Source of the DNA: Maribacter algicola
Lineage (GTDB): Bacteria > Bacteroidota > Bacteroidia > Flavobacteriales > Flavobacteriaceae
Assembly: GCF_003933245.1 (NCBI RefSeq)
Contig: NZ_QUSX01000001.1
Location: 1,054,001 to 1,118,000 of the forward strand
Reading direction: 5' to 3'
DNA: 64,000 nt
Shown here piece after piece: positions 1-64,000 of the stretch (positions within the stretch are counted from its first letter, which is position 1; each line of letters begins with the position of its first letter). The notes below the pieces were generated by a model. That model did no database searches. It had not been told where the DNA came from and was given only the letters and a program-made list of their open reading frames with translations. The translations under genes were made by a program, and so were the position numbers.

Positions 1-2
1 CT

Positions 3-143
3 CGAGAAGTAGCTGTAGAAGTAAAGGAGAACCACCAACTTGAAATCTTGGAGTCGCTAAATGCCAAAACCTTATCATTGCCCGTGCTGGCAGAAGGTTC
101 TGAAAAAATGACCTCGGACCGGTCTTTGGAACCGAATTACTGA
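3..143 (+). CDS. C-terminal end of an unidentified protein (5' truncated by the window edge)
   Basis: The reading frame is open from the window edge to a TGA at 141-143, giving 46 residues that end in SLEPNY. The other two forward frames hit stops early. I recognise no domain and no type IX sorting signal in the fragment. It is followed by about 180 nt of AT-rich spacer before the phosphate transporter, so it is probably the last gene of an upstream unit. The coding call rests only on the open frame. Confidence 0.45.
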   Translation, partial: REVAVEVKENHQLEILESLNAKTLSLPVLAEGSEKMTSDRSLEPNY

Positions 144-321
144 TTGGTGCATCCATCTAGGTTCAAAATTTTCAAAGTACCATCTTTTACGGATTTATTT
201 CCTATTTTCATCGTCTTGAATTGAAGCAGGGATATAAAGCCTAATTCCTACTGACTTCATAACCTTATTTTAACCTGATTGACGAATTATAATATCATTT
301 TTGCATTTATTTAATTTTTAG

Positions 322-2592
322 ATGGGAGAAAACATTTACCTCTTCATGATCATTGCCCTGGCCGTATTGGCCATTACGGACTTGGTAGTTGGAGTAAGTA
401 ATGATGCGGTCAATTTTTTGAATTCGGCCATAGGTTCAAAGGCCATATCCTTCCGGACCATCATGATCGTTGCAAGTGTTGGAATCGCATTTGGTGCCAT
501 ATCGTCCAGCGGTATGATGGAAGTGGCGAGAAAGGGAATTTTTAATCCAGGTGAATTCGTATTCTCTGAAATTATGATCGTTTTTATGGCCGTAATGATT
601 ACGGACATCTTGCTTTTGGATTTTTTCAACACCTTGGGCATGCCCACATCCACAACGGTCTCCATTGTATTTGAGCTTTTAGGGGCGGCAGTCGCTATAT
701 CCATTGTTAAAATTTATGCAGATGAAGGCAGTATATTAGATTTGGCCAATTACATAAATACCGATAAGGCCACGGAAATCATACTGGGCATATTACTATC
801 CGTCGTTGTGGCGTTTACCATTGGTGCGGTCGTACAATTCCTAAGCCGAATCCTTATTTCCTTCAAATTCCACGAAAAGCCAAAGTGGTATGGAGCCGTA
901 TTTGGAGGATTAGCCATCACTGGAATCATTTATTTTATTTTGGTAAAAGGTCTTAGTGGTACTTCGATTTTACCAGAGGCAGTGAATGAATTCATAGACA
1001 CAAAGGCATCTATGTTTATATTGATGAACATTGTGTTCTGGACCTTGGTATCCTTTGTGGTATCGGCGTTTTTGAAATGGAATATTTATACCCTTATCAT
1101 CATATTGGGCACTTTTGCACTGGCCATGGCCTTTGCTGGCAACGATTTGGTGAATTTTATTGGTGTACCTTTGGCCGCATTGGAATCGTTTACCAGTTGG
1201 AAAAGCTCTGGAATCCTTGCTTCGGAATTTAACATGCGGGGACTTTCCGCCGCTGTACAGACCCCCACCTATCTCCTTCTTTTATCTGGGGTAGTAATGA
1301 TCGTTACACTATGGTTTTCCTCCAAGGCCAAGAGTGTAGTAAAAACAAGTGTAGACCTGTCAAGACAGGATGAAGGCGACGAACGTTTTGAACCCAATTT
1401 TCTGTCTCGCCAAATTGTTAAATATACCATTAGGGCATCTGAGAACTTGAGCGGACTTATTCCAAAAGTCATTCAAGACAAAATCGACAAGCAATTCGAA
1501 AAACCCTATGTGTATATCCCAAAAAGCAAAGTAAAGGATTTACCCGCCTTTGATTTGGTGCGTGCATCCGTAAACCTTATGGTCGCAAGTGTATTGATTT
1601 CCATGGCCACATCCATGAAACTTCCTCTATCCACTACTTATGTGACCTTTATGGTCGCCATGGGATCTTCATTGGCCGATAGAGCCTGGGGGCCAGAAAG
1701 TGCTGTCTACAGGGTTGCAGGTGTACTCAATGTGATTGGCGGTTGGTTTTTTACGGCCTTTAGTGCTTTTACAGCTGCGGCAATCATTGCCTATATCATT
1801 CATCTTGGTGGCATTTTTGCCATTGGAGCGCTTTTGATCCTGGCATTTCTTCTTATTGGCAAAAATTATCTTTCCCATACCAAAAAACTGAAGGAAACCA
1901 AGTTGGAAGAGAAATTGCAACGTGCAGAAAGCAATACGATTATCGGGTTGATCGAAGAAAGTGCCTCCAATATTGCACTTTCCATGAAAAGGGGAAACAA
2001 AATCTATACACAAAGCATCGACGGGCTTGCAAAACACGATATAGATACGCTTAAAAAAGGAAAAAAGGGCATAAGTAAACTTGATAAGGAAGTTGAGGAT
2101 TTAAGAAACAACATCTTTTATTTTATTAAAAATTTGGATGAATCCAGTGTAGGTACAAGTAATTTCTACATCACCGCATTGAGCTATTTACAGGACATGA
2201 CCCAATCCTTGGAATATATATCCAAAGCAGGGTACAAACATGTTCATAACAACCACAAGAGGCTTCGTTTTAATCAAATTAAGGACTTAAAGGAAACCGA
2301 GTCCTATGTAGAGGAACTTTTTAAAAGCATCCAAGAGATTTTTGAGAACAAAAGGTTTGAAAAGTTAACTCCGCTTCTCATGAACAGGCAGGATTTGCTC
2401 AATAAACTGGACGCTAAAATCGCTAAGCAGGTAGAACGTACCCGGTCTGATGAATCGAGCCCAAAAAACACTGCCCTATACTTTAGTCTTTTGTTAGAGA
2501 CCAAAGATCTATTGACAGCCATTATGAACCTAATAGAGATTTATGAAAAGTATTCAAATTCTAAAGTGGTTTCTACCAGTACTTTTCTTTAA
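322..2592 (+). CDS. PiT-family inorganic phosphate transporter with PhoU-like C-terminal domain
   Basis: Likely inner-membrane inorganic phosphate permease. The two PiT signature repeats are visible: GVSNDAVNFLNSAIGS at about residues 24-39 and AGNDLVNFIGVPLAA at 272-286, each in a hydrophobic multi-helix block. Transmembrane helices run to about residue 515. The last 220 or so residues are charged and helical and resemble the DUF47/PhoU-like tail of bacteroidetal PiT proteins, which may sense phosphate or gate transport. At 756 residues it is longer than a plain PiT (about 400-500), explained by this tail and an enlarged central loop. Its 3' end overlaps the next gene by 50 nt in another frame, which suggests coupled translation. 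Confidence 0.93.
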   Translation: MGENIYLFMIIALAVLAITDLVVGVSNDAVNFLNSAIGSKAISFRTIMIVASVGIAFGAISSSGMMEVARKGIFNPGEFVFSEIMIVFMAVMITDILLLDFFNTLGMPTSTTVSIVFELLGAAVAISIVKIYADEGSILDLANYINTDKATEIILGILLSVVVAFTIGAVVQFLSRILISFKFHEKPKWYGAVFGGLAITGIIYFILVKGLSGTSILPEAVNEFIDTKASMFILMNIVFWTLVSFVVSAFLKWNIYTLIIILGTFALAMAFAGNDLVNFIGVPLAALESFTSWKSSGILASEFNMRGLSAAVQTPTYLLLLSGVVMIVTLWFSSKAKSVVKTSVDLSRQDEGDERFEPNFLSRQIVKYTIRASENLSGLIPKVIQDKIDKQFEKPYVYIPKSKVKDLPAFDLVRASVNLMVASVLISMATSMKLPLSTTYVTFMVAMGSSLADRAWGPESAVYRVAGVLNVIGGWFFTAFSAFTAAAIIAYIIHLGGIFAIGALLILAFLLIGKNYLSHTKKLKETKLEEKLQRAESNTIIGLIEESASNIALSMKRGNKIYTQSIDGLAKHDIDTLKKGKKGISKLDKEVEDLRNNIFYFIKNLDESSVGTSNFYITALSYLQDMTQSLEYISKAGYKHVHNNHKRLRFNQIKDLKETESYVEELFKSIQEIFENKRFEKLTPLLMNRQDLLNKLDAKIAKQVERTRSDESSPKNTALYFSLLLETKDLLTAIMNLIEIYEKYSNSKVVSTSTFL

Positions 2593-3280
2593 CGTTTTAC
2601 TAAGTAATGCCCAAGAAGAATTAACCGGGACCCAACTTTTGGAGAAGGCCATTACCTATCACGATCCCAATGGCAATTGGAAAAGCTTTAAAGGGAAAAT
2701 GGCCATTATCATGACTACCCTAGATGGCGACACCCGTAGAACGCTGTTGGAACTGGATCTACCATCAAGCTATTATAAATCCACCGTTAGAAAGGGCAAT
2801 CATACCGTAGAGTATATTATTGATCGGGGCGAATGCAAGCTCCTTCTTAATAATAACGCTGTGATAGCGGACAGGTACAGGGATAGCTTGCAAATTACCT
2901 GTGAACGGGCAAAAAAAATGAAGGATTATTATACGTATCTCTATGGCCTTCCCATGAAATTAAAAGATCCGGGGACCATTTTAGACCCCAAAGTGGGTAA
3001 AAAATCATTCAAGGGAAAAGAGTACCTGGTGTTAAAGGTAAAATATGACGAAAAAGTGGGGAGCGACACGTGGTACTTTTATTTTGACCCTACCAATTAC
3101 AAGATGGAAGTCTATCAATTTTACCACGACGAATCCAAAAACGACGGCGAATACATCCTATTATCGGAAGAAATTAGCGTCAACGATATAAAAATACCCA
3201 AGGTCAGGGCATGGTACTACAACAAGGACGACAAATATTTAGGTACGGACGACCTGGTAAAGGCGAATGCCTTTAAATAA
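2543..3280 (+). CDS. exported LolA-like protein, DUF6503 type
   Basis: A 245-residue protein whose N-terminal signal peptide (MKSIQILKWFLPVLFFNVLLSNAQ) points to the periplasm. The body alternates charged and aromatic beta-strand stretches (YYKSTVRKGNHTVEYIIDRG, WYFYFDPTNYKMEVYQFY), as in the DUF6503 relatives of the LolA/LolB lipoprotein-carrier fold. Function is unknown. The chosen start lies 50 nt inside the PiT gene because it is the only one that gives a complete signal peptide. That long overlap suggests co-transcription with the transporter. It converges on nadD, with 1 nt between the stop codons. Confidence 0.75.
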   Translation: MKSIQILKWFLPVLFFNVLLSNAQEELTGTQLLEKAITYHDPNGNWKSFKGKMAIIMTTLDGDTRRTLLELDLPSSYYKSTVRKGNHTVEYIIDRGECKLLLNNNAVIADRYRDSLQITCERAKKMKDYYTYLYGLPMKLKDPGTILDPKVGKKSFKGKEYLVLKVKYDEKVGSDTWYFYFDPTNYKMEVYQFYHDESKNDGEYILLSEEISVNDIKIPKVRAWYYNKDDKYLGTDDLVKANAFK

Positions 3281-3281
3281 G

Positions 3282-3866
3282 TTATCTGTAAAAATTCATC
3301 TCATCCATATACTTCCAAACGGAAGCAGGCAACATAGGCTTAATGTTTTTCCCTTTTTTATGCTCCTTTCGAATAAAGGTGGATGAAATTTCCATTATAG
3401 GGGCGTTTACCCTATGTATTTTAGGATGATCTTTAAATTGATTTTCAACGTTACCCATGGAAATCCTTGGATACACATAAATGTCGAACCCCTCCAATAT
3501 CTCCTCGTAATTCTTCCATTTGTGGAAACCTTTTAGGTTATCCTCGCCCATTATCAAACAAAACTGATATCCATCAGTGTACTTTTCCGTTAAATGAACT
3601 AAGGTATTTATGGTGTAATTAGGCTGCGGAAGGTCGAACTCTATTTTGGAAGGTTTTAACTTTGGATACTCCTCGGTGGCTTCCAGTACCATTTGGTATC
3701 TGTGATGATTGTCCAAAAGTGATTTCTTCGCCTTAAACGGACTTTGTGGCGTTACCACGAACCAAACCTCATCCAAATCGGAGAACTCCACCATATGGTT
3801 CGCTATGACCATATGGCCTATATGTATCGGGTTAAAGGTGCCAAAGTAGAGGCCTATCCTTTTCAT
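3282..3866 (-). CDS. nadD: nicotinate-nucleotide adenylyltransferase
   Basis: Makes deamido-NAD from nicotinate mononucleotide and ATP in cytosolic NAD biosynthesis. The nucleotidyltransferase signature GTFNPIHIGH is at residues 9-18 and the second motif ISSTFIR is near the C-terminus. The length of 194 residues is normal for the family. It is the last gene of a minus-strand run yicC-gmk-nadD, 51 nt after gmk, an arrangement common in Bacteroidota. The assignment is secure from the motifs. Confidence 0.95.
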   Translation of the reverse strand: MKRIGLYFGTFNPIHIGHMVIANHMVEFSDLDEVWFVVTPQSPFKAKKSLLDNHHRYQMVLEATEEYPKLKPSKIEFDLPQPNYTINTLVHLTEKYTDGYQFCLIMGEDNLKGFHKWKNYEEILEGFDIYVYPRISMGNVENQFKDHPKIHRVNAPIMEISSTFIRKEHKKGKNIKPMLPASVWKYMDEMNFYR

Positions 3867-3917
3867 AAGACTAGTAAGCTTTTATTCTTAGGAAGGAAAC
3901 AAAACTGTAGAAACACA

Positions 3918-4502
3918 CTACCCTTTTTTCTCTACGCCCACAAACTCAGCGACCAATTCCTCCGCTTCCTTTAAGGCAACTTTTAAATCGTAGTTCTTTA
4001 TAATCTTATCGAATTGGGGCGCTGTTGCCAATTCTACCGATGCCTTTGCAATACGCATATTGATCTTATCGTCGCTCTCCGTACTTCGTTTTTTTAATCG
4101 GATTTTAAGCTCGTCTACACTGGGCGGTTTTACAAAAACCGCCAAGGTACGATCCGGAAATTTCTTTTTTATACGCAGGCCCCCAACAACGTCAATATCA
4201 AAAATAACATTCTTGCCCTGGGCCCATAATCGCTCCACCTCACTTTTCAAGGTTCCATAAAAGTTGTCACGGTATACCTCTTCCCACTCCAAAAAGTCAT
4301 CGTTCTTGATATGGCTCTTAAACTCGGACACTGTCATGAAATAGTAGTGCTCCTTATTTTTCTCCTTGCCCCTTCTGGGCCTGGAGGTAGCCGAAACGGA
4401 AAACGCTAAATTAAGTTCTGGAATGCCCAAAAGATGACGAACAATGGTGGTTTTTCCACTTCCAGACGGTGCCGAAAAAATAATGAGCTTTCCTCCTTCC
4501 AT
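3918..4502 (-). CDS. gmk: guanylate kinase
   Basis: Phosphorylates GMP to GDP in the cytosol. The P-loop SAPSGSGKTT is at about residues 10-19, followed by the GMP-binding segment with SATSRPRRGKE and the HYYF strand. The 194-residue length is typical. Its ATG overlaps the last base of the yicC stop codon (TAATG on the minus strand), which indicates translational coupling. Confidence 0.96.
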   Translation of the reverse strand: MEGGKLIIFSAPSGSGKTTIVRHLLGIPELNLAFSVSATSRPRRGKEKNKEHYYFMTVSEFKSHIKNDDFLEWEEVYRDNFYGTLKSEVERLWAQGKNVIFDIDVVGGLRIKKKFPDRTLAVFVKPPSVDELKIRLKKRSTESDDKINMRIAKASVELATAPQFDKIIKNYDLKVALKEAEELVAEFVGVEKKG

Positions 4503-5359
4503 TATAATACGTTTAGCATCTGTTCCTTTATTTTTTCCAATTCGTCCTTCATTTGGACCACCAACTGCTGCATGGGTGCGTAATTGGCTTTTGAACCAAT
4601 GGTGTTGATTTCCCGCCCTATCTCTTGGGAAATGAAGCCCAATTTCTTACCATTACTGTCATCAGACTTCAAGGTTTTTTCAAAGTAGTCCAAATGGTTT
4701 GCCAGGCGTACCTTTTCCTCCGTAATATCATACTTCTCCAAGTAATAGATGAGTTCCTGTTCAAATCGATTGGCATCTACCTCCACCTTTATATCCTGTA
4801 CGGCCTTTTCCAACCGTTCCCGTACATTGGCCTGCCTATCCGGATCCATGGCCACAACATTATCCAAAAGGGTCTGTAAAACTTCTATTCTTTCCAAAAA
4901 GTCCTTTTCCAGCACACTTCCTTCCTCAGACCTAAAGGCATTTATTTCTTCAAGTGCCTCGTTCAAGGCGCCCAAAATAGCCTTGTACTCTTCGTCATCT
5001 ATGTCGTCCCTATCGGTTCGCAAGGCATCCGGCAACTTCAAGGCCATTTCGAGCAATTGAATATCCTCACCATGTGCAATGGATTTCAATTGTTTCATAT
5101 ACTGTCTTACGACGTTTTCATTGACTTGGCCTGAAGCCTCGTCACCCGTAATTTCCACGTAAAGATTAAAGTCGACTTTGCCACGTTGCAAGGAGTTTGC
5201 AATTATCTTTCTCAATTCCAATTCCTTCTCCCTGTAGGCTGAGGGCATTCGGGCATTCAAATCAATGCTCTTGCTGTTCAAGGATTTAATTTCTACCGTA
5301 ATCTTTTTTGTAGGAAGCTGGACCACGTGCTTCCCAAATCCAGTCATGGATTGAATCAT
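4502..5359 (-). CDS. yicC: YicC-family protein (putative endoribonuclease)
   Basis: The N-terminal MIQSMTGFGKHV and the C-terminal GREINTIGSKANYAPMQQLV with VVQMKDELEKIKEQMLNVL are hallmark segments of the YicC family. E. coli YicC is reported to be an endoribonuclease; the substrate here is unknown. At 285 residues it has the usual size. It is the first gene of the yicC-gmk-nadD run and overlaps gmk by one base. The acidic helical middle is expected for the family. Confidence 0.93.
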   Translation of the reverse strand: MIQSMTGFGKHVVQLPTKKITVEIKSLNSKSIDLNARMPSAYREKELELRKIIANSLQRGKVDFNLYVEITGDEASGQVNENVVRQYMKQLKSIAHGEDIQLLEMALKLPDALRTDRDDIDDEEYKAILGALNEALEEINAFRSEEGSVLEKDFLERIEVLQTLLDNVVAMDPDRQANVRERLEKAVQDIKVEVDANRFEQELIYYLEKYDITEEKVRLANHLDYFEKTLKSDDSNGKKLGFISQEIGREINTIGSKANYAPMQQLVVQMKDELEKIKEQMLNVL

Positions 5360-5412
5360 AAGTCGAATTTATTGTTGGTAAAGGTAACTTTTTTGAATTG
5401 CTTTTGTAATTT

Positions 5413-6234
5413 CTATAGTTCCCTTACCCAAATATTACGATAACTCACCCGGCTATCGTCACCATGATCCTGTAAAATTAAAGGTCCTTTGCCGTGCACC
5501 GGATTTTTTGGCCATCCTATATATGGAGTAGTACCTTTAATCTCAATATGGTCTTGAACCAAGACCCCATTATGGATAACCGTCATAGTTCCGGATTTTA
5601 TTTTTCCTCCTTCATCATTAAATTCAGGAGCGTGATAAATAATATCATAGGAATTCCAATCTCCAGTAGGTACGGAGGCCATTGCCAAAGGTACATGCTG
5701 TTTATAAATGGAAGCTACCTGGCCGTTTACATAGGTTGGATTATCGTTATTATCCAACACTTGAACCTCATAGAGCCCATTTAGGAAGATACCGCTATTA
5801 CCCCTATTTTGTCCTTCCCTCTGTACGGGAAGAGGGGACCTCCATTCAATATGGAGTTGGATGTTGCCAAAATTTTGTTTGGTCTGGATGTCCCCGGTTT
5901 TGTCATTAACCGTCATGCTACCATCGTCATTCAAATGCCATTTTGCGGCGGTACTATCCTTGGCGGAAATCCAATTGTCCAAACTACTGCCATCGAACAA
6001 AATTATGGCATCGCTTGGAGCGCCATTTTGTGAAGTTGGATTGACAACGGGAACCTTGGGTTCATAGAACTCGGTTTCCTCCGGAGTTGTTGGCTCCGTA
6101 CCACTGTATTCCTCATGGACGATTACCTCATCCCATACTGGTGTTTCAGGTTCCATCGATTCCTCCTTGGCTTTCTCCTGACAAGCGACAAACAATAAGG
6201 AAAATAACAGTCCGCTACTATAAATTCTCTTCAT
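5413..6234 (-). CDS. DUF1080 lipoprotein (3-keto-disaccharide hydrolase/lyase family)
   Basis: A 273-residue secreted protein. A lipobox-type signal (LLFVAC, Cys at about 19) anchors it as a lipoprotein, and a linker rich in Glu, Pro and Thr follows. The rest is the DUF1080 concanavalin-like fold, with IILFDGSSLDNW at its start, GNSGIFLNGLYEVQVLDN in the middle and GPLILQDHGDDSRVSYRNIWV at the end. Members of this family cleave 3-keto-glycosides. It lies 17 nt after a second DUF1080 gene, which in turn follows a sugar isomerase-like gene, so the three form one minus-strand operon within the sugar island. Substrate cannot be told from sequence. Confidence 0.88.
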   Translation of the reverse strand: MKRIYSSGLLFSLLFVACQEKAKEESMEPETPVWDEVIVHEEYSGTEPTTPEETEFYEPKVPVVNPTSQNGAPSDAIILFDGSSLDNWISAKDSTAAKWHLNDDGSMTVNDKTGDIQTKQNFGNIQLHIEWRSPLPVQREGQNRGNSGIFLNGLYEVQVLDNNDNPTYVNGQVASIYKQHVPLAMASVPTGDWNSYDIIYHAPEFNDEGGKIKSGTMTVIHNGVLVQDHIEIKGTTPYIGWPKNPVHGKGPLILQDHGDDSRVSYRNIWVREL

Positions 6235-6251
6235 AATAAGTTGTCCGTTTT

Positions 6252-7001
6252 TTAAAGCTCCTTAATCTTGATGTTTTTATAGGCTACGCCGTCCCCGTGA
6301 TCTTGTAGCGCTATTTTACCGGTAGGGTATTTTGCAAAATGTTCCCATTCCGCAAATTTGGAATTGGCCACCATTTCACCCCATTTAGGGTCGTTCACGG
6401 GAAATTCCACCACGGTTTCCCCGTTCAATTCAACCGACCCCTCGTTTGTTTTATGGTTTATGGTGATAACCATTGTATTCCATTCGCCCACGGGTTTGGT
6501 AACATCTTTGGTTGGCGATACCATATCATACAAGGCACCAGATTGATGACTGGTACCGTTTTTTCCATCAGGGTGTCCTTCATTGTCCAAAACTTGTATT
6601 TCAGGACCGGTAAGATACGGCTGTCCCAAATCTTTCATTTCATTAACGCCCCACATGACACCGCTATTTCCATTTTGGGCAATCTTCCAATCAATGGACA
6701 GAATAAAATCGGTATAGCTATTATCGGAAACTAAATTAAACTGATTGCCGCTCTCCCTAGACTCTGGTGGATAGAACACCATAGCGCCGTCCTCAATCTT
6801 CCAGTTATCGGAGACATTGTCCTTTAAATATTCGTGCCAACCGGTAAAGGATTCCCCATCGAATAAAGAGGTCCATTCATTGCCCATTGACATCTCTGCC
6901 GTTTCGTCCATTTCTTCTACGGTCGGGGTATTTTCCTTTTTTACTTCCTTACACCCTAAAATCAATAAGGCAAGTACTGCTTTTCTAAATATGTTTTTCA
7001 T
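6252..7001 (-). CDS. DUF1080 lipoprotein, second copy (3-keto-glycoside-cleaving family)
   Basis: A 249-residue paralog of the neighbouring DUF1080 protein. The signal sequence ends in the lipobox LLILGC (Cys at about 17). DUF1080 landmarks are WTSLFDGESFTGWHEY, GNSGVMWGVNEM, GPEIQVLDNEGHPDG and GKIALQDHGDGVAYKNIKIKEL. The conserved GNSG, EIQVLD and LQDHG segments line the active site in this family. Two DUF1080 genes side by side suggest sequential or substrate-specific cleavage of keto-glycosides at the outer surface or in the periplasm. It follows the isomerase gene by 15 nt. Confidence 0.9.
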   Translation of the reverse strand: MKNIFRKAVLALLILGCKEVKKENTPTVEEMDETAEMSMGNEWTSLFDGESFTGWHEYLKDNVSDNWKIEDGAMVFYPPESRESGNQFNLVSDNSYTDFILSIDWKIAQNGNSGVMWGVNEMKDLGQPYLTGPEIQVLDNEGHPDGKNGTSHQSGALYDMVSPTKDVTKPVGEWNTMVITINHKTNEGSVELNGETVVEFPVNDPKWGEMVANSKFAEWEHFAKYPTGKIALQDHGDGVAYKNIKIKEL

Positions 7002-7016
7002 GTGTATAATGTATGT

Positions 7017-8069
7017 TTAAAGTCCCAATATTTTTTTGAGCATTTGTTCATCGGTTTCTGCACCCGCAAAATCATCAAATGTCTTTTCGGTAGCTTCAAT
7101 AATGTGGTTCTTAATAAAAATGGCCCCTTCCCTTGCTCCTTGTTCCGGACTTTTAATACAACATTCCCATTCCATTACGGCCCAAACATCGCATCCGTAT
7201 TGGGTCAACTTGGAAAAGATGGTCTTAAAATCGATTTGGCCATCGCCCAATGAACGATACCTACCCGCGCGGTTGCCCCAATCGTTATAACCACCAAAGG
7301 CTCCTTTCTTTCCTGTAGGGTTGAACTCGGAATCCTTTACATGGAATGATTTTATGAACTCATGGTAGAAATCAATATACTGAATATAATCCAATTGCTG
7401 CAGAACGAAGTGACTTGGGTCGTAAAGTATATTTACTCGTTTGTGGTTATTGGTAGCCTCCAGAAATCGCTCAAAAGTATCACCATCATGAAGATCTTCT
7501 CCTGGGTGGATCTCATAACAGACATCCACACCTTCCTTGTCAAAGTGGTTCAATATAGGCATCCATCTTTTGGCCAACTCTTCAAAGCCCATCTCTACAA
7601 GTCCTGCCGGTCTTTGTGGCCATGGATGCATGGTATGCCATAGAAGCGAGCCTGAAAACGTGGCATGGGACGTTAGGCCTAGCCTTCTACTTGCCGTAGC
7701 GGCCTTCTTTACCGTTTCAATGGCCCATTCCGTTCTGGCTTTGGGATTGTTATGTACATTTTTTGGCGCAAAGGAATCGAACATCAAATCATATGCTGGG
7801 TGCACCGCCACTAATTGTCCCTGTAGGTGCGTGGAAAGTTCCGTAATTTCCAAGCCATAGGAATTTATCTTGCCCTTGAGCTCGTCACAATAGGTCTGAC
7901 TCTCAGCAGCCTTGTCCAAATCTATAAGAAAGCTTTCCCATGTAGGTATCTGGATTCCTTTATACCCTAAATCTGCCGCCCATTTACACATTCCGTCCAA
8001 GGTGTTGAACGGTGCCTTACTATCTACAAATTGTGCTAAAAATACTCCTGGCCCTTTAATTGTTTTCAT
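7017..8069 (-). CDS. sugar phosphate isomerase/epimerase-like TIM-barrel protein
   Basis: A 350-residue xylose-isomerase-like TIM barrel without a signal peptide, so probably cytosolic. Metal-site features of the AP_endonuc_2 fold are visible: YEIHPGED, NILYDPSHFVLQQ, KSFHVKDSEF and VWAVMEWE, which supply Glu, Asp, His and Glu ligands. Related proteins act as epimerases, isomerases or hydratases on keto-sugars. It is the first gene of the three-gene minus-strand operon with the two DUF1080 genes and is divergent from the GMC oxidoreductase at 8330. A role in processing 3-keto-sugar products is inferred from this context. Confidence 0.87.
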   Translation of the reverse strand: MKTIKGPGVFLAQFVDSKAPFNTLDGMCKWAADLGYKGIQIPTWESFLIDLDKAAESQTYCDELKGKINSYGLEITELSTHLQGQLVAVHPAYDLMFDSFAPKNVHNNPKARTEWAIETVKKAATASRRLGLTSHATFSGSLLWHTMHPWPQRPAGLVEMGFEELAKRWMPILNHFDKEGVDVCYEIHPGEDLHDGDTFERFLEATNNHKRVNILYDPSHFVLQQLDYIQYIDFYHEFIKSFHVKDSEFNPTGKKGAFGGYNDWGNRAGRYRSLGDGQIDFKTIFSKLTQYGCDVWAVMEWECCIKSPEQGAREGAIFIKNHIIEATEKTFDDFAGAETDEQMLKKILGL

Positions 8070-8106
8070 TTGTTCTTTTTAATTGTTTTAAGCGGTTAGA
8101 TGTAAT

Positions 8107-8120
8107 TCGCCATCCCGATA
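8107..8120. repeat. short dispersed palindromic element, degenerate copy
   Basis: The 14 bases TCGCCATCCCGATA are repeated exactly at 48495-48508. The bases that follow (AATTACCGG) can fold back with one mismatch onto CCCGATAATT, so this looks like a degraded copy of the perfect palindrome at 48501-48518. It sits in the 260-nt divergent spacer between the isomerase and GMC genes. No coding ORF is seen there. Confidence 0.45.
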
Positions 8121-8329
8121 ATTACCGGCACCTCTTGATATTTATGATCAATGATTATGGTTTATTTCATTTTTAATAAGTGGTTCTATTCTATAATTCG
8201 TTGAAAATCTTGCCGATAGAAATAGGTGAATTAATCTTATATTTAAGAATTAATTACATATTTCACTATTTATCAATAATCAATCTATAAATATAGGAAA
8301 TACCAATAGAAAAAGATAAAAATATCCGA

Positions 8330-10033
8330 ATGAATCAAGACGAAACCTATGATGCTATTGTAGTTGGGACAGGGATCAGTGGCGGCTGGGCCGCCAAGGA
8401 ACTTTCCGAAAACGGCTTAAAAACCTTGGTACTAGAACGTGGGCGTATGGTGGAACATATCAAGGATTATCCCACCATGAACGACGACCCTTGGGATTTT
8501 CCGTATAAGGGGGAACTTTCCGCGGATGACAAAAAGAAGTATCACGTTCAAAGCCGGGTCAATTGGGCTCCAAAAGATGATAACAAGCATTTTTTTGTAA
8601 ACGATCTGGAACACCCCTATGTGGAGACCAAACGGTTCGATTGGATACGGGGCTATCAAGTAGGTGGAAGATCTCTTACATGGGGCAGACAAAGCTATCG
8701 TTGGAGCGATATCGACTTTGAGGCCAACAAAAAAGAGAATATTGGCGTGGATTGGCCGGTACGTTATAAGGATATAGCTCCATGGTATGACAAAGTGGAA
8801 CGTTATATAGGTGTGAGCGGTGAAAATTTAGGCCTCAAACAATTACCCGATGGCATTTATCAACCCGCCATGAAACTGAATTGTGTGGAAGATGCGTTTA
8901 AAACAGCAACGGCAGAAAAATTCGAAGATGGACGACTGGTCACTATAGGTAGGGCGGCACATATTACGGACCCGAGTGCCAAATTTGAAGGAAGAAATAC
9001 CTGTCAAAACAGAAACCGCTGTTCCAGAGGATGTCCCTTTGGCGGATACTTTAGCAGTAACTCCTCCACATTACCTGCTGCTGAAAGGACGGGAAATATG
9101 ACATTGAGACCTAACTCCATTGTATATGAGGTCATCTATGACGATACCACAAAATTGGCGACCGGCGTGAAGGTTATAGATGCCGAAACCCATGAAAAAT
9201 TGGAGTTTAAGGCGAAGGTTATCTTTTTATGTGCTTCGGCCATGGCCTCCGTTGGTATATTGCTTCAGTCGAAATCCGAACGTTTTCCCAACGGATTAGG
9301 CAACGATTCCGATGCCTTGGGAAGAGGCATCATGGACCATCACTATAAACTTGGAGCAACTGCCTCAGTGGATGGCTATTTGGACAAATATTACAAAGGC
9401 AGACAGCCTTCTGGATTTTATATTCCAAGGTTCGTGAACTTGGATGAAAACACCGGGAAAAAGGAATATTTAAGGGGCTTCGGCTATCAAGGTAGGGCCA
9501 GCAGAGGGGATTGGACGGATGCCATTGCTGAACTCAGCTATGGAAAAGAGCTCAAGGACCAAGTTCTAAAGCCAGGTAAGTGGACGATAGGTGCTACAGG
9601 TTTTGGTGAATTTCTGCCTTATGATGCCAATAGGGTAACTTTGAGCCCTACGGAAAAGGACAAATGGGGCCTTCCTCAATTAGCCTTTGATGTGGAATTC
9701 AAGGAAAACGAGTACAAAATGCGGGAGGATATTAAAAAGCAAATCGTGGACATGTTCAGGGCCGCTGGATTTAAGGATGTACAAGCCTATGATGAAGAAA
9801 CCGGTCCCGGTTTGGGCATTCATGAAATGGGAGGAGCAAGAATGGGCCATAGCCCTAAGAGTTCCATAATAAACATGCACAACCAGGTGCACTTGGTCCC
9901 CAATGTTTATGTAACCGATGGTGCTTTTATGTCGTCCTCCAGCTGTGTAAATCCCAGCTTGACCTATATGGCGTTTACGGCCCGTGCGGCGAACCATGCC
10001 GCGAAGGAATTTAAGTCGGGCACTTTTTCATAA
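8330..10033 (+). CDS. GMC-family FAD oxidoreductase (putative glucoside 3-dehydrogenase type)
   Basis: A 567-residue flavoprotein. The FAD-binding GTGISGGWAA is at residues 13-22 and the C-terminal GMC region has GIHEMGGARMG, with the catalytic His, and SSSCVNPSLTYMAFT, with the catalytic Asn. A cysteine cluster at C225, C231 and C235 (CQNRNRCSRGC) resembles the Fe-S ligand region of FAD-dependent glucose/glucoside dehydrogenases. Such enzymes oxidise sugars, in this family often at C3, and pass electrons to a cytochrome. Unlike the paralog at 14703, no subunit-3 gene is adjacent. No signal peptide is visible. It is divergent from the isomerase/DUF1080 operon. Confidence 0.88.
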   Translation: MNQDETYDAIVVGTGISGGWAAKELSENGLKTLVLERGRMVEHIKDYPTMNDDPWDFPYKGELSADDKKKYHVQSRVNWAPKDDNKHFFVNDLEHPYVETKRFDWIRGYQVGGRSLTWGRQSYRWSDIDFEANKKENIGVDWPVRYKDIAPWYDKVERYIGVSGENLGLKQLPDGIYQPAMKLNCVEDAFKTATAEKFEDGRLVTIGRAAHITDPSAKFEGRNTCQNRNRCSRGCPFGGYFSSNSSTLPAAERTGNMTLRPNSIVYEVIYDDTTKLATGVKVIDAETHEKLEFKAKVIFLCASAMASVGILLQSKSERFPNGLGNDSDALGRGIMDHHYKLGATASVDGYLDKYYKGRQPSGFYIPRFVNLDENTGKKEYLRGFGYQGRASRGDWTDAIAELSYGKELKDQVLKPGKWTIGATGFGEFLPYDANRVTLSPTEKDKWGLPQLAFDVEFKENEYKMREDIKKQIVDMFRAAGFKDVQAYDEETGPGLGIHEMGGARMGHSPKSSIINMHNQVHLVPNVYVTDGAFMSSSSCVNPSLTYMAFTARAANHAAKEFKSGTFS

Positions 10034-10141
10034 GCGGGACAGTAATCGGGAAAGGAATAAAATATATCGATTTAATTGCACTTTTAAATTTTATGCCAGT
10101 TCTTTAGCATTTGTATGCTAACCAACCATTCGCTTTAGATT

Positions 10142-10600
10142 ATGGAAAATGCCTCAGCTAGGAACATGTGGGGAGATTACTTGGACAAGCACTTGGAAGA
10201 TGCCTTCCACGAAGCCCCACAGGTAATTCATTTTTGCGATAACCAACAAGATGCCGATTTATGTGCGGATCTCGTTAAAAAAGGAATAAAAAAGGCCACT
10301 ACGGACTCCCTTTTGGGACTTCAGTATAGAAAAGAACCCTTGCCAAAAATTGGAGATTTTAAAGTAGTGACCAATTGGGATGGAGAGGCCCAATGTATCA
10401 TAAAGTTAACATCGGTCAAGTTAAAACCCTATTTCAGTATCGATGCCGCCTATGCCCAATTGGAGGGAGAAGGTGACAAAAGTCTGGACTATTGGAAAAA
10501 AGTTCATTGGGATTACTATACACGGGAACTTGAACCTTATGGACGTGTACCAAGGGAAAGTATGATTTTGGTATGCCAAGAATTCGAACGCATATTTTAA
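10142..10600 (+). CDS. ASCH-domain protein
   Basis: A 152-residue cytosolic protein with an ASCH (PUA-like) fold. Supporting segments are DLVKKGIKKATTDSLLG, PKIGDFKVVTNWDGEAQCIIKLT and GDKSLDYWKKVHWDYY near the C-terminus. ASCH proteins are thought to bind RNA or modified nucleosides, and some are amidohydrolases on N4-acetylcytidine. No partner is evident next to it. It is followed by a strong hairpin terminator at 10604-10634. Confidence 0.85.
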   Translation: MENASARNMWGDYLDKHLEDAFHEAPQVIHFCDNQQDADLCADLVKKGIKKATTDSLLGLQYRKEPLPKIGDFKVVTNWDGEAQCIIKLTSVKLKPYFSIDAAYAQLEGEGDKSLDYWKKVHWDYYTRELEPYGRVPRESMILVCQEFERIF

Positions 10601-10603
10601 AGC

Positions 10604-10634
10604 AAAAAGGACCAGTGAGTAGCCGGTCCTTTTT
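10604..10634. terminator. bidirectional hairpin terminator
   Basis: Perfect 10-bp stem AAAAAGGACC (10604-10613) with GGTCCTTTTT (10625-10634), an 11-nt loop, and a T-run on the plus strand. It lies between the convergent ASCH gene and the Gfo/Idh/MocA gene, with A and T runs on both sides, so it can serve both directions. Confidence 0.85.
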
Positions 10635-10650
10635 TAAATGGGTTTATTAA

Positions 10651-11790
10651 TTAATCCTCTAAATTCACCCAAGTATTTCCATTTTTGTTGGATTCCACAG
10701 TAGACAGGATGAAATCCATACCACGTACCCCATCGATTATGGTTGGGAATTCCCCATCGTTGTATTTTTCGCCACGGATGGCCCTTGCAGCTCCCAGATA
10801 GATATTTGCCATGGAATCAAAAATTCCTTCTGGGTGTCCTGGAGGTAATTTAGTGCCATCCAAGGACAGATCGGTATTATAGGCATGACCTGGTTTGTAC
10901 ATCTGAACAGGTTCCGTATCGCTCATTTTATAAAGGAAGTTAGGGTTTTCCTGTTCCCAAACAAAAGCACCTTTTTCACCATAAATGCGAATGGCCAAGC
11001 CATTTTCCTCGCCGGTGGCCACCTGGCTTCCTCGAATCACCCCTTTTACATGGTCCCCCATTCTTATAAGCACGGTTCCATCCACATCCATTTGGTTATC
11101 ATCGTATAAATAGTTGAAATCACACAATACGGATTTTACCTTAAGCCCTGTAGTGTACTCCACCATATTAAAGGCATGTACCCCAATATCGCCCATGCAA
11201 GAACTGATACCCGCTTTTTTAGGGTCCAAACGCCAAACTGAATTTCGTTTCTCCTTATCATGGATAATGGCATTGATCCATCCTTGATAGTACCTTGCAT
11301 CGACCTTATGAATTTTTCCTAAGGCCCCTGCCTTGATCATTTCCCTCATTTGGCGTACCATGGGATATCCGGTATAGGTATGTGTCAACGCAAATACCGT
11401 TCCCGATTTTTGTTGGGCTTCCAGGAGTATCTTTGCCTCTTCCAAGGTAGTGGTCATGGGCTTTTCACAGATAACGTGAAAACCATTGTCCAACAGTTTT
11501 TTGGCCATTGGAAAGTGCAGGAAGTTTGGGGTCAATACGGAGCAAACCTGGATACGTTCATCTTCCGGAAGTTTCATTTCCTCTTCCACCAAGGTGTCAA
11601 AATCCTTGTAAACTCTGTCCAAGGGAATGTCTATTTCCTTTGCAAACGCTACGTTGTCTTCATAATTCGGGTTAAAAACCGCTCCGGTAATCTGATAATT
11701 GTCATTGATGTGGGAAGCTACCCTATGCAATACCCCAATAAGAGAATCTCCTCCTCCTCCTAAAATTCCTAATCTAATTTTCTTTGGCAT
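10651..11790 (-). CDS. Gfo/Idh/MocA-family oxidoreductase
   Basis: A 379-residue cytosolic NAD(P)-dependent dehydrogenase. The Rossmann start is IRLGILGGGGDS (residues 5-16), and the lysine motif CEKPMTT sits after the nucleotide domain. The C-terminal half has the usual beta-sheet dimer domain (GDIGVHAFNMVEYTTG). Family members oxidise or reduce sugars, inositols and related polyols. It ends a four-gene minus-strand unit: isomerase-like, DinB, MFS transporter, this gene. That context suggests it acts on an imported sugar or keto-sugar. Confidence 0.9.
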   Translation of the reverse strand: MPKKIRLGILGGGGDSLIGVLHRVASHINDNYQITGAVFNPNYEDNVAFAKEIDIPLDRVYKDFDTLVEEEMKLPEDERIQVCSVLTPNFLHFPMAKKLLDNGFHVICEKPMTTTLEEAKILLEAQQKSGTVFALTHTYTGYPMVRQMREMIKAGALGKIHKVDARYYQGWINAIIHDKEKRNSVWRLDPKKAGISSCMGDIGVHAFNMVEYTTGLKVKSVLCDFNYLYDDNQMDVDGTVLIRMGDHVKGVIRGSQVATGEENGLAIRIYGEKGAFVWEQENPNFLYKMSDTEPVQMYKPGHAYNTDLSLDGTKLPPGHPEGIFDSMANIYLGAARAIRGEKYNDGEFPTIIDGVRGMDFILSTVESNKNGNTWVNLED

Positions 11791-11838
11791 GTTGTAATCG
11801 TATTTTAAGTTTTAAGGTTTTCAATTTATGTAAAAAAT

Positions 11839-13071
11839 CTAAGATTGATAGTCGATTTTTTCCGATTTGAACAAAAGAGCGAACAAAATGGATACAACCA
11901 GGGCAAAGCCGGCCGGGTAGAGCCAAATGCTATCCCAAATATGCATTCCATCACTCAACAAGTATTTATTAGATATTTCCCCTGCAATCCAAAATCCGAT
12001 CAGCATTCCAACTCCATAGGTAGCCAAGGTAATCAACCCTTGGGCGGAGCTTTTGTATTTGGGTCCCGCTTTTCCGTCGGTATATATTTGTCCAGAAACA
12101 AAGAAAAAATCATAACAGATTCCATGTAAGGCAATCCCAATAAGCAACATGAACTCCCGTTCGCCAACATCACCATAGGCAAAAAGTAAGTAGCGAACGA
12201 ACCAAGCCAACATCGCCACTATAATCGTATTCTTAAATCCAAAGCGGGTAAAGAAAACAGGTAATAACAACAGAAATAGGATTTCCGAAAGTTGTCCCAA
12301 GGTCATTTTTCCGGTGGGACTTTCCATTCCCACCTCGACCAAAAAGGGATTTGCATTTTGGTAATAGAATGCCAATGGAATACAAATGAGAATAGAGGAT
12401 ATGAAAAAGATCAAAAAATTCCTATCCTTAAAAAGACCTAAAGCATCCAGACCCAAAATATCCCTGAGTGATAGTTTATCACCGTTATCCTTCGCCTTTG
12501 GGGGTGTTTTGGGCAAAGTAAAACTAAAAACCCCGAGAAAAATGGAGGCTATGGAAGTCATTAAAAAGGTATTCTTTAGCATACCCTGCATAATACCGCC
12601 CGTGGAATCCCATTTAAAAAAGTAACTGATCAGTACACCTGCAATGATCCAGCCCATGGTACCAAAAACCCTTATCAATGAGAATTCCTTGGCCGGATTC
12701 GACATTTGGTTAAAGGAAACGGAATTTACAAGGGCCAGCGTAGGCATATACAAAATCATATAGCCCAATACATAGGGGTAAAAAACCTCAAAAGAGGTAG
12801 TTTTATACATTAAGAACAGAAGGCCGGCACCTATTAAATGTAGTAGGCCCAATATTTTTTCGGCATTAAAAAATCTATCGGCGATCAAACCAATGACAAA
12901 AGGAGCTATGATCGCGCCCCATGACTGTGTAGAGAACGCCAATGCAATTTCGCTATCGGTCGCATTAACATTATTTCCAAGAAAAGTACCCAAGGTTACA
13001 AACCAGCCTCCCCAAATGAAGAATTCAAGGAACATCATTAGACAAAGCTGCATTCTTACTCCCAAGTTCAT
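11839..13071 (-). CDS. MFS transporter, nucleoside:H+ symporter (NupG-like) family
   Basis: A 410-residue inner-membrane protein with about 12 hydrophobic helices. The start MQLCLMMFLEFFIWGGWF and the sequence LIADRFFNAEKILGLLHL in the helix 2-3 loop match the nucleoside/H+ symporter branch of the MFS. In Bacteroidota, proteins of this branch are often found in sugar-utilisation loci, so the cargo may be a sugar derivative and not a nucleoside. It lies between a DinB gene (6 nt away) and the Gfo/Idh/MocA gene (48 nt away), all on the minus strand. Confidence 0.85.
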   Translation of the reverse strand: MNLGVRMQLCLMMFLEFFIWGGWFVTLGTFLGNNVNATDSEIALAFSTQSWGAIIAPFVIGLIADRFFNAEKILGLLHLIGAGLLFLMYKTTSFEVFYPYVLGYMILYMPTLALVNSVSFNQMSNPAKEFSLIRVFGTMGWIIAGVLISYFFKWDSTGGIMQGMLKNTFLMTSIASIFLGVFSFTLPKTPPKAKDNGDKLSLRDILGLDALGLFKDRNFLIFFISSILICIPLAFYYQNANPFLVEVGMESPTGKMTLGQLSEILFLLLLPVFFTRFGFKNTIIVAMLAWFVRYLLFAYGDVGEREFMLLIGIALHGICYDFFFVSGQIYTDGKAGPKYKSSAQGLITLATYGVGMLIGFWIAGEISNKYLLSDGMHIWDSIWLYPAGFALVVSILFALLFKSEKIDYQS

Positions 13072-13077
13072 AGCAAC

Positions 13078-13521
13078 CTATCTTTTATAGAACACATAGT
13101 CCAAGACCAAAGGCTCCAAGCCATTGTTCCTGAAATCAACTGCAATCTGTCCCCTATGATTGGTGGAATGATTAATTATATGAAAGAGAATATCCTTTAT
13201 TGTGTTAGTAAACAAGCGCCCTTCTGAATTTTCATAATCAATTCGTTTTTCGAAGCCGTCCGCATTAGTAATGATTTCAAAGGAGCTTCTTTGGTTCTCG
13301 TAATGGATATCGCTCCAATTCTTAACATCGTGCAAATCCCAAGAACTTAAATCAGGGGTATTCCCAAGAATTCTTGAATTCCAGCCATGATGCGCATTTA
13401 GGATGTGGCTAAAAAGTTTATGTGTCTTTTCCGGAGTTTCCCCCATGGCTATGCATTGTTCGATTATCCTCTTATTGCAATAATAATTGTAATCAAAAAG
13501 CTCATTAAAAAATGCCTCCAT
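13078..13521 (-). CDS. DinB/YfiT-like four-helix-bundle protein
   Basis: A 147-residue protein with a probable three-histidine metal site: one His in the second helix (HILNAHHGW) and two in IINHSTNHRGQ. This is the DinB/DUF664 layout. Such proteins are often metal-dependent thiol transferases or hydrolases of unknown substrate. It sits 6 nt from the transporter and 17 nt from the upstream isomerase-like gene, so it is in the same operon. Its link to sugar metabolism is not obvious. Confidence 0.82.
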   Translation of the reverse strand: MEAFFNELFDYNYYCNKRIIEQCIAMGETPEKTHKLFSHILNAHHGWNSRILGNTPDLSSWDLHDVKNWSDIHYENQRSSFEIITNADGFEKRIDYENSEGRLFTNTIKDILFHIINHSTNHRGQIAVDFRNNGLEPLVLDYVFYKR

Positions 13522-13538
13522 CTTTGATAATCATAGAA

Positions 13539-14528
13539 TTAAACAACTTTTTGAGCTGCTTTTAACAGTAAATCCCTGGTCGCGATAATGCCTTCTTCCT
13601 CACTGAGTACGTTTCCTTCATATTCCACCCCTATATACCCGGTATAACCATTGTCCTTTACCATTTGTAGCATCTTAACATAATCAATGTTTTCCTCATT
13701 ACCATTGGAATCGAATACATTTGATTTTGCACTTACAGCCTTGGCATACGGCATCAATTCTTTTACACCCTTATATTTGTCATAAGACACTTCGCACTCC
13801 CAGCTATCAGGTTTTCTGGTCATACAAAAGTTGCCAAAATCAGGCAAGGTCCCCACATTTTCCATATTCACCTTTTCCATGACCTGAGAATGCAGTTCTC
13901 CGTTTGAGGAGAGCCCTCCATGATTTTCCACTAAAATATTAATGCCCTTATCTTTTGCATACGTGGCCAATTTCGTCAATCCGTCCACGGAGTTCTGAAT
14001 CCATTCTTCTGGAACATCACTTCCATTGAGATTTACCCGGATTGCATGGCATCCCATCGCGGCGGCCGCATCTACCCATTTCTTGTGTTTTTCTACGGTT
14101 TCATTACGTTCGGCCTCGTCACTCACAGCTAAATTGCCTTGACCATCGATCATAATGAGAACATTCTCCATACCATGTTTCTTAGCTTCGGCATTACTCT
14201 TTTCTACAAAGGCAGCCATGGCCTCTTCAGAGTAATCCGCATCTGAAAGTTCTGGATTATACAATTGACTTACATATTCCAAGCCTTTGAAGCCCCATTT
14301 TTTTGCCTTCTCTGCAAAAGTATAGGGGTCTACCCCGTTTTCCCTGATCATTCTATGGATGGACCATTGTGCCAAGGATAGCTCAAAAAATGGCTCTGCC
14401 GGACTTGTTTCCTCAACTTCCTCAGTCTTCCCTTCCTCTTTTTTGGTTTGTTTACAAGCATAGGCCCCTAAGAAAGTGACTCCTACTCCAGCTACTGTGG
14501 TCTTGCTAATAAAATTTCTTCTTTTCAT
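13539..14528 (-). CDS. exported sugar isomerase/epimerase-like TIM-barrel lipoprotein
   Basis: A 329-residue protein with a twin-arginine start (MKRRNFISKTT) and a cysteine after GAYA that could be a lipobox, followed by a Glu-rich linker. The TIM barrel has the metal-ligand segments NILVENHGGLSS, GTLPDFGNF, AVSAKSNVFD and GYIGVEYEG typical of the xylose-isomerase-like family. Export suggests that it works on keto-sugar intermediates in the periplasm. It is the first gene of the minus-strand unit ending at 10651 and is divergent from the GMC/subunit-3 pair at 14703. Confidence 0.87.
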   Translation of the reverse strand: MKRRNFISKTTVAGVGVTFLGAYACKQTKKEEGKTEEVEETSPAEPFFELSLAQWSIHRMIRENGVDPYTFAEKAKKWGFKGLEYVSQLYNPELSDADYSEEAMAAFVEKSNAEAKKHGMENVLIMIDGQGNLAVSDEAERNETVEKHKKWVDAAAAMGCHAIRVNLNGSDVPEEWIQNSVDGLTKLATYAKDKGINILVENHGGLSSNGELHSQVMEKVNMENVGTLPDFGNFCMTRKPDSWECEVSYDKYKGVKELMPYAKAVSAKSNVFDSNGNEENIDYVKMLQMVKDNGYTGYIGVEYEGNVLSEEEGIIATRDLLLKAAQKVV

Positions 14529-14702
14529 GAATCAGTGAATATTTTGGTGTTATGTTATTGATTTTCTTTTAGTTCAGGATGGAAAAAAACTAGTAATTCC
14601 CTTTATTTTATGAGAATACAATAAGATATTCTCAACAAGATTAAGTTTTAAATGTATAGAATTAATTTAATATTTAATAAATTTAGGGAATAAACAATTT
14701 CT

Positions 14703-16421
14703 ATGAGTAAATTTTATTATAACGAGGAACAGGAATCGTACGATGCGATTGTTGTTGGTACTGGTATTAGCGGTGGTTGGGCCGCAAAGGAGTTATGTGA
14801 AAACGGTTTGAAAACCTTGGTTCTCGAAAGGGGTAGGATGGTGAAGCACATTGAAGACTACGAAACCGCGAACATGGACCCTTGGGATTTTCCAAACGGT
14901 GGCGTAGCTACCAAGGAGATTATAGCGCAACAACCAAAGCAGCACAGGACAGGGTACACTACAAGCCAGGCAAGCCATATGTGGTTTGTAAACGATTTGG
15001 AACACCCTTATAACGAAACCAAACGATTTGATTGGATGCGTGGTTACCACTTAGGCGGTCGTTCCCTACAATGGGGTAGGCAGAGTTATCGCTGGAGCGA
15101 TATCGACTTTACAGCTAACCAAAGAGAGGGTATAGCTGTGGATTGGCCCGTTCGTTATAAAGACATCGCGCCATGGTATTCCAAAGTGGAGAATTTTATT
15201 GGTGTGAGTGGGGAAGCACTTAATCTTCCACAATTACCCGACAGTGATTTCCTTCCCATGATGGATTTGAACTGTGTGGAGCAACATGTTAGGGAAAAAG
15301 TAGCCGAAAATTTTGATGGACGTGTTATTACTTCCGGTAGGGTTGCACATATCACAGGTACTAAAAATTTCGATGGACGATCAAAATGTCAATTTAGGAA
15401 TAGATGTATACGAGGTTGTCCTTTTGGCGCCTATTTCAGTAGCCTGTCATCAACTTTGCCAGCCGCAGAAGCCACAGGGAATATGACTCTTAGACCGGAT
15501 TCAATCGTTCACGAAATTATGTATGATCCAGATACCAAAAGAGCCACAGGTGTTAAGGTCATAGACAGGGTAACCAAAGAGGCGTATGAATTTAAAGCGA
15601 AGGTGATCTTCCTATGTGCTTCTGCCATTGCCTCGACCTCTATTTTAATGCAATCAAAATCCGATAGATTCCCCAATGGTATGGGCAATGACTCGGATCA
15701 ATTGGGCAGAAACATCATGGATCACCACCTTGGTGTAGGTGCTTCCGGTAAATTCGATGGTTTTGAGGATAAATATTATAAGGGCAGGAAGCCCAATGGT
15801 GTCTATATTCCAAGATTCAGAAATTTAGGAGGTGATTCCAATCGTACCGACTACAAGCGCGGTTTTGGATACCAAGGTGGCGCCAGTCGAGGAAACTGGG
15901 AGGATATAATCGCAGAAATGTCCCATGGTAAGAACTTAAAGGATGCCATTACGAAACCAGGCGGATGGACTTTTGGCATTGGTGGTTTTGGTGAAATCCT
16001 ACCTTATGAGGAAAACAGATTTACCTTGGATTATGACAATACAGACCAATGGGGTCTACCAACGGTGACTTTTGATGCGGAATTCAAGGAGAACGAATAT
16101 AACATGCGTAAGGACATGCAAGAGTCTGCCGTAGAGATGTTGGAAAAGGCAGGCCTTAGAGATGTTGTAGGACATGACAATAAGGAATCCCATGCCATAG
16201 GGCTCGGTATTCATGAAATGGGTACCGCAAGAATGGGTAGAGACCCAAAAACATCGGTACTTAATGGAAACAATGCCATACATGCCGTTCCCAATGTATA
16301 TGTAACGGATGGGTCCTTTATGACCTCCGCAAGTTGTGTCAACCCGTCCTTGACCTATATGGCATTTACCGCAAGGGCCGCCAATCATGCAGCCCAAGAA
16401 CTTAAAAAAGGAACTATATAA
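14703..16421 (+). CDS. GMC-family FAD oxidoreductase, large subunit of putative glucoside 3-dehydrogenase
   Basis: A 572-residue paralog of the GMC protein at 8330. It has FAD motif GTGISGGWAA (19-28), the cysteine cluster C229, C235 and C239 (CQFRNRCIRGC), the catalytic His in GIHEMGTARMG and Asn in SASCVNPSLT. Its stop overlaps the ATG of the next gene by one base (TAATG). That gene encodes a gluconate-2-dehydrogenase subunit-3-like protein. This pairing is the known composition of membrane or periplasmic FAD glucoside 3-dehydrogenases, where the small subunit aids Tat export. A cytochrome subunit is not seen nearby. Confidence 0.9.
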   Translation: MSKFYYNEEQESYDAIVVGTGISGGWAAKELCENGLKTLVLERGRMVKHIEDYETANMDPWDFPNGGVATKEIIAQQPKQHRTGYTTSQASHMWFVNDLEHPYNETKRFDWMRGYHLGGRSLQWGRQSYRWSDIDFTANQREGIAVDWPVRYKDIAPWYSKVENFIGVSGEALNLPQLPDSDFLPMMDLNCVEQHVREKVAENFDGRVITSGRVAHITGTKNFDGRSKCQFRNRCIRGCPFGAYFSSLSSTLPAAEATGNMTLRPDSIVHEIMYDPDTKRATGVKVIDRVTKEAYEFKAKVIFLCASAIASTSILMQSKSDRFPNGMGNDSDQLGRNIMDHHLGVGASGKFDGFEDKYYKGRKPNGVYIPRFRNLGGDSNRTDYKRGFGYQGGASRGNWEDIIAEMSHGKNLKDAITKPGGWTFGIGGFGEILPYEENRFTLDYDNTDQWGLPTVTFDAEFKENEYNMRKDMQESAVEMLEKAGLRDVVGHDNKESHAIGLGIHEMGTARMGRDPKTSVLNGNNAIHAVPNVYVTDGSFMTSASCVNPSLTYMAFTARAANHAAQELKKGTI

Positions 16422-17068
16422 TGGATAGAAGAAAAGCACTCAAAAATATGGGCCTTGCCATGGGTTATACCGTGGCAACGCCAACCCTTTTAAGTATTAT
16501 GCAAAGTTGTAAAGGGGAACCGGTGGCTACTTGGGCACCTCATTTTTTTACCACTGTCGAAGGAGGGACACTTACCAAATTGGTAGATGTCATCCTTCCA
16601 AAGACGGATACCCCATCAGCTTCTGAACTACAAGTAGACATTTTCATTGACAAGTTTGCCAAAGATGTTATGGAAAAAGAACAGCAGGATTTCCTTAGAA
16701 TGGCTATGGGTAAATTTACTGATAAAGCTTTACAGGAATCAGGTAAGTCAAATGCGGAAGACCTCACGGAGGAGGATTTAGAACCAGTGCTTGCAAATTC
16801 GTTGAAATATAGTAAGGAAGACGAAGCCAAAATGTTCGAGTCCATTACCTCCTACACAGAAGCTGTAGCCGAAGGAAAAGAAGCTACATTAGACGATGAA
16901 ACTTCACGTTTCGCGTTTGCAAACAACTTACGAGGTCTCGCTATATGGGGTTACAAAACCTCCGAATATGTTGGTGAAGAACTAATGGCATACCTCCCAG
17001 TTCCAGGAGAATATATTCCTTGTGGTGATGTACAGGAATTAACAGGTGGAAAAGCTTGGTCCCTATAA
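16421..17068 (+). CDS. gluconate 2-dehydrogenase subunit 3-like small subunit
   Basis: A 215-residue protein with a twin-arginine-like start (MDRRKALKNMGLAMGY) and a possible lipobox at SIMQSC (Cys at about 30). The body has GTLTKLVDVILPKTDTPSA and FIDKFAKDVMEK, followed by RFANN-type and GYKTSEYVGEEL segments of the gluconate_2-dh3 family. In related dehydrogenases this subunit is needed for export and stability of the GMC subunit. One-base overlap with that gene supports tight coupling. Confidence 0.88.
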   Translation: MDRRKALKNMGLAMGYTVATPTLLSIMQSCKGEPVATWAPHFFTTVEGGTLTKLVDVILPKTDTPSASELQVDIFIDKFAKDVMEKEQQDFLRMAMGKFTDKALQESGKSNAEDLTEEDLEPVLANSLKYSKEDEAKMFESITSYTEAVAEGKEATLDDETSRFAFANNLRGLAIWGYKTSEYVGEELMAYLPVPGEYIPCGDVQELTGGKAWSL

Positions 17069-17157
17069 TATCAAAAGAGCGAAAAGAAATCTTTTATTAT
17101 TAACTAGATAATGATTAGCGAATTGCATCTGATCTTTTAATATATAAATACCAACAG

Positions 17158-18075
17158 ATGAAAAGGAGGGATTTTGTTAAAAATACGGCCCTTTCCAGTG
17201 GAGTTATTTCACTGGGCGGGGTCTTTTCCTATGCATCCAAAACCCACAAAATGGTATCAGCAAATAGTTTCAATCTTAAATACGCACCGCACTTTGGTAT
17301 GTTCAAACACCACGCGGGCGAAAACCCTATCGATCAATTGAACTTTATGGCCGATCAAGGATTCACTGCTTTTGAAGATAATGGCCTTATGAACAGGGAT
17401 ATTTCCATGCAAACAAGCATTGGCGAAACCTTGGCCAAAAGAGGAATGACCATGGGCGTATTTGTAGTGGATAAAGGAGGTAATATGGCAAATACCTTGG
17501 CTGCCGGAAAACAGGAGCATTTGGATATCTTCTTGGACGGTTGCAGACGTGCCGTAGAGGTCGCCAAAAGGGTAAACGCAAAATGGATGACCGTGGTTCC
17601 GGGAGGTTTTGAAAGAAAACTACCTTTAGGTGTGCAGGATGCCAACGTTATAGAGGCTTTAAAACGGGCCTCGGAAATTTTTGAGCCCCATGGGCTCGTG
17701 ATGGTCCTGGAGCCATTATCGGACTCACCTGACCTTTATTTACAGAACTCAGACCAAACCTACATGATTTGCAAAGCGGTGGATAGTCCCTCCTGTAAAA
17801 TTCTCTTCGACATTTATCACATGCAAAAAACAGAAGGGAACCTAATCCATAATATGGGCCTTACTTGGGACGAAATCGCCTACATACAAATTGGGGACAA
17901 TCCAGGTAGGAACGAACCCTCAACAGGTGAAATCAACTATAAGAACGTATTCAAGTTCATACATGAAAAGGGATTTGAGGGTGTTTTAGGTATGGAACAC
18001 GGAAATTCGAGAGAAGGCAAAGAAGGGGAAACGGCTGTAATTGAAGCCTACAAGAAGGTAGACCAATTTCTATAG
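17158..18075 (+). CDS. exported hydroxypyruvate isomerase-like TIM-barrel protein
   Basis: A 305-residue protein with a twin-arginine signal (MKRRDFVKNTALSSG). The barrel carries MVLEPLSDSPD, ILFDIYHMQKTEGN, IAYIQIGDNPGRNEPSTGEINY and GVLGMEHGNS, which match the Hyi/hydroxypyruvate isomerase branch of the xylose-isomerase-like fold. The Glu, Asp, His and Glu ligands are present. It is the third such barrel in the island and lies 89 nt after the dehydrogenase small subunit, so it is probably in the same transcript. Action on keto-sugars is inferred and hydroxypyruvate may not be the substrate. Confidence 0.87.
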   Translation: MKRRDFVKNTALSSGVISLGGVFSYASKTHKMVSANSFNLKYAPHFGMFKHHAGENPIDQLNFMADQGFTAFEDNGLMNRDISMQTSIGETLAKRGMTMGVFVVDKGGNMANTLAAGKQEHLDIFLDGCRRAVEVAKRVNAKWMTVVPGGFERKLPLGVQDANVIEALKRASEIFEPHGLVMVLEPLSDSPDLYLQNSDQTYMICKAVDSPSCKILFDIYHMQKTEGNLIHNMGLTWDEIAYIQIGDNPGRNEPSTGEINYKNVFKFIHEKGFEGVLGMEHGNSREGKEGETAVIEAYKKVDQFL

Positions 18076-18559
18076 TACCAAACAAAGGATACTTCGTTCA
18101 TTTTTATCATCCATTTCTGGAATTAGAGGCAAAAATTTGACTTTTCGATGAATCACCATAACAATATGTAAGTTTTTTACTACATTATCGTTATGGTAAT
18201 TATGTATCCATATATTTATCTACTTGTTGTATATAGTGCCTTACTGTGTATTTCCAAAATAACTCGGTCTTACATAAATAAAAGGTACAAGTCTTGACTC
18301 AAAAATGATTTTTTGAGCATAGTCGTTATGGGTTAAAAAAACCGAGGAATTTTTTCCTCGGTTTTCTTAAATACAGGTTTAAATCTAAAAATACGACCCT
18401 CAATGCTTCATTTAATGAAAATGGCCACCAAATGCTCTAATCTAGGTAGTTCCCCCGAAACCTAATATCAGACTAGTAATACAATCCAATAATGCATTGT
18501 AATTCCTATTGGCGCTCAAAACATTGACCGGAATAGAACATTCCTAGGGTCGTATACTA
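18076..18559. other. 484-nt intergenic region with three hairpins, no gene seen
   Basis: No convincing ORF is present on either strand. The region holds three inverted repeats. The first is ACCATAAC (18155-18162) with GTTATGGT (18190-18197), whose arms extend imperfectly to about 16 bp around an AGTTTTTTAC loop. The second is CTCAAAAA (18298-18305) with TTTTTGAG (18310-18317). The third is the strong terminator at 18341-18362. It separates the convergent ends of the sugar island and the small hypothetical pair, so stacked termination is the plain explanation. Confidence 0.6.
18335..18367. terminator. strong bidirectional terminator
   Basis: Perfect 9-bp stem ACCGAGGAA (18341-18349) with TTCCTCGGT (18354-18362), a TTTT loop, a preceding A-run and a following TTTCTT. 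It lies between convergent genes and can act in both directions. Confidence 0.82.
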
Positions 18560-19063
18560 CTAATAATTTCGGAATGAATCCGAAATTCTAATGGTTCTTC
18601 CATAGTCGTTTACCAAGGTTACATCCATATATCCTTCAATACGATTATTATCCAACCTAAATATCCTAACGATTCCACTATCCGCAAAAAATGGTTTCTC
18701 GCCAAAATCCTTATGGATAAAATAGCCAAAAATTCCTTCGAAACCATTTAAGAAACCTTCTACCTTGTGCACTTCAAAAGCACCTTGATTTAAATCACTC
18801 CCGGTATTTTTGCCCCTCATTACCAACTCAATTTTGCTTTTGTCCTCCACGTCGCTAAAAACGAGTGTCCACTTATTAAATAAAGTACCAGCATCCGATT
18901 CTTCCACTGCCAAACCAAAATCAAGTTGGGATGGAAGCAGATTTTCATTGGTAGGTTGACCGATTATAAAATCAATTTTATCATCCGAATTGGAAATCAA
19001 CAAAAAGGGCATAATCCCTAGAAAAACAAACTTGATTATTTTAATGACAAAGCGACTTATCAT
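18560..19063 (-). CDS. hypothetical secreted or membrane-anchored protein
   Basis: A 167-residue protein I do not recognise. The N-terminus (FVIKIIKFVFLGIMPFLLIS) is a signal or anchor segment. The rest is beta-rich with repeated aspartate and glycine (LFNKWTLVFSDVEDKSKIELVMRG, GIVRIFRLDNNRIEGYMDVT), as in small lipocalin-like or jelly-roll folds. A GGAGAG ribosome-binding sequence precedes its ATG, just after the stop of a 49-residue membrane protein gene 12 nt upstream, so the two are likely co-translated. Confidence 0.65.
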   Translation of the reverse strand: MISRFVIKIIKFVFLGIMPFLLISNSDDKIDFIIGQPTNENLLPSQLDFGLAVEESDAGTLFNKWTLVFSDVEDKSKIELVMRGKNTGSDLNQGAFEVHKVEGFLNGFEGIFGYFIHKDFGEKPFFADSGIVRIFRLDNNRIEGYMDVTLVNDYGRTIRISDSFRNY

Positions 19064-19075
19064 CTCTCCTGAAAT

Positions 19076-19225
19076 TTAGTTATTTGGGTCAATCATAGTT
19101 TTTGTCTCATTATGGCCCATGGCTAATTTTTCAGGGAACGATTTTTCCGAGTTCTTGTGTTCGAGTATAGATGCCACAATTACTACTACTAACAAAATCC
19201 CAAACATTAGTAAACATCTTTTCAT
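19076..19225 (-). CDS. small single-pass membrane protein, 49 residues
   Basis: This short ORF reads MKRCLLMFGILLVVVIVASI, then a polar tail ending in MIDPNN. It has two basic residues, one hydrophobic helix of about 17 residues and a soluble tail, which fits a small membrane protein or an uncleaved signal anchor. It ends 12 nt before the 167-residue gene on the same strand. Function is unknown. The short length limits confidence. Confidence 0.5.
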   Translation of the reverse strand: MKRCLLMFGILLVVVIVASILEHKNSEKSFPEKLAMGHNETKTMIDPNN

Positions 19226-19531
19226 AATCAAAAACAATTTATTTTATTCATGTAACCACAACGAAATTAAGACAAGTTTAACGCCGCTAAGGGCAACTTG
19301 TATAAACTGCATTCTTTTTTGTATAATCGGGAAGCGGGTTTTCGAGAAATCCTGAGAAACTAAAAAGCTGTACTACTTTTCTTATAAGATTATGTGTTTC
19401 AAATGCTAAAACAACCCATTTTATAAATTATACCAGTTATACTCAAATAAACCCCATTGATACAAATTACCTATGCCGTTATCATCGTAGTTCTAATTTT
19501 GATTAACTTTCCCTTAGTGTAAATACTACAT
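19226..19531. other. 306-nt divergent intergenic region
   Basis: AT-rich spacer between the small membrane protein (minus strand) and the LytTR regulator (plus strand). It contains a TAnnTTTG box for the regulator at 19494-19501. A forward ORF across 19119-19355 has no family features and overlaps the small reverse gene, so I do not call it. Confidence 0.5.
19494..19501 (+). promoter_or_regulatory. Bacteroidota -7 box for the LytTR regulator gene
   Basis: TAATTTTG matches the TAnnTTTG consensus and lies 30 nt upstream of the ATG at 19532. I see no clear TTTG-type -33 element at the usual spacing. Confidence 0.4.
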
Positions 19532-20266
19532 ATGTTAGAAGCTGTAATCGTCGATGATGAAATAAAGGCACTCCAAAGTCTCACTTGGGAGCTCACCAAT
19601 TTCAGTGAAGAAATTCATGTGATGGCGTCCTTTACCAACCCTTTTGAAGCTTTGGAATATTTGGAAAAAAATACGCCGGACTGTCTGTTCCTGGATATAG
19701 AAATGCCCACCATGGATGGTTTTCAATTCATCCAAAAACTGACGAACAAGAACTTTCCCGTGGTCATTACTACGGCCTATAACCAATATGCCATTAAAGC
19801 CCTAAAGAACGAGGCCATAGATTATCTATTGAAGCCTATCGATTCCGATGATTTGGAAGACACCATTTCCAAGATCAAAAAGTTCAACTCAAAGAATTTA
19901 ACTGCTGAAAAACTGGAACAGATATTGCTAAATTTCAACTCTAGGTCTTCCAATAAACGAATTACACTGAACACGGACGGGAAATTGCTTTTTTTGGACA
20001 GTGATGAAATTCTGTATGCGGAGTCCGATGGCAATTACAGCACCCTATTTTTAACGGACGGCCAAAAAATTGTCCTTACAAAAAAATTGAAGGAAGTAAA
20101 TCAGTTGTTGCCGGAAGATTGCTTTTTTAGAATTCACAATTCCTATATCATTAATTTAAACAAAATAAAGGAATTCCTTAAAACCGATGGATATGTGGTC
20201 TTAAAGTCCAATCATAAGATCCCTGTTTCCAGACAAAAGAAGTCGGACTTTCTTGATTTATTATGA
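19532..20266 (+). CDS. LytTR-family response regulator
   Basis: A 244-residue cytosolic DNA-binding regulator. The receiver domain has acidic D8 and D9, phosphoacceptor D55 (LFLDIEMP), T80/T81 and K101 (LLKPID). A LytTR DNA-binding domain spans about 145-240 (ILYAESDGNYSTLFL, FFRIHNSYIINLNKI). It is paired with the histidine kinase 6 nt downstream, the usual LytS/LytR-like arrangement. Confidence 0.95.
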   Translation: MLEAVIVDDEIKALQSLTWELTNFSEEIHVMASFTNPFEALEYLEKNTPDCLFLDIEMPTMDGFQFIQKLTNKNFPVVITTAYNQYAIKALKNEAIDYLLKPIDSDDLEDTISKIKKFNSKNLTAEKLEQILLNFNSRSSNKRITLNTDGKLLFLDSDEILYAESDGNYSTLFLTDGQKIVLTKKLKEVNQLLPEDCFFRIHNSYIINLNKIKEFLKTDGYVVLKSNHKIPVSRQKKSDFLDLL

Positions 20267-20272
20267 GATTAC

Positions 20273-22261
20273 ATGATTCTGTCACCATTTAATAATCATT
20301 GGAATCCCTTATCCTTGAAACCTTCTTATTTAATTAGAAGGTTTATCCTTTTTTATGGAATTGTTTTTTCATTCCAGACTGCCCTATCACAAAATATTTC
20401 AGATGAATTCAAAGCCAAAGTAAATGAGTTGATAGAAGAAGCGCCAAGAACATATGCTAATATAGACAGCATTCTAAGGAATTCCCGTAAAGACACCCTC
20501 TCAATGAGGTTCGTGATACAGGCCTCCAAGAAGAATAGTTATCCAGAAGGGGAATTGTATGCCCTTAATCAACTAGGTAGGGTCTACAGGGATATTTCCA
20601 ACTATCCAAAAGCGCTTGAACTTTTTCAACAAGCTTTAAAACTTTCCATCGAATCTGACAATATAGAATTCAGGATCTATAGTCTTAATATGATCAGTGT
20701 GGTCTATAGGCGTACGGAAGCCATAAAATCCGCATTGGATTATAGCCAAGAAGCCCTTGAACTTGCAGAAACTATAAAACCGGAAGACCGCTCCACTGGT
20801 ATAAAAAGAAGTATCAACGTATCCTTAAACTCCATTGGCAATATCTATCAATTGTTGGAACAATACGACCTGGCCATCCAAAAGTTTAAGGAATCCATGC
20901 AATTGGAGAAGGAACTGGGTAATAAATTAGGGCTTGCCATAAACCATCAAAACGTTGGGGAATGTTATGAAGCCCAGGGAAAGTTGGAGCCGGCCTTGGA
21001 GAACTTTCAAAAATCGCTCTCCTACAACGAAGAAATAAGCTCAGAAAAGGGAAAAATCATCTGTAACTACAGCATTGCCCATATCTATGTTCATATGAAA
21101 AAAATGGATGAGGCAATGGCACTGCTTACATCCTCCTTGGAACGGGCCAAAGTATTAGGTGATCAGGAAATCATAGCCACTATACTAAACAATCTTGGTT
21201 GGGCCAATTTGAACATCGGGGATTATACACAAGCGGAAATCTATTTAAAAGAAGGACTCAAAATAGCCAAAACCTATAATTACCCATCGGAAGTTGCGGA
21301 AGCCAACAAATTTCTTTCCGAATTGTGGATGAAAAAGGATGACTTTAAAAAGGCCATGGACTTTTATAAAGAATCCAAAAAATATGAAGAACAGGTAACC
21401 AATAATCTGAATGTTAGGTATGTAAACGATATGATCGTAAGGTATGAGGCAGAAAAGCAAAATGATCAGCTCAAATCCTTGGAAGAAGAGGTAAAGAACC
21501 AGGCCATAACCTTGAGAAAAAATAAGACCATGTTGCTGGTGACCTTCATTGGATTGGCCTTGGCGGCCGGAATTCTTTACATCCTATACAGACAATATCA
21601 ATTAAGCAGCGAAAAGAAACTACTTACCTTGGAACAGACAATGTTGCGTAGCCAAATGAATCCCCATTTCCTTTTCAATTCACTGAATTCCATCAAACTA
21701 TATATAATAAACAACGAAAAGAAAAACGCTGTCCATTACCTAAATAAATTCTCCAAATTGGTTCGAAAGATTTTGGAAGCCTCATCGCAACGTGAAATTT
21801 CTTTGGCCGAGGAATTGGAAACGGTCGAACTGTATATGAACATTGAAAATATTCGGTTTTCAAACGAGATTATTTTTAAAATAAATATTGCCAACGATAT
21901 CGATGTTCATGCCGTAAAGATTCCTTCCCTGATACTTCAGCCATTTTTAGAAAATGCCCTTTGGCATGGACTCTCCTCCAAGGAAGGCGAAAAAAACATA
22001 CAGCTCGATGTAATGAAAGGCCGGGAGGGTTTTATAAAGATTGCCATTACCGATGATGGGGTAGGGCGCGATGCGGCAGAAAAAATCAAGGAACGTAAAG
22101 TCCTTAAAAGAAAATCAGTGGGTATTGATATTACGAAAGAACGATTGGCTAATTTTTCCAAGGATTATCAAAATTCCTTTCAGGTAGAGATCATAGATAT
22201 CTACGACGATGACAATAAACCATCAGGTACCAAGATCATGCTGCACATTCCAACTATCTGA
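20273..22261 (+). CDS. TPR-containing LytS-type sensor histidine kinase
   Basis: A 662-residue kinase partner of the LytTR regulator. After a signal segment (about residues 22-40), tetratricopeptide repeats fill about 60-380 (for example ALNQLGRVYRDISNYPKALELF) and probably lie in the periplasm. A transmembrane helix at about 419-438 (TMLLVTFIGLALAAGILYIL) leads to a His_kinase domain with H465 in MNPHFLFNSLNS. The ATPase follows with LILQPFLENALWHG and ITDDGVGRD. The 3' end overlaps the convergent DUF3109 gene by 8 nt. Confidence 0.93.
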   Translation: MILSPFNNHWNPLSLKPSYLIRRFILFYGIVFSFQTALSQNISDEFKAKVNELIEEAPRTYANIDSILRNSRKDTLSMRFVIQASKKNSYPEGELYALNQLGRVYRDISNYPKALELFQQALKLSIESDNIEFRIYSLNMISVVYRRTEAIKSALDYSQEALELAETIKPEDRSTGIKRSINVSLNSIGNIYQLLEQYDLAIQKFKESMQLEKELGNKLGLAINHQNVGECYEAQGKLEPALENFQKSLSYNEEISSEKGKIICNYSIAHIYVHMKKMDEAMALLTSSLERAKVLGDQEIIATILNNLGWANLNIGDYTQAEIYLKEGLKIAKTYNYPSEVAEANKFLSELWMKKDDFKKAMDFYKESKKYEEQVTNNLNVRYVNDMIVRYEAEKQNDQLKSLEEEVKNQAITLRKNKTMLLVTFIGLALAAGILYILYRQYQLSSEKKLLTLEQTMLRSQMNPHFLFNSLNSIKLYIINNEKKNAVHYLNKFSKLVRKILEASSQREISLAEELETVELYMNIENIRFSNEIIFKINIANDIDVHAVKIPSLILQPFLENALWHGLSSKEGEKNIQLDVMKGREGFIKIAITDDGVGRDAAEKIKERKVLKRKSVGIDITKERLANFSKDYQNSFQVEIIDIYDDDNKPSGTKIMLHIPTI

Positions 22262-22823
22262 GGAAATCGGCAGCTACTTGCTCCAATTCGTCGTACCAAT
22301 CCTTTCCAAATTTCCGTATCAACGCGTCCTTGACAAATTTGTAAATGGGTACTTTTAATTCTTCACCTAAGCTACAGGCTGGGTCACAGATATGCCATTT
22401 ATGATAGTTTACCGCTGTTAGGGCTGTATACTCCTTAATCCTTACGGGATACAGGTGACAGGAAACAGGTTTTTTCCACTTGATCTTTCCCTGGTTATAG
22501 GCTTCCTCAATCCCACATTTGGCTATATTCCTTTCATCAAAGGTTACATAGGCACATTCGCTTCCATTTATAAGCGGGGTTTCCCATTCTCCGTCCTCAC
22601 CTTTCACAAAGGCACCTTCACTTTCGATTACGGTGATACCTTCGGGCCTTAAAAAAGGTTTTACCTTGGAATAAATATCCACTAAGATCTCCGTTTCCTT
22701 TTCTTCCAAAGGTGCACCGGCATCACCGTCCACACAACATGCGCCCTTGCAGGCATTTAGGTTGCAAACAAAGTCGTTTTCAATGATCTCTTCGGATACA
22801 ATGGTTTTTCCTAATTGGAACAT
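22254..22823 (-). CDS. DUF3109 cysteine-rich protein
   Basis: A 189-residue cytosolic protein with many cysteines: C20, C25, C29/C30 (CNLNACKGACC), then ECAY, AKCGIEEAY, VSCHLYPVR and ICDPACSLG. The spacing suggests binding of a metal or Fe-S cluster, related to the YkgJ family. Function is unknown. DUF3109 is widespread in Bacteroidota as a single gene, and no partner is evident here. Confidence 0.88.
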   Translation of the reverse strand: MFQLGKTIVSEEIIENDFVCNLNACKGACCVDGDAGAPLEEKETEILVDIYSKVKPFLRPEGITVIESEGAFVKGEDGEWETPLINGSECAYVTFDERNIAKCGIEEAYNQGKIKWKKPVSCHLYPVRIKEYTALTAVNYHKWHICDPACSLGEELKVPIYKFVKDALIRKFGKDWYDELEQVAADFLR

Positions 22824-22912
22824 GTGAAAATTTTAGTGCCGAAAGATACGGCATTTACTTTGTCCCTTTAATTATTATCCATTTAATAACATCCAAAGAG
22901 GTTTTATAAACG

Positions 22913-22920
22913 TAAATTTG
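22913..22920 (+). promoter_or_regulatory. Bacteroidota -7 box for marC-like gene
   Basis: TAAATTTG matches TAnnTTTG and lies 13 nt upstream of the ATG at 22934, giving a very short leader. No clear -33 element is visible. Confidence 0.4.
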
Positions 22921-22933
22921 CAAAAAATTTAGA

Positions 22934-23518
22934 ATGACGTTCCATTTTAATTTAAGGGAAATTGCAACGGCGAGCATGGTATTATTCGCCGTAATCGATA
23001 TACTTGGTAGTATTCCGATCATCATAGGCCTACGTAAAAAAGTGGGGCATATCCAATCCGAAAAAGCATCGATCGTAGCGGCATGTATCATGGTCGCCTT
23101 TTTATTTTTGGGTGAAGAAATCTTAAACCTTATTGGTATCGATGTAAACTCATTTGCAGTGGCGGGTTCGTTCATTATTTTCTTTCTCGCTATTGAAATG
23201 ATCCTGGGCATCACCATCTACAAGGACGACGAACCGGAAAGTGCCTCCATTGTACCTATAGCCTTTCCTTTGATCGCTGGTGCCGGTACTCTAACATCAT
23301 TGCTCTCCCTAAGAGCCGAGTATTATGTTGAGAATATCATTATATCCATCATAATTAATATAATCTTTGTATATCTCGTACTCAAATCCTCCGTCAAGCT
23401 TGAAAAAATCTTGGGCAAAGGCGGGGTCAACATAATTAGAAAAGTCTTTGGTGTCATATTAATGGCCATTGCGGTTAAACTCTTCGCGGCCAATATTAAC
23501 GAACTTTTCAATCGATAA
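22934..23518 (+). CDS. MarC-family integral membrane protein
   Basis: A 194-residue protein with about six transmembrane helices. Family segments are ATASMVLFAVIDILGSIPI near the start, AGSFIIFFLAIEMILGI in the middle, the central PIAFPLIAGAGTLTSLL, and GVILMAIAVKLFAANI at the end. The role of MarC proteins is unsettled, and the old antibiotic-resistance name is not supported. A small membrane protein gene follows after 35 nt. Confidence 0.93.
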   Translation: MTFHFNLREIATASMVLFAVIDILGSIPIIIGLRKKVGHIQSEKASIVAACIMVAFLFLGEEILNLIGIDVNSFAVAGSFIIFFLAIEMILGITIYKDDEPESASIVPIAFPLIAGAGTLTSLLSLRAEYYVENIIISIIINIIFVYLVLKSSVKLEKILGKGGVNIIRKVFGVILMAIAVKLFAANINELFNR

Positions 23519-23553
23519 AAAAGATTGTATTTTTAAAGCATTAAGCGACTAAA

Positions 23554-23757
23554 ATGAATAGGACTTTAACGATTATACTGGTTGTTTGTGCGGTTGCCCT
23601 TATCGCCTATAATGTAACCCTAATTGACTTTGAAAACCCTTTTGAAGGTAACAGTATCGTGGCCATAATTGGAGTCATGGCCTCCTTATGCGCCATAGTT
23701 TTGATACTTATTTTCTATACCAGTAAAAAAATACAGAAAAACCTGGATGAGGATTAA
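23554..23757 (+). CDS. small two-helix membrane protein
   Basis: A 67-residue protein with two hydrophobic helices at about 5-22 (TIILVVCAVALIAYNVTL) and 35-56 (VAIIGVMASLCAIVLILIFY), a short loop between, and a charged C-terminus (KKIQKNLDED). I do not recognise a family. It follows the marC-like gene and its stop overlaps the convergent protease gene by 4 nt. Confidence 0.7.
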   Translation: MNRTLTIILVVCAVALIAYNVTLIDFENPFEGNSIVAIIGVMASLCAIVLILIFYTSKKIQKNLDED

Positions 23758-25388
23758 TTTTGCGACTCGATAGCGGCCGCATCCGCTTGTTTAATGGTGG
23801 GATTGTCAAGTTCCAATACCTTTAACAGCATAGCATCCTTTACACTCTTTATTTTAGCATGCATATTGGCATCGAACAATTGCTCCGCCAAAGAAGCTTT
23901 AAGATATAATTTTATGCTATCCTCAAAATCATAAAAATTCATTTTGAGGTTTCTGGCCAAGGAATAATCCACAAACTTTTCAAAAAGGATGTCGTCCACC
24001 CTAAAATACCTGAAATACTCTTCCGCCGTATAATCCTTGTACAAGTCTCTGTTCTCATCAAGATGTTCGAATACAAAAAAGGATAAAAATCCCAAGCTAT
24101 CCATACTCTCAACGGCCTCCTCCTCATTGGAGCCAATAGGTACGAATTCATCAGGTATGATACCACCTCCACCATAGACTATTTTACCTTTAGGAGTTGT
24201 GAACTTTAAGGAGTCGGCCACTTTTATGCTATCCACGGATACCATCTCGCCGTTGTGGTATCTATCCGTAAATCGTTCATAATAATCCTTGTTGCCATTG
24301 GCATAGCTTTTCTGAATGCTTCTACCGGTAGGGGTGTAGTATCGGGAAACGGTCAATCGAACGGCCGATCCATCGCCCAAGGCCATTTCACGCTGTACCA
24401 AACCCTTTCCAAAAGATCTTCTGCCCACAATAGTACCTATGTCATTATCCTGAAGCGCACCTGCCACGATTTCACTAGCGGAAGCGGAACGCTCATTGAT
24501 AAGGACATATATAGGTTTATCCTCAAAACTTCCCCTACCTGTGGCATACGTTTTGTCTATTTTCCCTTTTTTGTTCTTGGTGAACAATATAAGTTTGTTG
24601 TCCTCCAAGAATTCGTCCGCCATTTGCTCTGCAATGTTCAAATAGCCCCCGGGATTGTCACGAAGGTCTAATACCAATTTTTGGGCACCTACGTTTCGAA
24701 GTTCTTCCAAGGCTGATTTAAATTCATCGTAGGTGGACTCTGCAAATCTGTTCACCTTTATATAACCTATATCATCGGAGAGCATATAATAGGATTCCAC
24801 ACTTTTAATGGGTACTACCCCCCTGGTCACCGTTACGTCAAATATCCTATCCTCTGATTTTCGATACACCCTAAGGTTAACAGGGGTACCTTCCTTTCCC
24901 TTTAGTTTCTGAACGATCAAATCACTGGGCATGTTCTTACCGTAAAGTGTATCATTATCGGCCATTAGGATTCGGTCTCCGGGCTTTATTCCCTTTACGA
25001 AACTGGGTCCATCCTTTATCGCACGAATAACGGATATGGTATCCCTGTACGGATAGAAATTAATACCTATACCTACAAAATCACCCTTCATGTTCTCCGC
25101 AACGCGGGTCATCTCCTTTTCTGGAATATAAACGGAATGGGGGTCTAGTTTTTCAAGAATACTGTTTACCGTAACATCTACGATGCTATCCGTGTTTACG
25201 TCATCCACGTACTCATAGTCGATATAATCGATCAATCTATTAAGCTTGTCCTTTTTGGAATTGGTGGTGAATAATTTTTCTGGGCTGTCATTGAAGTTAA
25301 GCTTACCGCCTACAAAAATTCCTATGGCCAAGGCCAGGGCGATTATGGTAGGCAAAAGATATGTATACTTGTTCTTCATTACAATCAA
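23754..25388 (-). CDS. S41-family C-terminal processing peptidase (CtpA-like)
   Basis: A 544-residue periplasmic serine protease anchored by one N-terminal helix (about 9-27). A PDZ domain spans about 100-185 (VGIGINFYP, GIKPGDRI), followed by the S41 domain with RDNPGGYL. The catalytic Ser-Lys pair is probably S303 in ERSASASE and K328 in GRRSFGKGLVQ; the 25-residue spacing and Q332 match Prc/CtpA. Its ATG overlaps the dCMP deaminase stop (ATGA). In this family it trims or degrades exported proteins. Confidence 0.95.
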   Translation of the reverse strand: MIVMKNKYTYLLPTIIALALAIGIFVGGKLNFNDSPEKLFTTNSKKDKLNRLIDYIDYEYVDDVNTDSIVDVTVNSILEKLDPHSVYIPEKEMTRVAENMKGDFVGIGINFYPYRDTISVIRAIKDGPSFVKGIKPGDRILMADNDTLYGKNMPSDLIVQKLKGKEGTPVNLRVYRKSEDRIFDVTVTRGVVPIKSVESYYMLSDDIGYIKVNRFAESTYDEFKSALEELRNVGAQKLVLDLRDNPGGYLNIAEQMADEFLEDNKLILFTKNKKGKIDKTYATGRGSFEDKPIYVLINERSASASEIVAGALQDNDIGTIVGRRSFGKGLVQREMALGDGSAVRLTVSRYYTPTGRSIQKSYANGNKDYYERFTDRYHNGEMVSVDSIKVADSLKFTTPKGKIVYGGGGIIPDEFVPIGSNEEEAVESMDSLGFLSFFVFEHLDENRDLYKDYTAEEYFRYFRVDDILFEKFVDYSLARNLKMNFYDFEDSIKLYLKASLAEQLFDANMHAKIKSVKDAMLLKVLELDNPTIKQADAAAIESQN

Positions 25389-25816
25389 TCATCTATTTGT
25401 GGCATATATTCAAGCTCCACCCCGGCCCTTTTCAAAAAGTTAAGCCCTGAATCGTCCTTATACGTTATCTGATATACAACACGTTTTATGCCAGATTGGT
25501 GAATCAACTTGCTACATTCCCTGCAAGGTGACAGGGTTATGTATAAAGTGGCACCCTGACAGCTTTGTGTTGAGGAAGCCACTTTTAAAATGGCATTCGC
25601 CTCAGCATGGAGTACATACCACTTGGTGTATCCTTCCTCATCCTCGCAAAAATTCTCAAAACCGGTAGGTGTTCCGTTATAGCCATCTGAAATGATCATA
25701 CGATCCTTGACGATGATGGCCCCTACCTGCCTACGTTTACAATATGAGAGTTTTCCCCACTCCTTGGCCATCCTTAAATAGGCCTTGTCGTATTTTTCCT
25801 GTTTCGATTTGTTCAT
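25385..25816 (-). CDS. dCMP deaminase family protein (ComEB-like)
   Basis: A 143-residue zinc-dependent deaminase, probably converting dCMP to dUMP for thymidylate synthesis. The zinc site is H70-A-E72 (HAEANAIL) and C98/C101 (SPCREC), and E72 is the catalytic proton shuttle. The N-terminal RRQVGAIIVKD and GYNGTPTGFENFCE are typical for dCMP deaminases. It is translationally coupled to the CtpA-like gene by a 4-nt overlap. Confidence 0.94.
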   Translation of the reverse strand: MNKSKQEKYDKAYLRMAKEWGKLSYCKRRQVGAIIVKDRMIISDGYNGTPTGFENFCEDEEGYTKWYVLHAEANAILKVASSTQSCQGATLYITLSPCRECSKLIHQSGIKRVVYQITYKDDSGLNFLKRAGVELEYMPQIDD

Positions 25817-25907
25817 GTAAACGGAAGCAAAATTCTTGGTTTGTCTAAGATACCTGCTTTAAAAACCTTCGCAAAAGTATAGGGACAATTTTAACTTTTA
25901 AGATGCC

Positions 25908-26492
25908 TTACCAAGGAAACGTTTGATATAACAAAGGTATTGTGATTAATAAAACAATAATACTCGCTACCAAAACAAAATTGGGTTGTTTAATCCTACC
26001 CAAGTTTTGGACAGCGTAAGCCACCAACAGTACGGCCATCACAATAATTAATTGGGAGATTTCGATTCCGGTCGCGAATCCCAGTAACGGTGTTATTTTC
26101 TCATCTTCCCCTGCAATAAGCATCTTAAAATAATTGGAAAATCCAAAACCGTGGATGAGACCAAAAAAAGCGGTTGCCAGTGCATGCAACAAAATATTGG
26201 TCTGCCCTTGTAACCTCTTTAAGTAAACTATGTTGAAGATTGCCGTCAAAAATATGGTTACAGGTATTAAAAATTCAATTAATCCAACATCCATAACCAC
26301 TATATCGAAAACCGAAAGCATTAAGGAAAGACAATGGGTAATCGTAAAAACCGTTGCCAGGACCAAGACCTTTTTCCAACTCTTGAAAGTAAAAGGAATT
26401 GCCAATGCAGATAAAAACAGGATATGGTCATATGCATTAAAATCCAACACATGGTTTAGGCCCATATTTATGTAAAACCAAAAATTCTCCAC
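25908..26492 (-). CDS. HupE/UreJ-like membrane protein
   Basis: A 194-residue protein with about six transmembrane helices. The FNAYDHILFLSALAIPF segment, HCLSLMLS and GLIHGFGFSNYF carry the conserved histidines and aspartate of the HupE/UreJ_2 family, which in some species transports nickel or cobalt. No nickel enzyme is encoded nearby, so the cargo is open. It is 14 nt downstream of the TerB-DnaJ gene on the same strand. Confidence 0.87.
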   Translation of the reverse strand: MENFWFYINMGLNHVLDFNAYDHILFLSALAIPFTFKSWKKVLVLATVFTITHCLSLMLSVFDIVVMDVGLIEFLIPVTIFLTAIFNIVYLKRLQGQTNILLHALATAFFGLIHGFGFSNYFKMLIAGEDEKITPLLGFATGIEISQLIIVMAVLLVAYAVQNLGRIKQPNFVLVASIIVLLITIPLLYQTFPW

Positions 26493-26506
26493 AACTATTT
26501 ATTTTT

Positions 26507-27247
26507 TTAACTGATTCCCCTTTCCTTTTGTATGGTTTCATAGGCAAGCTGCACCTGCTTGAATTTTTCCTCCGCACCTCTTTTTATGGCCTCGTCCTGT
26601 GTATTCACCCTATCCGGATGGTATTTTTTCGCCATGGTACGGTAGGCTTTTTTTACCTCTTCATTAGTGGCAGATTTTTCAATCTCCAATATTTTATAGG
26701 AATTATCGGCCGATTTTATGAACATGGCCATAATACTTTCAAAATCTACTTGGGATACCCGCATATAACCGGCAATTTCCCTGATTTTATTTATCTCTGG
26801 CGTGCTGACATTCCCATCGGCCTGTGCGATACCAAACAAAAAATGCAGTAATTGGAGCCGTACTTCATACCGTGTCCTTTGTGCCAAAAAACTACTTATC
26901 CGCTGTGCGGAAATTTCCCTTTTTTTATTGATATCGTTAAAGGTCCTAAAAATGGCGTTCGCCTTTTCCTTTCCATACGTGCCTACAAAATACTGCCGTA
27001 CGTAGTCCATTTCCTGTTGGCTTACCTGCCCATCGGCCTTGATTACAATGGAACATAAGGAAAGTAGGTTCAGTTCAAAATCCGCTGGAGATACATTGGG
27101 TCTAGTAAAATCACCAAAAACGGTCTGCGCCCTACCATTTCCAGACCCAAAAAGACTGTCCAAGGCACTTCCAACGAAAAAACCTAGAACAGCGCCTGCA
27201 AATCCCCTAATAAAAAAGCCAACTAAAGCCCCGATCCATTTAATCAT
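26507..27247 (-). CDS. TerB- and DnaJ-domain membrane-anchored co-chaperone (DjlA-like)
   Basis: A 246-residue protein. A Gly-rich hydrophobic N-terminus (about 1-34) anchors it, a TerB-like acidic helical domain covers about 55-180 (KADGQVSQQEMDYVRQYF, QADGNVSTPEINKI), and a C-terminal J domain has the HPD motif at H210-D212 (KKYHPDRV). The layout is that of E. coli DjlA, which stimulates DnaK at the inner membrane. Its promoter region is divergent from the bacilliredoxin gene. Confidence 0.9.
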   Translation of the reverse strand: MIKWIGALVGFFIRGFAGAVLGFFVGSALDSLFGSGNGRAQTVFGDFTRPNVSPADFELNLLSLCSIVIKADGQVSQQEMDYVRQYFVGTYGKEKANAIFRTFNDINKKREISAQRISSFLAQRTRYEVRLQLLHFLFGIAQADGNVSTPEINKIREIAGYMRVSQVDFESIMAMFIKSADNSYKILEIEKSATNEEVKKAYRTMAKKYHPDRVNTQDEAIKRGAEEKFKQVQLAYETIQKERGIS

Positions 27248-27342
27248 TGCTATCTTTTGATAATTGCCAAAGATATAATATTAGGTAGAAAACCTACGAC
27301 TAAGGAAACGTTAAGGTCTCCTTTAAAATAGTTCAAATTATT

Positions 27343-27350
27343 TATCTTTG
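27343..27350 (+). promoter_or_regulatory. Bacteroidota -7 box for bacilliredoxin gene
   Basis: TATCTTTG matches TAnnTTTG exactly and lies 27 nt before the chosen ATG at 27378. It overlaps the longer ORF start at 27348, which argues that the downstream start is the real one. Confidence 0.5.
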
Positions 27351-27377
27351 TGTTTCAGATTTTCAAAAAAATATACT

Positions 27378-27788
27378 ATGTATCCAGCAGAATTAGTAAA
27401 ACCTATGAGAGACGACTTGGCTTCTGCCGGGTTTGAAGAATTATATACGGCAGAAGCGGTTGAAAATGCCATCAAACAGCAAGGGACCACACTGGTAGTG
27501 GTGAATTCCGTTTGTGGTTGTGCAGCTGCCAACGCTAGACCAGCGGCAAAAATGAGCTTACGGAACGAAAAAACTCCCGATCATACGGTCACAGTTTTCG
27601 CAGGAGTGGATACGGAAGCCGTCAACGCCGCAAGAAATTTGATGGTTCCTTTTCCACCGTCTTCACCTTCCATGGCACTGTTCAAGGATGGCGAACTGGT
27701 CCACATGATAGAGCGCCATCATATTGAGGGAAGGCCTGCTGAAATGATTGCTGAGAACCTTGTACAAGCCTACAACGAGTTCTGTTAG
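27378..27788 (+). CDS. BrxA/BrxB-family bacilliredoxin (YphP/YqiW)
   Basis: A 136-residue thioredoxin-like protein with the CGC motif at C46-C48 (NSVCGCAAANARP), used to remove bacillithiol from protein thiols. The start at MYPAELVKPMRDDL matches the conserved family N-terminus. An in-frame start 30 nt upstream adds ten residues that do not belong to the family and overlaps the -7 box. A strong terminator follows at 27827. Presence of bacillithiol in the cell is implied but no biosynthesis gene is seen here. Confidence 0.93.
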   Translation: MYPAELVKPMRDDLASAGFEELYTAEAVENAIKQQGTTLVVVNSVCGCAAANARPAAKMSLRNEKTPDHTVTVFAGVDTEAVNAARNLMVPFPPSSPSMALFKDGELVHMIERHHIEGRPAEMIAENLVQAYNEFC

Positions 27789-27826
27789 GCAGTATCCTTA
27801 TTTCAACCGTATTTTAGATATTTTAC

Positions 27827-27857
27827 ACCGCTCTTAATAGAGCGGTTTTTTATTTTT
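27827..27857 (+). terminator. intrinsic terminator after bacilliredoxin gene
   Basis: Perfect 8-bp stem ACCGCTCT (27827-27834) with AGAGCGGT (27839-27846), a TAAT loop and a following T-rich run (TTTTTATTTTT). The next gene starts at 27863, only a few bases further, so that gene must be transcribed from readthrough or a promoter within this segment. Confidence 0.8.
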
Positions 27858-27862
27858 GTAAC

Positions 27863-28600
27863 ATGCAAAAGATACTATCCTACATTGTTACCCCTTTTTT
27901 TTTCATTGTCTTTGGGATGACCCTGTTGGTTTTCCATCCTATACTTTGGTTGAGCTTAAAATTATTTGGTTATCCGGGTATTAAGAAAACTGTTAGCCTC
28001 CTCAATCTTAGCTTAATGCGCTCCACTAATATTCTAGGAACTACGTACAGGTTTACAAACCCCCACCAAATACCAACTGATAGACCACTAATAGTAGTTA
28101 CCAATCATCAGAGCATGTACGACATTCCCCCCATTATTTGGTACATGAGGAAACACCACCCAAAGTTTGTAAGCAAAAAGGAATTGGGGAAAGGAATTCC
28201 AAGCGTCTCTTATAATTTGAGGCATGGTGGTTCAGTTTTGATAGACAGAAAGGATGCCAAAGCTTCAATCATGGAAATTGGAAAATTGGGTACATACATA
28301 GAAAAATATAACCGGACGGCCGTTATTTTCCCCGAAGGGACAAGAAGTAGGGATGGACATCCAAAACCTTTTAAACCTATGGGATTAAAGATGCTGATGA
28401 AGAAAGCCCCATCTGCTTTGATCGTTCCCATAAGCATCAATAATTCCTGGAAATTGGTCCAATATGGTAAATTCCCAATGGGATTAGGGGCGAAGGTTTC
28501 CTTTGATGTCCACGAACCATTTGAAAATGACGGAGACTTTGATGGATTGCTTGCCAAAGCCGAAGCTGCCGTCGTTTCCGGAATAAATTCATTTAAATGA
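27863..28600 (+). CDS. plsC: 1-acyl-sn-glycerol-3-phosphate acyltransferase
   Basis: A 245-residue membrane-associated enzyme that acylates lysophosphatidate in phospholipid synthesis. The HX4D motif is in VTNHQSMYD and the FPEGTRSRDG motif follows, with a membrane-embedded N-terminus (FFFIVFGMTLLVFHPILW). The 3' end overlaps the HD hydrolase gene by 4 nt (ATGA), so they are coupled. Other PlsC-like acyltransferase roles cannot be excluded. Confidence 0.93.
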   Translation: MQKILSYIVTPFFFIVFGMTLLVFHPILWLSLKLFGYPGIKKTVSLLNLSLMRSTNILGTTYRFTNPHQIPTDRPLIVVTNHQSMYDIPPIIWYMRKHHPKFVSKKELGKGIPSVSYNLRHGGSVLIDRKDAKASIMEIGKLGTYIEKYNRTAVIFPEGTRSRDGHPKPFKPMGLKMLMKKAPSALIVPISINNSWKLVQYGKFPMGLGAKVSFDVHEPFENDGDFDGLLAKAEAAVVSGINSFK

Positions 28601-29274
28601 GCAATACCGAAATCGTTGAGGAAACAATCACCTTTGTAAAGGAAACACTACAGAATGCGGAAGGTGGGCATGATTGGTTTCATATAAAAAGGGTATTTCA
28701 AAACAGTATGCTCATTGCAAAGGACGAAAAAGTGGATATTCTTGTGGTAAGCCTCGCAGCCTTATTGCACGATATAGCCGATGCAAAATTTCATAATGGC
28801 GATGAAACTGTTGGACCGCAAATGGCCTCAGACTTCCTTAACTCCCTTAAGGTCAAGAAAAAAACAGCTCGGCATGTAGTAAAAATTATTGAACACATAT
28901 CCTTTAAAAACAGTCTAGATAAGTCCCAAAAGAGGTCTTTCAGCTCCAAGGAACTTGAAGTTGTTCAGGATGCCGATCGTTTGGATGCCATTGGTGCTAT
29001 TGGTATTGCCCGAGCATTCAATTACGGTGGATTTAAAAACAGGGAAATCTACAATCCGGATATTGCCCCAAATCTAAAACTAAGCAAGGAAGCCTATAAA
29101 AAATCAACGGCCCCAACTATCAACCATTTCTACGAAAAATTGCTCCTCCTAAAGGATAAAATGAATACCGCTACCGGGATAAAGCTTGCAGAATCAAGGC
29201 ACCAATTTATGTTGGATTACTTGGAACAGTTTTATTCTGAATGGAATCCATTGATCGCTAAACCAAAGCAATAA
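28597..29274 (+). CDS. HD-domain phosphohydrolase
   Basis: A 225-residue cytosolic metal-dependent hydrolase. The metal motif is H25 in GGHDWFHIKRV, H58-D59 in LLHDIADAKF, and an Asp in VQDADRLDAIGAIG. This matches the YpgQ/YedJ-like HD family, whose members include nucleotide pyrophosphohydrolases. Substrate here is unknown. It is translationally coupled to plsC. Confidence 0.9.
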   Translation: MSNTEIVEETITFVKETLQNAEGGHDWFHIKRVFQNSMLIAKDEKVDILVVSLAALLHDIADAKFHNGDETVGPQMASDFLNSLKVKKKTARHVVKIIEHISFKNSLDKSQKRSFSSKELEVVQDADRLDAIGAIGIARAFNYGGFKNREIYNPDIAPNLKLSKEAYKKSTAPTINHFYEKLLLLKDKMNTATGIKLAESRHQFMLDYLEQFYSEWNPLIAKPKQ

Positions 29275-29303
29275 AAAAGGGAAATCTAAATTGATTCCCC
29301 TTT
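29275..29303. terminator. probable bidirectional terminator
   Basis: AAAAGGGAAATC and GATTCCCCTTT form an imperfect stem around TAAATT between two convergent genes, with A-rich and T-rich flanks. Mispairs lower confidence. Confidence 0.55.
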
Positions 29304-29333
29304 CAACGAAAACTAATAATTTTGATTTTTTGA

Positions 29334-30764
29334 CTATCCCCTGGTCAACCAACCTCTTCTATTGGCGGTCGCAATGGCATAAGGAGTTATCCAGAACAGT
29401 CCAAATGTATACATTACGCTATAGGAATAAGCCCAGAATGATTCTATAAAGTTATATCTCTTCGCATAAAAAATAACTGGAAAAGTAGATAGTACCAGAA
29501 TACTCAAGAACGTTGAGCTAATAAATAAGATTGGATGTGTTAGAACAAAATACAGCATAAACAAAAGGAATGGATAACTCATTACAATTTTAGTTGCCTG
29601 ACTAAAGAACAATAGTCGTGTGCCCGCCTTGTTCCCTTTCCTAAAGTTTGTAAATACATACTTGGACATTTCAATATTCTCCCTAACGTTGCTCCTGCCC
29701 CATCTAATGAACATTTTATAAAGGCCCTTGTATTTTTCAGGAACATTGGTAAAAGCATAGGCATTTCTTTGAAATAGCACATGATATCCTTGCTTCAAAA
29801 TCATATTCGTCATGGCACGGTCCTCTCCAATATCGGAAGGTTGTCCCATAAAGGTTTGGTTTATCCATGCATCCAAACAAGCGAATACAGCGGTTCTGCG
29901 ATATGCGGCCAAGGCCCCAGGGGTACACAGAACTGAATTGAGGCTACTTTCGGCTGATCTTACAAATTCAAAACTCAAAACAAAGCTCACGTCCAACATT
30001 TTAGGTATCAAGGCCTCCTTATTGTTCAATACCCTAATGTTACCTGCAACGGCACCGCAGTTTTCATTGGTCACAAAAGGACTTACCAAATTCCTTAAAG
30101 TATCCTTCTTTACAATGGAATCACTATCCACAGTTACAAAAACCTCCCCTATCCCCTCATTAAAACCACGGTATAAGGCATGTCTTTTTCCCATATTCTT
30201 AGGTTGTTGGCAAATGGAAACCCGATCACCCAATACCTTTTTGGCCTCTTGCATCCAATGCCAGGTATCGTCCTTGCTCCCATCATCAATAGAAAGCAAT
30301 TGTAGTTTTTCTATAGGATAATCGCTATCCGCCAAACTCATCAAGGTGGCATATACCTGTTTCCCTTCATTATAAGCGGGAACAATAACGGTACATGTAG
30401 GAAGCTCCTTATCTGAAACCGATGCTATCGCCTTGTAGCGAAAATATCTGTATAAGGTGTAGACAAAAAAACCAGCTTTGAACAGAAAAAGCCCGGTTGC
30501 AATAACCATAAATATTAAACCGAAAGTAGTACTCATTCGGTCTTGATTGAACTGGTCATAATCTGCCTGCAAGACATACATCACATAAATGGACGCGATC
30601 ATTAGTACAAACGTGCTGCCCATAACAAAAACGCCCCACGCATTTGCGTTTTGAATAAAAGATTGGAATCTTGATTTCAATAAAAAACCGTTCTCGATAC
30701 TTGGTTTGATATCAGAGTGGTTAACGGCATTAAATCCATGTGTCATAGTATTTTCAGATTTCAT
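29334..30764 (-). CDS. membrane glycosyltransferase, family 2 (processive type)
   Basis: A 476-residue inner-membrane enzyme. Two N-terminal helices are followed by a GT-A domain: TVIVPAYNEG, SIDDGSKDDT, VTVDSDSIV, GEDRAMT and the RWGRSNVREN segment typical of processive beta-glycosyltransferases such as hyaluronan or chitin synthases. Several C-terminal helices form the channel. It likely polymerises and exports an N-acetylhexosamine-containing or other beta-linked polysaccharide. No partner export genes are adjacent. Confidence 0.9.
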   Translation of the reverse strand: MKSENTMTHGFNAVNHSDIKPSIENGFLLKSRFQSFIQNANAWGVFVMGSTFVLMIASIYVMYVLQADYDQFNQDRMSTTFGLIFMVIATGLFLFKAGFFVYTLYRYFRYKAIASVSDKELPTCTVIVPAYNEGKQVYATLMSLADSDYPIEKLQLLSIDDGSKDDTWHWMQEAKKVLGDRVSICQQPKNMGKRHALYRGFNEGIGEVFVTVDSDSIVKKDTLRNLVSPFVTNENCGAVAGNIRVLNNKEALIPKMLDVSFVLSFEFVRSAESSLNSVLCTPGALAAYRRTAVFACLDAWINQTFMGQPSDIGEDRAMTNMILKQGYHVLFQRNAYAFTNVPEKYKGLYKMFIRWGRSNVRENIEMSKYVFTNFRKGNKAGTRLLFFSQATKIVMSYPFLLFMLYFVLTHPILFISSTFLSILVLSTFPVIFYAKRYNFIESFWAYSYSVMYTFGLFWITPYAIATANRRGWLTRG

Positions 30765-30924
30765 TTGTGTTCTTGATTTGTTCTATAGTTTATACGGCTA
30801 CAATGCTATTCTGGATTTTCATTTATGATATATTTATGTAAAAAGCGATTCTTTAACTTTTAGGTAAGAATTTGCGATGGTTTAAGCCGATAAATTCATC
30901 AAATTCAAAATGAAGGCTAGGTCA

Positions 30925-30949
30925 TTTTTTTTGTGAATATCAAAAAAAA
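30925..30949. repeat. perfect T8G/CA8 inverted repeat
   Basis: TTTTTTTTG (30925-30933) and CAAAAAAAA (30941-30949) flank the 7 bases TGAATAT. It lies in the divergent spacer between the glycosyltransferase and Gfo/Idh/MocA genes, about 94 nt before the latter's ATG. It could be a regulator site or an AT-rich upstream element. No function is assigned. Confidence 0.4.
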
Positions 30950-31042
30950 CACCCCATCATTTTATAAGTTTATAAATAACTATTGGACAGAAATAAGAAG
31001 TCAATTTTTTGTACCTTACGAGTCCAGACAAATTATTAAACC

Positions 31043-32467
31043 ATGCAAAGAAGAAAGTTTATTAAAAATACTGCCGCCGCGTCAGCGGCCTTTTCCATTG
31101 TACCCAGTTTTGTAATGGGTAAAAACCATGTACCACCCAGTGACACCTTGTATATGGGTGCATTTGGTGTTGGTGGAAGGGGTGCTAGCGTAATCCAAGG
31201 ACTCAATGAAACCCAAAAAGTGAAATTCGTATCCTTTTGTGACGTGGATGACCGAAGGGCCGCTGAAACCTATGCCAATTTTCCAGATGTAAAAAGATAT
31301 AAGGATTTCAGAAAAGTCTATGACATGCATTTAAAAGATATGGACGCCATCATGGTAGCCACGCCCGATCACATGCATGCTTCAATAGCCTTGCCATTTA
31401 TGAGAGCAAAAAAACACGCCTATGTTGAGAAGCCATTGACGCATAACATCAATGAAGCCCGCTTGATGACACAAGTCGCCAAGGATAATGGCATCGTCAC
31501 GCAAATGGGGAACCAAGGAGCCTCCAGTGATGGCAGTAGGGAAGCAAAGGAATGGATAGATTCTGGCATTATTGGAAAGGTTTATAAGGTAGATTGTTGG
31601 ACGAACAGACCCGTATGGCCCCAAGGTGTTCCGGTACCCCAAGGAAAAGATCGCATTCCCAAAGGACTGGACTGGGACCTTTGGTTGGGAACTGCTGAAT
31701 TGAGGGATTATAATGATGCCTATCTGCCCTTTAAATGGAGAGGTTATTGGGATTTTGGAACTGGTGCCTTGGGAGATATGGGTTGTCACATTATGGAAAC
31801 CCCATTTAGTGTTTTGGGTCTTGGTTATCCAACCGAAGCCGAAGCAAGTTGCACCACCAATTGGGTGGGCGATTTTGTAGAGGCGGACTATAGCAAATCT
31901 TGTCCTGCGTCTTCCATCGTCCGATTAAAATTCAATACGCCGGAACATGGAGACATCGCCCTAAATTGGTACGATGGAGGACTGCTCCCAGATTTACCCG
32001 ATGAACTGAAGGATGGCGAAACCATAGGTGATAGTGGTGGTGGAAGCATTTTCTACGGAACCCGGGGAATTTTGGTCTGTGATACATATTCCAGAAACGC
32101 ACGATTATTGCCCTCCACGACCATGGAATTGTTGACACCTCCAAAACCTTATTTAAAACGCATTGAAGGGGATACCGGTGGACACCAACGCAACTTTGTG
32201 GAAGGATGTCTGCAGGGTGCTGAAACCTCCTCTGATTTTGAACGTTCCGGACCTCTAACTGAAGCTGTCCTCATGGGAAATTTGGCCATAAAGGCATTCC
32301 AATATAAGAAACTGAAGGAGGGAAAGAAACTGGGAGACTGGGATCCATTTGAATATCCAGGCCGTAGAAAAATCCTTTGGGATGGTGACAATATGCGCGT
32401 AACCAATTGGGACAAGGCCAACGAATGGGTGAAAGGAAGTTACCGGAAGGGTTGGGAATTAAGCTAA
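31043..32467 (+). CDS. exported Gfo/Idh/MocA-family oxidoreductase
   Basis: A 474-residue protein with a twin-arginine signal (MQRRKFIKNTAAASAAF), so it folds with its cofactor before export. The Rossmann start is GAFGVGGRGASVIQGL and the lysine motif is AYVEKPLTHN. The C-terminal domain has GALGDMGCHIMETPF. Exported Gfo/Idh/MocA proteins in Bacteroidota often work on glycans or 3-keto-sugars with tightly bound NAD. It is followed by a clear terminator at 32493. Confidence 0.9.
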   Translation: MQRRKFIKNTAAASAAFSIVPSFVMGKNHVPPSDTLYMGAFGVGGRGASVIQGLNETQKVKFVSFCDVDDRRAAETYANFPDVKRYKDFRKVYDMHLKDMDAIMVATPDHMHASIALPFMRAKKHAYVEKPLTHNINEARLMTQVAKDNGIVTQMGNQGASSDGSREAKEWIDSGIIGKVYKVDCWTNRPVWPQGVPVPQGKDRIPKGLDWDLWLGTAELRDYNDAYLPFKWRGYWDFGTGALGDMGCHIMETPFSVLGLGYPTEAEASCTTNWVGDFVEADYSKSCPASSIVRLKFNTPEHGDIALNWYDGGLLPDLPDELKDGETIGDSGGGSIFYGTRGILVCDTYSRNARLLPSTTMELLTPPKPYLKRIEGDTGGHQRNFVEGCLQGAETSSDFERSGPLTEAVLMGNLAIKAFQYKKLKEGKKLGDWDPFEYPGRRKILWDGDNMRVTNWDKANEWVKGSYRKGWELS

Positions 32468-32492
32468 ACTGCTCCAATTCATACAAGATGAG

Positions 32493-32529
32493 ACCGTCTA
32501 AAACGAAATTTGATTTAGGCGGTTTTTTT
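32493..32529 (+). terminator. intrinsic terminator
   Basis: Stem ACCGTCTAAA (32493-32502) with TTTAGGCGGT (32514-32523), one G-T pair, an 11-nt loop and a T7 tract. It ends the Gfo/Idh/MocA transcript. Confidence 0.85.
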
Positions 32530-32578
32530 GTGATAAAAAAGATTTATATTCAACTACTTCAAATATCAATCCATTCGT

Positions 32579-34315
32579 ATGTCTCTAAATCAATTCGCAT
32601 CACGTTCCCTTCTTTTAATTTGCTTTGTTTTCCTCTTACAGTCCTGTTCAACAGAAAAGAAACAGGCTGGTACCCTATTGATCCACGGTGGCCCCATTTA
32701 CACCATGGATTCCGTGAATCCCGTGGTGGAAGCCGTGGTCACCCTTGATGACAAAATCCTGTTTTCCGGTAGTTTAGAAAATGCCGAAAAACTAAAAGGC
32801 CCAGAGACCCAAGTAATCGATTTGGAGGGTAAGACCATGACTCCCGGACTGATCGAGGGCCATGGACATTTTATGGGTCTCGGTTACAATGAACTCAACT
32901 TGGACCTTATCAACACCAAAAGCTTTCAGGAAATTATCGATGCCGTTGCCGATGCGGTCCAAAAAGCAAAACCCGGAGAGTGGATTACGGGACGGGGCTG
33001 GCACCAAAGCAAATGGGACCAACTCCCTGAAAACAGCGTTTTAGGTTTCCCCACCCATGAAACACTCAGTGCCGTTTCACCGGACAACCCTGTCTACCTA
33101 AGACATGCCAGTGGACATGCCGGTTTTGCCAATGCCAAAGCAATGGAATTGGCCGGACTTCAATTGATGGGCACCGAAAACATGGACGCCTTTTCCGTGG
33201 AAGGTGGCGAGGTCATCGTGGATAATCTAGGGCTTCCTACAGGAGTTTTTAACGAGCGTGCCATGACGCTTATTACCCAACACATCCCAGAAAATACGGC
33301 TGAGAAAGACATTCAGGCTTTTGAATTGGCTGTAGCGGCCTGTCACCGAAATGGTATTACCGGTTTCCACGACGCCGGTATTGGGAGGGAAACCATCGCA
33401 CTTTACAACAACATGAAAGCCGAAGGTAAAATGGGCATACGTATGTACGCCATGCTGACGGGTTGGGACAAAGAACTACTCAACGAATGGTATGAAAAGG
33501 GACCCAGCGTAGATCCTGAACATCTTTTTACGATACGTTCCATTAAACTGAATTGTGATGGGGCCTTGGGATCTAGAGGGGCCTGGTTGTTGGAACCCTA
33601 CTCGGATCGGCCCGATCATTTTGGTCATGAGACCTTGCCCATGGAATTTGTGAAGGAAACGTCCCTAAAGGGTCTGGAACATGGCTTTCAAGTGTGTTCC
33701 CACGCCATTGGAGATCGCGCCAATCGGGAAATTTTGGACCGGTACGAAGCGGCTTTTAAGGAAAAACCGCAGATGGTCAATGACAATAGATTTCGGATTG
33801 AACATGCCCAACACCTACACCCGGAAGACATTCCAAGGTTCGCTGAACTAGGGGTCATACCCGCAATGCAGGCCGTACATTTATCCTCCGACCGACCTTG
33901 GGCGATTGACCGTTTGGGCGAAAAACGTATCAAGGAAGGTGCCTATATGTGGCAGGCTCTTTTAAAGAGCGGGATTCCGGTGGTTAACGGTACGGATGTT
34001 CCCGTAGAACCTTTGAACCCAATTGCCAGTTTTTACGCAAGTGTTACTCGGAAAACCCTGGAAGGGAATCCAGAAGGTGGCTATGAACCGGGTCAAAAGA
34101 TGACCCGGGAACAGGCCCTACGTTCTTATACCCTCGATGCCGCCTATGGTGCCTTTGAAGAAGGCATTAAGGGTTCCATTACTGAAGGAAAACTAGCCGA
34201 CTTTACCATCTTTGACCAAGATCTAATGACCGTACCGGAGGATACATTATTGGACACCCAGGTGGAAATGACCATTTTTAATGGGCAAGTGGTTTACACA
34301 AAATATGCCAGATAA
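32579..34315 (+). CDS. amidohydrolase-family lipoprotein (YtcJ-like)
   Basis: A 578-residue metal-dependent hydrolase with a lipoprotein signal (FLLQSC, Cys at 23). The metal motif HGH is at H95-H97 (GLIEGHGHFMG), with EHGFQVCSHAIGD and RIEHAQHL later, and a C-terminal NGTDVPVEPLNP. This is the amidohydrolase_3/YtcJ branch. Substrates of this branch are mostly unknown. The gene stands alone between two terminator-like elements. Confidence 0.88.
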   Translation: MSLNQFASRSLLLICFVFLLQSCSTEKKQAGTLLIHGGPIYTMDSVNPVVEAVVTLDDKILFSGSLENAEKLKGPETQVIDLEGKTMTPGLIEGHGHFMGLGYNELNLDLINTKSFQEIIDAVADAVQKAKPGEWITGRGWHQSKWDQLPENSVLGFPTHETLSAVSPDNPVYLRHASGHAGFANAKAMELAGLQLMGTENMDAFSVEGGEVIVDNLGLPTGVFNERAMTLITQHIPENTAEKDIQAFELAVAACHRNGITGFHDAGIGRETIALYNNMKAEGKMGIRMYAMLTGWDKELLNEWYEKGPSVDPEHLFTIRSIKLNCDGALGSRGAWLLEPYSDRPDHFGHETLPMEFVKETSLKGLEHGFQVCSHAIGDRANREILDRYEAAFKEKPQMVNDNRFRIEHAQHLHPEDIPRFAELGVIPAMQAVHLSSDRPWAIDRLGEKRIKEGAYMWQALLKSGIPVVNGTDVPVEPLNPIASFYASVTRKTLEGNPEGGYEPGQKMTREQALRSYTLDAAYGAFEEGIKGSITEGKLADFTIFDQDLMTVPEDTLLDTQVEMTIFNGQVVYTKYAR

Positions 34316-34327
34316 CTGAACCAGCTC

Positions 34328-34339
34328 GCTCGCGCGAGC
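34328..34339. repeat. GC-rich perfect palindrome in intergenic spacer
   Basis: GCTCGCGCGAGC is a perfect 12-bp palindrome inside a GC-rich block (about 34321-34368) that stands out from the AT-rich surroundings. It lies between convergent genes. It may be a terminator stem or a remnant of a dispersed palindromic element. I saw no second copy in the window. Confidence 0.45.
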
Positions 34340-34409
34340 ATCTTACTCGTGCCACAACCCGCATTGCGAAATTTAAAACTTAATACAGCTTATTTATTTT
34401 CCCAAAGCT

Positions 34410-35480
34410 TTAAAAAAGGCTCAATTGTCCCGTCTTATATTGCCCATGTAATTCCGTATTCAAGACCGGAAACTTTTTGTCCTTAAAGTAGTTGCGTTTT
34501 GCAAGACGTACCATATCATGGATTTGCTTGGCAATGGTTCCTTCCCCTTTACTTCTAATACCAAAGCGGCTATCGTTTAAGGTGCCTCCGTGACATTCCT
34601 TGATTTGGTTAAGCACCTTGTCCGCCCTATCGGGTAGGGTCTTGCGGATCCAATCGGTAAAAATACCACCAATGGCACCATTCAATCGCACCACGGTAAA
34701 AGCAAAGGATACCGCCCCATTCTCCGAGACCGCTTTGGCCAAATCCATAATCTCATGGCTATTGATTCCCGGAATGATAGGTGCCAACATCGCATTGACT
34801 GGTATGCCATTGTCGGACAGTACTTTTATCGTCTTCAGCCTTTTGGGGATGGAGGCGGTTCTCGGTTCCAAAATCCGACGAGTTACCTCTTTTAAGGAAG
34901 TTACCGACACGTTCACACCTATCAAACCGTAGTTGTTCAGTTCCTTTAGAAGGTCTAAATCCCTTAAAATCAAGGCATTTTTGGTGATGATGCCCACAGG
35001 ATGCTTGTATTTTAAAAAGACCTCCAAACAAGCTCGGGTAATTTTAAATTCCTGTTCCGCTGGTTGGTAGCAATCCGTATTGCCGGACAGCACGATGGTG
35101 CAGGCTTTCCAGGATTTGCTTCTTAGCTTTGCCTCCAGTAATTTGGGGGCATCTTTTTTAACGAGAATCTTTCGCTCAAAATCCAAGCCCGCACTGTAAC
35201 CCCAGTATTCGTGGCTATTTCTTGCATAGCAATAGACACATCCATGTTCGCACCCTTGATAGGGATTCATGGAATACATCATCCCAACATCGGGACTTGT
35301 GACTTCGTTGACAATCGTCTTTGGAAAAATAGGAATGTACTGAGTTTTGTTTTTATCGGCCGGCTCACCTTCCAATCGGCAGAACTCCAGAAAATCGTCC
35401 CGAGTCTCATAACTATATTGAAGGAATTTGTTGGGCGTATTTTCCTGTGCCCCTCTTCCTTTTATAGGGGAATTATTCAT
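34410..35480 (-). CDS. PA0069-family radical SAM protein
   Basis: A 356-residue cytosolic enzyme with the radical SAM cluster C77-X3-C81-X2-C84 (GCEHGCVYCYARN). Sections such as NPYQGCEHG, TIVLSGNTDCYQPAE and GVNVSVTSL match the PA0069/Rv2578c family, sometimes called spore photoproduct lyase-related. Substrate is unknown. No obvious partner gene is present. Confidence 0.9.
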   Translation of the reverse strand: MNNSPIKGRGAQENTPNKFLQYSYETRDDFLEFCRLEGEPADKNKTQYIPIFPKTIVNEVTSPDVGMMYSMNPYQGCEHGCVYCYARNSHEYWGYSAGLDFERKILVKKDAPKLLEAKLRSKSWKACTIVLSGNTDCYQPAEQEFKITRACLEVFLKYKHPVGIITKNALILRDLDLLKELNNYGLIGVNVSVTSLKEVTRRILEPRTASIPKRLKTIKVLSDNGIPVNAMLAPIIPGINSHEIMDLAKAVSENGAVSFAFTVVRLNGAIGGIFTDWIRKTLPDRADKVLNQIKECHGGTLNDSRFGIRSKGEGTIAKQIHDMVRLAKRNYFKDKKFPVLNTELHGQYKTGQLSLF

Positions 35481-35527
35481 TTTAATGGATTTATTCCAAA
35501 AATATGGAATTAATCCATTAAAAGATA

Positions 35528-37078
35528 TTATTTAACGGCTACTTGGACCAATTGTTTTTTTGTCCCTCTTTTGGCGTAGAACATGAGCTCGTCATGCAAT
35601 TTGTCTATGTAGGGTTTGGAAACCATTAGGGGCAAGCGGGCATCGGTATCATCGATAACCTTTTCATAGTTCATGCGGCCATGTTCATCCAACTTGATCA
35701 AAAACACGTTCCTGTTCCTGCTCAATCCCTGTTTGAACATGATGCGTTCGTCACTTAACTGTTGTGGGTTTTCGGCCGAGGTACTGATAAAAAAGTAGGT
35801 AGTATCGTCTTTGGTAAGGGAACTGTACGAGGCGTAGGCCCCATCGCCTTGGGTAACTTCGGTCTTGTTTATATTTCTGGCCCAGATCAAGTCGCCCTCC
35901 CCGCTCAGTTTGGCACTTACAATGTCGTTGTGGTGATACCTGGTGACCAACACCCTACCGCCACTGCTGTTTGCCTGCGTACTGGTACTGGTGAAATACT
36001 CTTCTGCATTGAATAGAATATTACCCATGGATGTTATGCTCATACCTTTGAATACCAAATCTTTCAGGGTCTTGTCTTCTTCCCTACCAAACTTGTCCAT
36101 CATGAACTGTTCTGAAAACGAATTGAACTTTTGACTTTCTATTTCCAAGGTCCTCGGATTCAATTTAAAGTAGGAGATGCCGTTGTAACGGTTATCCTTT
36201 CTATCGGCATAGAAACCTAGACACAATAATTCCTTGCCCTTAAAAATTGGTTTTAGGGCCTCTGGAAACTTTCCGGGCGTATAAAACGATTGGGTGCTGC
36301 CTCCTGTTTTTGAAACACGTACCATTTCATATTGGAACTTGCGCTCCGTGGCATTGAACCTCTTTTTCTTGAAATAAGCCTTCCCTACCAAGTATACATT
36401 GCTCAAGTCTTCCGAGAAGGTGATTGTCTCAAAGGCGTAATTTTTTTCCTCTACTTCTGCCGAAAAATCATGCTCCATCAATTTGTTCAGTCCCGCATCA
36501 AAAACATGGATATAGTGCTGGTTGTTCTTACCCTTTTTAAAGTGGGTTGTTATGGCAAAGGCCGATTTCTCATCGTTAAATAGCACCGATGTAGTGAACC
36601 CCGATGTAAAATTCCTATTGTAGTAATTACGGTCCAGCGGCTCAGCTACGGGATCCGATGGAATTGTCAAAATTGTCTCCTTGGTGAACTGGTAATCCGT
36701 ATACGGACTTCTATGAATTTGGTATTCATAAGCCATCGTATCATAATTGTACTCCAAGAAAAGTAAGTATGCCTGACCGTTCTTGATATAGGCATCCACA
36801 AAATTGGCATTTTTCAACTTGTAATTGAATTCGGAAAGCAGTTCCAAATCCTCATTGTAATGTTCAATAAAATACCCCTTGGGTTTTAGCACGATTCCCG
36901 TGTAGTAGGCCCTAACAATGACGGTTCCGCCTTTGCCATCGTCCGCAATGGCCAAAAGATTGGAATATTTGTATTTGTCATTGTATTTTTCGCCAATGTT
37001 ATAGGCAACATCGGCCTGTTGGGCAACTGAAAGGTTTACTATTGCCAAAAACAGTACTAGGAAAATTGTTCTAAACAT
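35528..37078 (-). CDS. hypothetical exported protein, beta-propeller-like
   Basis: A 516-residue protein with a signal peptide (FLVLFLAIVNLSVAQ). I do not recognise a named family. Regularly spaced strands of the type YIHVFDAGLNKLMEHDF, NVYLVGKAYF and FLIKLDEHGRMNYEK suggest a propeller-like repeat fold. It is the last gene of a minus-strand unit, 16 nt after the enoyl-CoA hydratase gene. Confidence 0.7.
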   Translation of the reverse strand: MFRTIFLVLFLAIVNLSVAQQADVAYNIGEKYNDKYKYSNLLAIADDGKGGTVIVRAYYTGIVLKPKGYFIEHYNEDLELLSEFNYKLKNANFVDAYIKNGQAYLLFLEYNYDTMAYEYQIHRSPYTDYQFTKETILTIPSDPVAEPLDRNYYNRNFTSGFTTSVLFNDEKSAFAITTHFKKGKNNQHYIHVFDAGLNKLMEHDFSAEVEEKNYAFETITFSEDLSNVYLVGKAYFKKKRFNATERKFQYEMVRVSKTGGSTQSFYTPGKFPEALKPIFKGKELLCLGFYADRKDNRYNGISYFKLNPRTLEIESQKFNSFSEQFMMDKFGREEDKTLKDLVFKGMSITSMGNILFNAEEYFTSTSTQANSSGGRVLVTRYHHNDIVSAKLSGEGDLIWARNINKTEVTQGDGAYASYSSLTKDDTTYFFISTSAENPQQLSDERIMFKQGLSRNRNVFLIKLDEHGRMNYEKVIDDTDARLPLMVSKPYIDKLHDELMFYAKRGTKKQLVQVAVK

Positions 37079-37094
37079 GTTAGGTTCGCTTTAC

Positions 37095-37877
37095 CTACGA
37101 ACCCGGAAAATCAGCTTTTCTTTTTTCTAAAAATGCCGTGGTGCCCTCAGCAAAATCATCCGTTCCAAAACACGCCCCAAAAGCCTCAATTTCCTGCTCG
37201 TAGCCATTTACAGTATTCATAAAACCCGCATTTACCGCTTTTATTGCATGGGATATGGCGACGGAGGAATTATTACTGATCTTTTCAGCCAATTTGTGGC
37301 ATAAAGGTAGTAGTTCCTCTTGGGTAACGACATGGTTTACCAAGCCGTAATTTTTTGCCTGATCGGCAGAAATCATTCCTGCGGTCATGATCATTTCCAT
37401 GGCCCTTCCTTTACCCACCAATTGGGGAAGGCGCTGGGTACCCCCATAACCCGGAATCACGCCAAGGGACACCTCGGGAAGGCCCATTTTTGCGTTATCG
37501 CTCGCCACCCGAAAGTGACAGGCCATGGCCAGCTCCAACCCGCCACCCAAGGCAAAACCGTTTACCGCGGCGATGACCGGTTTGGAAAGTTTCTCCACAA
37601 AATCAAACAATAGTTCCTGTCCTTTGGCGGCCAATTTCTTTCCCTTTTTAACCGAAAAATCGGCAAACTCGGAAATATCGGCCCCGGCCACAAAAGCCTT
37701 ATCCCCGCTACCGGTTATGATTAGCACTTTTACTTCTGTATCATCCTCCAATTCAGATATGGCCTCATGAAGTTCTTGGATGGTTTCCCTATTCAGGGCA
37801 TTTAGTTTTTTTGGCCTATTGATAGTGATAGTTGCAACGGCATCTAAAATTTCCACTAGTATTGTTTCGTAAGACAT
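37095..37877 (-). CDS. enoyl-CoA hydratase/isomerase family protein
   Basis: A 260-residue cytosolic crotonase-fold enzyme that hydrates trans-2-enoyl-CoA in fatty acid or amino acid breakdown. The two catalytic glutamates are E115 (ALGGGLELAMAC) and E135 (LPEVSLGVIPG), spaced 20 residues as in rat enoyl-CoA hydratase. The oxyanion segment AGADISEF is present. It follows the histidine kinase gene by 12 nt. Confidence 0.93.
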   Translation of the reverse strand: MSYETILVEILDAVATITINRPKKLNALNRETIQELHEAISELEDDTEVKVLIITGSGDKAFVAGADISEFADFSVKKGKKLAAKGQELLFDFVEKLSKPVIAAVNGFALGGGLELAMACHFRVASDNAKMGLPEVSLGVIPGYGGTQRLPQLVGKGRAMEMIMTAGMISADQAKNYGLVNHVVTQEELLPLCHKLAEKISNNSSVAISHAIKAVNAGFMNTVNGYEQEIEAFGACFGTDDFAEGTTAFLEKRKADFPGS

Positions 37878-37889
37878 GTTCTTTCGCTT

Positions 37890-39362
37890 TTATTTTATAG
37901 TTTTCATTCTTCCAACCCTAGGGAATTTAACACAAAAAACAGTGCCCTTCCCTGGCTGGGACGTGAAATTAATGCTCCCTTTGTAAGTTTCTACGATATT
38001 CTTTACCATTCCCAGACCAAGTCCCATCCCACTGGTCTTTGTGGTGAACTTGGGTTCAAAAATCTTGTCCTCAAAATCCTTTTCAATACCAATACCGTTG
38101 TCCGCAACGGAAATCTTGACCATATCCCCATCAATGGCCACGGATACCAAAATCCTAGGGGAATCATGTTCATCGGGTATGGCCTGGATGGCGTTTTTTA
38201 CCAAATTGGTAACGACGCGTATCAATTGGGTCCGATCCAATTTTGCAATAATTTCCTCTTCTTCGGCGATAAAATGGATGTACTCCTCATTGAATATATC
38301 CAGAGCCAGTTTAACTATTTTTACCACGTTAAGGGTCTCGTTCTGCTGTGCTGGCATTTCCGCAAAACTAGAAAAGGCCGAGGCAATACTGCTCATGGTA
38401 TCGATCTGCTGGATGAGCGTTTTGGAGTATTCCGCAACCTTTTCCGTAATATTGGGATCCTTGGGGTCAAATTTAAGTTGAAAGCTTTGAACGCTCAACC
38501 GCATAGGGGTCAGTGGATTTTTAATTTCATGGGCCACCTGTTTGGCCATTTCCCTCCAAGCCTGTTCCCTTTCGCTTTTGGCCAGTTTCGCCGCACTTAT
38601 ACTTAGTTCATCGATCATGGCATTGTAGGAGGAAATCAATTTCTCTATTTCCTCACCGGGCTTTTCCAAATGAATTTTCTCGTTCCTTCGGGTAAGGTCG
38701 GTCCGTTCCATCATATCGCTTATTGCCTCCAAGGATCGCGTGATGTATTTTGATATAAAATAAGCCAACCCAATGGCCAATAGGAACATGAGAAAATATA
38801 CGCCGCCCAAGCGCGCCAAAAACTCGTTTAACTCCTTATCGTTGAATGAATTATCTTCAAAATAGGGTAAGTTCAGTATTCCTATGGGCTTAAACTGACG
38901 GTCCGCTATGTAGGTATACGAAGCCTGATACTGGTCGCCCGCGGCCTTATTCCGCTCCACATACCTTTTATCAACACTAACGTCCAGGTGGTTTAAGATT
39001 TCAGCATCTAGACACATGGAAATTGGATCATTTTCAATCTTGGGCCTTGAGCTTTTGATCAACTCACCTTCCAAACTATAAATGTTGAAATTCATGTTCT
39101 GTACCACAGCGATTTCATAAATTTCCTCTTTGAAAATGAGTCCGAGATTCTCCGTGGTGACCGGATAGGTAGTTTTTTGAATGGTCAAATCGATGCTCTG
39201 TCTAATCTGCTCTTCCTTCCGCTCCATCCTGTTTTCATGGTAATCCCTATTGATTTCCCTAAACTGATAGATGGTAACACCCAAAATTAGCACGGAAGCG
39301 ATCAGCACCAATAAAATCATTGATACGAAGATGCGAGACCGTAAAGAGAATCTACTTAACAA
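37890..39362 (-). CDS. sensor histidine kinase with HAMP domain
   Basis: A 490-residue inner-membrane kinase. TM1 is at about 11-30, a periplasmic sensor at 35-185, TM2 at about 186-205, HAMP at about 205-258, phosphoacceptor H278 in AHEIKNPLTPMRLS, and the ATPase with NLVKNAIQAI, VADNGIGIE and GMGLGLGMVKN. The AHEIKNPLTP box is that of NtrY-like kinases. No response regulator gene is adjacent, so the partner lies elsewhere. Confidence 0.93.
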   Translation of the reverse strand: MLSRFSLRSRIFVSMILLVLIASVLILGVTIYQFREINRDYHENRMERKEEQIRQSIDLTIQKTTYPVTTENLGLIFKEEIYEIAVVQNMNFNIYSLEGELIKSSRPKIENDPISMCLDAEILNHLDVSVDKRYVERNKAAGDQYQASYTYIADRQFKPIGILNLPYFEDNSFNDKELNEFLARLGGVYFLMFLLAIGLAYFISKYITRSLEAISDMMERTDLTRRNEKIHLEKPGEEIEKLISSYNAMIDELSISAAKLAKSEREQAWREMAKQVAHEIKNPLTPMRLSVQSFQLKFDPKDPNITEKVAEYSKTLIQQIDTMSSIASAFSSFAEMPAQQNETLNVVKIVKLALDIFNEEYIHFIAEEEEIIAKLDRTQLIRVVTNLVKNAIQAIPDEHDSPRILVSVAIDGDMVKISVADNGIGIEKDFEDKIFEPKFTTKTSGMGLGLGMVKNIVETYKGSINFTSQPGKGTVFCVKFPRVGRMKTIK

Positions 39363-39411
39363 AAGTTTGACGTTTCGTTCAAAGTTAGCAAATATCGCAC
39401 CAAAGCGGGTT

Positions 39412-39485
39412 CAAAATCAAGTGCAAACGCAAATCTCAAGTGCAAGCTCAAAAATCAAGTTCAAGTTCAAGCTTACATTCAAACT
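39412..39485. repeat. degenerate CAAGTTCAA-type direct repeats upstream of kinase gene
   Basis: Multiple variants of a TCAAGT/GCAAG unit follow one another (CAAGTGCAAACGCAAATCTC, then TCAAGTGCAAG, TCAAGTTCAAGTTCAAGC). The same type of sequence occurs at 40086-40150 on the other side of the hemJ gene. No coding ORF is likely here. Confidence 0.5.
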
Positions 39486-39525
39486 CTAGTTTCTAGTTAA
39501 ATTATAAAAAGGGATATCAAAATTA

Positions 39526-40077
39526 TTATGCTTCCGGATTCTTGTTTCGGATTCGTTTGTAAAGCTTGATGCCCAGCATCAAAAGGATTCCCAAAACAAT
39601 GATGCCTACGACGCCAAAAATCCAACTGAAGGCGCTTTTTAAAATGACCAAAAAGACCACGGCAAATAGGATTAGGGTAGCCCCTTCGTTCCAAATGCGC
39701 ATGTAATTGGAGGAGTATTTGATATCATCCTGCTGGAATCTCTTAAATATGAGGTGATTTTTTAAGTGATACACAATCAGCAATAGTACAAACCCCAATT
39801 TAATATGCATCCAGGGTTGTTGCAACCACTGGGGCATTAAGACCAATAACCAAATGGCAAATATAGTAGCCAGAATTGCGGAGGGCCATGTGATGATATA
39901 CCATAGCCGTTTTTCCATCAACTTAAATTGGGTACTCAAGATTTCTCGCTCTACCTCGGGTTTTTGTTGCGCTTCGATATGATAAATAAACAATCTTGGG
40001 ATATAAAAAAGACCAGCAAACCAGGTAATCACGAAAATCAGGTGCAGGGCTTTTATATAATTATAATATTCGGTCAT
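39526..40077 (-). CDS. hemJ: CopD-family protein, HemJ-type protoporphyrinogen oxidase
   Basis: A 183-residue membrane protein with about four helices. The family signature is in the first helix, YIKALHLIFVITWFAGLFYIPRL, with the conserved His, and KLMEKRLWYIITWP follows. HemJ oxidises protoporphyrinogen IX in heme synthesis where HemG or HemY are absent. The gene lies between two patches of degenerate low-complexity repeats. Confidence 0.82.
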   Translation of the reverse strand: MTEYYNYIKALHLIFVITWFAGLFYIPRLFIYHIEAQQKPEVEREILSTQFKLMEKRLWYIITWPSAILATIFAIWLLVLMPQWLQQPWMHIKLGFVLLLIVYHLKNHLIFKRFQQDDIKYSSNYMRIWNEGATLILFAVVFLVILKSAFSWIFGVVGIIVLGILLMLGIKLYKRIRNKNPEA

Positions 40078-40085
40078 ATCCTGTT

Positions 40086-40150
40086 AAAATCAAACTCAAA
40101 TACAAGTGCAAAAAACAAATTCAAATACAAGAGTCAAGTTCAAGTTCAAA
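40086..40150. repeat. degenerate CAAATTCAA/CAAGTTCAA direct repeats upstream of hemJ
   Basis: Variants of TCAAAT, ACAAGTGCAA and CAAGTTCAAG repeat here, as at 39412-39485. They lie directly before the hemJ start on the minus strand, so they may sit in its promoter or leader. Confidence 0.5.
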
Positions 40151-40176
40151 CACTTATTATTTCCAGAAGGATTTCA

Positions 40177-40268
40177 ATAACTCACCATCCCACTAACTCA
40201 CTATGTCACTATATCACTAACTCACTAACTCACTAACTCACTAACTCACCATCCCACTAAATCACTAA
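40177..40268. repeat. tandem octamer repeat (ACTCACTA)n
   Basis: About 90 nt of the 8-base unit ACTCACTA and variants. The longer phrase AACTCACCATCCCACTAA occurs at 40179 and again at 40243, exactly 64 nt (8 units) later, which shows the array keeps an 8-nt phase. It lies between the BNR protein gene and hemJ. There are no spacers, so it is not a CRISPR array. Confidence 0.75.
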
Positions 40269-40323
40269 TAAAACAGTTACAAAACAAAACGATAAACGTT
40301 CAAAAGAAAGAACAATTAATTAA

Positions 40324-43300
40324 CTACTTCGGATTTAAAGCCCCAATACCAGCTTCCCAAAGTGCCTTGTTATACGCCGGTATGTCGGTATTTAGCAAGG
40401 CTTCTCCCCTGGCCTTTAATGGTATCCATTGCTTATCCAATTCCTGTTTTCTATCCAAGTTGGATTTGTTTACTCTTGGAATGCTACCGCTGGTCTGATT
40501 CAACAAGAACAGATATTCCGCCGTAAATTTGTTGGGGAAATTCTCCACATCATCATAGGCCTGCGACTTTCTTTGGACCATATCTGCGTCCCAATCCTTC
40601 ATTTTTTCCAACAGTGCTTCACCTTTTGATTTTAAGGTTTCATCCTCGATTTCCTTCAACACTTCCTTTAGGTCTTTCTGAACCTCAAAAAGGGTATTGA
40701 CCATTTTATGCATCTCGGTAATCTTCTGTTCCATTTCGCTCATTAACACATCATACTCCTCAAATTGTCCGGGTTTCATTTCAATGGTTGGAATCGGTTT
40801 GATCTCACCTTGCGTGGTTACTGTCTTCCCATCCATAGTAAGCGTTATGGTATACATTCCAGGAATTTCCTGGTGTCCCCTAAAGTTGGCCTCTATATAC
40901 ACGCCTGGAATTCCTGGAACTATTGAATGGCCCATATCCCATACAAACCGATTCAAGCCTTCATTTTTTGGCAATACAGGGGCCGGAGGGGCTCCCCCGC
41001 CGTTATGTGGTATATAGTCTTTGTCCTTTTCCGAACTAAAACTGCGAATCAATTTCCCTTTGGAATCCTTGATTTCCATGGTAAGCTTGGTGGAATCATT
41101 CAATTTTGGCAATTCGTAATACAGTACCATACCGTTCGCCGGATTGACCCCGTCAAAGGCATCCGTGGCAGTAACCTCCTTGGCATTGCTGCTCATGGGA
41201 CTTCCCCAAGAACCGGCGTAGGCCGCACTTGGCTTCAATAATTTCAGCCCCTTTTTGGCTGGTTCATACTGGCTAATGGTATTGATATTGTCCAAAATCC
41301 AGAAAGATCGGCCCGAGGTCGCCATGATTAAATCCCCTCTATGCACCTTTAAATCCAACACGGGGGTTACCGGTAAATTCAACTGAAAAGGCTCCCATGC
41401 TTTGCCACCGTTCCACGAAATGTACATACCGAGTTCCGTACCCGCATATAGCAAATCCCTTTTATTTTCATCTTCCCTGACCACCCTTGTAAAGGCTCCG
41501 TAAGGAATTCCATCGCTTATATTGGTCCAGGTTTTACCATAATCCGCTGTTTTGTAAAGGGCCGGAGTGTAGTCGTTGAACTTGTATCGGGTGGTGGCGA
41601 TGTATGCCGTAGCGGGGTCATGAGGTGATACCTCGATGGCATTGATCAAGCATTCGCTAAGTCCTTTTGGGGTTACATTGTCCCAGGTTTCCCCACCGTT
41701 TTTGGTAATGTGTACCAATCCATCGTCACTTCCCGTCCAGAACACACCCTTTTCATGCGGCGACTCTATCATATAGGCCAGGGTTCCGTAGTTTTCCGCG
41801 CCTACCGCCTCATTGGTGTAAGGTCCGCCACCGTTTCCTTGCTTGGCATCGATATCCCTCGTTAGATCGGGAGAGATTTCTTCCCAGGTAACCCCCATAT
41901 CGCGTGTGCGTAAAACCAATTGCGCGCCATGGTAGTACGTACCAGGTTCGTGGATGGAACCAATAATCGGGGCATTCCAGTTGTACAGATATTTCATGTT
42001 CCTAGCTTCCCTTCCCAAATACTGAATGGGGGCGGCCATGATATTCGTGGAACTTTTGGTTTCCGTATCAAGGACTTCGATAGTTCCCAAATAACTGCCA
42101 CCAAGCACGTATCTTGGGTTATCTGGGTCAAAGGCCAAAAAGGCACTTTCACCACCGGCGGAATAGGTCCAATCCTCCTCCGTTATACCGCCTCTGCCAA
42201 GCGACAAGCTGGCGATTCGCACCGAGGTATTGTCCTGCTGCCCGCCGTAGATATTGTAGGGGAACAGGTTATCGACACTTATTCTATAAAACTGGGCCGT
42301 TGGCATATTGTCCTGAGCAGACCAAGTTTTACCATAATCAAAGGTAATGGTAGCCCCTCCGTCATCGGCCAACACCATATTTTTGGAATTATCCGGGTTT
42401 ATCCACAAATCGTGTGTATCCCCATGCGGTACATCAATGGTTTCCCAAGTCTTCCCTCCATCTTCGGAACGGAACATCGCTGCACTCAACACATACACGG
42501 TATCTTCATCATTGGGGTCCGCAAAAACTTCAATGTAATACCAGGCACGTTGTACCAGTCTATTATCTCCACTCACCATGGACCAGGATTCCCCTGCATC
42601 GTTGGAGACGAAGAGTCCGCCCTTGTCCGCATTGGAATCACTTTCTATCAATGCATATACCTTATTAGAATTGGCAGGGCTAACGGCTATGGCCATTTTT
42701 CCCTTTTCCTCTGGAAGGCCTTCGTGTATTTTTTTCCAGGTCTCTCCGGCATCGGTGGATTTGTAGAGTCCGCTGCCTTCCCCGCCACTGATTACCATAT
42801 TGGGTTTGCGTTGGTGCTCCCACATGGCCACGTACATAATTTCAGGATAATTGGCATCCATAGAAAGTTCTGCCGCACCGGTCAGATTATTCACGAAAAG
42901 GGTGTTTTTCCAAGTTTTCCCTCCATCGACGGATTTGTAGACCCCTCTTTCGGGATTGCCGTCAAATAGCGCCCCTTGGGCAGCTACATAGACAATATCC
43001 GGATTGGTTGGATGAATGATAATACGCGAGATATGCTGTGTTTTTTCCAATCCTACATGTTGCCATGTTTTACCGGCATCGGTGGATTTGTATACACCAT
43101 CTCCGTAAGACGTCATCACTCCCCTTGGAGCGTGCTCGCCCATACCGCAGAATAGAATGTTTGGATTCGATTTTGAAACGGCTACGGCGCCAACGGAACC
43201 CGTTTTGAAATAACCATCGGAGATGTTTTCCCATTTCTGACCGGCGGTCTCGGTTTTCCAAAGTCCACCCCCTGTGGTGCCCATATAATAGGTCATCGGG

Positions 43301-43452
43301 TCACCGATAACCCCGCTTGCCGTAACCGAACGCCCACCTCTAAAGGGTCCTATATTGCGGTATTTCATAGGTTTGAAATACTCATTGGCCGATTGGGCAA
43401 AGGTGGCGCTGCACGAGAGCAGCATCAATAATACTAGATATTTACTTTTCAT
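40324..43452 (-). CDS. BNR/VPS10 sortilin-like beta-propeller exported protein
   Basis: A 1,042-residue secreted protein with a signal peptide ([16 protein letters not shown]). It contains many Asp-box/BNR motifs such as [22 protein letters not shown] and [10 protein letters not shown], which form two or more propellers over about 25-700. The C-terminal part is a beta domain followed by a helical segment. Often annotated as glycosyl hydrolase, but no glycosidase active site is evident, so a binding or surface role is equally possible. It is a paralog of the gene at 43979. Confidence 0.85.
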
Positions 43453-43530
43453 TTTACATGATTGGTTTATTCCTTTTTCGAGTTTTATTCTTATTAACTT
43501 GTGTTATGTCAAGATTAGTGAACCAAAGCT

Positions 43531-43554
43531 TCTCGACTCCGCTCGAAGTGACAG
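43531..43554 (+). repeat. palindromic-family repeat, copy 1 (downstream of GIY-YIG gene)
   Basis: TCTCGACTCCGCTCGAAGTG followed by ACAG. It is the same 24-mer, with one base changed, as 43944-43967, and the inverse is at 43901-43924. It ends 11 nt from the GIY-YIG stop. Confidence 0.85.
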
Positions 43555-43565
43555 TTGTAGTTCAG

Positions 43566-43877
43566 TTAGTCCTTATTCTTAAAATTGGTTTCATTTTTAC
43601 ATATGGAGAATAACTTTAATATATCATAGTCCCCATTTGCCAATGCCATTTTCTTCGCCCTACTCCATTTCTTTATTTTCTTTTCAAATTTTTCCGCTTG
43701 TTCAAATTGCATAAATTCTTGATGCCAAATGATAATAACAGGTCGACGTTTAGAAGTATATGAATTATCGTTAAAACCGTAGTTGTGTTCTCTTATTCGT
43801 CTTTCTAAATCATTGGTTAAACCTATGTAAATACTTTCATCAGCACATTGAGCCATATAAACATAATAATATCGCAT
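43566..43877 (-). CDS. small GIY-YIG nuclease-domain protein
   Basis: A 103-residue protein that is nearly all GIY-YIG domain: YYVYMAQ at 4-10, SIYIGLTNDLERRIREHN at 15-32, and WHQEFMQFEQAEKFEKKIK further on. Members of this UPF0213/YhbQ-like group are short, often multicopy in Bacteroidota, and of unknown function. It stands between two paralogous BNR genes and is bracketed by three copies of a GC-rich palindromic repeat, 11 nt after its stop and 23 nt before its start. That suggests a mobile unit or a role in spreading the repeats. The alternative is a resident nuclease next to unrelated repeats. Confidence 0.9.
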   Translation of the reverse strand: MRYYYVYMAQCADESIYIGLTNDLERRIREHNYGFNDNSYTSKRRPVIIIWHQEFMQFEQAEKFEKKIKKWSRAKKMALANGDYDILKLFSICKNETNFKNKD

Positions 43878-43900
43878 TGAACTTATTTAAAACTAAAAGA

Positions 43901-43967
43901 CTGTCAGGTCGAGCGGAGTCGAGACCCATGTTCCGGGGCTTCTTCTCGACTCCGCTCGAAGAGACAG
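43901..43967. repeat. palindromic repeat pair (inverted arms) upstream of GIY-YIG gene
   Basis: Left arm 43901-43924 (CTGTCAGGTCGAGCGGAGTC then GAGA) and right arm 43944-43967 are inverted copies with three mismatches, separated by a 19-nt loop. The right arm is a near-identical direct copy of 43531-43554. Together they could fold into a long hairpin, as REP elements do. Confidence 0.85.
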
Positions 43968-43978
43968 GTGTCATTTAT

Positions 43979-46900
43979 TTAGTCCTCTACAAACAAATAA
44001 TTCAATTTTAAGTCATTAAAAGCGGCATTGAACGCTTGGAGTTCATTAGACATCACCGCATCAAACTTGTCCAATTCCTTGTTAATGGCAGCTGTAAGCT
44101 CGTTCTTAACGGCAATGTCCTGTTCCGTGGGAGGAAAGTCGTCAATCGCCACCAAACTATTCAAATGTCCCAATTTGTTGGTCAACTTAATGGGAAAATT
44201 CAATGGATCTTGCCGACTCCTATTCTTGGTCTGGTACAAAGCCTTCTCCACCTCGCCCAAACTTTCCTTCATTTTTTTGGCCTTTTCGATAAGTTCCTTA
44301 GTGGATTCATTATCTGCATACTGCTTAGTGAATGCATCCAATTGGGCCGTTACGTTCCTAATCTTTTCAATGGATTTGTGGGCTTTATCTATGGTCGTGT
44401 TGATATCGGTAATAAAATCATATTGTTTTTGCATATCGGCCACAGATGCCTCCGCTCGTGGATCTGGAAGTATTTTTAACTCCTGTGCACTGGAAACCCC
44501 ATTGACATTCAAATGCACCTTATAGTTACCAGGAACCGCTTTTGGCCCATCCAAATTGGCCCACCAAAGTATCATACCGTCCAACAATTTGGCACCCTTA
44601 CCCCGAGTGTCCCAAACAAAGGTATTTCCACCTTTTTTCACCTCAATTTTTTGGTCCTTTTCTTTTGTAAAGTTGTTATAAGTGGCCAAGGTATCCCCGG
44701 CTATGGAGGTATAGGTTAGATGAACACTATCCTTTTCACTGAGATTTTTCAAGTAAAAATGGGTCACCACGCCATTAGGGTGATTTTGTCCAGAGGTCTT
44801 GGAAAGTCTGTTGGAAGCCCTACCTTTTGTACGAAAGGAATCCTTGGGCTTATACAGGATATGTCCCGATGATTTCTTGCTTTCATCCAATTGATGTAGT
44901 ACCGTTAAATCATCGATGATCCATAGACTGCGTCCTTGGGTGGCCACAATCAAATTATTATCCTTGATGGTCAGATCCGTAATGGGCACGATGGGCAAGT
45001 TCATCTGGAAGGATTTCCAGTTCGCCCCATCATCAAAGGAAATGTACATGCCTGTTTCCGTTCCCGCATACAGCAAGCCTTTTCTTTTGGGGTCTTCCCG
45101 CACTACACGGGTGAAGTGTTCCTCATTGATGCCATTGGTAATCTTGGTCCATGTTTGGCCATAATCCGTCGTCTTATATAAATAGGGCTGGAAATCGCCC
45201 AATTTATATCGGGTAGCGGCCACATAACAGGTACCCTCATCAAAAGCGGAAGGTTCAATACTGTTGATCATGTTCCACTCCGGCATATTGGAAGGGGTAA
45301 CATTTTCCCACGTCTCGCCCCCATTTTTGGACACATGGATCAATCCGTCATCACTCCCTACCCACAACAAGCCTTCCTTTAAAGGGCTTTCATTGGCAGC
45401 AAAAATGGTACAATAGTACTCTACACTGGTATTGTCCTGGGTTATGGGCCCACCACTGGAACCTAATTTTGTTGGGTCGTTCCTGGTTAGGTCCCCACTC
45501 AACACTTCCCAACTTTGACCTTCGTTGGTGGTCATGTGTACATGATTGGAAAAGGTGTATAGTTTATTAGGATCGTGTCTACTGAACAAAATGGGGAAGT
45601 TCCACTGAAAACGATATTTCATCGCCTCTGCCCCGGCACCCATGGGGTTGTCCGGCCATACATTGATACCCCTAACGGTACCTTTTTCATGGTTCACACG
45701 GGTAAGGAAGCCGTCATAACTTCCTCCATAGACTATATCATCATTTTCAGGGTCTACCGCTATCCAAGCGGATTCCCCACCGGCGGTTTCCTCCCAATCG
45801 TCCTCCGTGATAGCGGAACCATCGCTTCTATGATTGACACGTAGTGTGGAGTTATCCTGCTGCGCTACGTAAATTCGGTATGGAAAATGGTTGTCCGTAG
45901 TCACCCGATAATATTGAGCGGTAGGCTGATTGTAATAGGTACTCCAAGTCTCCCCGCCGTCATAGGAAATCTGGGCGCCCCCATCATCCCCAATAATCAT
46001 CCGCTGGCCATTTTCTGGAGAAATCCATAAATCATGATGGTCTCCATGCGGGGCATTGAAGGATTTAAAGGTCTTACCTCCGTCCATGGATTTATGATAA
46101 CTTACGTTCAAAACATACACTACATCTTCATCCTGGGTATCCGCATACACACGGGTATAGTACCAGGCGCGTTGTCTCAAGTTTCTATCGCTATTGACCA
46201 AGGACCATTTTTTGCCACCATCTTCGGAACGATACAAACCGCCCTTTTCCTTATTTTCAACAATAGCCCAAACCCGTTCCGAATTTTTAGGGGAAACCGT
46301 TACACCAATGATTCCCAACGTATCCGTAGGAAAACCTTCGTTCTTGGATATCTCGTTCCACGTTTCACCACTGTCCGTACTTTTCCATAGGGCCGATCCT
46401 TCCCCTCCACTACTTAAACTGTAGGGTGTTCTTTGGGCACGCCACGTGGAAGCATACAAAATCCTCGGATTGTTTGGGTCAAAAGTCAAATCGACCGCTC
46501 CAGCCTGATCGTTTACGAAAAGTACTTGTTTCCATGTGTCACCACCATCGGTACTTTTATAAATGCCCCTTTCTTTTGTCGGTTTGTATATATCTCCCAA
46601 TACTGCGGCATACACAATGTTATAATCCGTGGGATGTACCCTTATTCTTGGTACGTGCCTGCTCTTTTCCAAGCCGGCCTTTTCCCATGTTTTACCAGCA
46701 TCTACAGTTCTCCAAATGCCATACCCTGAAGAAACGTTTCCCCTTAGGGTCTTTTCACCACCACCTACATATATAACGTTTGGGTCACTCTTGGCCACTT
46801 CTACAGCACCAATACTGCCGCCAAAGTAACCATCAGAGATGTTCTCCCAAGTACGACCACCGTCCAAGGTTTTCCAAACACCACCACCTGTGGCTCCGAA

Positions 46901-47116
46901 ATAGTAAAGATTGGGTTCACCGGGCACCCCAGTAACCGCAGCTGATCTACCACCGCGATAGGGGCCTATGCCTCGATATTCAAGGCTGGAGTACAATTCC
47001 TCCGGATACGAAACGGTAACGCTATTTGATTTGTTTCTACGCTGTCCCTCAGTTGCGTTTGGCAACAATAATAGGAAAAGGGCCACTAGGCCCAAAATGG
47101 TGTAATTGGATTTCAT
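43979..47116 (-). CDS. BNR/VPS10 sortilin-like beta-propeller exported protein, paralog
   Basis: A 1,045-residue paralog of the protein at 40324, with a signal peptide (GLVALFLLLLPNATEGQ). It has the same opening (SSLEYRGIGPYRGGRSAAV) and Asp-box repeats such as WRTVDAGKTWEK, YKSTDGGDTW and YRSEDGGKKWS. A helical C-terminal tail (SVADMQKQYDFITDINTTID) follows the propellers. Gene pairing with inserted GIY-YIG unit suggests an old tandem duplication. Function is probably binding or carbohydrate-related, unproven. Confidence 0.85.
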   Translation of the reverse strand: MKSNYTILGLVALFLLLLPNATEGQRRNKSNSVTVSYPEELYSSLEYRGIGPYRGGRSAAVTGVPGEPNLYYFGATGGGVWKTLDGGRTWENISDGYFGGSIGAVEVAKSDPNVIYVGGGEKTLRGNVSSGYGIWRTVDAGKTWEKAGLEKSRHVPRIRVHPTDYNIVYAAVLGDIYKPTKERGIYKSTDGGDTWKQVLFVNDQAGAVDLTFDPNNPRILYASTWRAQRTPYSLSSGGEGSALWKSTDSGETWNEISKNEGFPTDTLGIIGVTVSPKNSERVWAIVENKEKGGLYRSEDGGKKWSLVNSDRNLRQRAWYYTRVYADTQDEDVVYVLNVSYHKSMDGGKTFKSFNAPHGDHHDLWISPENGQRMIIGDDGGAQISYDGGETWSTYYNQPTAQYYRVTTDNHFPYRIYVAQQDNSTLRVNHRSDGSAITEDDWEETAGGESAWIAVDPENDDIVYGGSYDGFLTRVNHEKGTVRGINVWPDNPMGAGAEAMKYRFQWNFPILFSRHDPNKLYTFSNHVHMTTNEGQSWEVLSGDLTRNDPTKLGSSGGPITQDNTSVEYYCTIFAANESPLKEGLLWVGSDDGLIHVSKNGGETWENVTPSNMPEWNMINSIEPSAFDEGTCYVAATRYKLGDFQPYLYKTTDYGQTWTKITNGINEEHFTRVVREDPKRKGLLYAGTETGMYISFDDGANWKSFQMNLPIVPITDLTIKDNNLIVATQGRSLWIIDDLTVLHQLDESKKSSGHILYKPKDSFRTKGRASNRLSKTSGQNHPNGVVTHFYLKNLSEKDSVHLTYTSIAGDTLATYNNFTKEKDQKIEVKKGGNTFVWDTRGKGAKLLDGMILWWANLDGPKAVPGNYKVHLNVNGVSSAQELKILPDPRAEASVADMQKQYDFITDINTTIDKAHKSIEKIRNVTAQLDAFTKQYADNESTKELIEKAKKMKESLGEVEKALYQTKNRSRQDPLNFPIKLTNKLGHLNSLVAIDDFPPTEQDIAVKNELTAAINKELDKFDAVMSNELQAFNAAFNDLKLNYLFVED

Positions 47117-47276
47117 TTTCAGTTCTTTGAATTAGTCAACCCTAAATTTAAAGAAAAGCTTTTAATACACCCATTATAAAAGGACAATAATGCTATTGTT
47201 GGCAAAGGTTTTTATTAACCTTAAAAAATTCTCAATCCATAAAGTGAATTTCCGTAAACATAGGGCCAATTAGTTT

Positions 47277-48404
47277 TCAATCCAAAAACTCCAAACAAAC
47301 GGGATTGGGCAAATCAATTTCTTCCAAGAATGCTAAAGTGCCTAGCTCCTGGTCTCTTTTAAAGACCACAATATTATTGCTCTTTTGGTTGGCCACCAGC
47401 AAAAAATTACCACTTGGGTCAATCGTAAAATTACGCGGCCAATCCCCATGAACGGACTCCCTGCCCACAAGGCTTAAGGTACCCGTTGCTTTGTCCACTT
47501 TAAAAATGACAATGGTCTGCTCACCTCTATTTGATCCATATAGGAAATTGCCATCGGGTGATAAATGGATATCGGCACAGTAACTTTCTCCAGAAAAGTC
47601 TTGGGACAGTGTAGCATGTGTTTCTTTTTCCACATAGGTAGAACCCTCCCTTTTAAAAATGGTAATAGTGGAATTCAATTCATTAATGACATACAGATAC
47701 TTTCCATTTTGACCAAAAGTAAAATGTCTTGGCCCTGCTCCATCGGGTAAATCAATGGAAGCTTGTTCGTTTGGTTTGAACTTTGCGGCATCCAAAGAAA
47801 ATCGCTTCACGGCATCCAGGCCTAAATCGGCAATGAATAACCCTTCCTTTGTAAAGGCGGCAGAGTGTGCATGGGATGTCTTTACAGTATCCAAACTTTG
47901 CAGGTCAATTACTTGTGGATTCTCCATTAGCCCACCTATCTCGTCCAAATTGAAAATAGTGGAATTCCCCCCAGTATAACTAGAAATAGCCATATTTTTC
48001 CCATCATCTGAAACGGCTATATGACAAGGATGTGCACCCACGGTAACCACACCCCTTTTTTCAACGAGTTTACCTTCTATTAATTCAAAGGCCATAACAC
48101 CGCCAGTTTTATTTTCAAAGGAATCTGTTTCCAGTACGGAATAAAGCATTGAATTATCTGGAGAAAACTTTATATATGAAGGGTTTTCAATAGTTGCCGC
48201 CAATTGTTTGTTGGTTAAGGCTCCTGTATTCGCATTGAATTTCAGTTGATAAATACCATTGCTATCCCCGTCCGTATACGTTCCTACATATAAATCATAG
48301 GTCATGTGGTCAGAATTCATATTGCATCCCATCATACAGAGTATGCCTAAGTACATCATTGCAGTAGTCCATCTATTCATCTGTTTATTTATGTTGTTTT
48401 TCAT
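47277..48404 (-). CDS. lactonase-family beta-propeller lipoprotein (6-phosphogluconolactonase-like)
   Basis: A 375-residue protein with a lipoprotein signal (LGILCMMGC, Cys at about 28) and the seven-bladed lactonase fold: VGTYTDGDSNGIYQLKF, SYIKFSPDNSMLYSVLE, GAHPCHIAVSDDGK, DGAGPRHFTFGQNGKYLYV and HGDWPRNFTIDPSGNFLLVA. The family includes YbhE-type lactonases, and export suggests it acts on sugar lactones in the periplasm. A start at MNRW eight codons downstream is an alternative. Confidence 0.87.
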   Translation of the reverse strand: MKNNINKQMNRWTTAMMYLGILCMMGCNMNSDHMTYDLYVGTYTDGDSNGIYQLKFNANTGALTNKQLAATIENPSYIKFSPDNSMLYSVLETDSFENKTGGVMAFELIEGKLVEKRGVVTVGAHPCHIAVSDDGKNMAISSYTGGNSTIFNLDEIGGLMENPQVIDLQSLDTVKTSHAHSAAFTKEGLFIADLGLDAVKRFSLDAAKFKPNEQASIDLPDGAGPRHFTFGQNGKYLYVINELNSTITIFKREGSTYVEKETHATLSQDFSGESYCADIHLSPDGNFLYGSNRGEQTIVIFKVDKATGTLSLVGRESVHGDWPRNFTIDPSGNFLLVANQKSNNIVVFKRDQELGTLAFLEEIDLPNPVCLEFLD

Positions 48405-48500
48405 AGGTCAGACATGCCCAACTGCCTCGTTCAGGCCAGTGTAATTATTCACATCATTTCAGTTTGTCTACCATGAGCGTTCATGAATCCTCGATCGCCA

Positions 48501-48518
48501 TCCCGATAGCTATCGGGA
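48501..48518. repeat. perfect 18-bp palindrome, dispersed-element type
   Basis: TCCCGATAGCTATCGGGA is a perfect palindrome. The 14 bases at 48495-48508 recur at 8107-8120. Such palindromes are common scattered elements in flavobacterial genomes. It lies in the spacer after the lactonase-like gene start. Confidence 0.65.
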
Positions 48519-48619
48519 CATCTAGGTGAGTATCAAGACTTGTTATGGCTCATTTCACTGGGTAAATTAAATTTACCTAAATGTAGACACTTTTAATGAA
48601 TCTCTGTAAATCGCGAAAT

Positions 48620-48757
48620 CTAAAGGTCAGTTCTTGTATTGTCCCTTTGATTTTTATAATCGCGATATTCCTTGGTCGATTTTTTCAAATCAATGATGGC
48701 AACTACCACAAGAATAAACAAAACCAGGGTAACTATAAGCAATACAAAGTACATCAT
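48620..48757 (-). CDS. small single-pass membrane protein, 45 residues
   Basis: The ORF reads MMYFVLLIVTLVLFILVVVA, then IIDLKKSTKEYRDYKNQRDN and ends TRTDL. It has one strong hydrophobic helix followed by a charged tail, the usual layout of small membrane proteins. It is divergent from the gene at 48986. No family is recognised, and the length is below usual gene-finder cutoffs. Confidence 0.5.
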   Translation of the reverse strand: MMYFVLLIVTLVLFILVVVAIIDLKKSTKEYRDYKNQRDNTRTDL

Positions 48758-48911
48758 GGGGGAAGTATTTACTTTTTAGACCCAGAATGTTGGTTAAGGT
48801 CACTAACCATACCTTTTTTATGGACAAACCAGATGCTTATTCATTAAAATGTTGATTACAAAGTCACTATTGATAAACCAATATCCGATTAAATTCCTAT
48901 CTTTTGGAAAT

Positions 48912-48959
48912 ATCCCCATTATCTGGTATACCATTAACTGATCAATTTGGCCATATTTG
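48912..48959 (+). promoter_or_regulatory. putative response-regulator site plus -7 box, promoter 1
   Basis: ATCCCC ATTATC TGGTAT (48912-48929) is an imperfect dyad with a TA centre. After exactly 22 nt comes CATATTTG (48952-48959), close to the TAnnTTTG box, and 26 nt later the ATG at 48986. The same dyad, spacing and box occur at 53097 and 56213. The dyad centre is roughly 43 nt before the expected start site, a normal activator position. Confidence 0.6.
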
Positions 48960-48985
48960 GCCATAGAACTTTAAAAACTTAGATA

Positions 48986-49717
48986 ATGACAGTAACCAAA
49001 AAAAAATCCAGGCCATTAATCATTTTATTGTTAGTACTGGTAATTTCTCCATTGACGGCCCAATTAAGGAAAATCAAGGACACTGCTCCTCTTATTGTTA
49101 AAAGAGTGGTCGGAATGGAAGATTATAGTTCAACCCTTGATTTTAACGACAACAGAAAACAACTTCTCATGGCCGGTCAAAATTACCAGACAAACTACGG
49201 TATTTATGCATCTATTGAAATTGGTGAATCAACATTGGGACAAAACTATAAAACGATAAAGAACATTGAATTTGAAATCGTAAACTATAAGCCAACTTAT
49301 TTTATTGGTATTGATTCTGTTGTGGTAGTAGCAGACAGAAATAATAGCGGAGCTACTTTTAAGATTTATACACGTGCCCTCTCAGATAAGACAAATTATA
49401 TCCTTAGCGAAAACTCTTTAAACAACTTACATTTTGAGCAAGGCAGCTATTTACATTCAGAAAGGTACCTAAATCCCATGTTTCCCATAAAAGATGCTAA
49501 CGGAAATATAGTTTACGGCAAAGATGGCCGAATAGACTGTAAACCTGACAATGGAAAGGCATTCGATTTTGAATTTTTTTATATGGATGGAAGACATGTT
49601 GTAAGAAAAGAGGATTATGACAAAGAACAAGAAAGTGAGCTAAGTGCCACCAATGAAATTGCATTTTCACTTCCAGGACGAAGGTGCAATACCAGTTTTA
49701 ACAAGGTCGTATTCTAA
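48986..49717 (+). CDS. hypothetical exported protein, first gene of two-component operon
   Basis: A 243-residue protein of unknown family. The N-terminus (PLIILLLVLVISPLTAQ) is a signal peptide. The rest is mixed alpha/beta with a segment MFPIKDANGNIVYGKDGRID and a charged C-terminus. It overlaps the histidine kinase gene by one base (TAATG) and follows promoter 1, so it is co-expressed with the kinase and may supply or modulate its signal. Confidence 0.7.
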   Translation: MTVTKKKSRPLIILLLVLVISPLTAQLRKIKDTAPLIVKRVVGMEDYSSTLDFNDNRKQLLMAGQNYQTNYGIYASIEIGESTLGQNYKTIKNIEFEIVNYKPTYFIGIDSVVVVADRNNSGATFKIYTRALSDKTNYILSENSLNNLHFEQGSYLHSERYLNPMFPIKDANGNIVYGKDGRIDCKPDNGKAFDFEFFYMDGRHVVRKEDYDKEQESELSATNEIAFSLPGRRCNTSFNKVVF

Positions 49718-51567
49718 TGTATAAATTCTTAATCTGTTTTTTTCTGATTAGTTCCAATCTATTGTCCAACAACAAAAAACTAGAGACTTTTTTTAATGCA
49801 ACAAAAAATCAAGATTACGATAACGCTTATTTAATCGCTTGCAATATAGAAGATGATATATTGAAAGGTCATTTGATTACCCTTGTGAATTTATTGACTG
49901 AAAAAACACCCAAAACAGATAATAGCGTTAGCACCGAACCTTCTGAAAACAAAGAATTAAACTTTGTTAAGTTCCTAATATCCGCATATCAAAACAACTA
50001 TGCTATAAAGCAAGACAATCTTCAGGCCTTCAAAAATTTCTCTAGCGCACTTAAAATAGCGGAGTCCCTAGAAAACGAGGTTTTGGCCAAAGCAGCGTTG
50101 ATTGGGACACTTGACCTGTTTGCTGCAGAAATATTTATTGGAAGCAGTCAATTTGAACCTTTCTTGGAACGACTGATAGAATTAAGAAATGACACTACCG
50201 ATGATTTTTTAATTCTTCTATACCAATTGATTTTTCTTACCAAGGCCGATGACGATATCCTTGAAGTAGACGCGCAGTATTATTCATATTACGGCAAACT
50301 CGATTCAATTTTTTTAAGATTGAAGAAAACGCATCCTTTATATCCCAAGTACTATTTCGAAAAAGGTATTTACCATAAAATTGAAAAGGACTATGGGAAA
50401 GCAGAGGATTTTTTTTTAAAAGCGGATAGTATCGCTTCCAAAAATAAATATTTCAATGTACTACGAGGAAAAGTGGCCTGGCAATTATCTTCTATACATA
50501 TGGAAAACAACCAAATTGAGAAGGCCAAACGTTATTTGAAGATATTCAAAAATAGTTCCCATACACTTAGAGATTTATTTTATTCTACCCGTTTGGAATC
50601 CTTAATATTTCAAAAAGAAGGTATCTATGATTCAGCGTATTTTTATTTACGAAAATCAGTAGATGTTGAGTATCAACTTGGCTACAAAAACAACACTCTG
50701 GAATCCTCCATCTTAAAGGTCCAAAATCAAACGGACAAACTAAAGCTGGACAAATTAGAGTTGGATGCCCAGAACAAAAAGATAAAAATTTGGACCCTGG
50801 CACTTGGACTGGCCCTTCTTTTTGGGTCAGTCATTGGTGTACTTACCTATAAAAACACCAAGCGCAAACAATTGCTCGCTGAGCAGGGAAAAATATTGGA
50901 GGAACAGAAAGTGGCAACACTTCTAAAGGATCAGGAACTGGCTACCATTGATGCAATGATAGAAGGGCAGGAAAAGGAGCGGCAACGCATCGCCCATGAC
51001 CTTCATGATGATTTAGGTGGATTGATGGCAAACGTAAAACTTCATTTCAACTCCTTGCAAGAAAAATCAATAAGTAACAAGCAAGAACTTTATAATAAGA
51101 CCAATGAACTATTGGAAGAGGCCTATCAAAAAATACGGGCTATCGCCCATGAAAAAAATTCCGGGGTCATTGCGAAGCAAGGACTATTAAGAGCTGTTAA
51201 TCAAATGGCTGAAAAAATTTCGCAATCAAATAGAATAGGGGTAACTGTTCAGGATTTTGGTTTGGACAATCGGCTTGAAAATAGCCTGGAAATAAACCTG
51301 TTCAGAATTATCCAAGAATTGATAACTAATATCATTAAACATGCCAAGGCCACAATGGCAAACATACACCTCACCAACCACGGTGATGTGCTAAACATTT
51401 TGGTCGAAGATAACGGAATAGGTTTTGACCCAAAAACCATAAAGAAAGGTAAGGATGGAATGGGCCTCAAAAGTATCGACAAACGAATATCCCATTTGGA
51501 GGGCACTTTTCATATTGAATCCGAACCCGGTAAAGGTTCGACCATAATTATTGATATACCCATATGA
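49717..51567 (+). CDS. TPR-like sensor histidine kinase, NarL-type (HisKA_3)
   Basis: A 616-residue kinase. After a signal segment, helical repeats of TPR type fill about 25-330 and likely lie in the periplasm, with TM at about 359-378 (WTLALGLALLFGSVIGVLTY). A coiled coil then leads to the HisKA_3 dimerisation domain with phosphoacceptor H427 (ERQRIAHDLHDDLGG). The ATPase has RIIQELITNIIKHAKA (530-545) and VEDNGIGFD (563-571). It overlaps its response regulator gene by 4 nt. Together they form a NarX/NarL-like pair. Confidence 0.93.
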   Translation: MYKFLICFFLISSNLLSNNKKLETFFNATKNQDYDNAYLIACNIEDDILKGHLITLVNLLTEKTPKTDNSVSTEPSENKELNFVKFLISAYQNNYAIKQDNLQAFKNFSSALKIAESLENEVLAKAALIGTLDLFAAEIFIGSSQFEPFLERLIELRNDTTDDFLILLYQLIFLTKADDDILEVDAQYYSYYGKLDSIFLRLKKTHPLYPKYYFEKGIYHKIEKDYGKAEDFFLKADSIASKNKYFNVLRGKVAWQLSSIHMENNQIEKAKRYLKIFKNSSHTLRDLFYSTRLESLIFQKEGIYDSAYFYLRKSVDVEYQLGYKNNTLESSILKVQNQTDKLKLDKLELDAQNKKIKIWTLALGLALLFGSVIGVLTYKNTKRKQLLAEQGKILEEQKVATLLKDQELATIDAMIEGQEKERQRIAHDLHDDLGGLMANVKLHFNSLQEKSISNKQELYNKTNELLEEAYQKIRAIAHEKNSGVIAKQGLLRAVNQMAEKISQSNRIGVTVQDFGLDNRLENSLEINLFRIIQELITNIIKHAKATMANIHLTNHGDVLNILVEDNGIGFDPKTIKKGKDGMGLKSIDKRISHLEGTFHIESEPGKGSTIIIDIPI

Positions 51568-52187
51568 TACGGTTAGCAATTGCTGAAGATCATCAGTCGT
51601 TGATAGATGGCTTGGAGCTACTTCTTAAATACGAGGAAAATATCCAAATTGTAGGCACTGCCAACAACGGGCAGGAGTTATTGGAGGTCGTACGGAAAAG
51701 AAATCCAAATGTTATAATTACCGACATTAGAATGCCCATTATGGACGGGATTGAAGCAACAAAAATTATCAAAGCGGAGCACCCCCATATTACCGTTTTG
51801 GCTTTTACCATGTTCGACCAAGAGGGGGCCGTAAAAAAAATGTTGCATGCGGGCGCAACCGGATATATTCTTAAAAACGCTTCCCTTAACCAAGTCTTGG
51901 AGGCAATTTTGACCGTTGCCCAAGGCGGTACTTATTATGATGGCAATATTGATCTCTCATTTGCAGAAAATCAAAAAAAAGCCTCCAGCAAAGGTCGGTT
52001 GACCAAACGACAAAAAGAAATATTATCCTTGATCGCACAAGGAAAGACATCAAGGGAAATTGCAGATGAACTTTTTATCGGCATACACACCGTTGACACC
52101 CATAGAAAAAACATGATGCGCATATTGGAAATCCAGGGAAAAGGAGAGTTACTGAGGTACGCCTTGGAAAAAAAGTATGAATTTTAA
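51564..52187 (+). CDS. NarL/LuxR-family response regulator
   Basis: A 207-residue regulator. The receiver domain has acidic E8 and D9, phosphoacceptor D54 (IITDIRMPIMDG), T82 and K104 (YILKNAS). The LuxR-type helix-turn-helix covers about 145-205 (RLTKRQKEILSLIAQGKTSR, DELFIGIHTVDTHRKN). It is the cognate partner of the kinase 4 nt upstream. Its probable targets are the dyads before 48986, 53171 and 56385, including its own operon. Confidence 0.95.
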   Translation: MIRLAIAEDHQSLIDGLELLLKYEENIQIVGTANNGQELLEVVRKRNPNVIITDIRMPIMDGIEATKIIKAEHPHITVLAFTMFDQEGAVKKMLHAGATGYILKNASLNQVLEAILTVAQGGTYYDGNIDLSFAENQKKASSKGRLTKRQKEILSLIAQGKTSREIADELFIGIHTVDTHRKNMMRILEIQGKGELLRYALEKKYEF

Positions 52188-52230
52188 TCTTTTCCCCTAT
52201 TTTTAAGGAGAATTGAAATACTCAAAAAAA

Positions 52231-53025
52231 ATGATTGTCAGGTCATTGTACATTCTAACCATTTTTATGTATGCCCATGTTTCCGGATATTCCCAAGTTG
52301 AAACGTACTATGCCCTGAAAAACCAAGAGGTTGAAAAGACCGATTTCAAAGAAATTAAACGAGAGCTCTTATTTAAAGCGGAATCAACGGATACTAAGGA
52401 ATCCTTTGGGCTGGCCCTGGGTGCATTGGCCGTCAAACTCATACCTTTGTTGGTTGATGGGGCCTCCAAATTATTCTATAATCCTGATAATTTCAATAAA
52501 GAATATTTTGCCAGTTATTCCTTTTTTGAAAATTCTGGAAGTTTTACAAAACTAGATTCTGAGCAAAACATGGTCTTCCAACAATCTGGTCTCAACGAAT
52601 TTGGGGGGCGGGAAGTAATCAATCGATTTGTATTTGACCTAGGTAACGTAAAAAATGTAGAAGGTTATTATTATCTAGGCCTAAAATCCTACGAACTCAA
52701 TCATTCCTGGTGTAAACTAAGTGGACCGGGTAACCGAATTAACTATATTCTGGATATTGGATTTTATTATTTTGACGAGGATGATAAGGCCCAGGAATTC
52801 CACATCAACCCCATTCTATTGGACGAACAGTTCATTGATGGAGAAAAAAGGGAAATTCCAGAAATAAACTATCAGGTAATACCAAAAATGAAAGTACTTC
52901 AGACCGTCCAGGTTAGGATACGCGAAATCAATGCAAAGACACAAAATTGGGACCGCTATCTAGAACTTTATCAAAGTAACCAGAACAATATCTCCAAATT
53001 TTTGATACGGGCACTTGGCGAATGA
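52231..53025 (+). CDS. hypothetical exported protein
   Basis: A 264-residue protein with a signal peptide (SLYILTIFMYAHVSGYSQ), unrecognised. A hydrophobic segment (LALGALAVKLIPLLVDGASK) follows a short Lys-rich region, then a beta-rich domain. I chose the ATG at 52231 over an upstream TTG (52213), which sits only 2 nt from a GGAG. It follows the response regulator by 43 nt and is probably on the same transcript. Confidence 0.65.
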   Translation: MIVRSLYILTIFMYAHVSGYSQVETYYALKNQEVEKTDFKEIKRELLFKAESTDTKESFGLALGALAVKLIPLLVDGASKLFYNPDNFNKEYFASYSFFENSGSFTKLDSEQNMVFQQSGLNEFGGREVINRFVFDLGNVKNVEGYYYLGLKSYELNHSWCKLSGPGNRINYILDIGFYYFDEDDKAQEFHINPILLDEQFIDGEKREIPEINYQVIPKMKVLQTVQVRIREINAKTQNWDRYLELYQSNQNNISKFLIRALGE

Positions 53026-53096
53026 CCATGTTCTTCTTCAACTGGCTTCAAAGAAACTTACTTACCCCTTCAAATCGACACTAAGGAGAACTATAT

Positions 53097-53144
53097 ATAC
53101 CCTTTACTAGGTATTGAATTAGGTATGCCCGCCTACTATTTTTG
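53097..53144 (+). promoter_or_regulatory. putative response-regulator site plus -7 box, promoter 2
   Basis: ATACCC TTTACT AGGTAT (53097-53114), then exactly 22 nt, then TATTTTTG (53137-53144), a TAnnTTTG match. The ATG at 53171 is 26 nt further, the same distance as at promoter 1. Confidence 0.65.
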
Positions 53145-53170
53145 ATCATAACCAAACGTTGGATAACCTT

Positions 53171-54526
53171 ATGAAATACGCGTATATTCTATTCTTATTT
53201 ATACTTTGGGGTAAGACCTTCGGCCAATCCTATAGCGGTCTTTTTACAGATAATTTTAGCGGAATACATAACACCATTATCAATCCGGGTAGCCTTGCGG
53301 ACAGTCGTACTAAGTGGGAACTCAACCTTTTTTCCATCAATAGTGTAGCAAGTACTGATTATACCCCCTTGACCTTGGGGAATATCACTTCTTTTATTGA
53401 AAATGATAGTTTTGATAGTTTGGAGAGACTTGCTTCCGATACTAATAACTTTTTGATAAATTTAGATGTATTGGGGCCTTCCATACAATTTTCACTTAAT
53501 GAGAAAAACGGACTTGCGCTATTTACAAGAATAAGGGCCATTGGAAACGTAAACAATATTAACGGTACTCTTTTTGAAAGTGTTTATGATGGGTTTGCCA
53601 ACCAGGACTTTGATTTTGTTGCGAACAATATGGATTTTACCACACACGCTTGGGCTGAAATAGGCCTATCCTATGGATCAATACTGCTACAAAAAAAATA
53701 TCATAGGTTAAAAGGAGGGATTTCTTTAAAATACCTCCTTGGCGGAGGGGCTATTCAAGGTAGCAGTACTCAGCTTAATGGCCAGTACGATTCTAGTATC
53801 GAAGAGGTGTCCCTAAACGGTGACCTTTCCTATGCTTTTAGTGCTACGGAAACTGAGGGGGATGTTGACTATTTTGACAACCTTTCACCAGGGTATGGTT
53901 TTGATTTTGGCGTTGTTTACGAGTTTAGAACCCCCTCATCCTTAGCTCCTTCCAATGGCGATAATCCTAGGGGATTCAATCAATACAAACTAAGAATGGG
54001 GCTATCTTTTTTGGATATTGGAAAAATAACCTATCGCAATACGGAGAGCTCCACCTATCAAATTAATGCAACATTTGCTGCCCAAGATCTAGAAGAAGAT
54101 TTCATATCGGCCATTGAGGATCAGGTTGTTCCACAAACCCTTGTAAATAACCAAGCCTGGAAACTCCCTGGCACCATTAATTTAAACGTTGATTACTGGT
54201 TAACCAAGCAATGGTATCTGAACCTAAATATAAACCAAGGTTTGTTGGATATGAATGCCACTTTTAATAACAACCCTTTGAATCTTATTACGCTTACACC
54301 AAGGTATGAATCCAGGATTTTTGGAGCCTATCTACCTATTTCTAATAGTAAATTAAGTGGAACCTCAATAGGCTTAGGGTTGCGATTGGGTCCGCTTTTG
54401 ATAGGTTCTGGAAGTTTATTTTCCAACCTAGGCAATAATGCCCAATTGGCAGACATATTCCTTGGACTTAAAATACCTGTGTACCACAAAAGAAAGAGTA
54501 AAGATTTCAAATCAAAAAAACAATAA
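53171..54526 (+). CDS. DUF5723-family outer-membrane-barrel-like protein
   Basis: A 451-residue exported protein (signal LFLFILWGKTFGQ). The N-terminal DNFSGIHNTIINPGSLADSR and repeated amphipathic beta strands (GLALFTRIRAIGNVNNING, LRMGLSFLDIGKITYRN) place it in the DUF5723 group of outer membrane beta-barrel-like proteins. I use the ATG at 53171 because the upstream TTG adds only four residues. It has its own promoter 2 and a paralog at 56385. Confidence 0.8.
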   Translation: MKYAYILFLFILWGKTFGQSYSGLFTDNFSGIHNTIINPGSLADSRTKWELNLFSINSVASTDYTPLTLGNITSFIENDSFDSLERLASDTNNFLINLDVLGPSIQFSLNEKNGLALFTRIRAIGNVNNINGTLFESVYDGFANQDFDFVANNMDFTTHAWAEIGLSYGSILLQKKYHRLKGGISLKYLLGGGAIQGSSTQLNGQYDSSIEEVSLNGDLSYAFSATETEGDVDYFDNLSPGYGFDFGVVYEFRTPSSLAPSNGDNPRGFNQYKLRMGLSFLDIGKITYRNTESSTYQINATFAAQDLEEDFISAIEDQVVPQTLVNNQAWKLPGTINLNVDYWLTKQWYLNLNINQGLLDMNATFNNNPLNLITLTPRYESRIFGAYLPISNSKLSGTSIGLGLRLGPLLIGSGSLFSNLGNNAQLADIFLGLKIPVYHKRKSKDFKSKKQ

Positions 54527-54642
54527 CCTACAATTGGTACGCCTTTTAAGTACCAAATTCAATTAAAAACCACTGTGCGCACCATACATTTTAAACAATT
54601 GACAAAATTTAGTATTTTACAACTCTAAGTCGTAAAAATAGT

Positions 54643-54726
54643 ATGAAACCCAAATTTAGGGATTTGTTATGGTACGTTAAATACCTCTTTAAACATCAAG
54701 CTATTAATCAAATTTTAAAGGTTTGA
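54643..54726 (+). CDS. short leader ORF overlapping the start of the metalloprotease gene
   Basis: A 27-codon ORF (MKPKFRDLLWYVKYLFKHQA, then INQILKV and TGA) whose stop overlaps the downstream TTG start as TTGA. Such stop-start overlap could couple translation. It may be only chance. Confidence 0.3.
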   Translation: MKPKFRDLLWYVKYLFKHQAINQILKV

Positions 54727-56111
54727 AATATCTCACTGTACTATTGTTCTTTTGGTTCTACCAATCAGCTGTTGGTCAGGGTTTCCAACAGGATATTGTA
54801 TACGAAGAAGTGGATGAAAGTTGCTTTGGCAACCAAAGCTATCAAGCGGACCCCGAAGCCGAGGCTATCGTGGACGAAATCATGGCCCAAATGGGCTTAA
54901 ACAGAACCTTTAAAATTAGGCAATGCCACAATATTCAAAACGCATTGGCCAGTATACAAGAAGATAATAGTGGTAAAAAAGACCCTTATATCCTATATGA
55001 CCCTGTCTGGCTTGCAAAGATGAAAAATAGCTCCCGTACAGATTGGGCTTCCATAGGAGTAATGGCCCATGAAGTAGGCCATCTTTTAAACTATCACTCT
55101 TTGAACAACGTGGGCAGCAATCATAGATATGAGATCAGTGCAGACCGATTTGCCGGGTCCACCATGGCCCGTATGGGTAGTACCCTTGAGGAAGCACAGA
55201 GCATGTTCAAAAATTATCCGGAAAAAGCCTCTAGCACCCATCCCGGAAGGGCGGAACGTTTGGAAGCCATAAAAGAAGGATGGAACCGAATCAATAATCC
55301 AACCCAAAGAACGGTTTTATTAAACGAAAATACCCCGGATCGGGATATTCTTCCAGAACTTATCATTAACAGGTATTACAAGGAAGCTGGCGGACAAAAA
55401 GAACTAGGCCAAATAAGGGAACTAAAATTTCGTGAAAAAATCACCGAAAAAATTGGTCAAAGCTTAAATGCCATATCCAACGAATTTCAACATGAATATG
55501 TGCTGAACCCAAATACCATATTGGTAAACAAAGCCTTGGAGGGACGGGATTACAGTGAGAATTACAAAGTTGAAAACGACTCTTTATTTTGGAAATATTC
55601 AAATGAGGAAAAATGGAATCCAGGTGCTCCTCGCATAGGAACAGAAAAACAAGATGACTATGAGTTTAAAAAGGACATTGAGCCAAGCTTGAGTAATTTT
55701 TTTGAAGACTTTGTTTTACTATCCAATCCAGAGGTAGCGACCTACAATGGCAGAGAAAGAATCGACGGCATCGAATGTTTTGAACTCAAATTGCCCGAAG
55801 AACGCATGGAATTTGGTGATCTTCAAAAAAAGGGCAAACGCGTGACGGTGGAAAAAAGTTATTTTTATCAAACAGCTACTGGACTCCTGTATGCCATCGT
55901 AGAAAAAGAGCTGATTGAATCTTTTAAAAAAGGAAATCCAAAAGATAAGAAAAACACCGAACGAAAAATAGTGTATGGACACTATAAAAAGTTTAACGAA
56001 CTACTTTTTCCTACCGAAATGAATACCAGTCTCGTTCCTCTAAAAAGTGATATTCCCCAAACCGGAGAAGGTATATATCAGGAACGAAAAATAACGGATA
56101 TTCAGTTCTAA
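54723..56111 (+). CDS. exported HExxH zinc metalloprotease (M48-like)
   Basis: A 462-residue protein with signal peptide (YLTVLLFFWFYQSAVGQ). The zinc motif HEVGH is at about residue 118 in WASIGVMAHEVGHLLNYHS, with an EISADRFAG segment downstream that supplies the third ligand, as in M48-like peptidases. The C-terminal half (KGKRVTVEKSYFYQ and so on) is a separate domain. TTG at 54723 is the only start that leaves a whole signal peptide, since an in-frame stop lies 18 nt upstream. It sits between the two DUF5723 genes. Confidence 0.8.
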   Translation: MKYLTVLLFFWFYQSAVGQGFQQDIVYEEVDESCFGNQSYQADPEAEAIVDEIMAQMGLNRTFKIRQCHNIQNALASIQEDNSGKKDPYILYDPVWLAKMKNSSRTDWASIGVMAHEVGHLLNYHSLNNVGSNHRYEISADRFAGSTMARMGSTLEEAQSMFKNYPEKASSTHPGRAERLEAIKEGWNRINNPTQRTVLLNENTPDRDILPELIINRYYKEAGGQKELGQIRELKFREKITEKIGQSLNAISNEFQHEYVLNPNTILVNKALEGRDYSENYKVENDSLFWKYSNEEKWNPGAPRIGTEKQDDYEFKKDIEPSLSNFFEDFVLLSNPEVATYNGRERIDGIECFELKLPEERMEFGDLQKKGKRVTVEKSYFYQTATGLLYAIVEKELIESFKKGNPKDKKNTERKIVYGHYKKFNELLFPTEMNTSLVPLKSDIPQTGEGIYQERKITDIQF

Positions 56112-56212
56112 CAATACTTGAAAAAGCGATATTTTGTAGGTCTTTTCTTTAAGTCTACCCAATACTTTCCTTCTTTACAATCAACTGATTATCAATCTCC
56201 TCATTCCAAATT

Positions 56213-56260
56213 ATACCCAATAATGGGTATTTATTTATTTGGCCTTACCTGTTATATTTG
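56213..56260 (+). promoter_or_regulatory. putative response-regulator site plus -7 box, promoter 3
   Basis: ATACCC AATAAT GGGTAT (56213-56230) is the most symmetric copy: TACCCAA TA ATGGGTA fits the inverted 7-2-7 heptamer layout bound by NarL-type regulators. Exactly 22 nt later lies TATATTTG (56253-56260). The first gene of this unit starts at 56385. Confidence 0.7.
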
Positions 56261-56307
56261 ATTTTATCGATAAACCTATCTTTTTATCGACAAAAAGCAA
56301 TTTAACA

Positions 56308-56361
56308 ATGATAAAAACCATGAAAATTTTCTATCTTGAAAATCCCCCGCTTTGTCCGTAA
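56308..56361 (+). CDS. possible 17-codon leader ORF
   Basis: MIKTMKIFYLENPPLCP then TAA, between promoter 3 and the DUF5723 start at 56385. Short and AT-rich, so it may be chance, but it is the first ATG in the leader. Confidence 0.2.
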   Translation: MIKTMKIFYLENPPLCP

Positions 56362-56384
56362 GGACCTTCAAACCACCAACCAAA

Positions 56385-57776
56385 ATGCAAAGAGACCACT
56401 ATATTTTATCATTTATACTTTTTTTACCATTTCTGGCACTTGCCCAATTTGGACACGGCACCGTTTTTGACAACTATGGCGGAATCTATAATGTGGTGCA
56501 AAATCCGGCCAACAGTGTAGAATCCAAATACAGGTATCATATCAACGGTATGTCCTATCACTTTTTCAATCCCACCGAGATTGGCGAAACCGATTTTCAG
56601 GACATCATCCAAAATCCAAATGGTTTCAATGCTTTGGACTTTCAAGAAGTTGATGAAAAAAGTTTAAGTCTTAAAAATAACTCCATGGTTGACCAAGATA
56701 TTTTATTGCCCTCTGTTCTTTGGGGTTTTTCTCCCAGGCATGCCGCTGCTTTTCTATGGCGTTCCCGTTCCTACACGGATTACCAAGGCTACAATGGAGG
56801 GCTTTGGGCACGACTGACCAATCCCGATTATAACGGATCCATACCCATAAATACATCCAACTTCAACAATACCACCCACCAATGGGACGAATTTGGTATC
56901 AACTATGCCTTTGCAGCCATTAGGGGTAACTATCACTTTTTAAAAATTGGTGGCACCATTAAATATTTGGCCGGTAGGCGTGGTACAGAGGTGCGCGGCA
57001 GTCTTTCAACCGACGAAAACGGAAACATTACAGGCGTTGAACAATTAACCTATTTAAACACTGCCACCGCATCACTTCCTTCCAACGCTACAGCAGAAAC
57101 CGATGCATTTTACACCCATGCGATTGGGTTTGATTATAATGGACAGGGAATAGGTGGGGATATTGGCCTAGTTTACGAGTGGCGTCCAAGAGAGACTAAC
57201 CGGGTTGGCGCCAGGAATAGCAGTGCAACCGTTAACACATACAAGTTACGGTTAAGCGCCGCTGTTTTGGATATTGGAGGTATTGAGTACGGAAAAGAAG
57301 AAAAGGACATACGAAAGATGTTGTTTAAATTTGAAGGTAACTCAATTGAACCGGACAATACAGAAGAACTGTTCCAAACCTTGGATGGTGCAAATACCCA
57401 TACTCCACAGGATGAAAGGATTCAACAGGGCAGCGTCACGTTTGCGCTTCCCATGAGCTTAAACATCAATGCGGACTACCTAGTCCTGAATGACAATAAA
57501 TACTATGTAAACCTCAACTATGTGCAGGCGCTGACCTCCAAAGACGACGAATTTACAAATACTAGATTTGGTATGGCTACACTGGCTCCCCGGTATGAAA
57601 CCTCGGATTTTAGTGCAAGTATCCCTCTTGCGTATGTGATGGAAACCGGGAGTATCCATGTTGGATTGGCGGTTCGGTATAAATACATCACGGCCGGTTG
57701 TGTGAGCCTGCCCAACATGCCTTTAAATCACATTTATTTTGGAATCAGCCTGCCTGTTTTGGAAAAGGTATTTTAA
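56385..57776 (+). CDS. DUF5723-family outer-membrane-barrel-like protein, second copy
   Basis: A 463-residue paralog of the protein at 53171, with signal (ILSFILFLPFLALAQ). The opening GTVFDNYGGIYNVVQNPANS parallels the first copy. Beta-barrel strands follow (LRLSAAVLDIGGIEYGKEEK, SLNINADYLVLNDNKYYVNL). The ATG at 56385 gives the best signal peptide. A longer upstream start at 56352 (TTG) has no support. It is 11 nt upstream of the giant surface protein gene. Confidence 0.8.
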   Translation: MQRDHYILSFILFLPFLALAQFGHGTVFDNYGGIYNVVQNPANSVESKYRYHINGMSYHFFNPTEIGETDFQDIIQNPNGFNALDFQEVDEKSLSLKNNSMVDQDILLPSVLWGFSPRHAAAFLWRSRSYTDYQGYNGGLWARLTNPDYNGSIPINTSNFNNTTHQWDEFGINYAFAAIRGNYHFLKIGGTIKYLAGRRGTEVRGSLSTDENGNITGVEQLTYLNTATASLPSNATAETDAFYTHAIGFDYNGQGIGGDIGLVYEWRPRETNRVGARNSSATVNTYKLRLSAAVLDIGGIEYGKEEKDIRKMLFKFEGNSIEPDNTEELFQTLDGANTHTPQDERIQQGSVTFALPMSLNINADYLVLNDNKYYVNLNYVQALTSKDDEFTNTRFGMATLAPRYETSDFSASIPLAYVMETGSIHVGLAVRYKYITAGCVSLPNMPLNHIYFGISLPVLEKVF

Positions 57777-57787
57777 AAAGATTTAAT

Positions 57788-60700
57788 ATGAAAAGAAAAT
57801 TACTACTCCTCATTATACTAATTGTTACGACTTGGTCTTATGGTCAATATACGGCTATTCCTGACCCAAATTTTGAACAAGCTTTAATTGACCAGGGGTA
57901 CGATTCAGAAGGGGGGGCTGTCGATGGTCAAATATTGACTACTGATATCCAGAACATTACATTTCTCAATCTCACAGGCGACCCAAATTTTAATGTAAAC
58001 CAAAATGAGATAGGTTTAGGAATTACAGATTTAACAGGAATAAAGGATTTTGGGAGTTTGCAAGTATTATGGGTACAGGGTAATGACCTGACCGTGCTGG
58101 ATGTAGAAGGAATGTCTTCCCTTTTAGATATTCGAGCCTTTTTTAATGATTTGGAGCAAATTAACATTAACGGTCTGATCAATTTGGAGATTATAGGTCT
58201 TAACGTCAATAATCTTTCGGGTATTAATGTATCCACCAACACAAGTCTGGAGATTTTTGATATTGCCCAAAACAACCTTTTGGGTCTGGATATTTCTGGT
58301 CTTAGCAATTTAACCAACATGAACGTGCAGGACAACCCTAACTTATCCTGTATACAAGTGGAAAGTGCTGCAACGGCCACGTCCCTAAACGGCAATACCA
58401 ATTTTAGAAAAAATGGTGCTACTGTTTTTTCAAACTCATGTCCTTCTATTTACACTCAGATCCCTGATCGAAATTTTGAATCTGCTTTAATCTCGAACGG
58501 AATTGACACCCAAGGTGGTATCCCAAATGGTTTGGTACTGACTGCAGACATTTCGAACCAAACTAACTTGGATATTTCCAATCAAGGGGTAACGGACCTA
58601 ACTGGTTTGGAAGCGTTTACCTCTTTGGAAATACTGGATGTAAGTAACAATAATTTAAATGCTCTAAGACTTCAAAACCTTAGTTTAATTGAAATTTATG
58701 CTAATAACACTAATGTAGCTGGTGGCGAAATATTCTTTCAAAATGTGCCCAGTGGTTTACCATTGTCTAACGTAACTACCTTGGAATTAATAAATAATAG
58801 TTTAGGAAATGCATCTTCTAATTTTAGTTTTGGTGGTGTTCCTAATGTACAGACTTTGAATATTAGCGGAAATAATTTTGGCACCTTAACACTTGGGGGG
58901 CAAACAGATTATATTTCTAATCTCATTGCTTCCAATTGCCCAAACCTAAACAACTTGACCGGTTTAGGTTCTTTATCACAATTACAGGAATTGACCATTA
59001 CCAATTCCAATTTTACAAGCTTGGATTTTACCGGTTTAGACTTACTTAGTACGCTACGGGTTGACAATAACAACTTTGAATCTTTGAACCTCAAAGACAT
59101 TGACGACACACTAACGACGCTGAATGCCATCGGAAATGTTAATTTAAGCTGTATTGAAGTAAGTAATGTTGGCACCGCCCAGGCCCAAGGGGGGTGGCAA
59201 AAAGATGATGCAACAGAATACCGGACAGATTGTAGTACAGTCCAACCGTTTTTGGTATCTGCAACTCTAACCGGAGCGGGTATTGGGCCGAATTTCTCCG
59301 TTAATGAAGGTGAATCTTTCTCCATTGAAATAAATGCGTTAAGCGATGAAGCGGATGGACAGACTTTCAGCTACGCTTACGTTCCCAGTGGCATAAGCTT
59401 AGACGACTATACACCTCCACCAAACCCAAGTAGTTTTACTGTAAATAGTTCTCAGGTCGTTGATGGTAGAATCACTTTTGAGATTACAGATGATAACATT
59501 CCTAACGAAGGTGAAACAATAATTATCGAATTATTCGAAGACAATGAAAATTGGAATTGGGAAAATGCCTCCGCAAATGGGACAAGAACCTTTGAAATAA
59601 AAATAAATGATGCTCTGACCAATGCACCTTTAATAGTGGAGGCACAAATTAATGGTACAGAGGGCAGTGCTCCCAATTACAGTATCAGAGAAGGGAACAC
59701 TTTCAACATAGAATTCAACGCCCTGGGTAATGATTTTGAAAACCAAGATTTCCCTATTATTTTCGAGGTTACGGGAAACTCACAACCAGAGGACTATAAC
59801 GGCTCTACAAGCCCCAGTTCGTTTACAGTAAATGCATCCACGCCCATTGATGGCAGTATAGCTTTTGAAATCACAAATGACGGAGTTGATGAGTCTGGAG
59901 AAACCATTGTTATAACCCTTCCAAAACCAACATCAAATTATGAATGGGCAAATGCTGAGGCAGATGGGAGTTTAAGCTTTGAAATTATATTAACAGATGC
60001 TTTCCTTCAAACCAGTACTTTCTCTTCAGCTATCGTGGGTGCGAACCAAGACGCCAATGGGAATTATTTCGTAAATGAGGGAGATGAAATTGAGATTCAT
60101 ATTGAGGCTAATGAGATTAATTTACCTCAAGGTTCTCCATTCACATTCGAATATCAAGTTTCCACTACCGGCGATAGCAATGATTACGTCGTTGAATCAT
60201 CAAACCCTTATACATTTACCATTGACAACACTAGTAATCCAGACGGAAAACTTAATATAAAAGTTAACACCGACAATTTTAATGACGGTGGAGAAACTAT
60301 AACAATAGTACTTCAAAGTAATGAAAATGTACTTTGGGAGGATGGATATGACCAGATAACAGATTTTTATGAAGATGCATCCTTTACCTTTGAAATTGTT
60401 GACGTCCCACCTATTGGTTTTAATATAAAAGCTGAGTTAGAAAATACTGGCGGAACTGAAGGAAACGGAATCCAAGCTGGCAGAGATGGAGCTATAGAGG
60501 ATGGAATGGGTACTGATACTTTTACCCTTACTCTTAAAAATAATGATGGATCACCTTATGTGACCGACCAAGAATTGGTATTTCAAATAAATTTTATTCC
60601 AGACCCTAACCCTCAAAATGATGGAAAGAGTGCCGACGAAAGTGATTTTATCATTCCAACGCCCTCTGAAATAAGAATTGCACCTAGAACTTCCAGTGGT

Positions 60701-62812
60701 TCAATTACCGTTCAATTGCCTCAAGAAACCGAAGATGATATTCTTCATGAGTACTATCTCGCCGCTGTAACACAAGATACCGAAAGCCCCCCAATTCGAA
60801 TGCCGGAAGCATTACAAGCCAAAATTATTGATGATGAAGGAAAGTTTAGAGTTTTTTATACAATTGATAGTAGTAACCTTTTTTTGGCTGACTACCCAGG
60901 AGCTGGTTGTTGTGCTCACAATAATGTTGAGGAGGGAGAATCAATAAAGTTCTCGTTTAATGCAGAAAAAGGAGTAATTTTAAATGAAGAATATAAGATT
61001 GGCATATCCTATCCAAAAGCAACTCACCCAGAGGATGTTATGATTGATGCTCTGCAGGGCGAAAGTGAGGATTTTTATAATACCGCGGAATTTGAAGAAT
61101 TGTTTGATAATAGTGATAATCCTCCCAAAAGAATAGAAATCATTACATCTGAGGTAATTGAAAATGATCCAGATTTCAATTTATCTATTCGAACAATTGC
61201 TGATGGTGATCCGAAGGAAAAATTTGCGATTGAATTAACCTCCCAAAGCGATAACTTTCTTTTAATAAGTTCAAAAATAACCTATCCTGATTATGTAATA
61301 ATACCCACAATTCAAGCTTCTTTACAAGTATTGGATGATACAGCCGATGAAGAAAATCAAGAAGATAAAGGTGTTTTTAATATAAAGCTTGAAGATGAAG
61401 CAGGAGCTCCCATTGATATGTCAATTTATTATACTATCGAAGGAAGTGCCATAAATGGAACGGATTATGTCTTTTTAAGAGATTCTATATTTTTTGCTAG
61501 GGGAGAAATTGAAAAAACTATTGATATTGAAGCAATTGCGGATGATTTCCCAGAAGATACTAAGACTATAATTCTCACACTGTTGGATAAAAAAGGTTAT
61601 TCCATAAGCAGCAACAATAGGGGTATTGTTACCATACCAAAAAACGACCAAGATCTTATTGAATATTCAGTTACCCTAACAGCGCTTCAAGACATAATAA
61701 CCGAGTTGTCCGGTAGTAATGTAGGAACATTTGATGTTTCCATTTCTCCGGCCAATACTTCTGGAAACGATGTCATTGTAAATTATGCTTTTATCGATAA
61801 TGGAAAGCCTAACCCTGCAACAGAAGGTGAGGGTAATGACTTTACACAATCTGGCAATGGACAATTAATTTTTGTGAGTGGTGGCCCCTCAACACAACAA
61901 ATTACGGTCACCGCATTAGCCGATCCTGAGACGGGCCCAGAGGTTCCCGAAACTATAACGTTATCACTTGTAGATGGCAATCAATACAGTGCGGCGGCCA
62001 CTCCCGTTGCCGTAATGGAAATACTAAGTACAGAGGTAAATCGTGACAGACTTGATGAAAATGCATTGGAGGTTCAAGTGTTAAGTAATACCTGCGCAAA
62101 CTCCAATGAAGGTAATGTTATTATAAAAAATAATTCCCCTTTTGCTTATTTGGCAACAATAGTCAAAGAAGATGGAGAAGAAATTACTTTTTCTTTAAAT
62201 CCTCCAAAAGGTGAGGAAGAAAATGGTGAGATTGAAATAGAAAATCTACCTTCCGGTAGACATTTGGTCTCTTTTAAATTTGAGGACGAATCCATAGAAC
62301 TTATCCCCCCGATTTTTGAAATATTCATTGAAGCTTTAAATGGTACCTCCCTCAAAGCGAAAAGTATAGACTTTTCCAGTAAAATGGGATATTTAAAGGT
62401 ATCTGGTAGCAGGAAATATATTGTTTACAACAATGAAAAGGAGTACGTTTTCGATACACAAGGGTACGATGAAACTATTATTTCCGTACCGTTGGAAGAT
62501 GGAGTCAATAATCTAAAAATTAAAGGTGAAGCTGCCTGTCAAGGAATCTTGGAAACTACACTTAATTTAACAGAGTTGACAATATATCCGAACCCTAGCC
62601 AAGGAAGGATAATAATTAACGGGTTTTTAAGAGACAGCAAAGCTAAAGTTTTTGTTACCAGTCTAGAAGGTAAAAATATTTATACAGAAACAATGGAAAT
62701 AAAAAATAATCGCCTTGACCTTGATTTATCGTTCTTTCCTAGTGCACTATATATAGTAAATGTCGCTACGGAATCTGGTGAAAATATAGAATTTAAATTA
62801 TTAAAGAACTGA
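57788..62812 (+). CDS. type IX-secreted surface protein with LRR and Calx-beta-like repeats
   Basis: A 1,674-residue protein with a signal peptide (LLLLIILIVTTWSYGQ). Two leucine-rich-repeat blocks (about 20-215 and 220-475) each start with IPDxNFExALI and end with a LSCI cap. Then come Calx-beta-like repeats from about 485 to 1455 (NEGESFSIEINALSD, NEGDEIEIHIEAN, SGNDVIVNYAFID). A type IX sorting domain closes it (LTIYPNPSQGRIIINGF). It is probably an adhesin or binding protein on the cell surface. An upstream in-frame start lies within the preceding gene and was rejected. Confidence 0.9.
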   Translation: MKRKLLLLIILIVTTWSYGQYTAIPDPNFEQALIDQGYDSEGGAVDGQILTTDIQNITFLNLTGDPNFNVNQNEIGLGITDLTGIKDFGSLQVLWVQGNDLTVLDVEGMSSLLDIRAFFNDLEQININGLINLEIIGLNVNNLSGINVSTNTSLEIFDIAQNNLLGLDISGLSNLTNMNVQDNPNLSCIQVESAATATSLNGNTNFRKNGATVFSNSCPSIYTQIPDRNFESALISNGIDTQGGIPNGLVLTADISNQTNLDISNQGVTDLTGLEAFTSLEILDVSNNNLNALRLQNLSLIEIYANNTNVAGGEIFFQNVPSGLPLSNVTTLELINNSLGNASSNFSFGGVPNVQTLNISGNNFGTLTLGGQTDYISNLIASNCPNLNNLTGLGSLSQLQELTITNSNFTSLDFTGLDLLSTLRVDNNNFESLNLKDIDDTLTTLNAIGNVNLSCIEVSNVGTAQAQGGWQKDDATEYRTDCSTVQPFLVSATLTGAGIGPNFSVNEGESFSIEINALSDEADGQTFSYAYVPSGISLDDYTPPPNPSSFTVNSSQVVDGRITFEITDDNIPNEGETIIIELFEDNENWNWENASANGTRTFEIKINDALTNAPLIVEAQINGTEGSAPNYSIREGNTFNIEFNALGNDFENQDFPIIFEVTGNSQPEDYNGSTSPSSFTVNASTPIDGSIAFEITNDGVDESGETIVITLPKPTSNYEWANAEADGSLSFEIILTDAFLQTSTFSSAIVGANQDANGNYFVNEGDEIEIHIEANEINLPQGSPFTFEYQVSTTGDSNDYVVESSNPYTFTIDNTSNPDGKLNIKVNTDNFNDGGETITIVLQSNENVLWEDGYDQITDFYEDASFTFEIVDVPPIGFNIKAELENTGGTEGNGIQAGRDGAIEDGMGTDTFTLTLKNNDGSPYVTDQELVFQINFIPDPNPQNDGKSADESDFIIPTPSEIRIAPRTSSGSITVQLPQETEDDILHEYYLAAVTQDTESPPIRMPEALQAKIIDDEGKFRVFYTIDSSNLFLADYPGAGCCAHNNVEEGESIKFSFNAEKGVILNEEYKIGISYPKATHPEDVMIDALQGESEDFYNTAEFEELFDNSDNPPKRIEIITSEVIENDPDFNLSIRTIADGDPKEKFAIELTSQSDNFLLISSKITYPDYVIIPTIQASLQVLDDTADEENQEDKGVFNIKLEDEAGAPIDMSIYYTIEGSAINGTDYVFLRDSIFFARGEIEKTIDIEAIADDFPEDTKTIILTLLDKKGYSISSNNRGIVTIPKNDQDLIEYSVTLTALQDIITELSGSNVGTFDVSISPANTSGNDVIVNYAFIDNGKPNPATEGEGNDFTQSGNGQLIFVSGGPSTQQITVTALADPETGPEVPETITLSLVDGNQYSAAATPVAVMEILSTEVNRDRLDENALEVQVLSNTCANSNEGNVIIKNNSPFAYLATIVKEDGEEITFSLNPPKGEEENGEIEIENLPSGRHLVSFKFEDESIELIPPIFEIFIEALNGTSLKAKSIDFSSKMGYLKVSGSRKYIVYNNEKEYVFDTQGYDETIISVPLEDGVNNLKIKGEAACQGILETTLNLTELTIYPNPSQGRIIINGFLRDSKAKVFVTSLEGKNIYTETMEIKNNRLDLDLSFFPSALYIVNVATESGENIEFKLLKN

Positions 62813-62816
62813 AGAC

Positions 62817-63518
62817 ATGAAAAAAGTAATTATTTGTTCTTTTATGGCATTAGTAAGCCTATTACTAGCATGTGATGGTGAATTTGTAAAAAATGATTTA
62901 GCTATTTTTTTGACTTCACCAAAAAATGATGCCCCCTGTCTAGACGGTGAAAAAGTTGGTGAGAAACTTGATATACCCGTTGAATGGACTATAGAGGGAT
63001 TACCTAATAATTTGATTATTTATGTAGACAAACTAGATGATAATAAAGAAATCATAGACATTTCAAACCAACAACAAATACCTATAGCAGTCGAAGAAAC
63101 TTCAAAAAAAATCACTGTCGATCCAGGCAGTTGGTATCAATGGCAAATAATTGGAAATGAAGGAAACCTAAAAAGTGATGTATATACATTTTTCAGTGAA
63201 GGCCCTCCATCACCTAACCAAGTTCCTTTACCGGCGCAAATTCAAATTACAAGAAACAGTAATTCTCAGGTTCAATTTAATTGGACACAAACTCCAGATC
63301 TTGACAATGATCGTTTAGTTTTTGATGTTTTTTTTGGAGAAACAGAGGATACAAGTATTCCTCTCCGGGAAAACTTGGAAAGCCCAGAAGAAATATCACT
63401 CTCACCAATAGAAGCAGATAAAACGTACTACATAAAAGTAATTACCAAGGAAATTAGATCGGACAATACCGTAGGTAATAGAGCGATAGCTTTGTTAAAA
63501 GTTGCCGTGAATGGTTGA
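62817..63518 (+). CDS. lipoprotein, unrecognised
   Basis: A 233-residue lipoprotein with signal SFMALVSLLLAC (Cys at about 19). The rest is beta-sandwich-like, with tryptophans and prolines (PVEWTIEGLPNNL, WYQWQIIGNEGN, QVQFNWTQTPDLDNDRLVFD), similar to fibronectin type III domains. It starts 4 nt after the giant protein and is overlapped by the next gene by 8 nt, so it belongs to the same transcript. Function is unknown. Confidence 0.75.
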   Translation: MKKVIICSFMALVSLLLACDGEFVKNDLAIFLTSPKNDAPCLDGEKVGEKLDIPVEWTIEGLPNNLIIYVDKLDDNKEIIDISNQQQIPIAVEETSKKITVDPGSWYQWQIIGNEGNLKSDVYTFFSEGPPSPNQVPLPAQIQITRNSNSQVQFNWTQTPDLDNDRLVFDVFFGETEDTSIPLRENLESPEEISLSPIEADKTYYIKVITKEIRSDNTVGNRAIALLKVAVNG

Positions 63519-64000
63519 TTTAAAAGGCCTTGTTTATTATAAAAGTCGAAATGTAGTATTTCTAATATTTTTTCATTTCGTGACGCTCAGCGCACAAAAT
63601 GACATCCAATCCAATAATCTATTTAGCGTTCAACCCCCCCTCCCCCTCCAACTCTCCTACACCAATAAGCAAATAAAAAAGGAGACGAATAAAGAAAAGG
63701 GCATTCATACCAATTTATTATACAAGCAAGGAGAAAATTGGGATACCGTTCCCATATCCCTTAGGGCACGGGGGAACTTTAGAAGAAATACCTGTTATTT
63801 TACCCCCTTAAAAGTATACTTTAAACGGGGTGGTACCCAGAACACGCCCTTTGAAGACCACAAAAACATAAAAATAGTTTTGCCTTGTTTATTGGAGGAC
63901 CGCAGCAACGATGACGTACTTAAAGAATACTTGGCCTATAAAATGTATGAATTACTATCCCCTATCCACTTTAAGACCCGCTTGGCAACATTGGACTATA
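63511..64000 (+). CDS. CotH-like exported protein, 3' end beyond the window
   Basis: An open frame starts with MVDLKGLVYYKSRN, has a hydrophobic signal (VVFLIFFHFVTLSAQ) and runs to the window edge for 163 codons. The segment PISLRARGNFRRNTCYF, PLKVYF, then IKIVLPCLLED and LKEYLAYKMYELLSP resembles the core of CotH-kinase-like proteins of flavobacteria, in which RGN and KLK motifs are conserved. It overlaps the lipoprotein gene by 8 nt (ATGGTTGA). The end and catalytic residues cannot be seen. Confidence 0.65.
   Translation, partial: MVDLKGLVYYKSRNVVFLIFFHFVTLSAQNDIQSNNLFSVQPPLPLQLSYTNKQIKKETNKEKGIHTNLLYKQGENWDTVPISLRARGNFRRNTCYFTPLKVYFKRGGTQNTPFEDHKNIKIVLPCLLEDRSNDDVLKEYLAYKMYELLSPIHFKTRLATLDY

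Follow-up and report, generated by a model that had tools for sequence, protein, structure and literature searches.

The window, a 64,000-nucleotide stretch of the Maribacter algicola genome at positions 1,054,001 to 1,118,000 of contig NZ_QUSX01000001.1, carries a two-component pair (g2 and g3) within the genes g1 to g9, together with three inverted repeats, each followed by a promoter-like box. These features lie as follows.

48912..48929, + strand: candidate operator O1 of promoter P1 (putatively autoregulatory), ATCCCC-ATTATC-TGGTAT, a 7-2-7 dyad with a TA centre, at the same place in relatives
48952..48959, + strand: −7 box of P1, CATATTTG, first base not T
48986..49717, + strand: g1, 243 aa, no Pfam domain, N-terminus that looks exported; putative sensor partner
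49717..51567, + strand: g2, sensor histidine kinase (HisKA_3, HATPase_c)
51564..52187, + strand: g3, NarL-type response regulator (Response_reg and GerE), proposed operator binder
52213..53025, + strand: g4, 270 aa, no Pfam domain, 25 bp after g3
53097..53114, + strand: candidate operator O2, ATACCC-TTTACT-AGGTAT
53137..53144, + strand: −7 box of P2, TATTTTTG
53171..54526, + strand: g5, DUF5723 protein, behind O2 and P2
54723..56111, + strand: g6, M48-family peptidase
56213..56230, + strand: candidate operator O3, ATACCC-AATAAT-GGGTAT
56253..56260, + strand: −7 box of P3, TATATTTG
56385..57776, + strand: g7, second DUF5723 protein; likely ATG at 56385, listed open reading frame (ORF) opens at TTG 56352
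57788..62812, + strand: g8, LRR / Calx-beta surface protein with a type IX secretion sorting domain
62817..63518, + strand: g9, 233 aa, no Pfam domain, 4 bp after g8

The gene at 51564 had been predicted to encode a NarL-type regulator, and its domains agree: the receiver domain of g3 matches Response_reg (E 2.8e-26), and the C-terminal helix-turn-helix matches GerE (E 4.4e-16). On the NCBIfam NarL model, g3 scores 108.4 bits, below the cut-off of 250 for an E. coli NarL orthologue. The best solved-structure match of the regulator profile is the VraR-type 5hev (E 1.5e-41), over nearly the whole length. Residues E8, D9, D54, and K104 and the recognition-helix motif HRKN are invariant in the regulators of 50/50 loci. 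The kinase has a weak TPR_8 match, below its cut-off, and, by eye, a signal peptide and a membrane helix. A protein whose gene neighbours those of papain-like proteases in related loci is probably distantly related to g1. g4 is probably on the same transcript as g3, and g8 is probably co-transcribed with g7. We searched the gap before g6 for a dyad with a box at 22 nt and found none.

The original prediction described three promoters with a common dyad, and its description of the dyads, boxes, 22-nt spacers, and TA centres is correct to the base at all three sites. It also saw no clear TTTG-type −33 element. This is true of sites 1 and 3, but site 2, alone among the three, has a TTG at 53114-53116, 20 nt before the P2 −7 box and at a possible −33 position. 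Similarly, the 26 nt between box and start codon that it noted are there at P1 (ATG at 48986) and P2 (53171), but this length is not a fixed feature: the likely ATG of g7 lies 124 nt beyond the P3 box, and leaders scatter widely over the loci compared, with medians of 28.5 nt for 38 operon promoters and 28 nt for the 50 of 57 downstream promoters that have an ORF. O1 is the weakest of the three dyads, with 2 mismatches to ATACCC-N6-GGGTAT, a form that occurs perfectly in the M. algicola genome at O3 only. The P2 and P3 boxes match TAnnTTTG, and P1 deviates at the first base.

We then combined dyad, 22 nt, and TAnnTTTG-like box into one composite pattern, allowing up to 2 mismatches unless stated otherwise. 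In the window, a pattern of this kind derived from the three sites themselves, and therefore no independent test, has 3 matches where 0.03 are expected. In the whole genome (4.11 Mb), the composite occurs at these three places only. At 3 mismatches there are eight more sites, one of them O3 on the other strand, and the reversed-pattern control gives 3 in all. The dyad alone, at up to 2 mismatches, is found 192 times forward and 232 times in the reversed control, showing no enrichment. It is the combination of dyad, spacing, and box that stands out, not the dyad alone.

Among relatives, g1 is present in 5 of the 59 searched; in the named genome collection, its carriers are Maribacter spongiicola, M. 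flavus, M. sedimenticola, two Maribacter MAGs, a Muricauda, and two uncultured Flavobacteriaceae. We scanned the genus loci with the spacing left free between 18 and 26 nt. At a total of up to 3 mismatches, every match is at 22 nt except O2 on the other strand (2 mismatches, 18 nt). The dyads precede either the g1 operon or other genes, with 0 and 2 mismatches in L045, 0 and 3 in L046, 1 and 3 in L047, 1 and 2 in L048, and 2 in L049. On the minus strand of two of these loci (L047:4351 and L048:184), we noticed a second operator-promoter, divergent from the g1 promoter and again with 22 nt. The composite recurs in three loci outside the genus (L051, L052, and L053), and it was only after the genus loci and these three that the TA centre was put into the motif. 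There are exceptions to the spacing: 21 nt separate dyad and box in the g1 promoter of L051, and at L052:13517 the box closest to a perfect dyad is 13 nt away. Judged by eye, the dyad in front of g1 in L049 and L053 goes with a degenerate box.

For a broader sample, we surveyed 397 genomes of the family, detecting the regulator by a profile (A2, E <= 1e-70) and the composite as ATACCC-NN-TA-NN-GGGTAT-N22-TANNTTTG with up to 2 mismatches. The regulator is found in 85/397 genomes, which is a lower bound given that the best 7 candidates were scored per genome, and the composite in 125/397. By genera sampled, the composite occurs in 91/237 and the regulator in 64/237. There are 308 composite sites in the 397 genomes against 17 reversed-pattern sites; the suspicion that motif plus spacing might be equally frequent at random places is thus not borne out. 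The composite is present in 66 of the 85 genomes with the regulator and in 59 of the 312 without it (Fisher p 1.2e-23, a value that ignores genome kinship), or 2.44 sites per genome with the regulator and 0.32 without, the reversed control giving 0.06 and 0.04. In the other 19 of the 85 regulator genomes, the composite is absent at up to 2 mismatches.

From the 85 regulator genomes, we picked 40 loci (38 genus codes) for the regulator and for genus spread, not for the motif; 3 of the 40 are shorter than 15 kb and lie at contig ends. They contain 62 dyad/box pairs at 22 nt, whereas the remaining spacings between 5 and 44 nt have 1.8 on average and never more than 6. A reversed dyad gives no pairs at 22 nt. 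Of 20 dyads with permuted arms, 18 give none at 22 nt, and the other two give 7 each, overlapping the real ATCCCC form; these permuted controls find few dyads (0-28 against 156), and the other spacings are the stronger control. The mean pairwise identity of the spacers is 0.348, and 0.355 is expected from column composition. Spacers are no more alike than composition predicts, so it is the distance that is conserved, not the letters. Of the 123 sites in these 40 genomes, 51 fall inside the regulator locus (up to 15 kb), in 28 of the 40 loci, where 0.5 would be expected. In the remaining 12 loci the composite is absent at up to 2 mismatches, and in 5 of the 40 genomes it is absent altogether. 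With a looser threshold within the loci, a site stands before the operon in 31, after the regulator in 30, in both places in 26, in at least one in 35, and in neither in 5. In 21 of the 40, a site follows within 50 bp of the regulator stop codon. This arrangement is not chance. The sites, their fixed spacing, their gene neighbourhood, and their co-occurrence with the regulator are all direct results of computation.

The anatomy of these promoters was examined in 95 sites, 38 operon and 57 downstream promoters, from 50 loci, of which 45 have one. The dyad consensus is ATACCCaNTANtGGGTAT, with ATCCCC/GGGGAT as a second form. Base frequencies over the 95 sites are symmetric, TACCCaN-TA-NtGGGTA, and point to two inverted heptamers with a 2-bp gap; the sites were selected with a symmetric pattern. 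This is consistent with the 7-2-7 arrangement that had been suggested for the dyads. The spacers are T-rich near the dyad, with no clear TTTG −33 element. The −7 box begins with T in 10/38 operon promoters and in 54/57 downstream promoters (p 1.4e-12, which overstates independence because the operon promoters share descent); in the 40 loci alone, the numbers are 9/31 and 45/47. The window matches this family pattern, with CATATTTG at P1 and TATTTTTG and TATATTTG at P2 and P3. PMC6847099 puts the −7 element of Flavobacterium johnsoniae at −12 to −5, 4-5 nt ahead of the start. Taken together with the 22-nt spacer, this would place the dyad at about −52 to −35, with its centre at −43.5.

These data strongly favour a model in which the three dyads are operators of g3, which would bind them and activate its own operon and the genes for DUF5723 and surface proteins. 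The histidine kinase g2 would activate g3 by phosphorylation in response to a signal, probably with exported g1 as a sensor partner. A g3 dimer would then occupy each dyad as a 7-2-7 site, TACCCNN-TA-NNGGGTA, and bring in the housekeeping RNA polymerase of Bacteroidota. Centred at −43.5, the dyad would adjoin the polymerase in a class II-like manner, by analogy with E. coli promoters activated by NarL. The conserved phosphorylation residues, HRKN, and the geometry favour such phosphorylation-dependent dimer binding and class II-like activation. Through O1, g1-g2-g3 and possibly g4 would be under autoregulation, with a −7 box whose first base makes it weak, and O2 and O3 would drive the DUF5723 and surface-protein genes. 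The original prediction had proposed both this autoregulation and the control of the two DUF5723 operons, and the comparative data from outside the window lend support to both. That g3 would activate rather than repress, we infer from the position of the dyad and the weak core elements.

The operators might instead belong to another LuxR/GerE-type regulator, encoded elsewhere, for which the g2-g3 operon is one of several targets. We regard this as improbable for the window. The genome holds 41-42 first-look candidates for the regulator profile, and the composite or its dyad is also found in genomes without the g3 clade. Two of these, G413 and G284, have a 254-aa PAS-GerE protein with the operator before its own gene, at the following positions.

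L145:646-1410: PAS-GerE regulator with its own operator
L238:9201-9965: PAS-GerE regulator with its own operator

A second site stands before a DUF5723 gene in G284 and before a gene that is followed by DUF5723 in G413. The same dyad is retained in some Maribacter genomes that lack the pair, where it precedes a gene for a 58-aa protein or a lipoprotein. Because operators persist in genomes without this regulator, the operator seems, as far as sequence tells, not to be exclusive to the g3 clade and to be common to a set of GerE-type regulators, with g3 the best candidate here. Against another regulator stand the co-occurrence with the g3 clade, the roughly 100-fold excess of sites near the g3-clade gene in the 40 genomes, and our failure to find the PAS-GerE protein (E <= 1e-15) in the window genome and six other Maribacter genomes. 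Unlikely to about the same degree is that g3 binds the dyad as a repressor occluding the −33 region. The dyad abuts this region, a TTG occurs at this place in some promoters (site 2 and many GGGTATTG sites), and NarL represses at frdA, as a section of PMC4549865 describes. One spacing is kept over many genera, however. Fixed spacing is typical of polymerase contact, and repressor sites usually tolerate shifts. In addition, 28/38 operon promoters lack the first T of the −7 box, which would be odd for promoters that need holding down, and the spacer frequencies reveal no clear −33 element.

We consider it very unlikely that the dyad is the upstream element of an alternative (ECF-type) sigma factor acting without an activator. 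Alternative sigma motifs are reported in flavobacteria in part of PMC9723704, and the distance to the core box is fixed, which on this reading would reflect a single holoenzyme. The box, however, is of the housekeeping TAnnTTTG type, and an 18-bp palindrome occupies −52 to −35. Such a palindrome is unlike −35 elements. Moreover, the ten proteins scanned from 47277 to 63518 include a NarL-type regulator but no sigma factor. Chance, or a transcription-terminator hairpin, is hardly credible. O3 is indeed an inverted repeat followed by a T-rich stretch, and a terminator scan lists 56213-56230, but O1 sits between divergent genes, where a terminator is unneeded; relatives retain the dyad and the 22 nt with unrelated spacers, and the spacing histogram speaks against both explanations.

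Activation by g3 therefore remains the reading we prefer, and it has parallels in known systems. Like the E. coli NarL operators described in part of PMC4549865, the sites have two heptamers, a 2-bp centre, and a location around −43; there, the 7-2-7 sites of napF and yeaR span −40 to −49 and −38 to −47. Our consensus ATACCCaNTANtGGGTAT has the outer TACCC/GGGTA in common with an engineered NarL 7-2-7 site, TACCCCTAAAGGGGTA, given in the same source. Unlike the E. coli operators, the sites here are mostly TA-centred, have arms extended to AT...AT, and face a different core box at one fixed distance. g3 also differs from NarL in its score on the NarL model, and we saw no link to nitrate. VraR-type response regulators resemble g3 as the best structure match of its profile. 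They belong to another phylum, with other sensors and promoters. FimS/FimR of Porphyromonas gingivalis is, in the relevant part of PMC1974823, likewise a Bacteroidota two-component pair controlling surface proteins, and a section of that paper covers FimR binding to the mfa1 promoter region; its text has neither "binding site" nor "consensus," and the relevant passages give no operator or spacing. The −7 box and the short leaders are those of the housekeeping Bacteroidota promoter (TTTG / TAnnTTTG; part of PMC6847099), but here an 18-bp palindrome ends just upstream of the −33 place, and two of the three sites show no evident −33 element. In F. johnsoniae, too, the −33 element is much less evident than the −7 element, by the same part of that paper. 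Our search of the open-access literature turned up no paper that describes the operator of a flavobacterial response regulator of the NarL/LuxR type. A NarL-type activator is in principle nothing new; the operator and its fixed geometry appear to be new in Bacteroidota. A sharp operator with fixed spacing makes regulons readable from sequence in many genera. It also lends itself to testing how an activator makes contact with the divergent polymerase of Bacteroidota. The comparative data widen the interpretation from one locus to dozens of genera, and the operator links uncharacterised families (DUF5723, g1, head-gene proteases, and a 58-aa protein) to one kind of operator.

The last of these is a side observation. 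In Maribacter and two further genomes, including cases in which our search found no regulator, the operator precedes the gene of a 58-59-aa protein with an LTExE motif.

L063:1637-1813: LTExE protein
L104:9724-9900: LTExE protein
L233:9481-9660: LTExE protein
L242:9743-9922: LTExE protein

Comparison of the window with M. flavus (L046) gave a picture of how the parts of the locus evolve. Counted per 100 columns, DNA identity runs at 0.68-0.92 between 48066 and the dyad block and at 0.37-0.69 over what remains of the P1 leader, over g1, and over the periplasmic part of the kinase. It is 0.83 in the block at the boundary and 0.88-1.00 over the kinase core and onward almost to the end of g4. The P1 spacers of the two have unrelated letters, and both are 22 nt long. 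The segment 48930-50700 is thus a divergent block between conserved flanks and looks like an exchange of sensor specificity. Between g4 and g6, M. flavus has no counterpart of g5 and its operator (53030-54600), and g5 looks like a cassette that would bring its own operator.

Between P1 and the kinase, other genera carry one or more genes that vary widely. We scanned 63 of the 69 listed ORFs at this head position, leaving aside four close g1 relatives and two kinase-sized ORFs. Matches of note among the 63 were Trypsin_2 (4), Peptidase_C39_2 (1), and Peptidase_S7 (1); when ten were scanned singly, the protease matches fell mostly under Pfam's cut-offs. Scanned against PADLOC models, the 63 genes, with g1 of the window as one of them, gave 3 matches: RT-Protease_XI (2) and PDC-M35A (1). 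On the downstream side, 65 of the 110 listed ORFs after the regulator were scanned, and they include 8 with type IX sorting domains and 7 GerE proteins, besides LRR, Ig, outer-membrane barrels, and DUF5723. A distant site in M. flavus stands before a gene of at least 3305 residues with SprB repeats. We also looked at the genes behind 48 sites that have an ATG ORF of at least 55 codons within 160 nt, the remaining sites having none there; by eye, the N-termini of many of the downstream proteins resemble lipoprotein or signal peptides.

It is possible, and we put it forward tentatively, that these loci form a modular regulon across the Flavobacteriaceae. A conserved kinase core and regulator would be combined with a rapidly changing half for sensing and a hypervariable head gene, here for a secreted beta-rich protein and elsewhere for trypsin-like or papain-like proteases with partners. 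Interchangeable surface-protein cassettes would each carry their own 22-nt operator-promoter, cargo would join with its cassette, and the autoregulatory promoter would be kept weak at the first base of its −7 box.

Apart from this, we observed that some related operons start with a gene for a trypsin-like or papain-like protease, followed by a small partner protein.

L222:4091-5104: protease-headed operon
L219:10125-11336: protease-headed operon
L224:10034-11077: protease-headed operon
L195:10122-11132: protease-headed operon
L194:10172-11134: protease-headed operon, by eye
L202:10522-11100: protease-headed operon, by eye

These may represent an uncharacterised protease-linked signalling system. 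Upstream of the operon, 20 of the 40 loci (L192-L231) have a gene for a protein of about 355 aa, 55-74% identical to the first listed; the one member scanned is a class IV aminotransferase. This gene may mark a shared chromosomal site with variable cargo.
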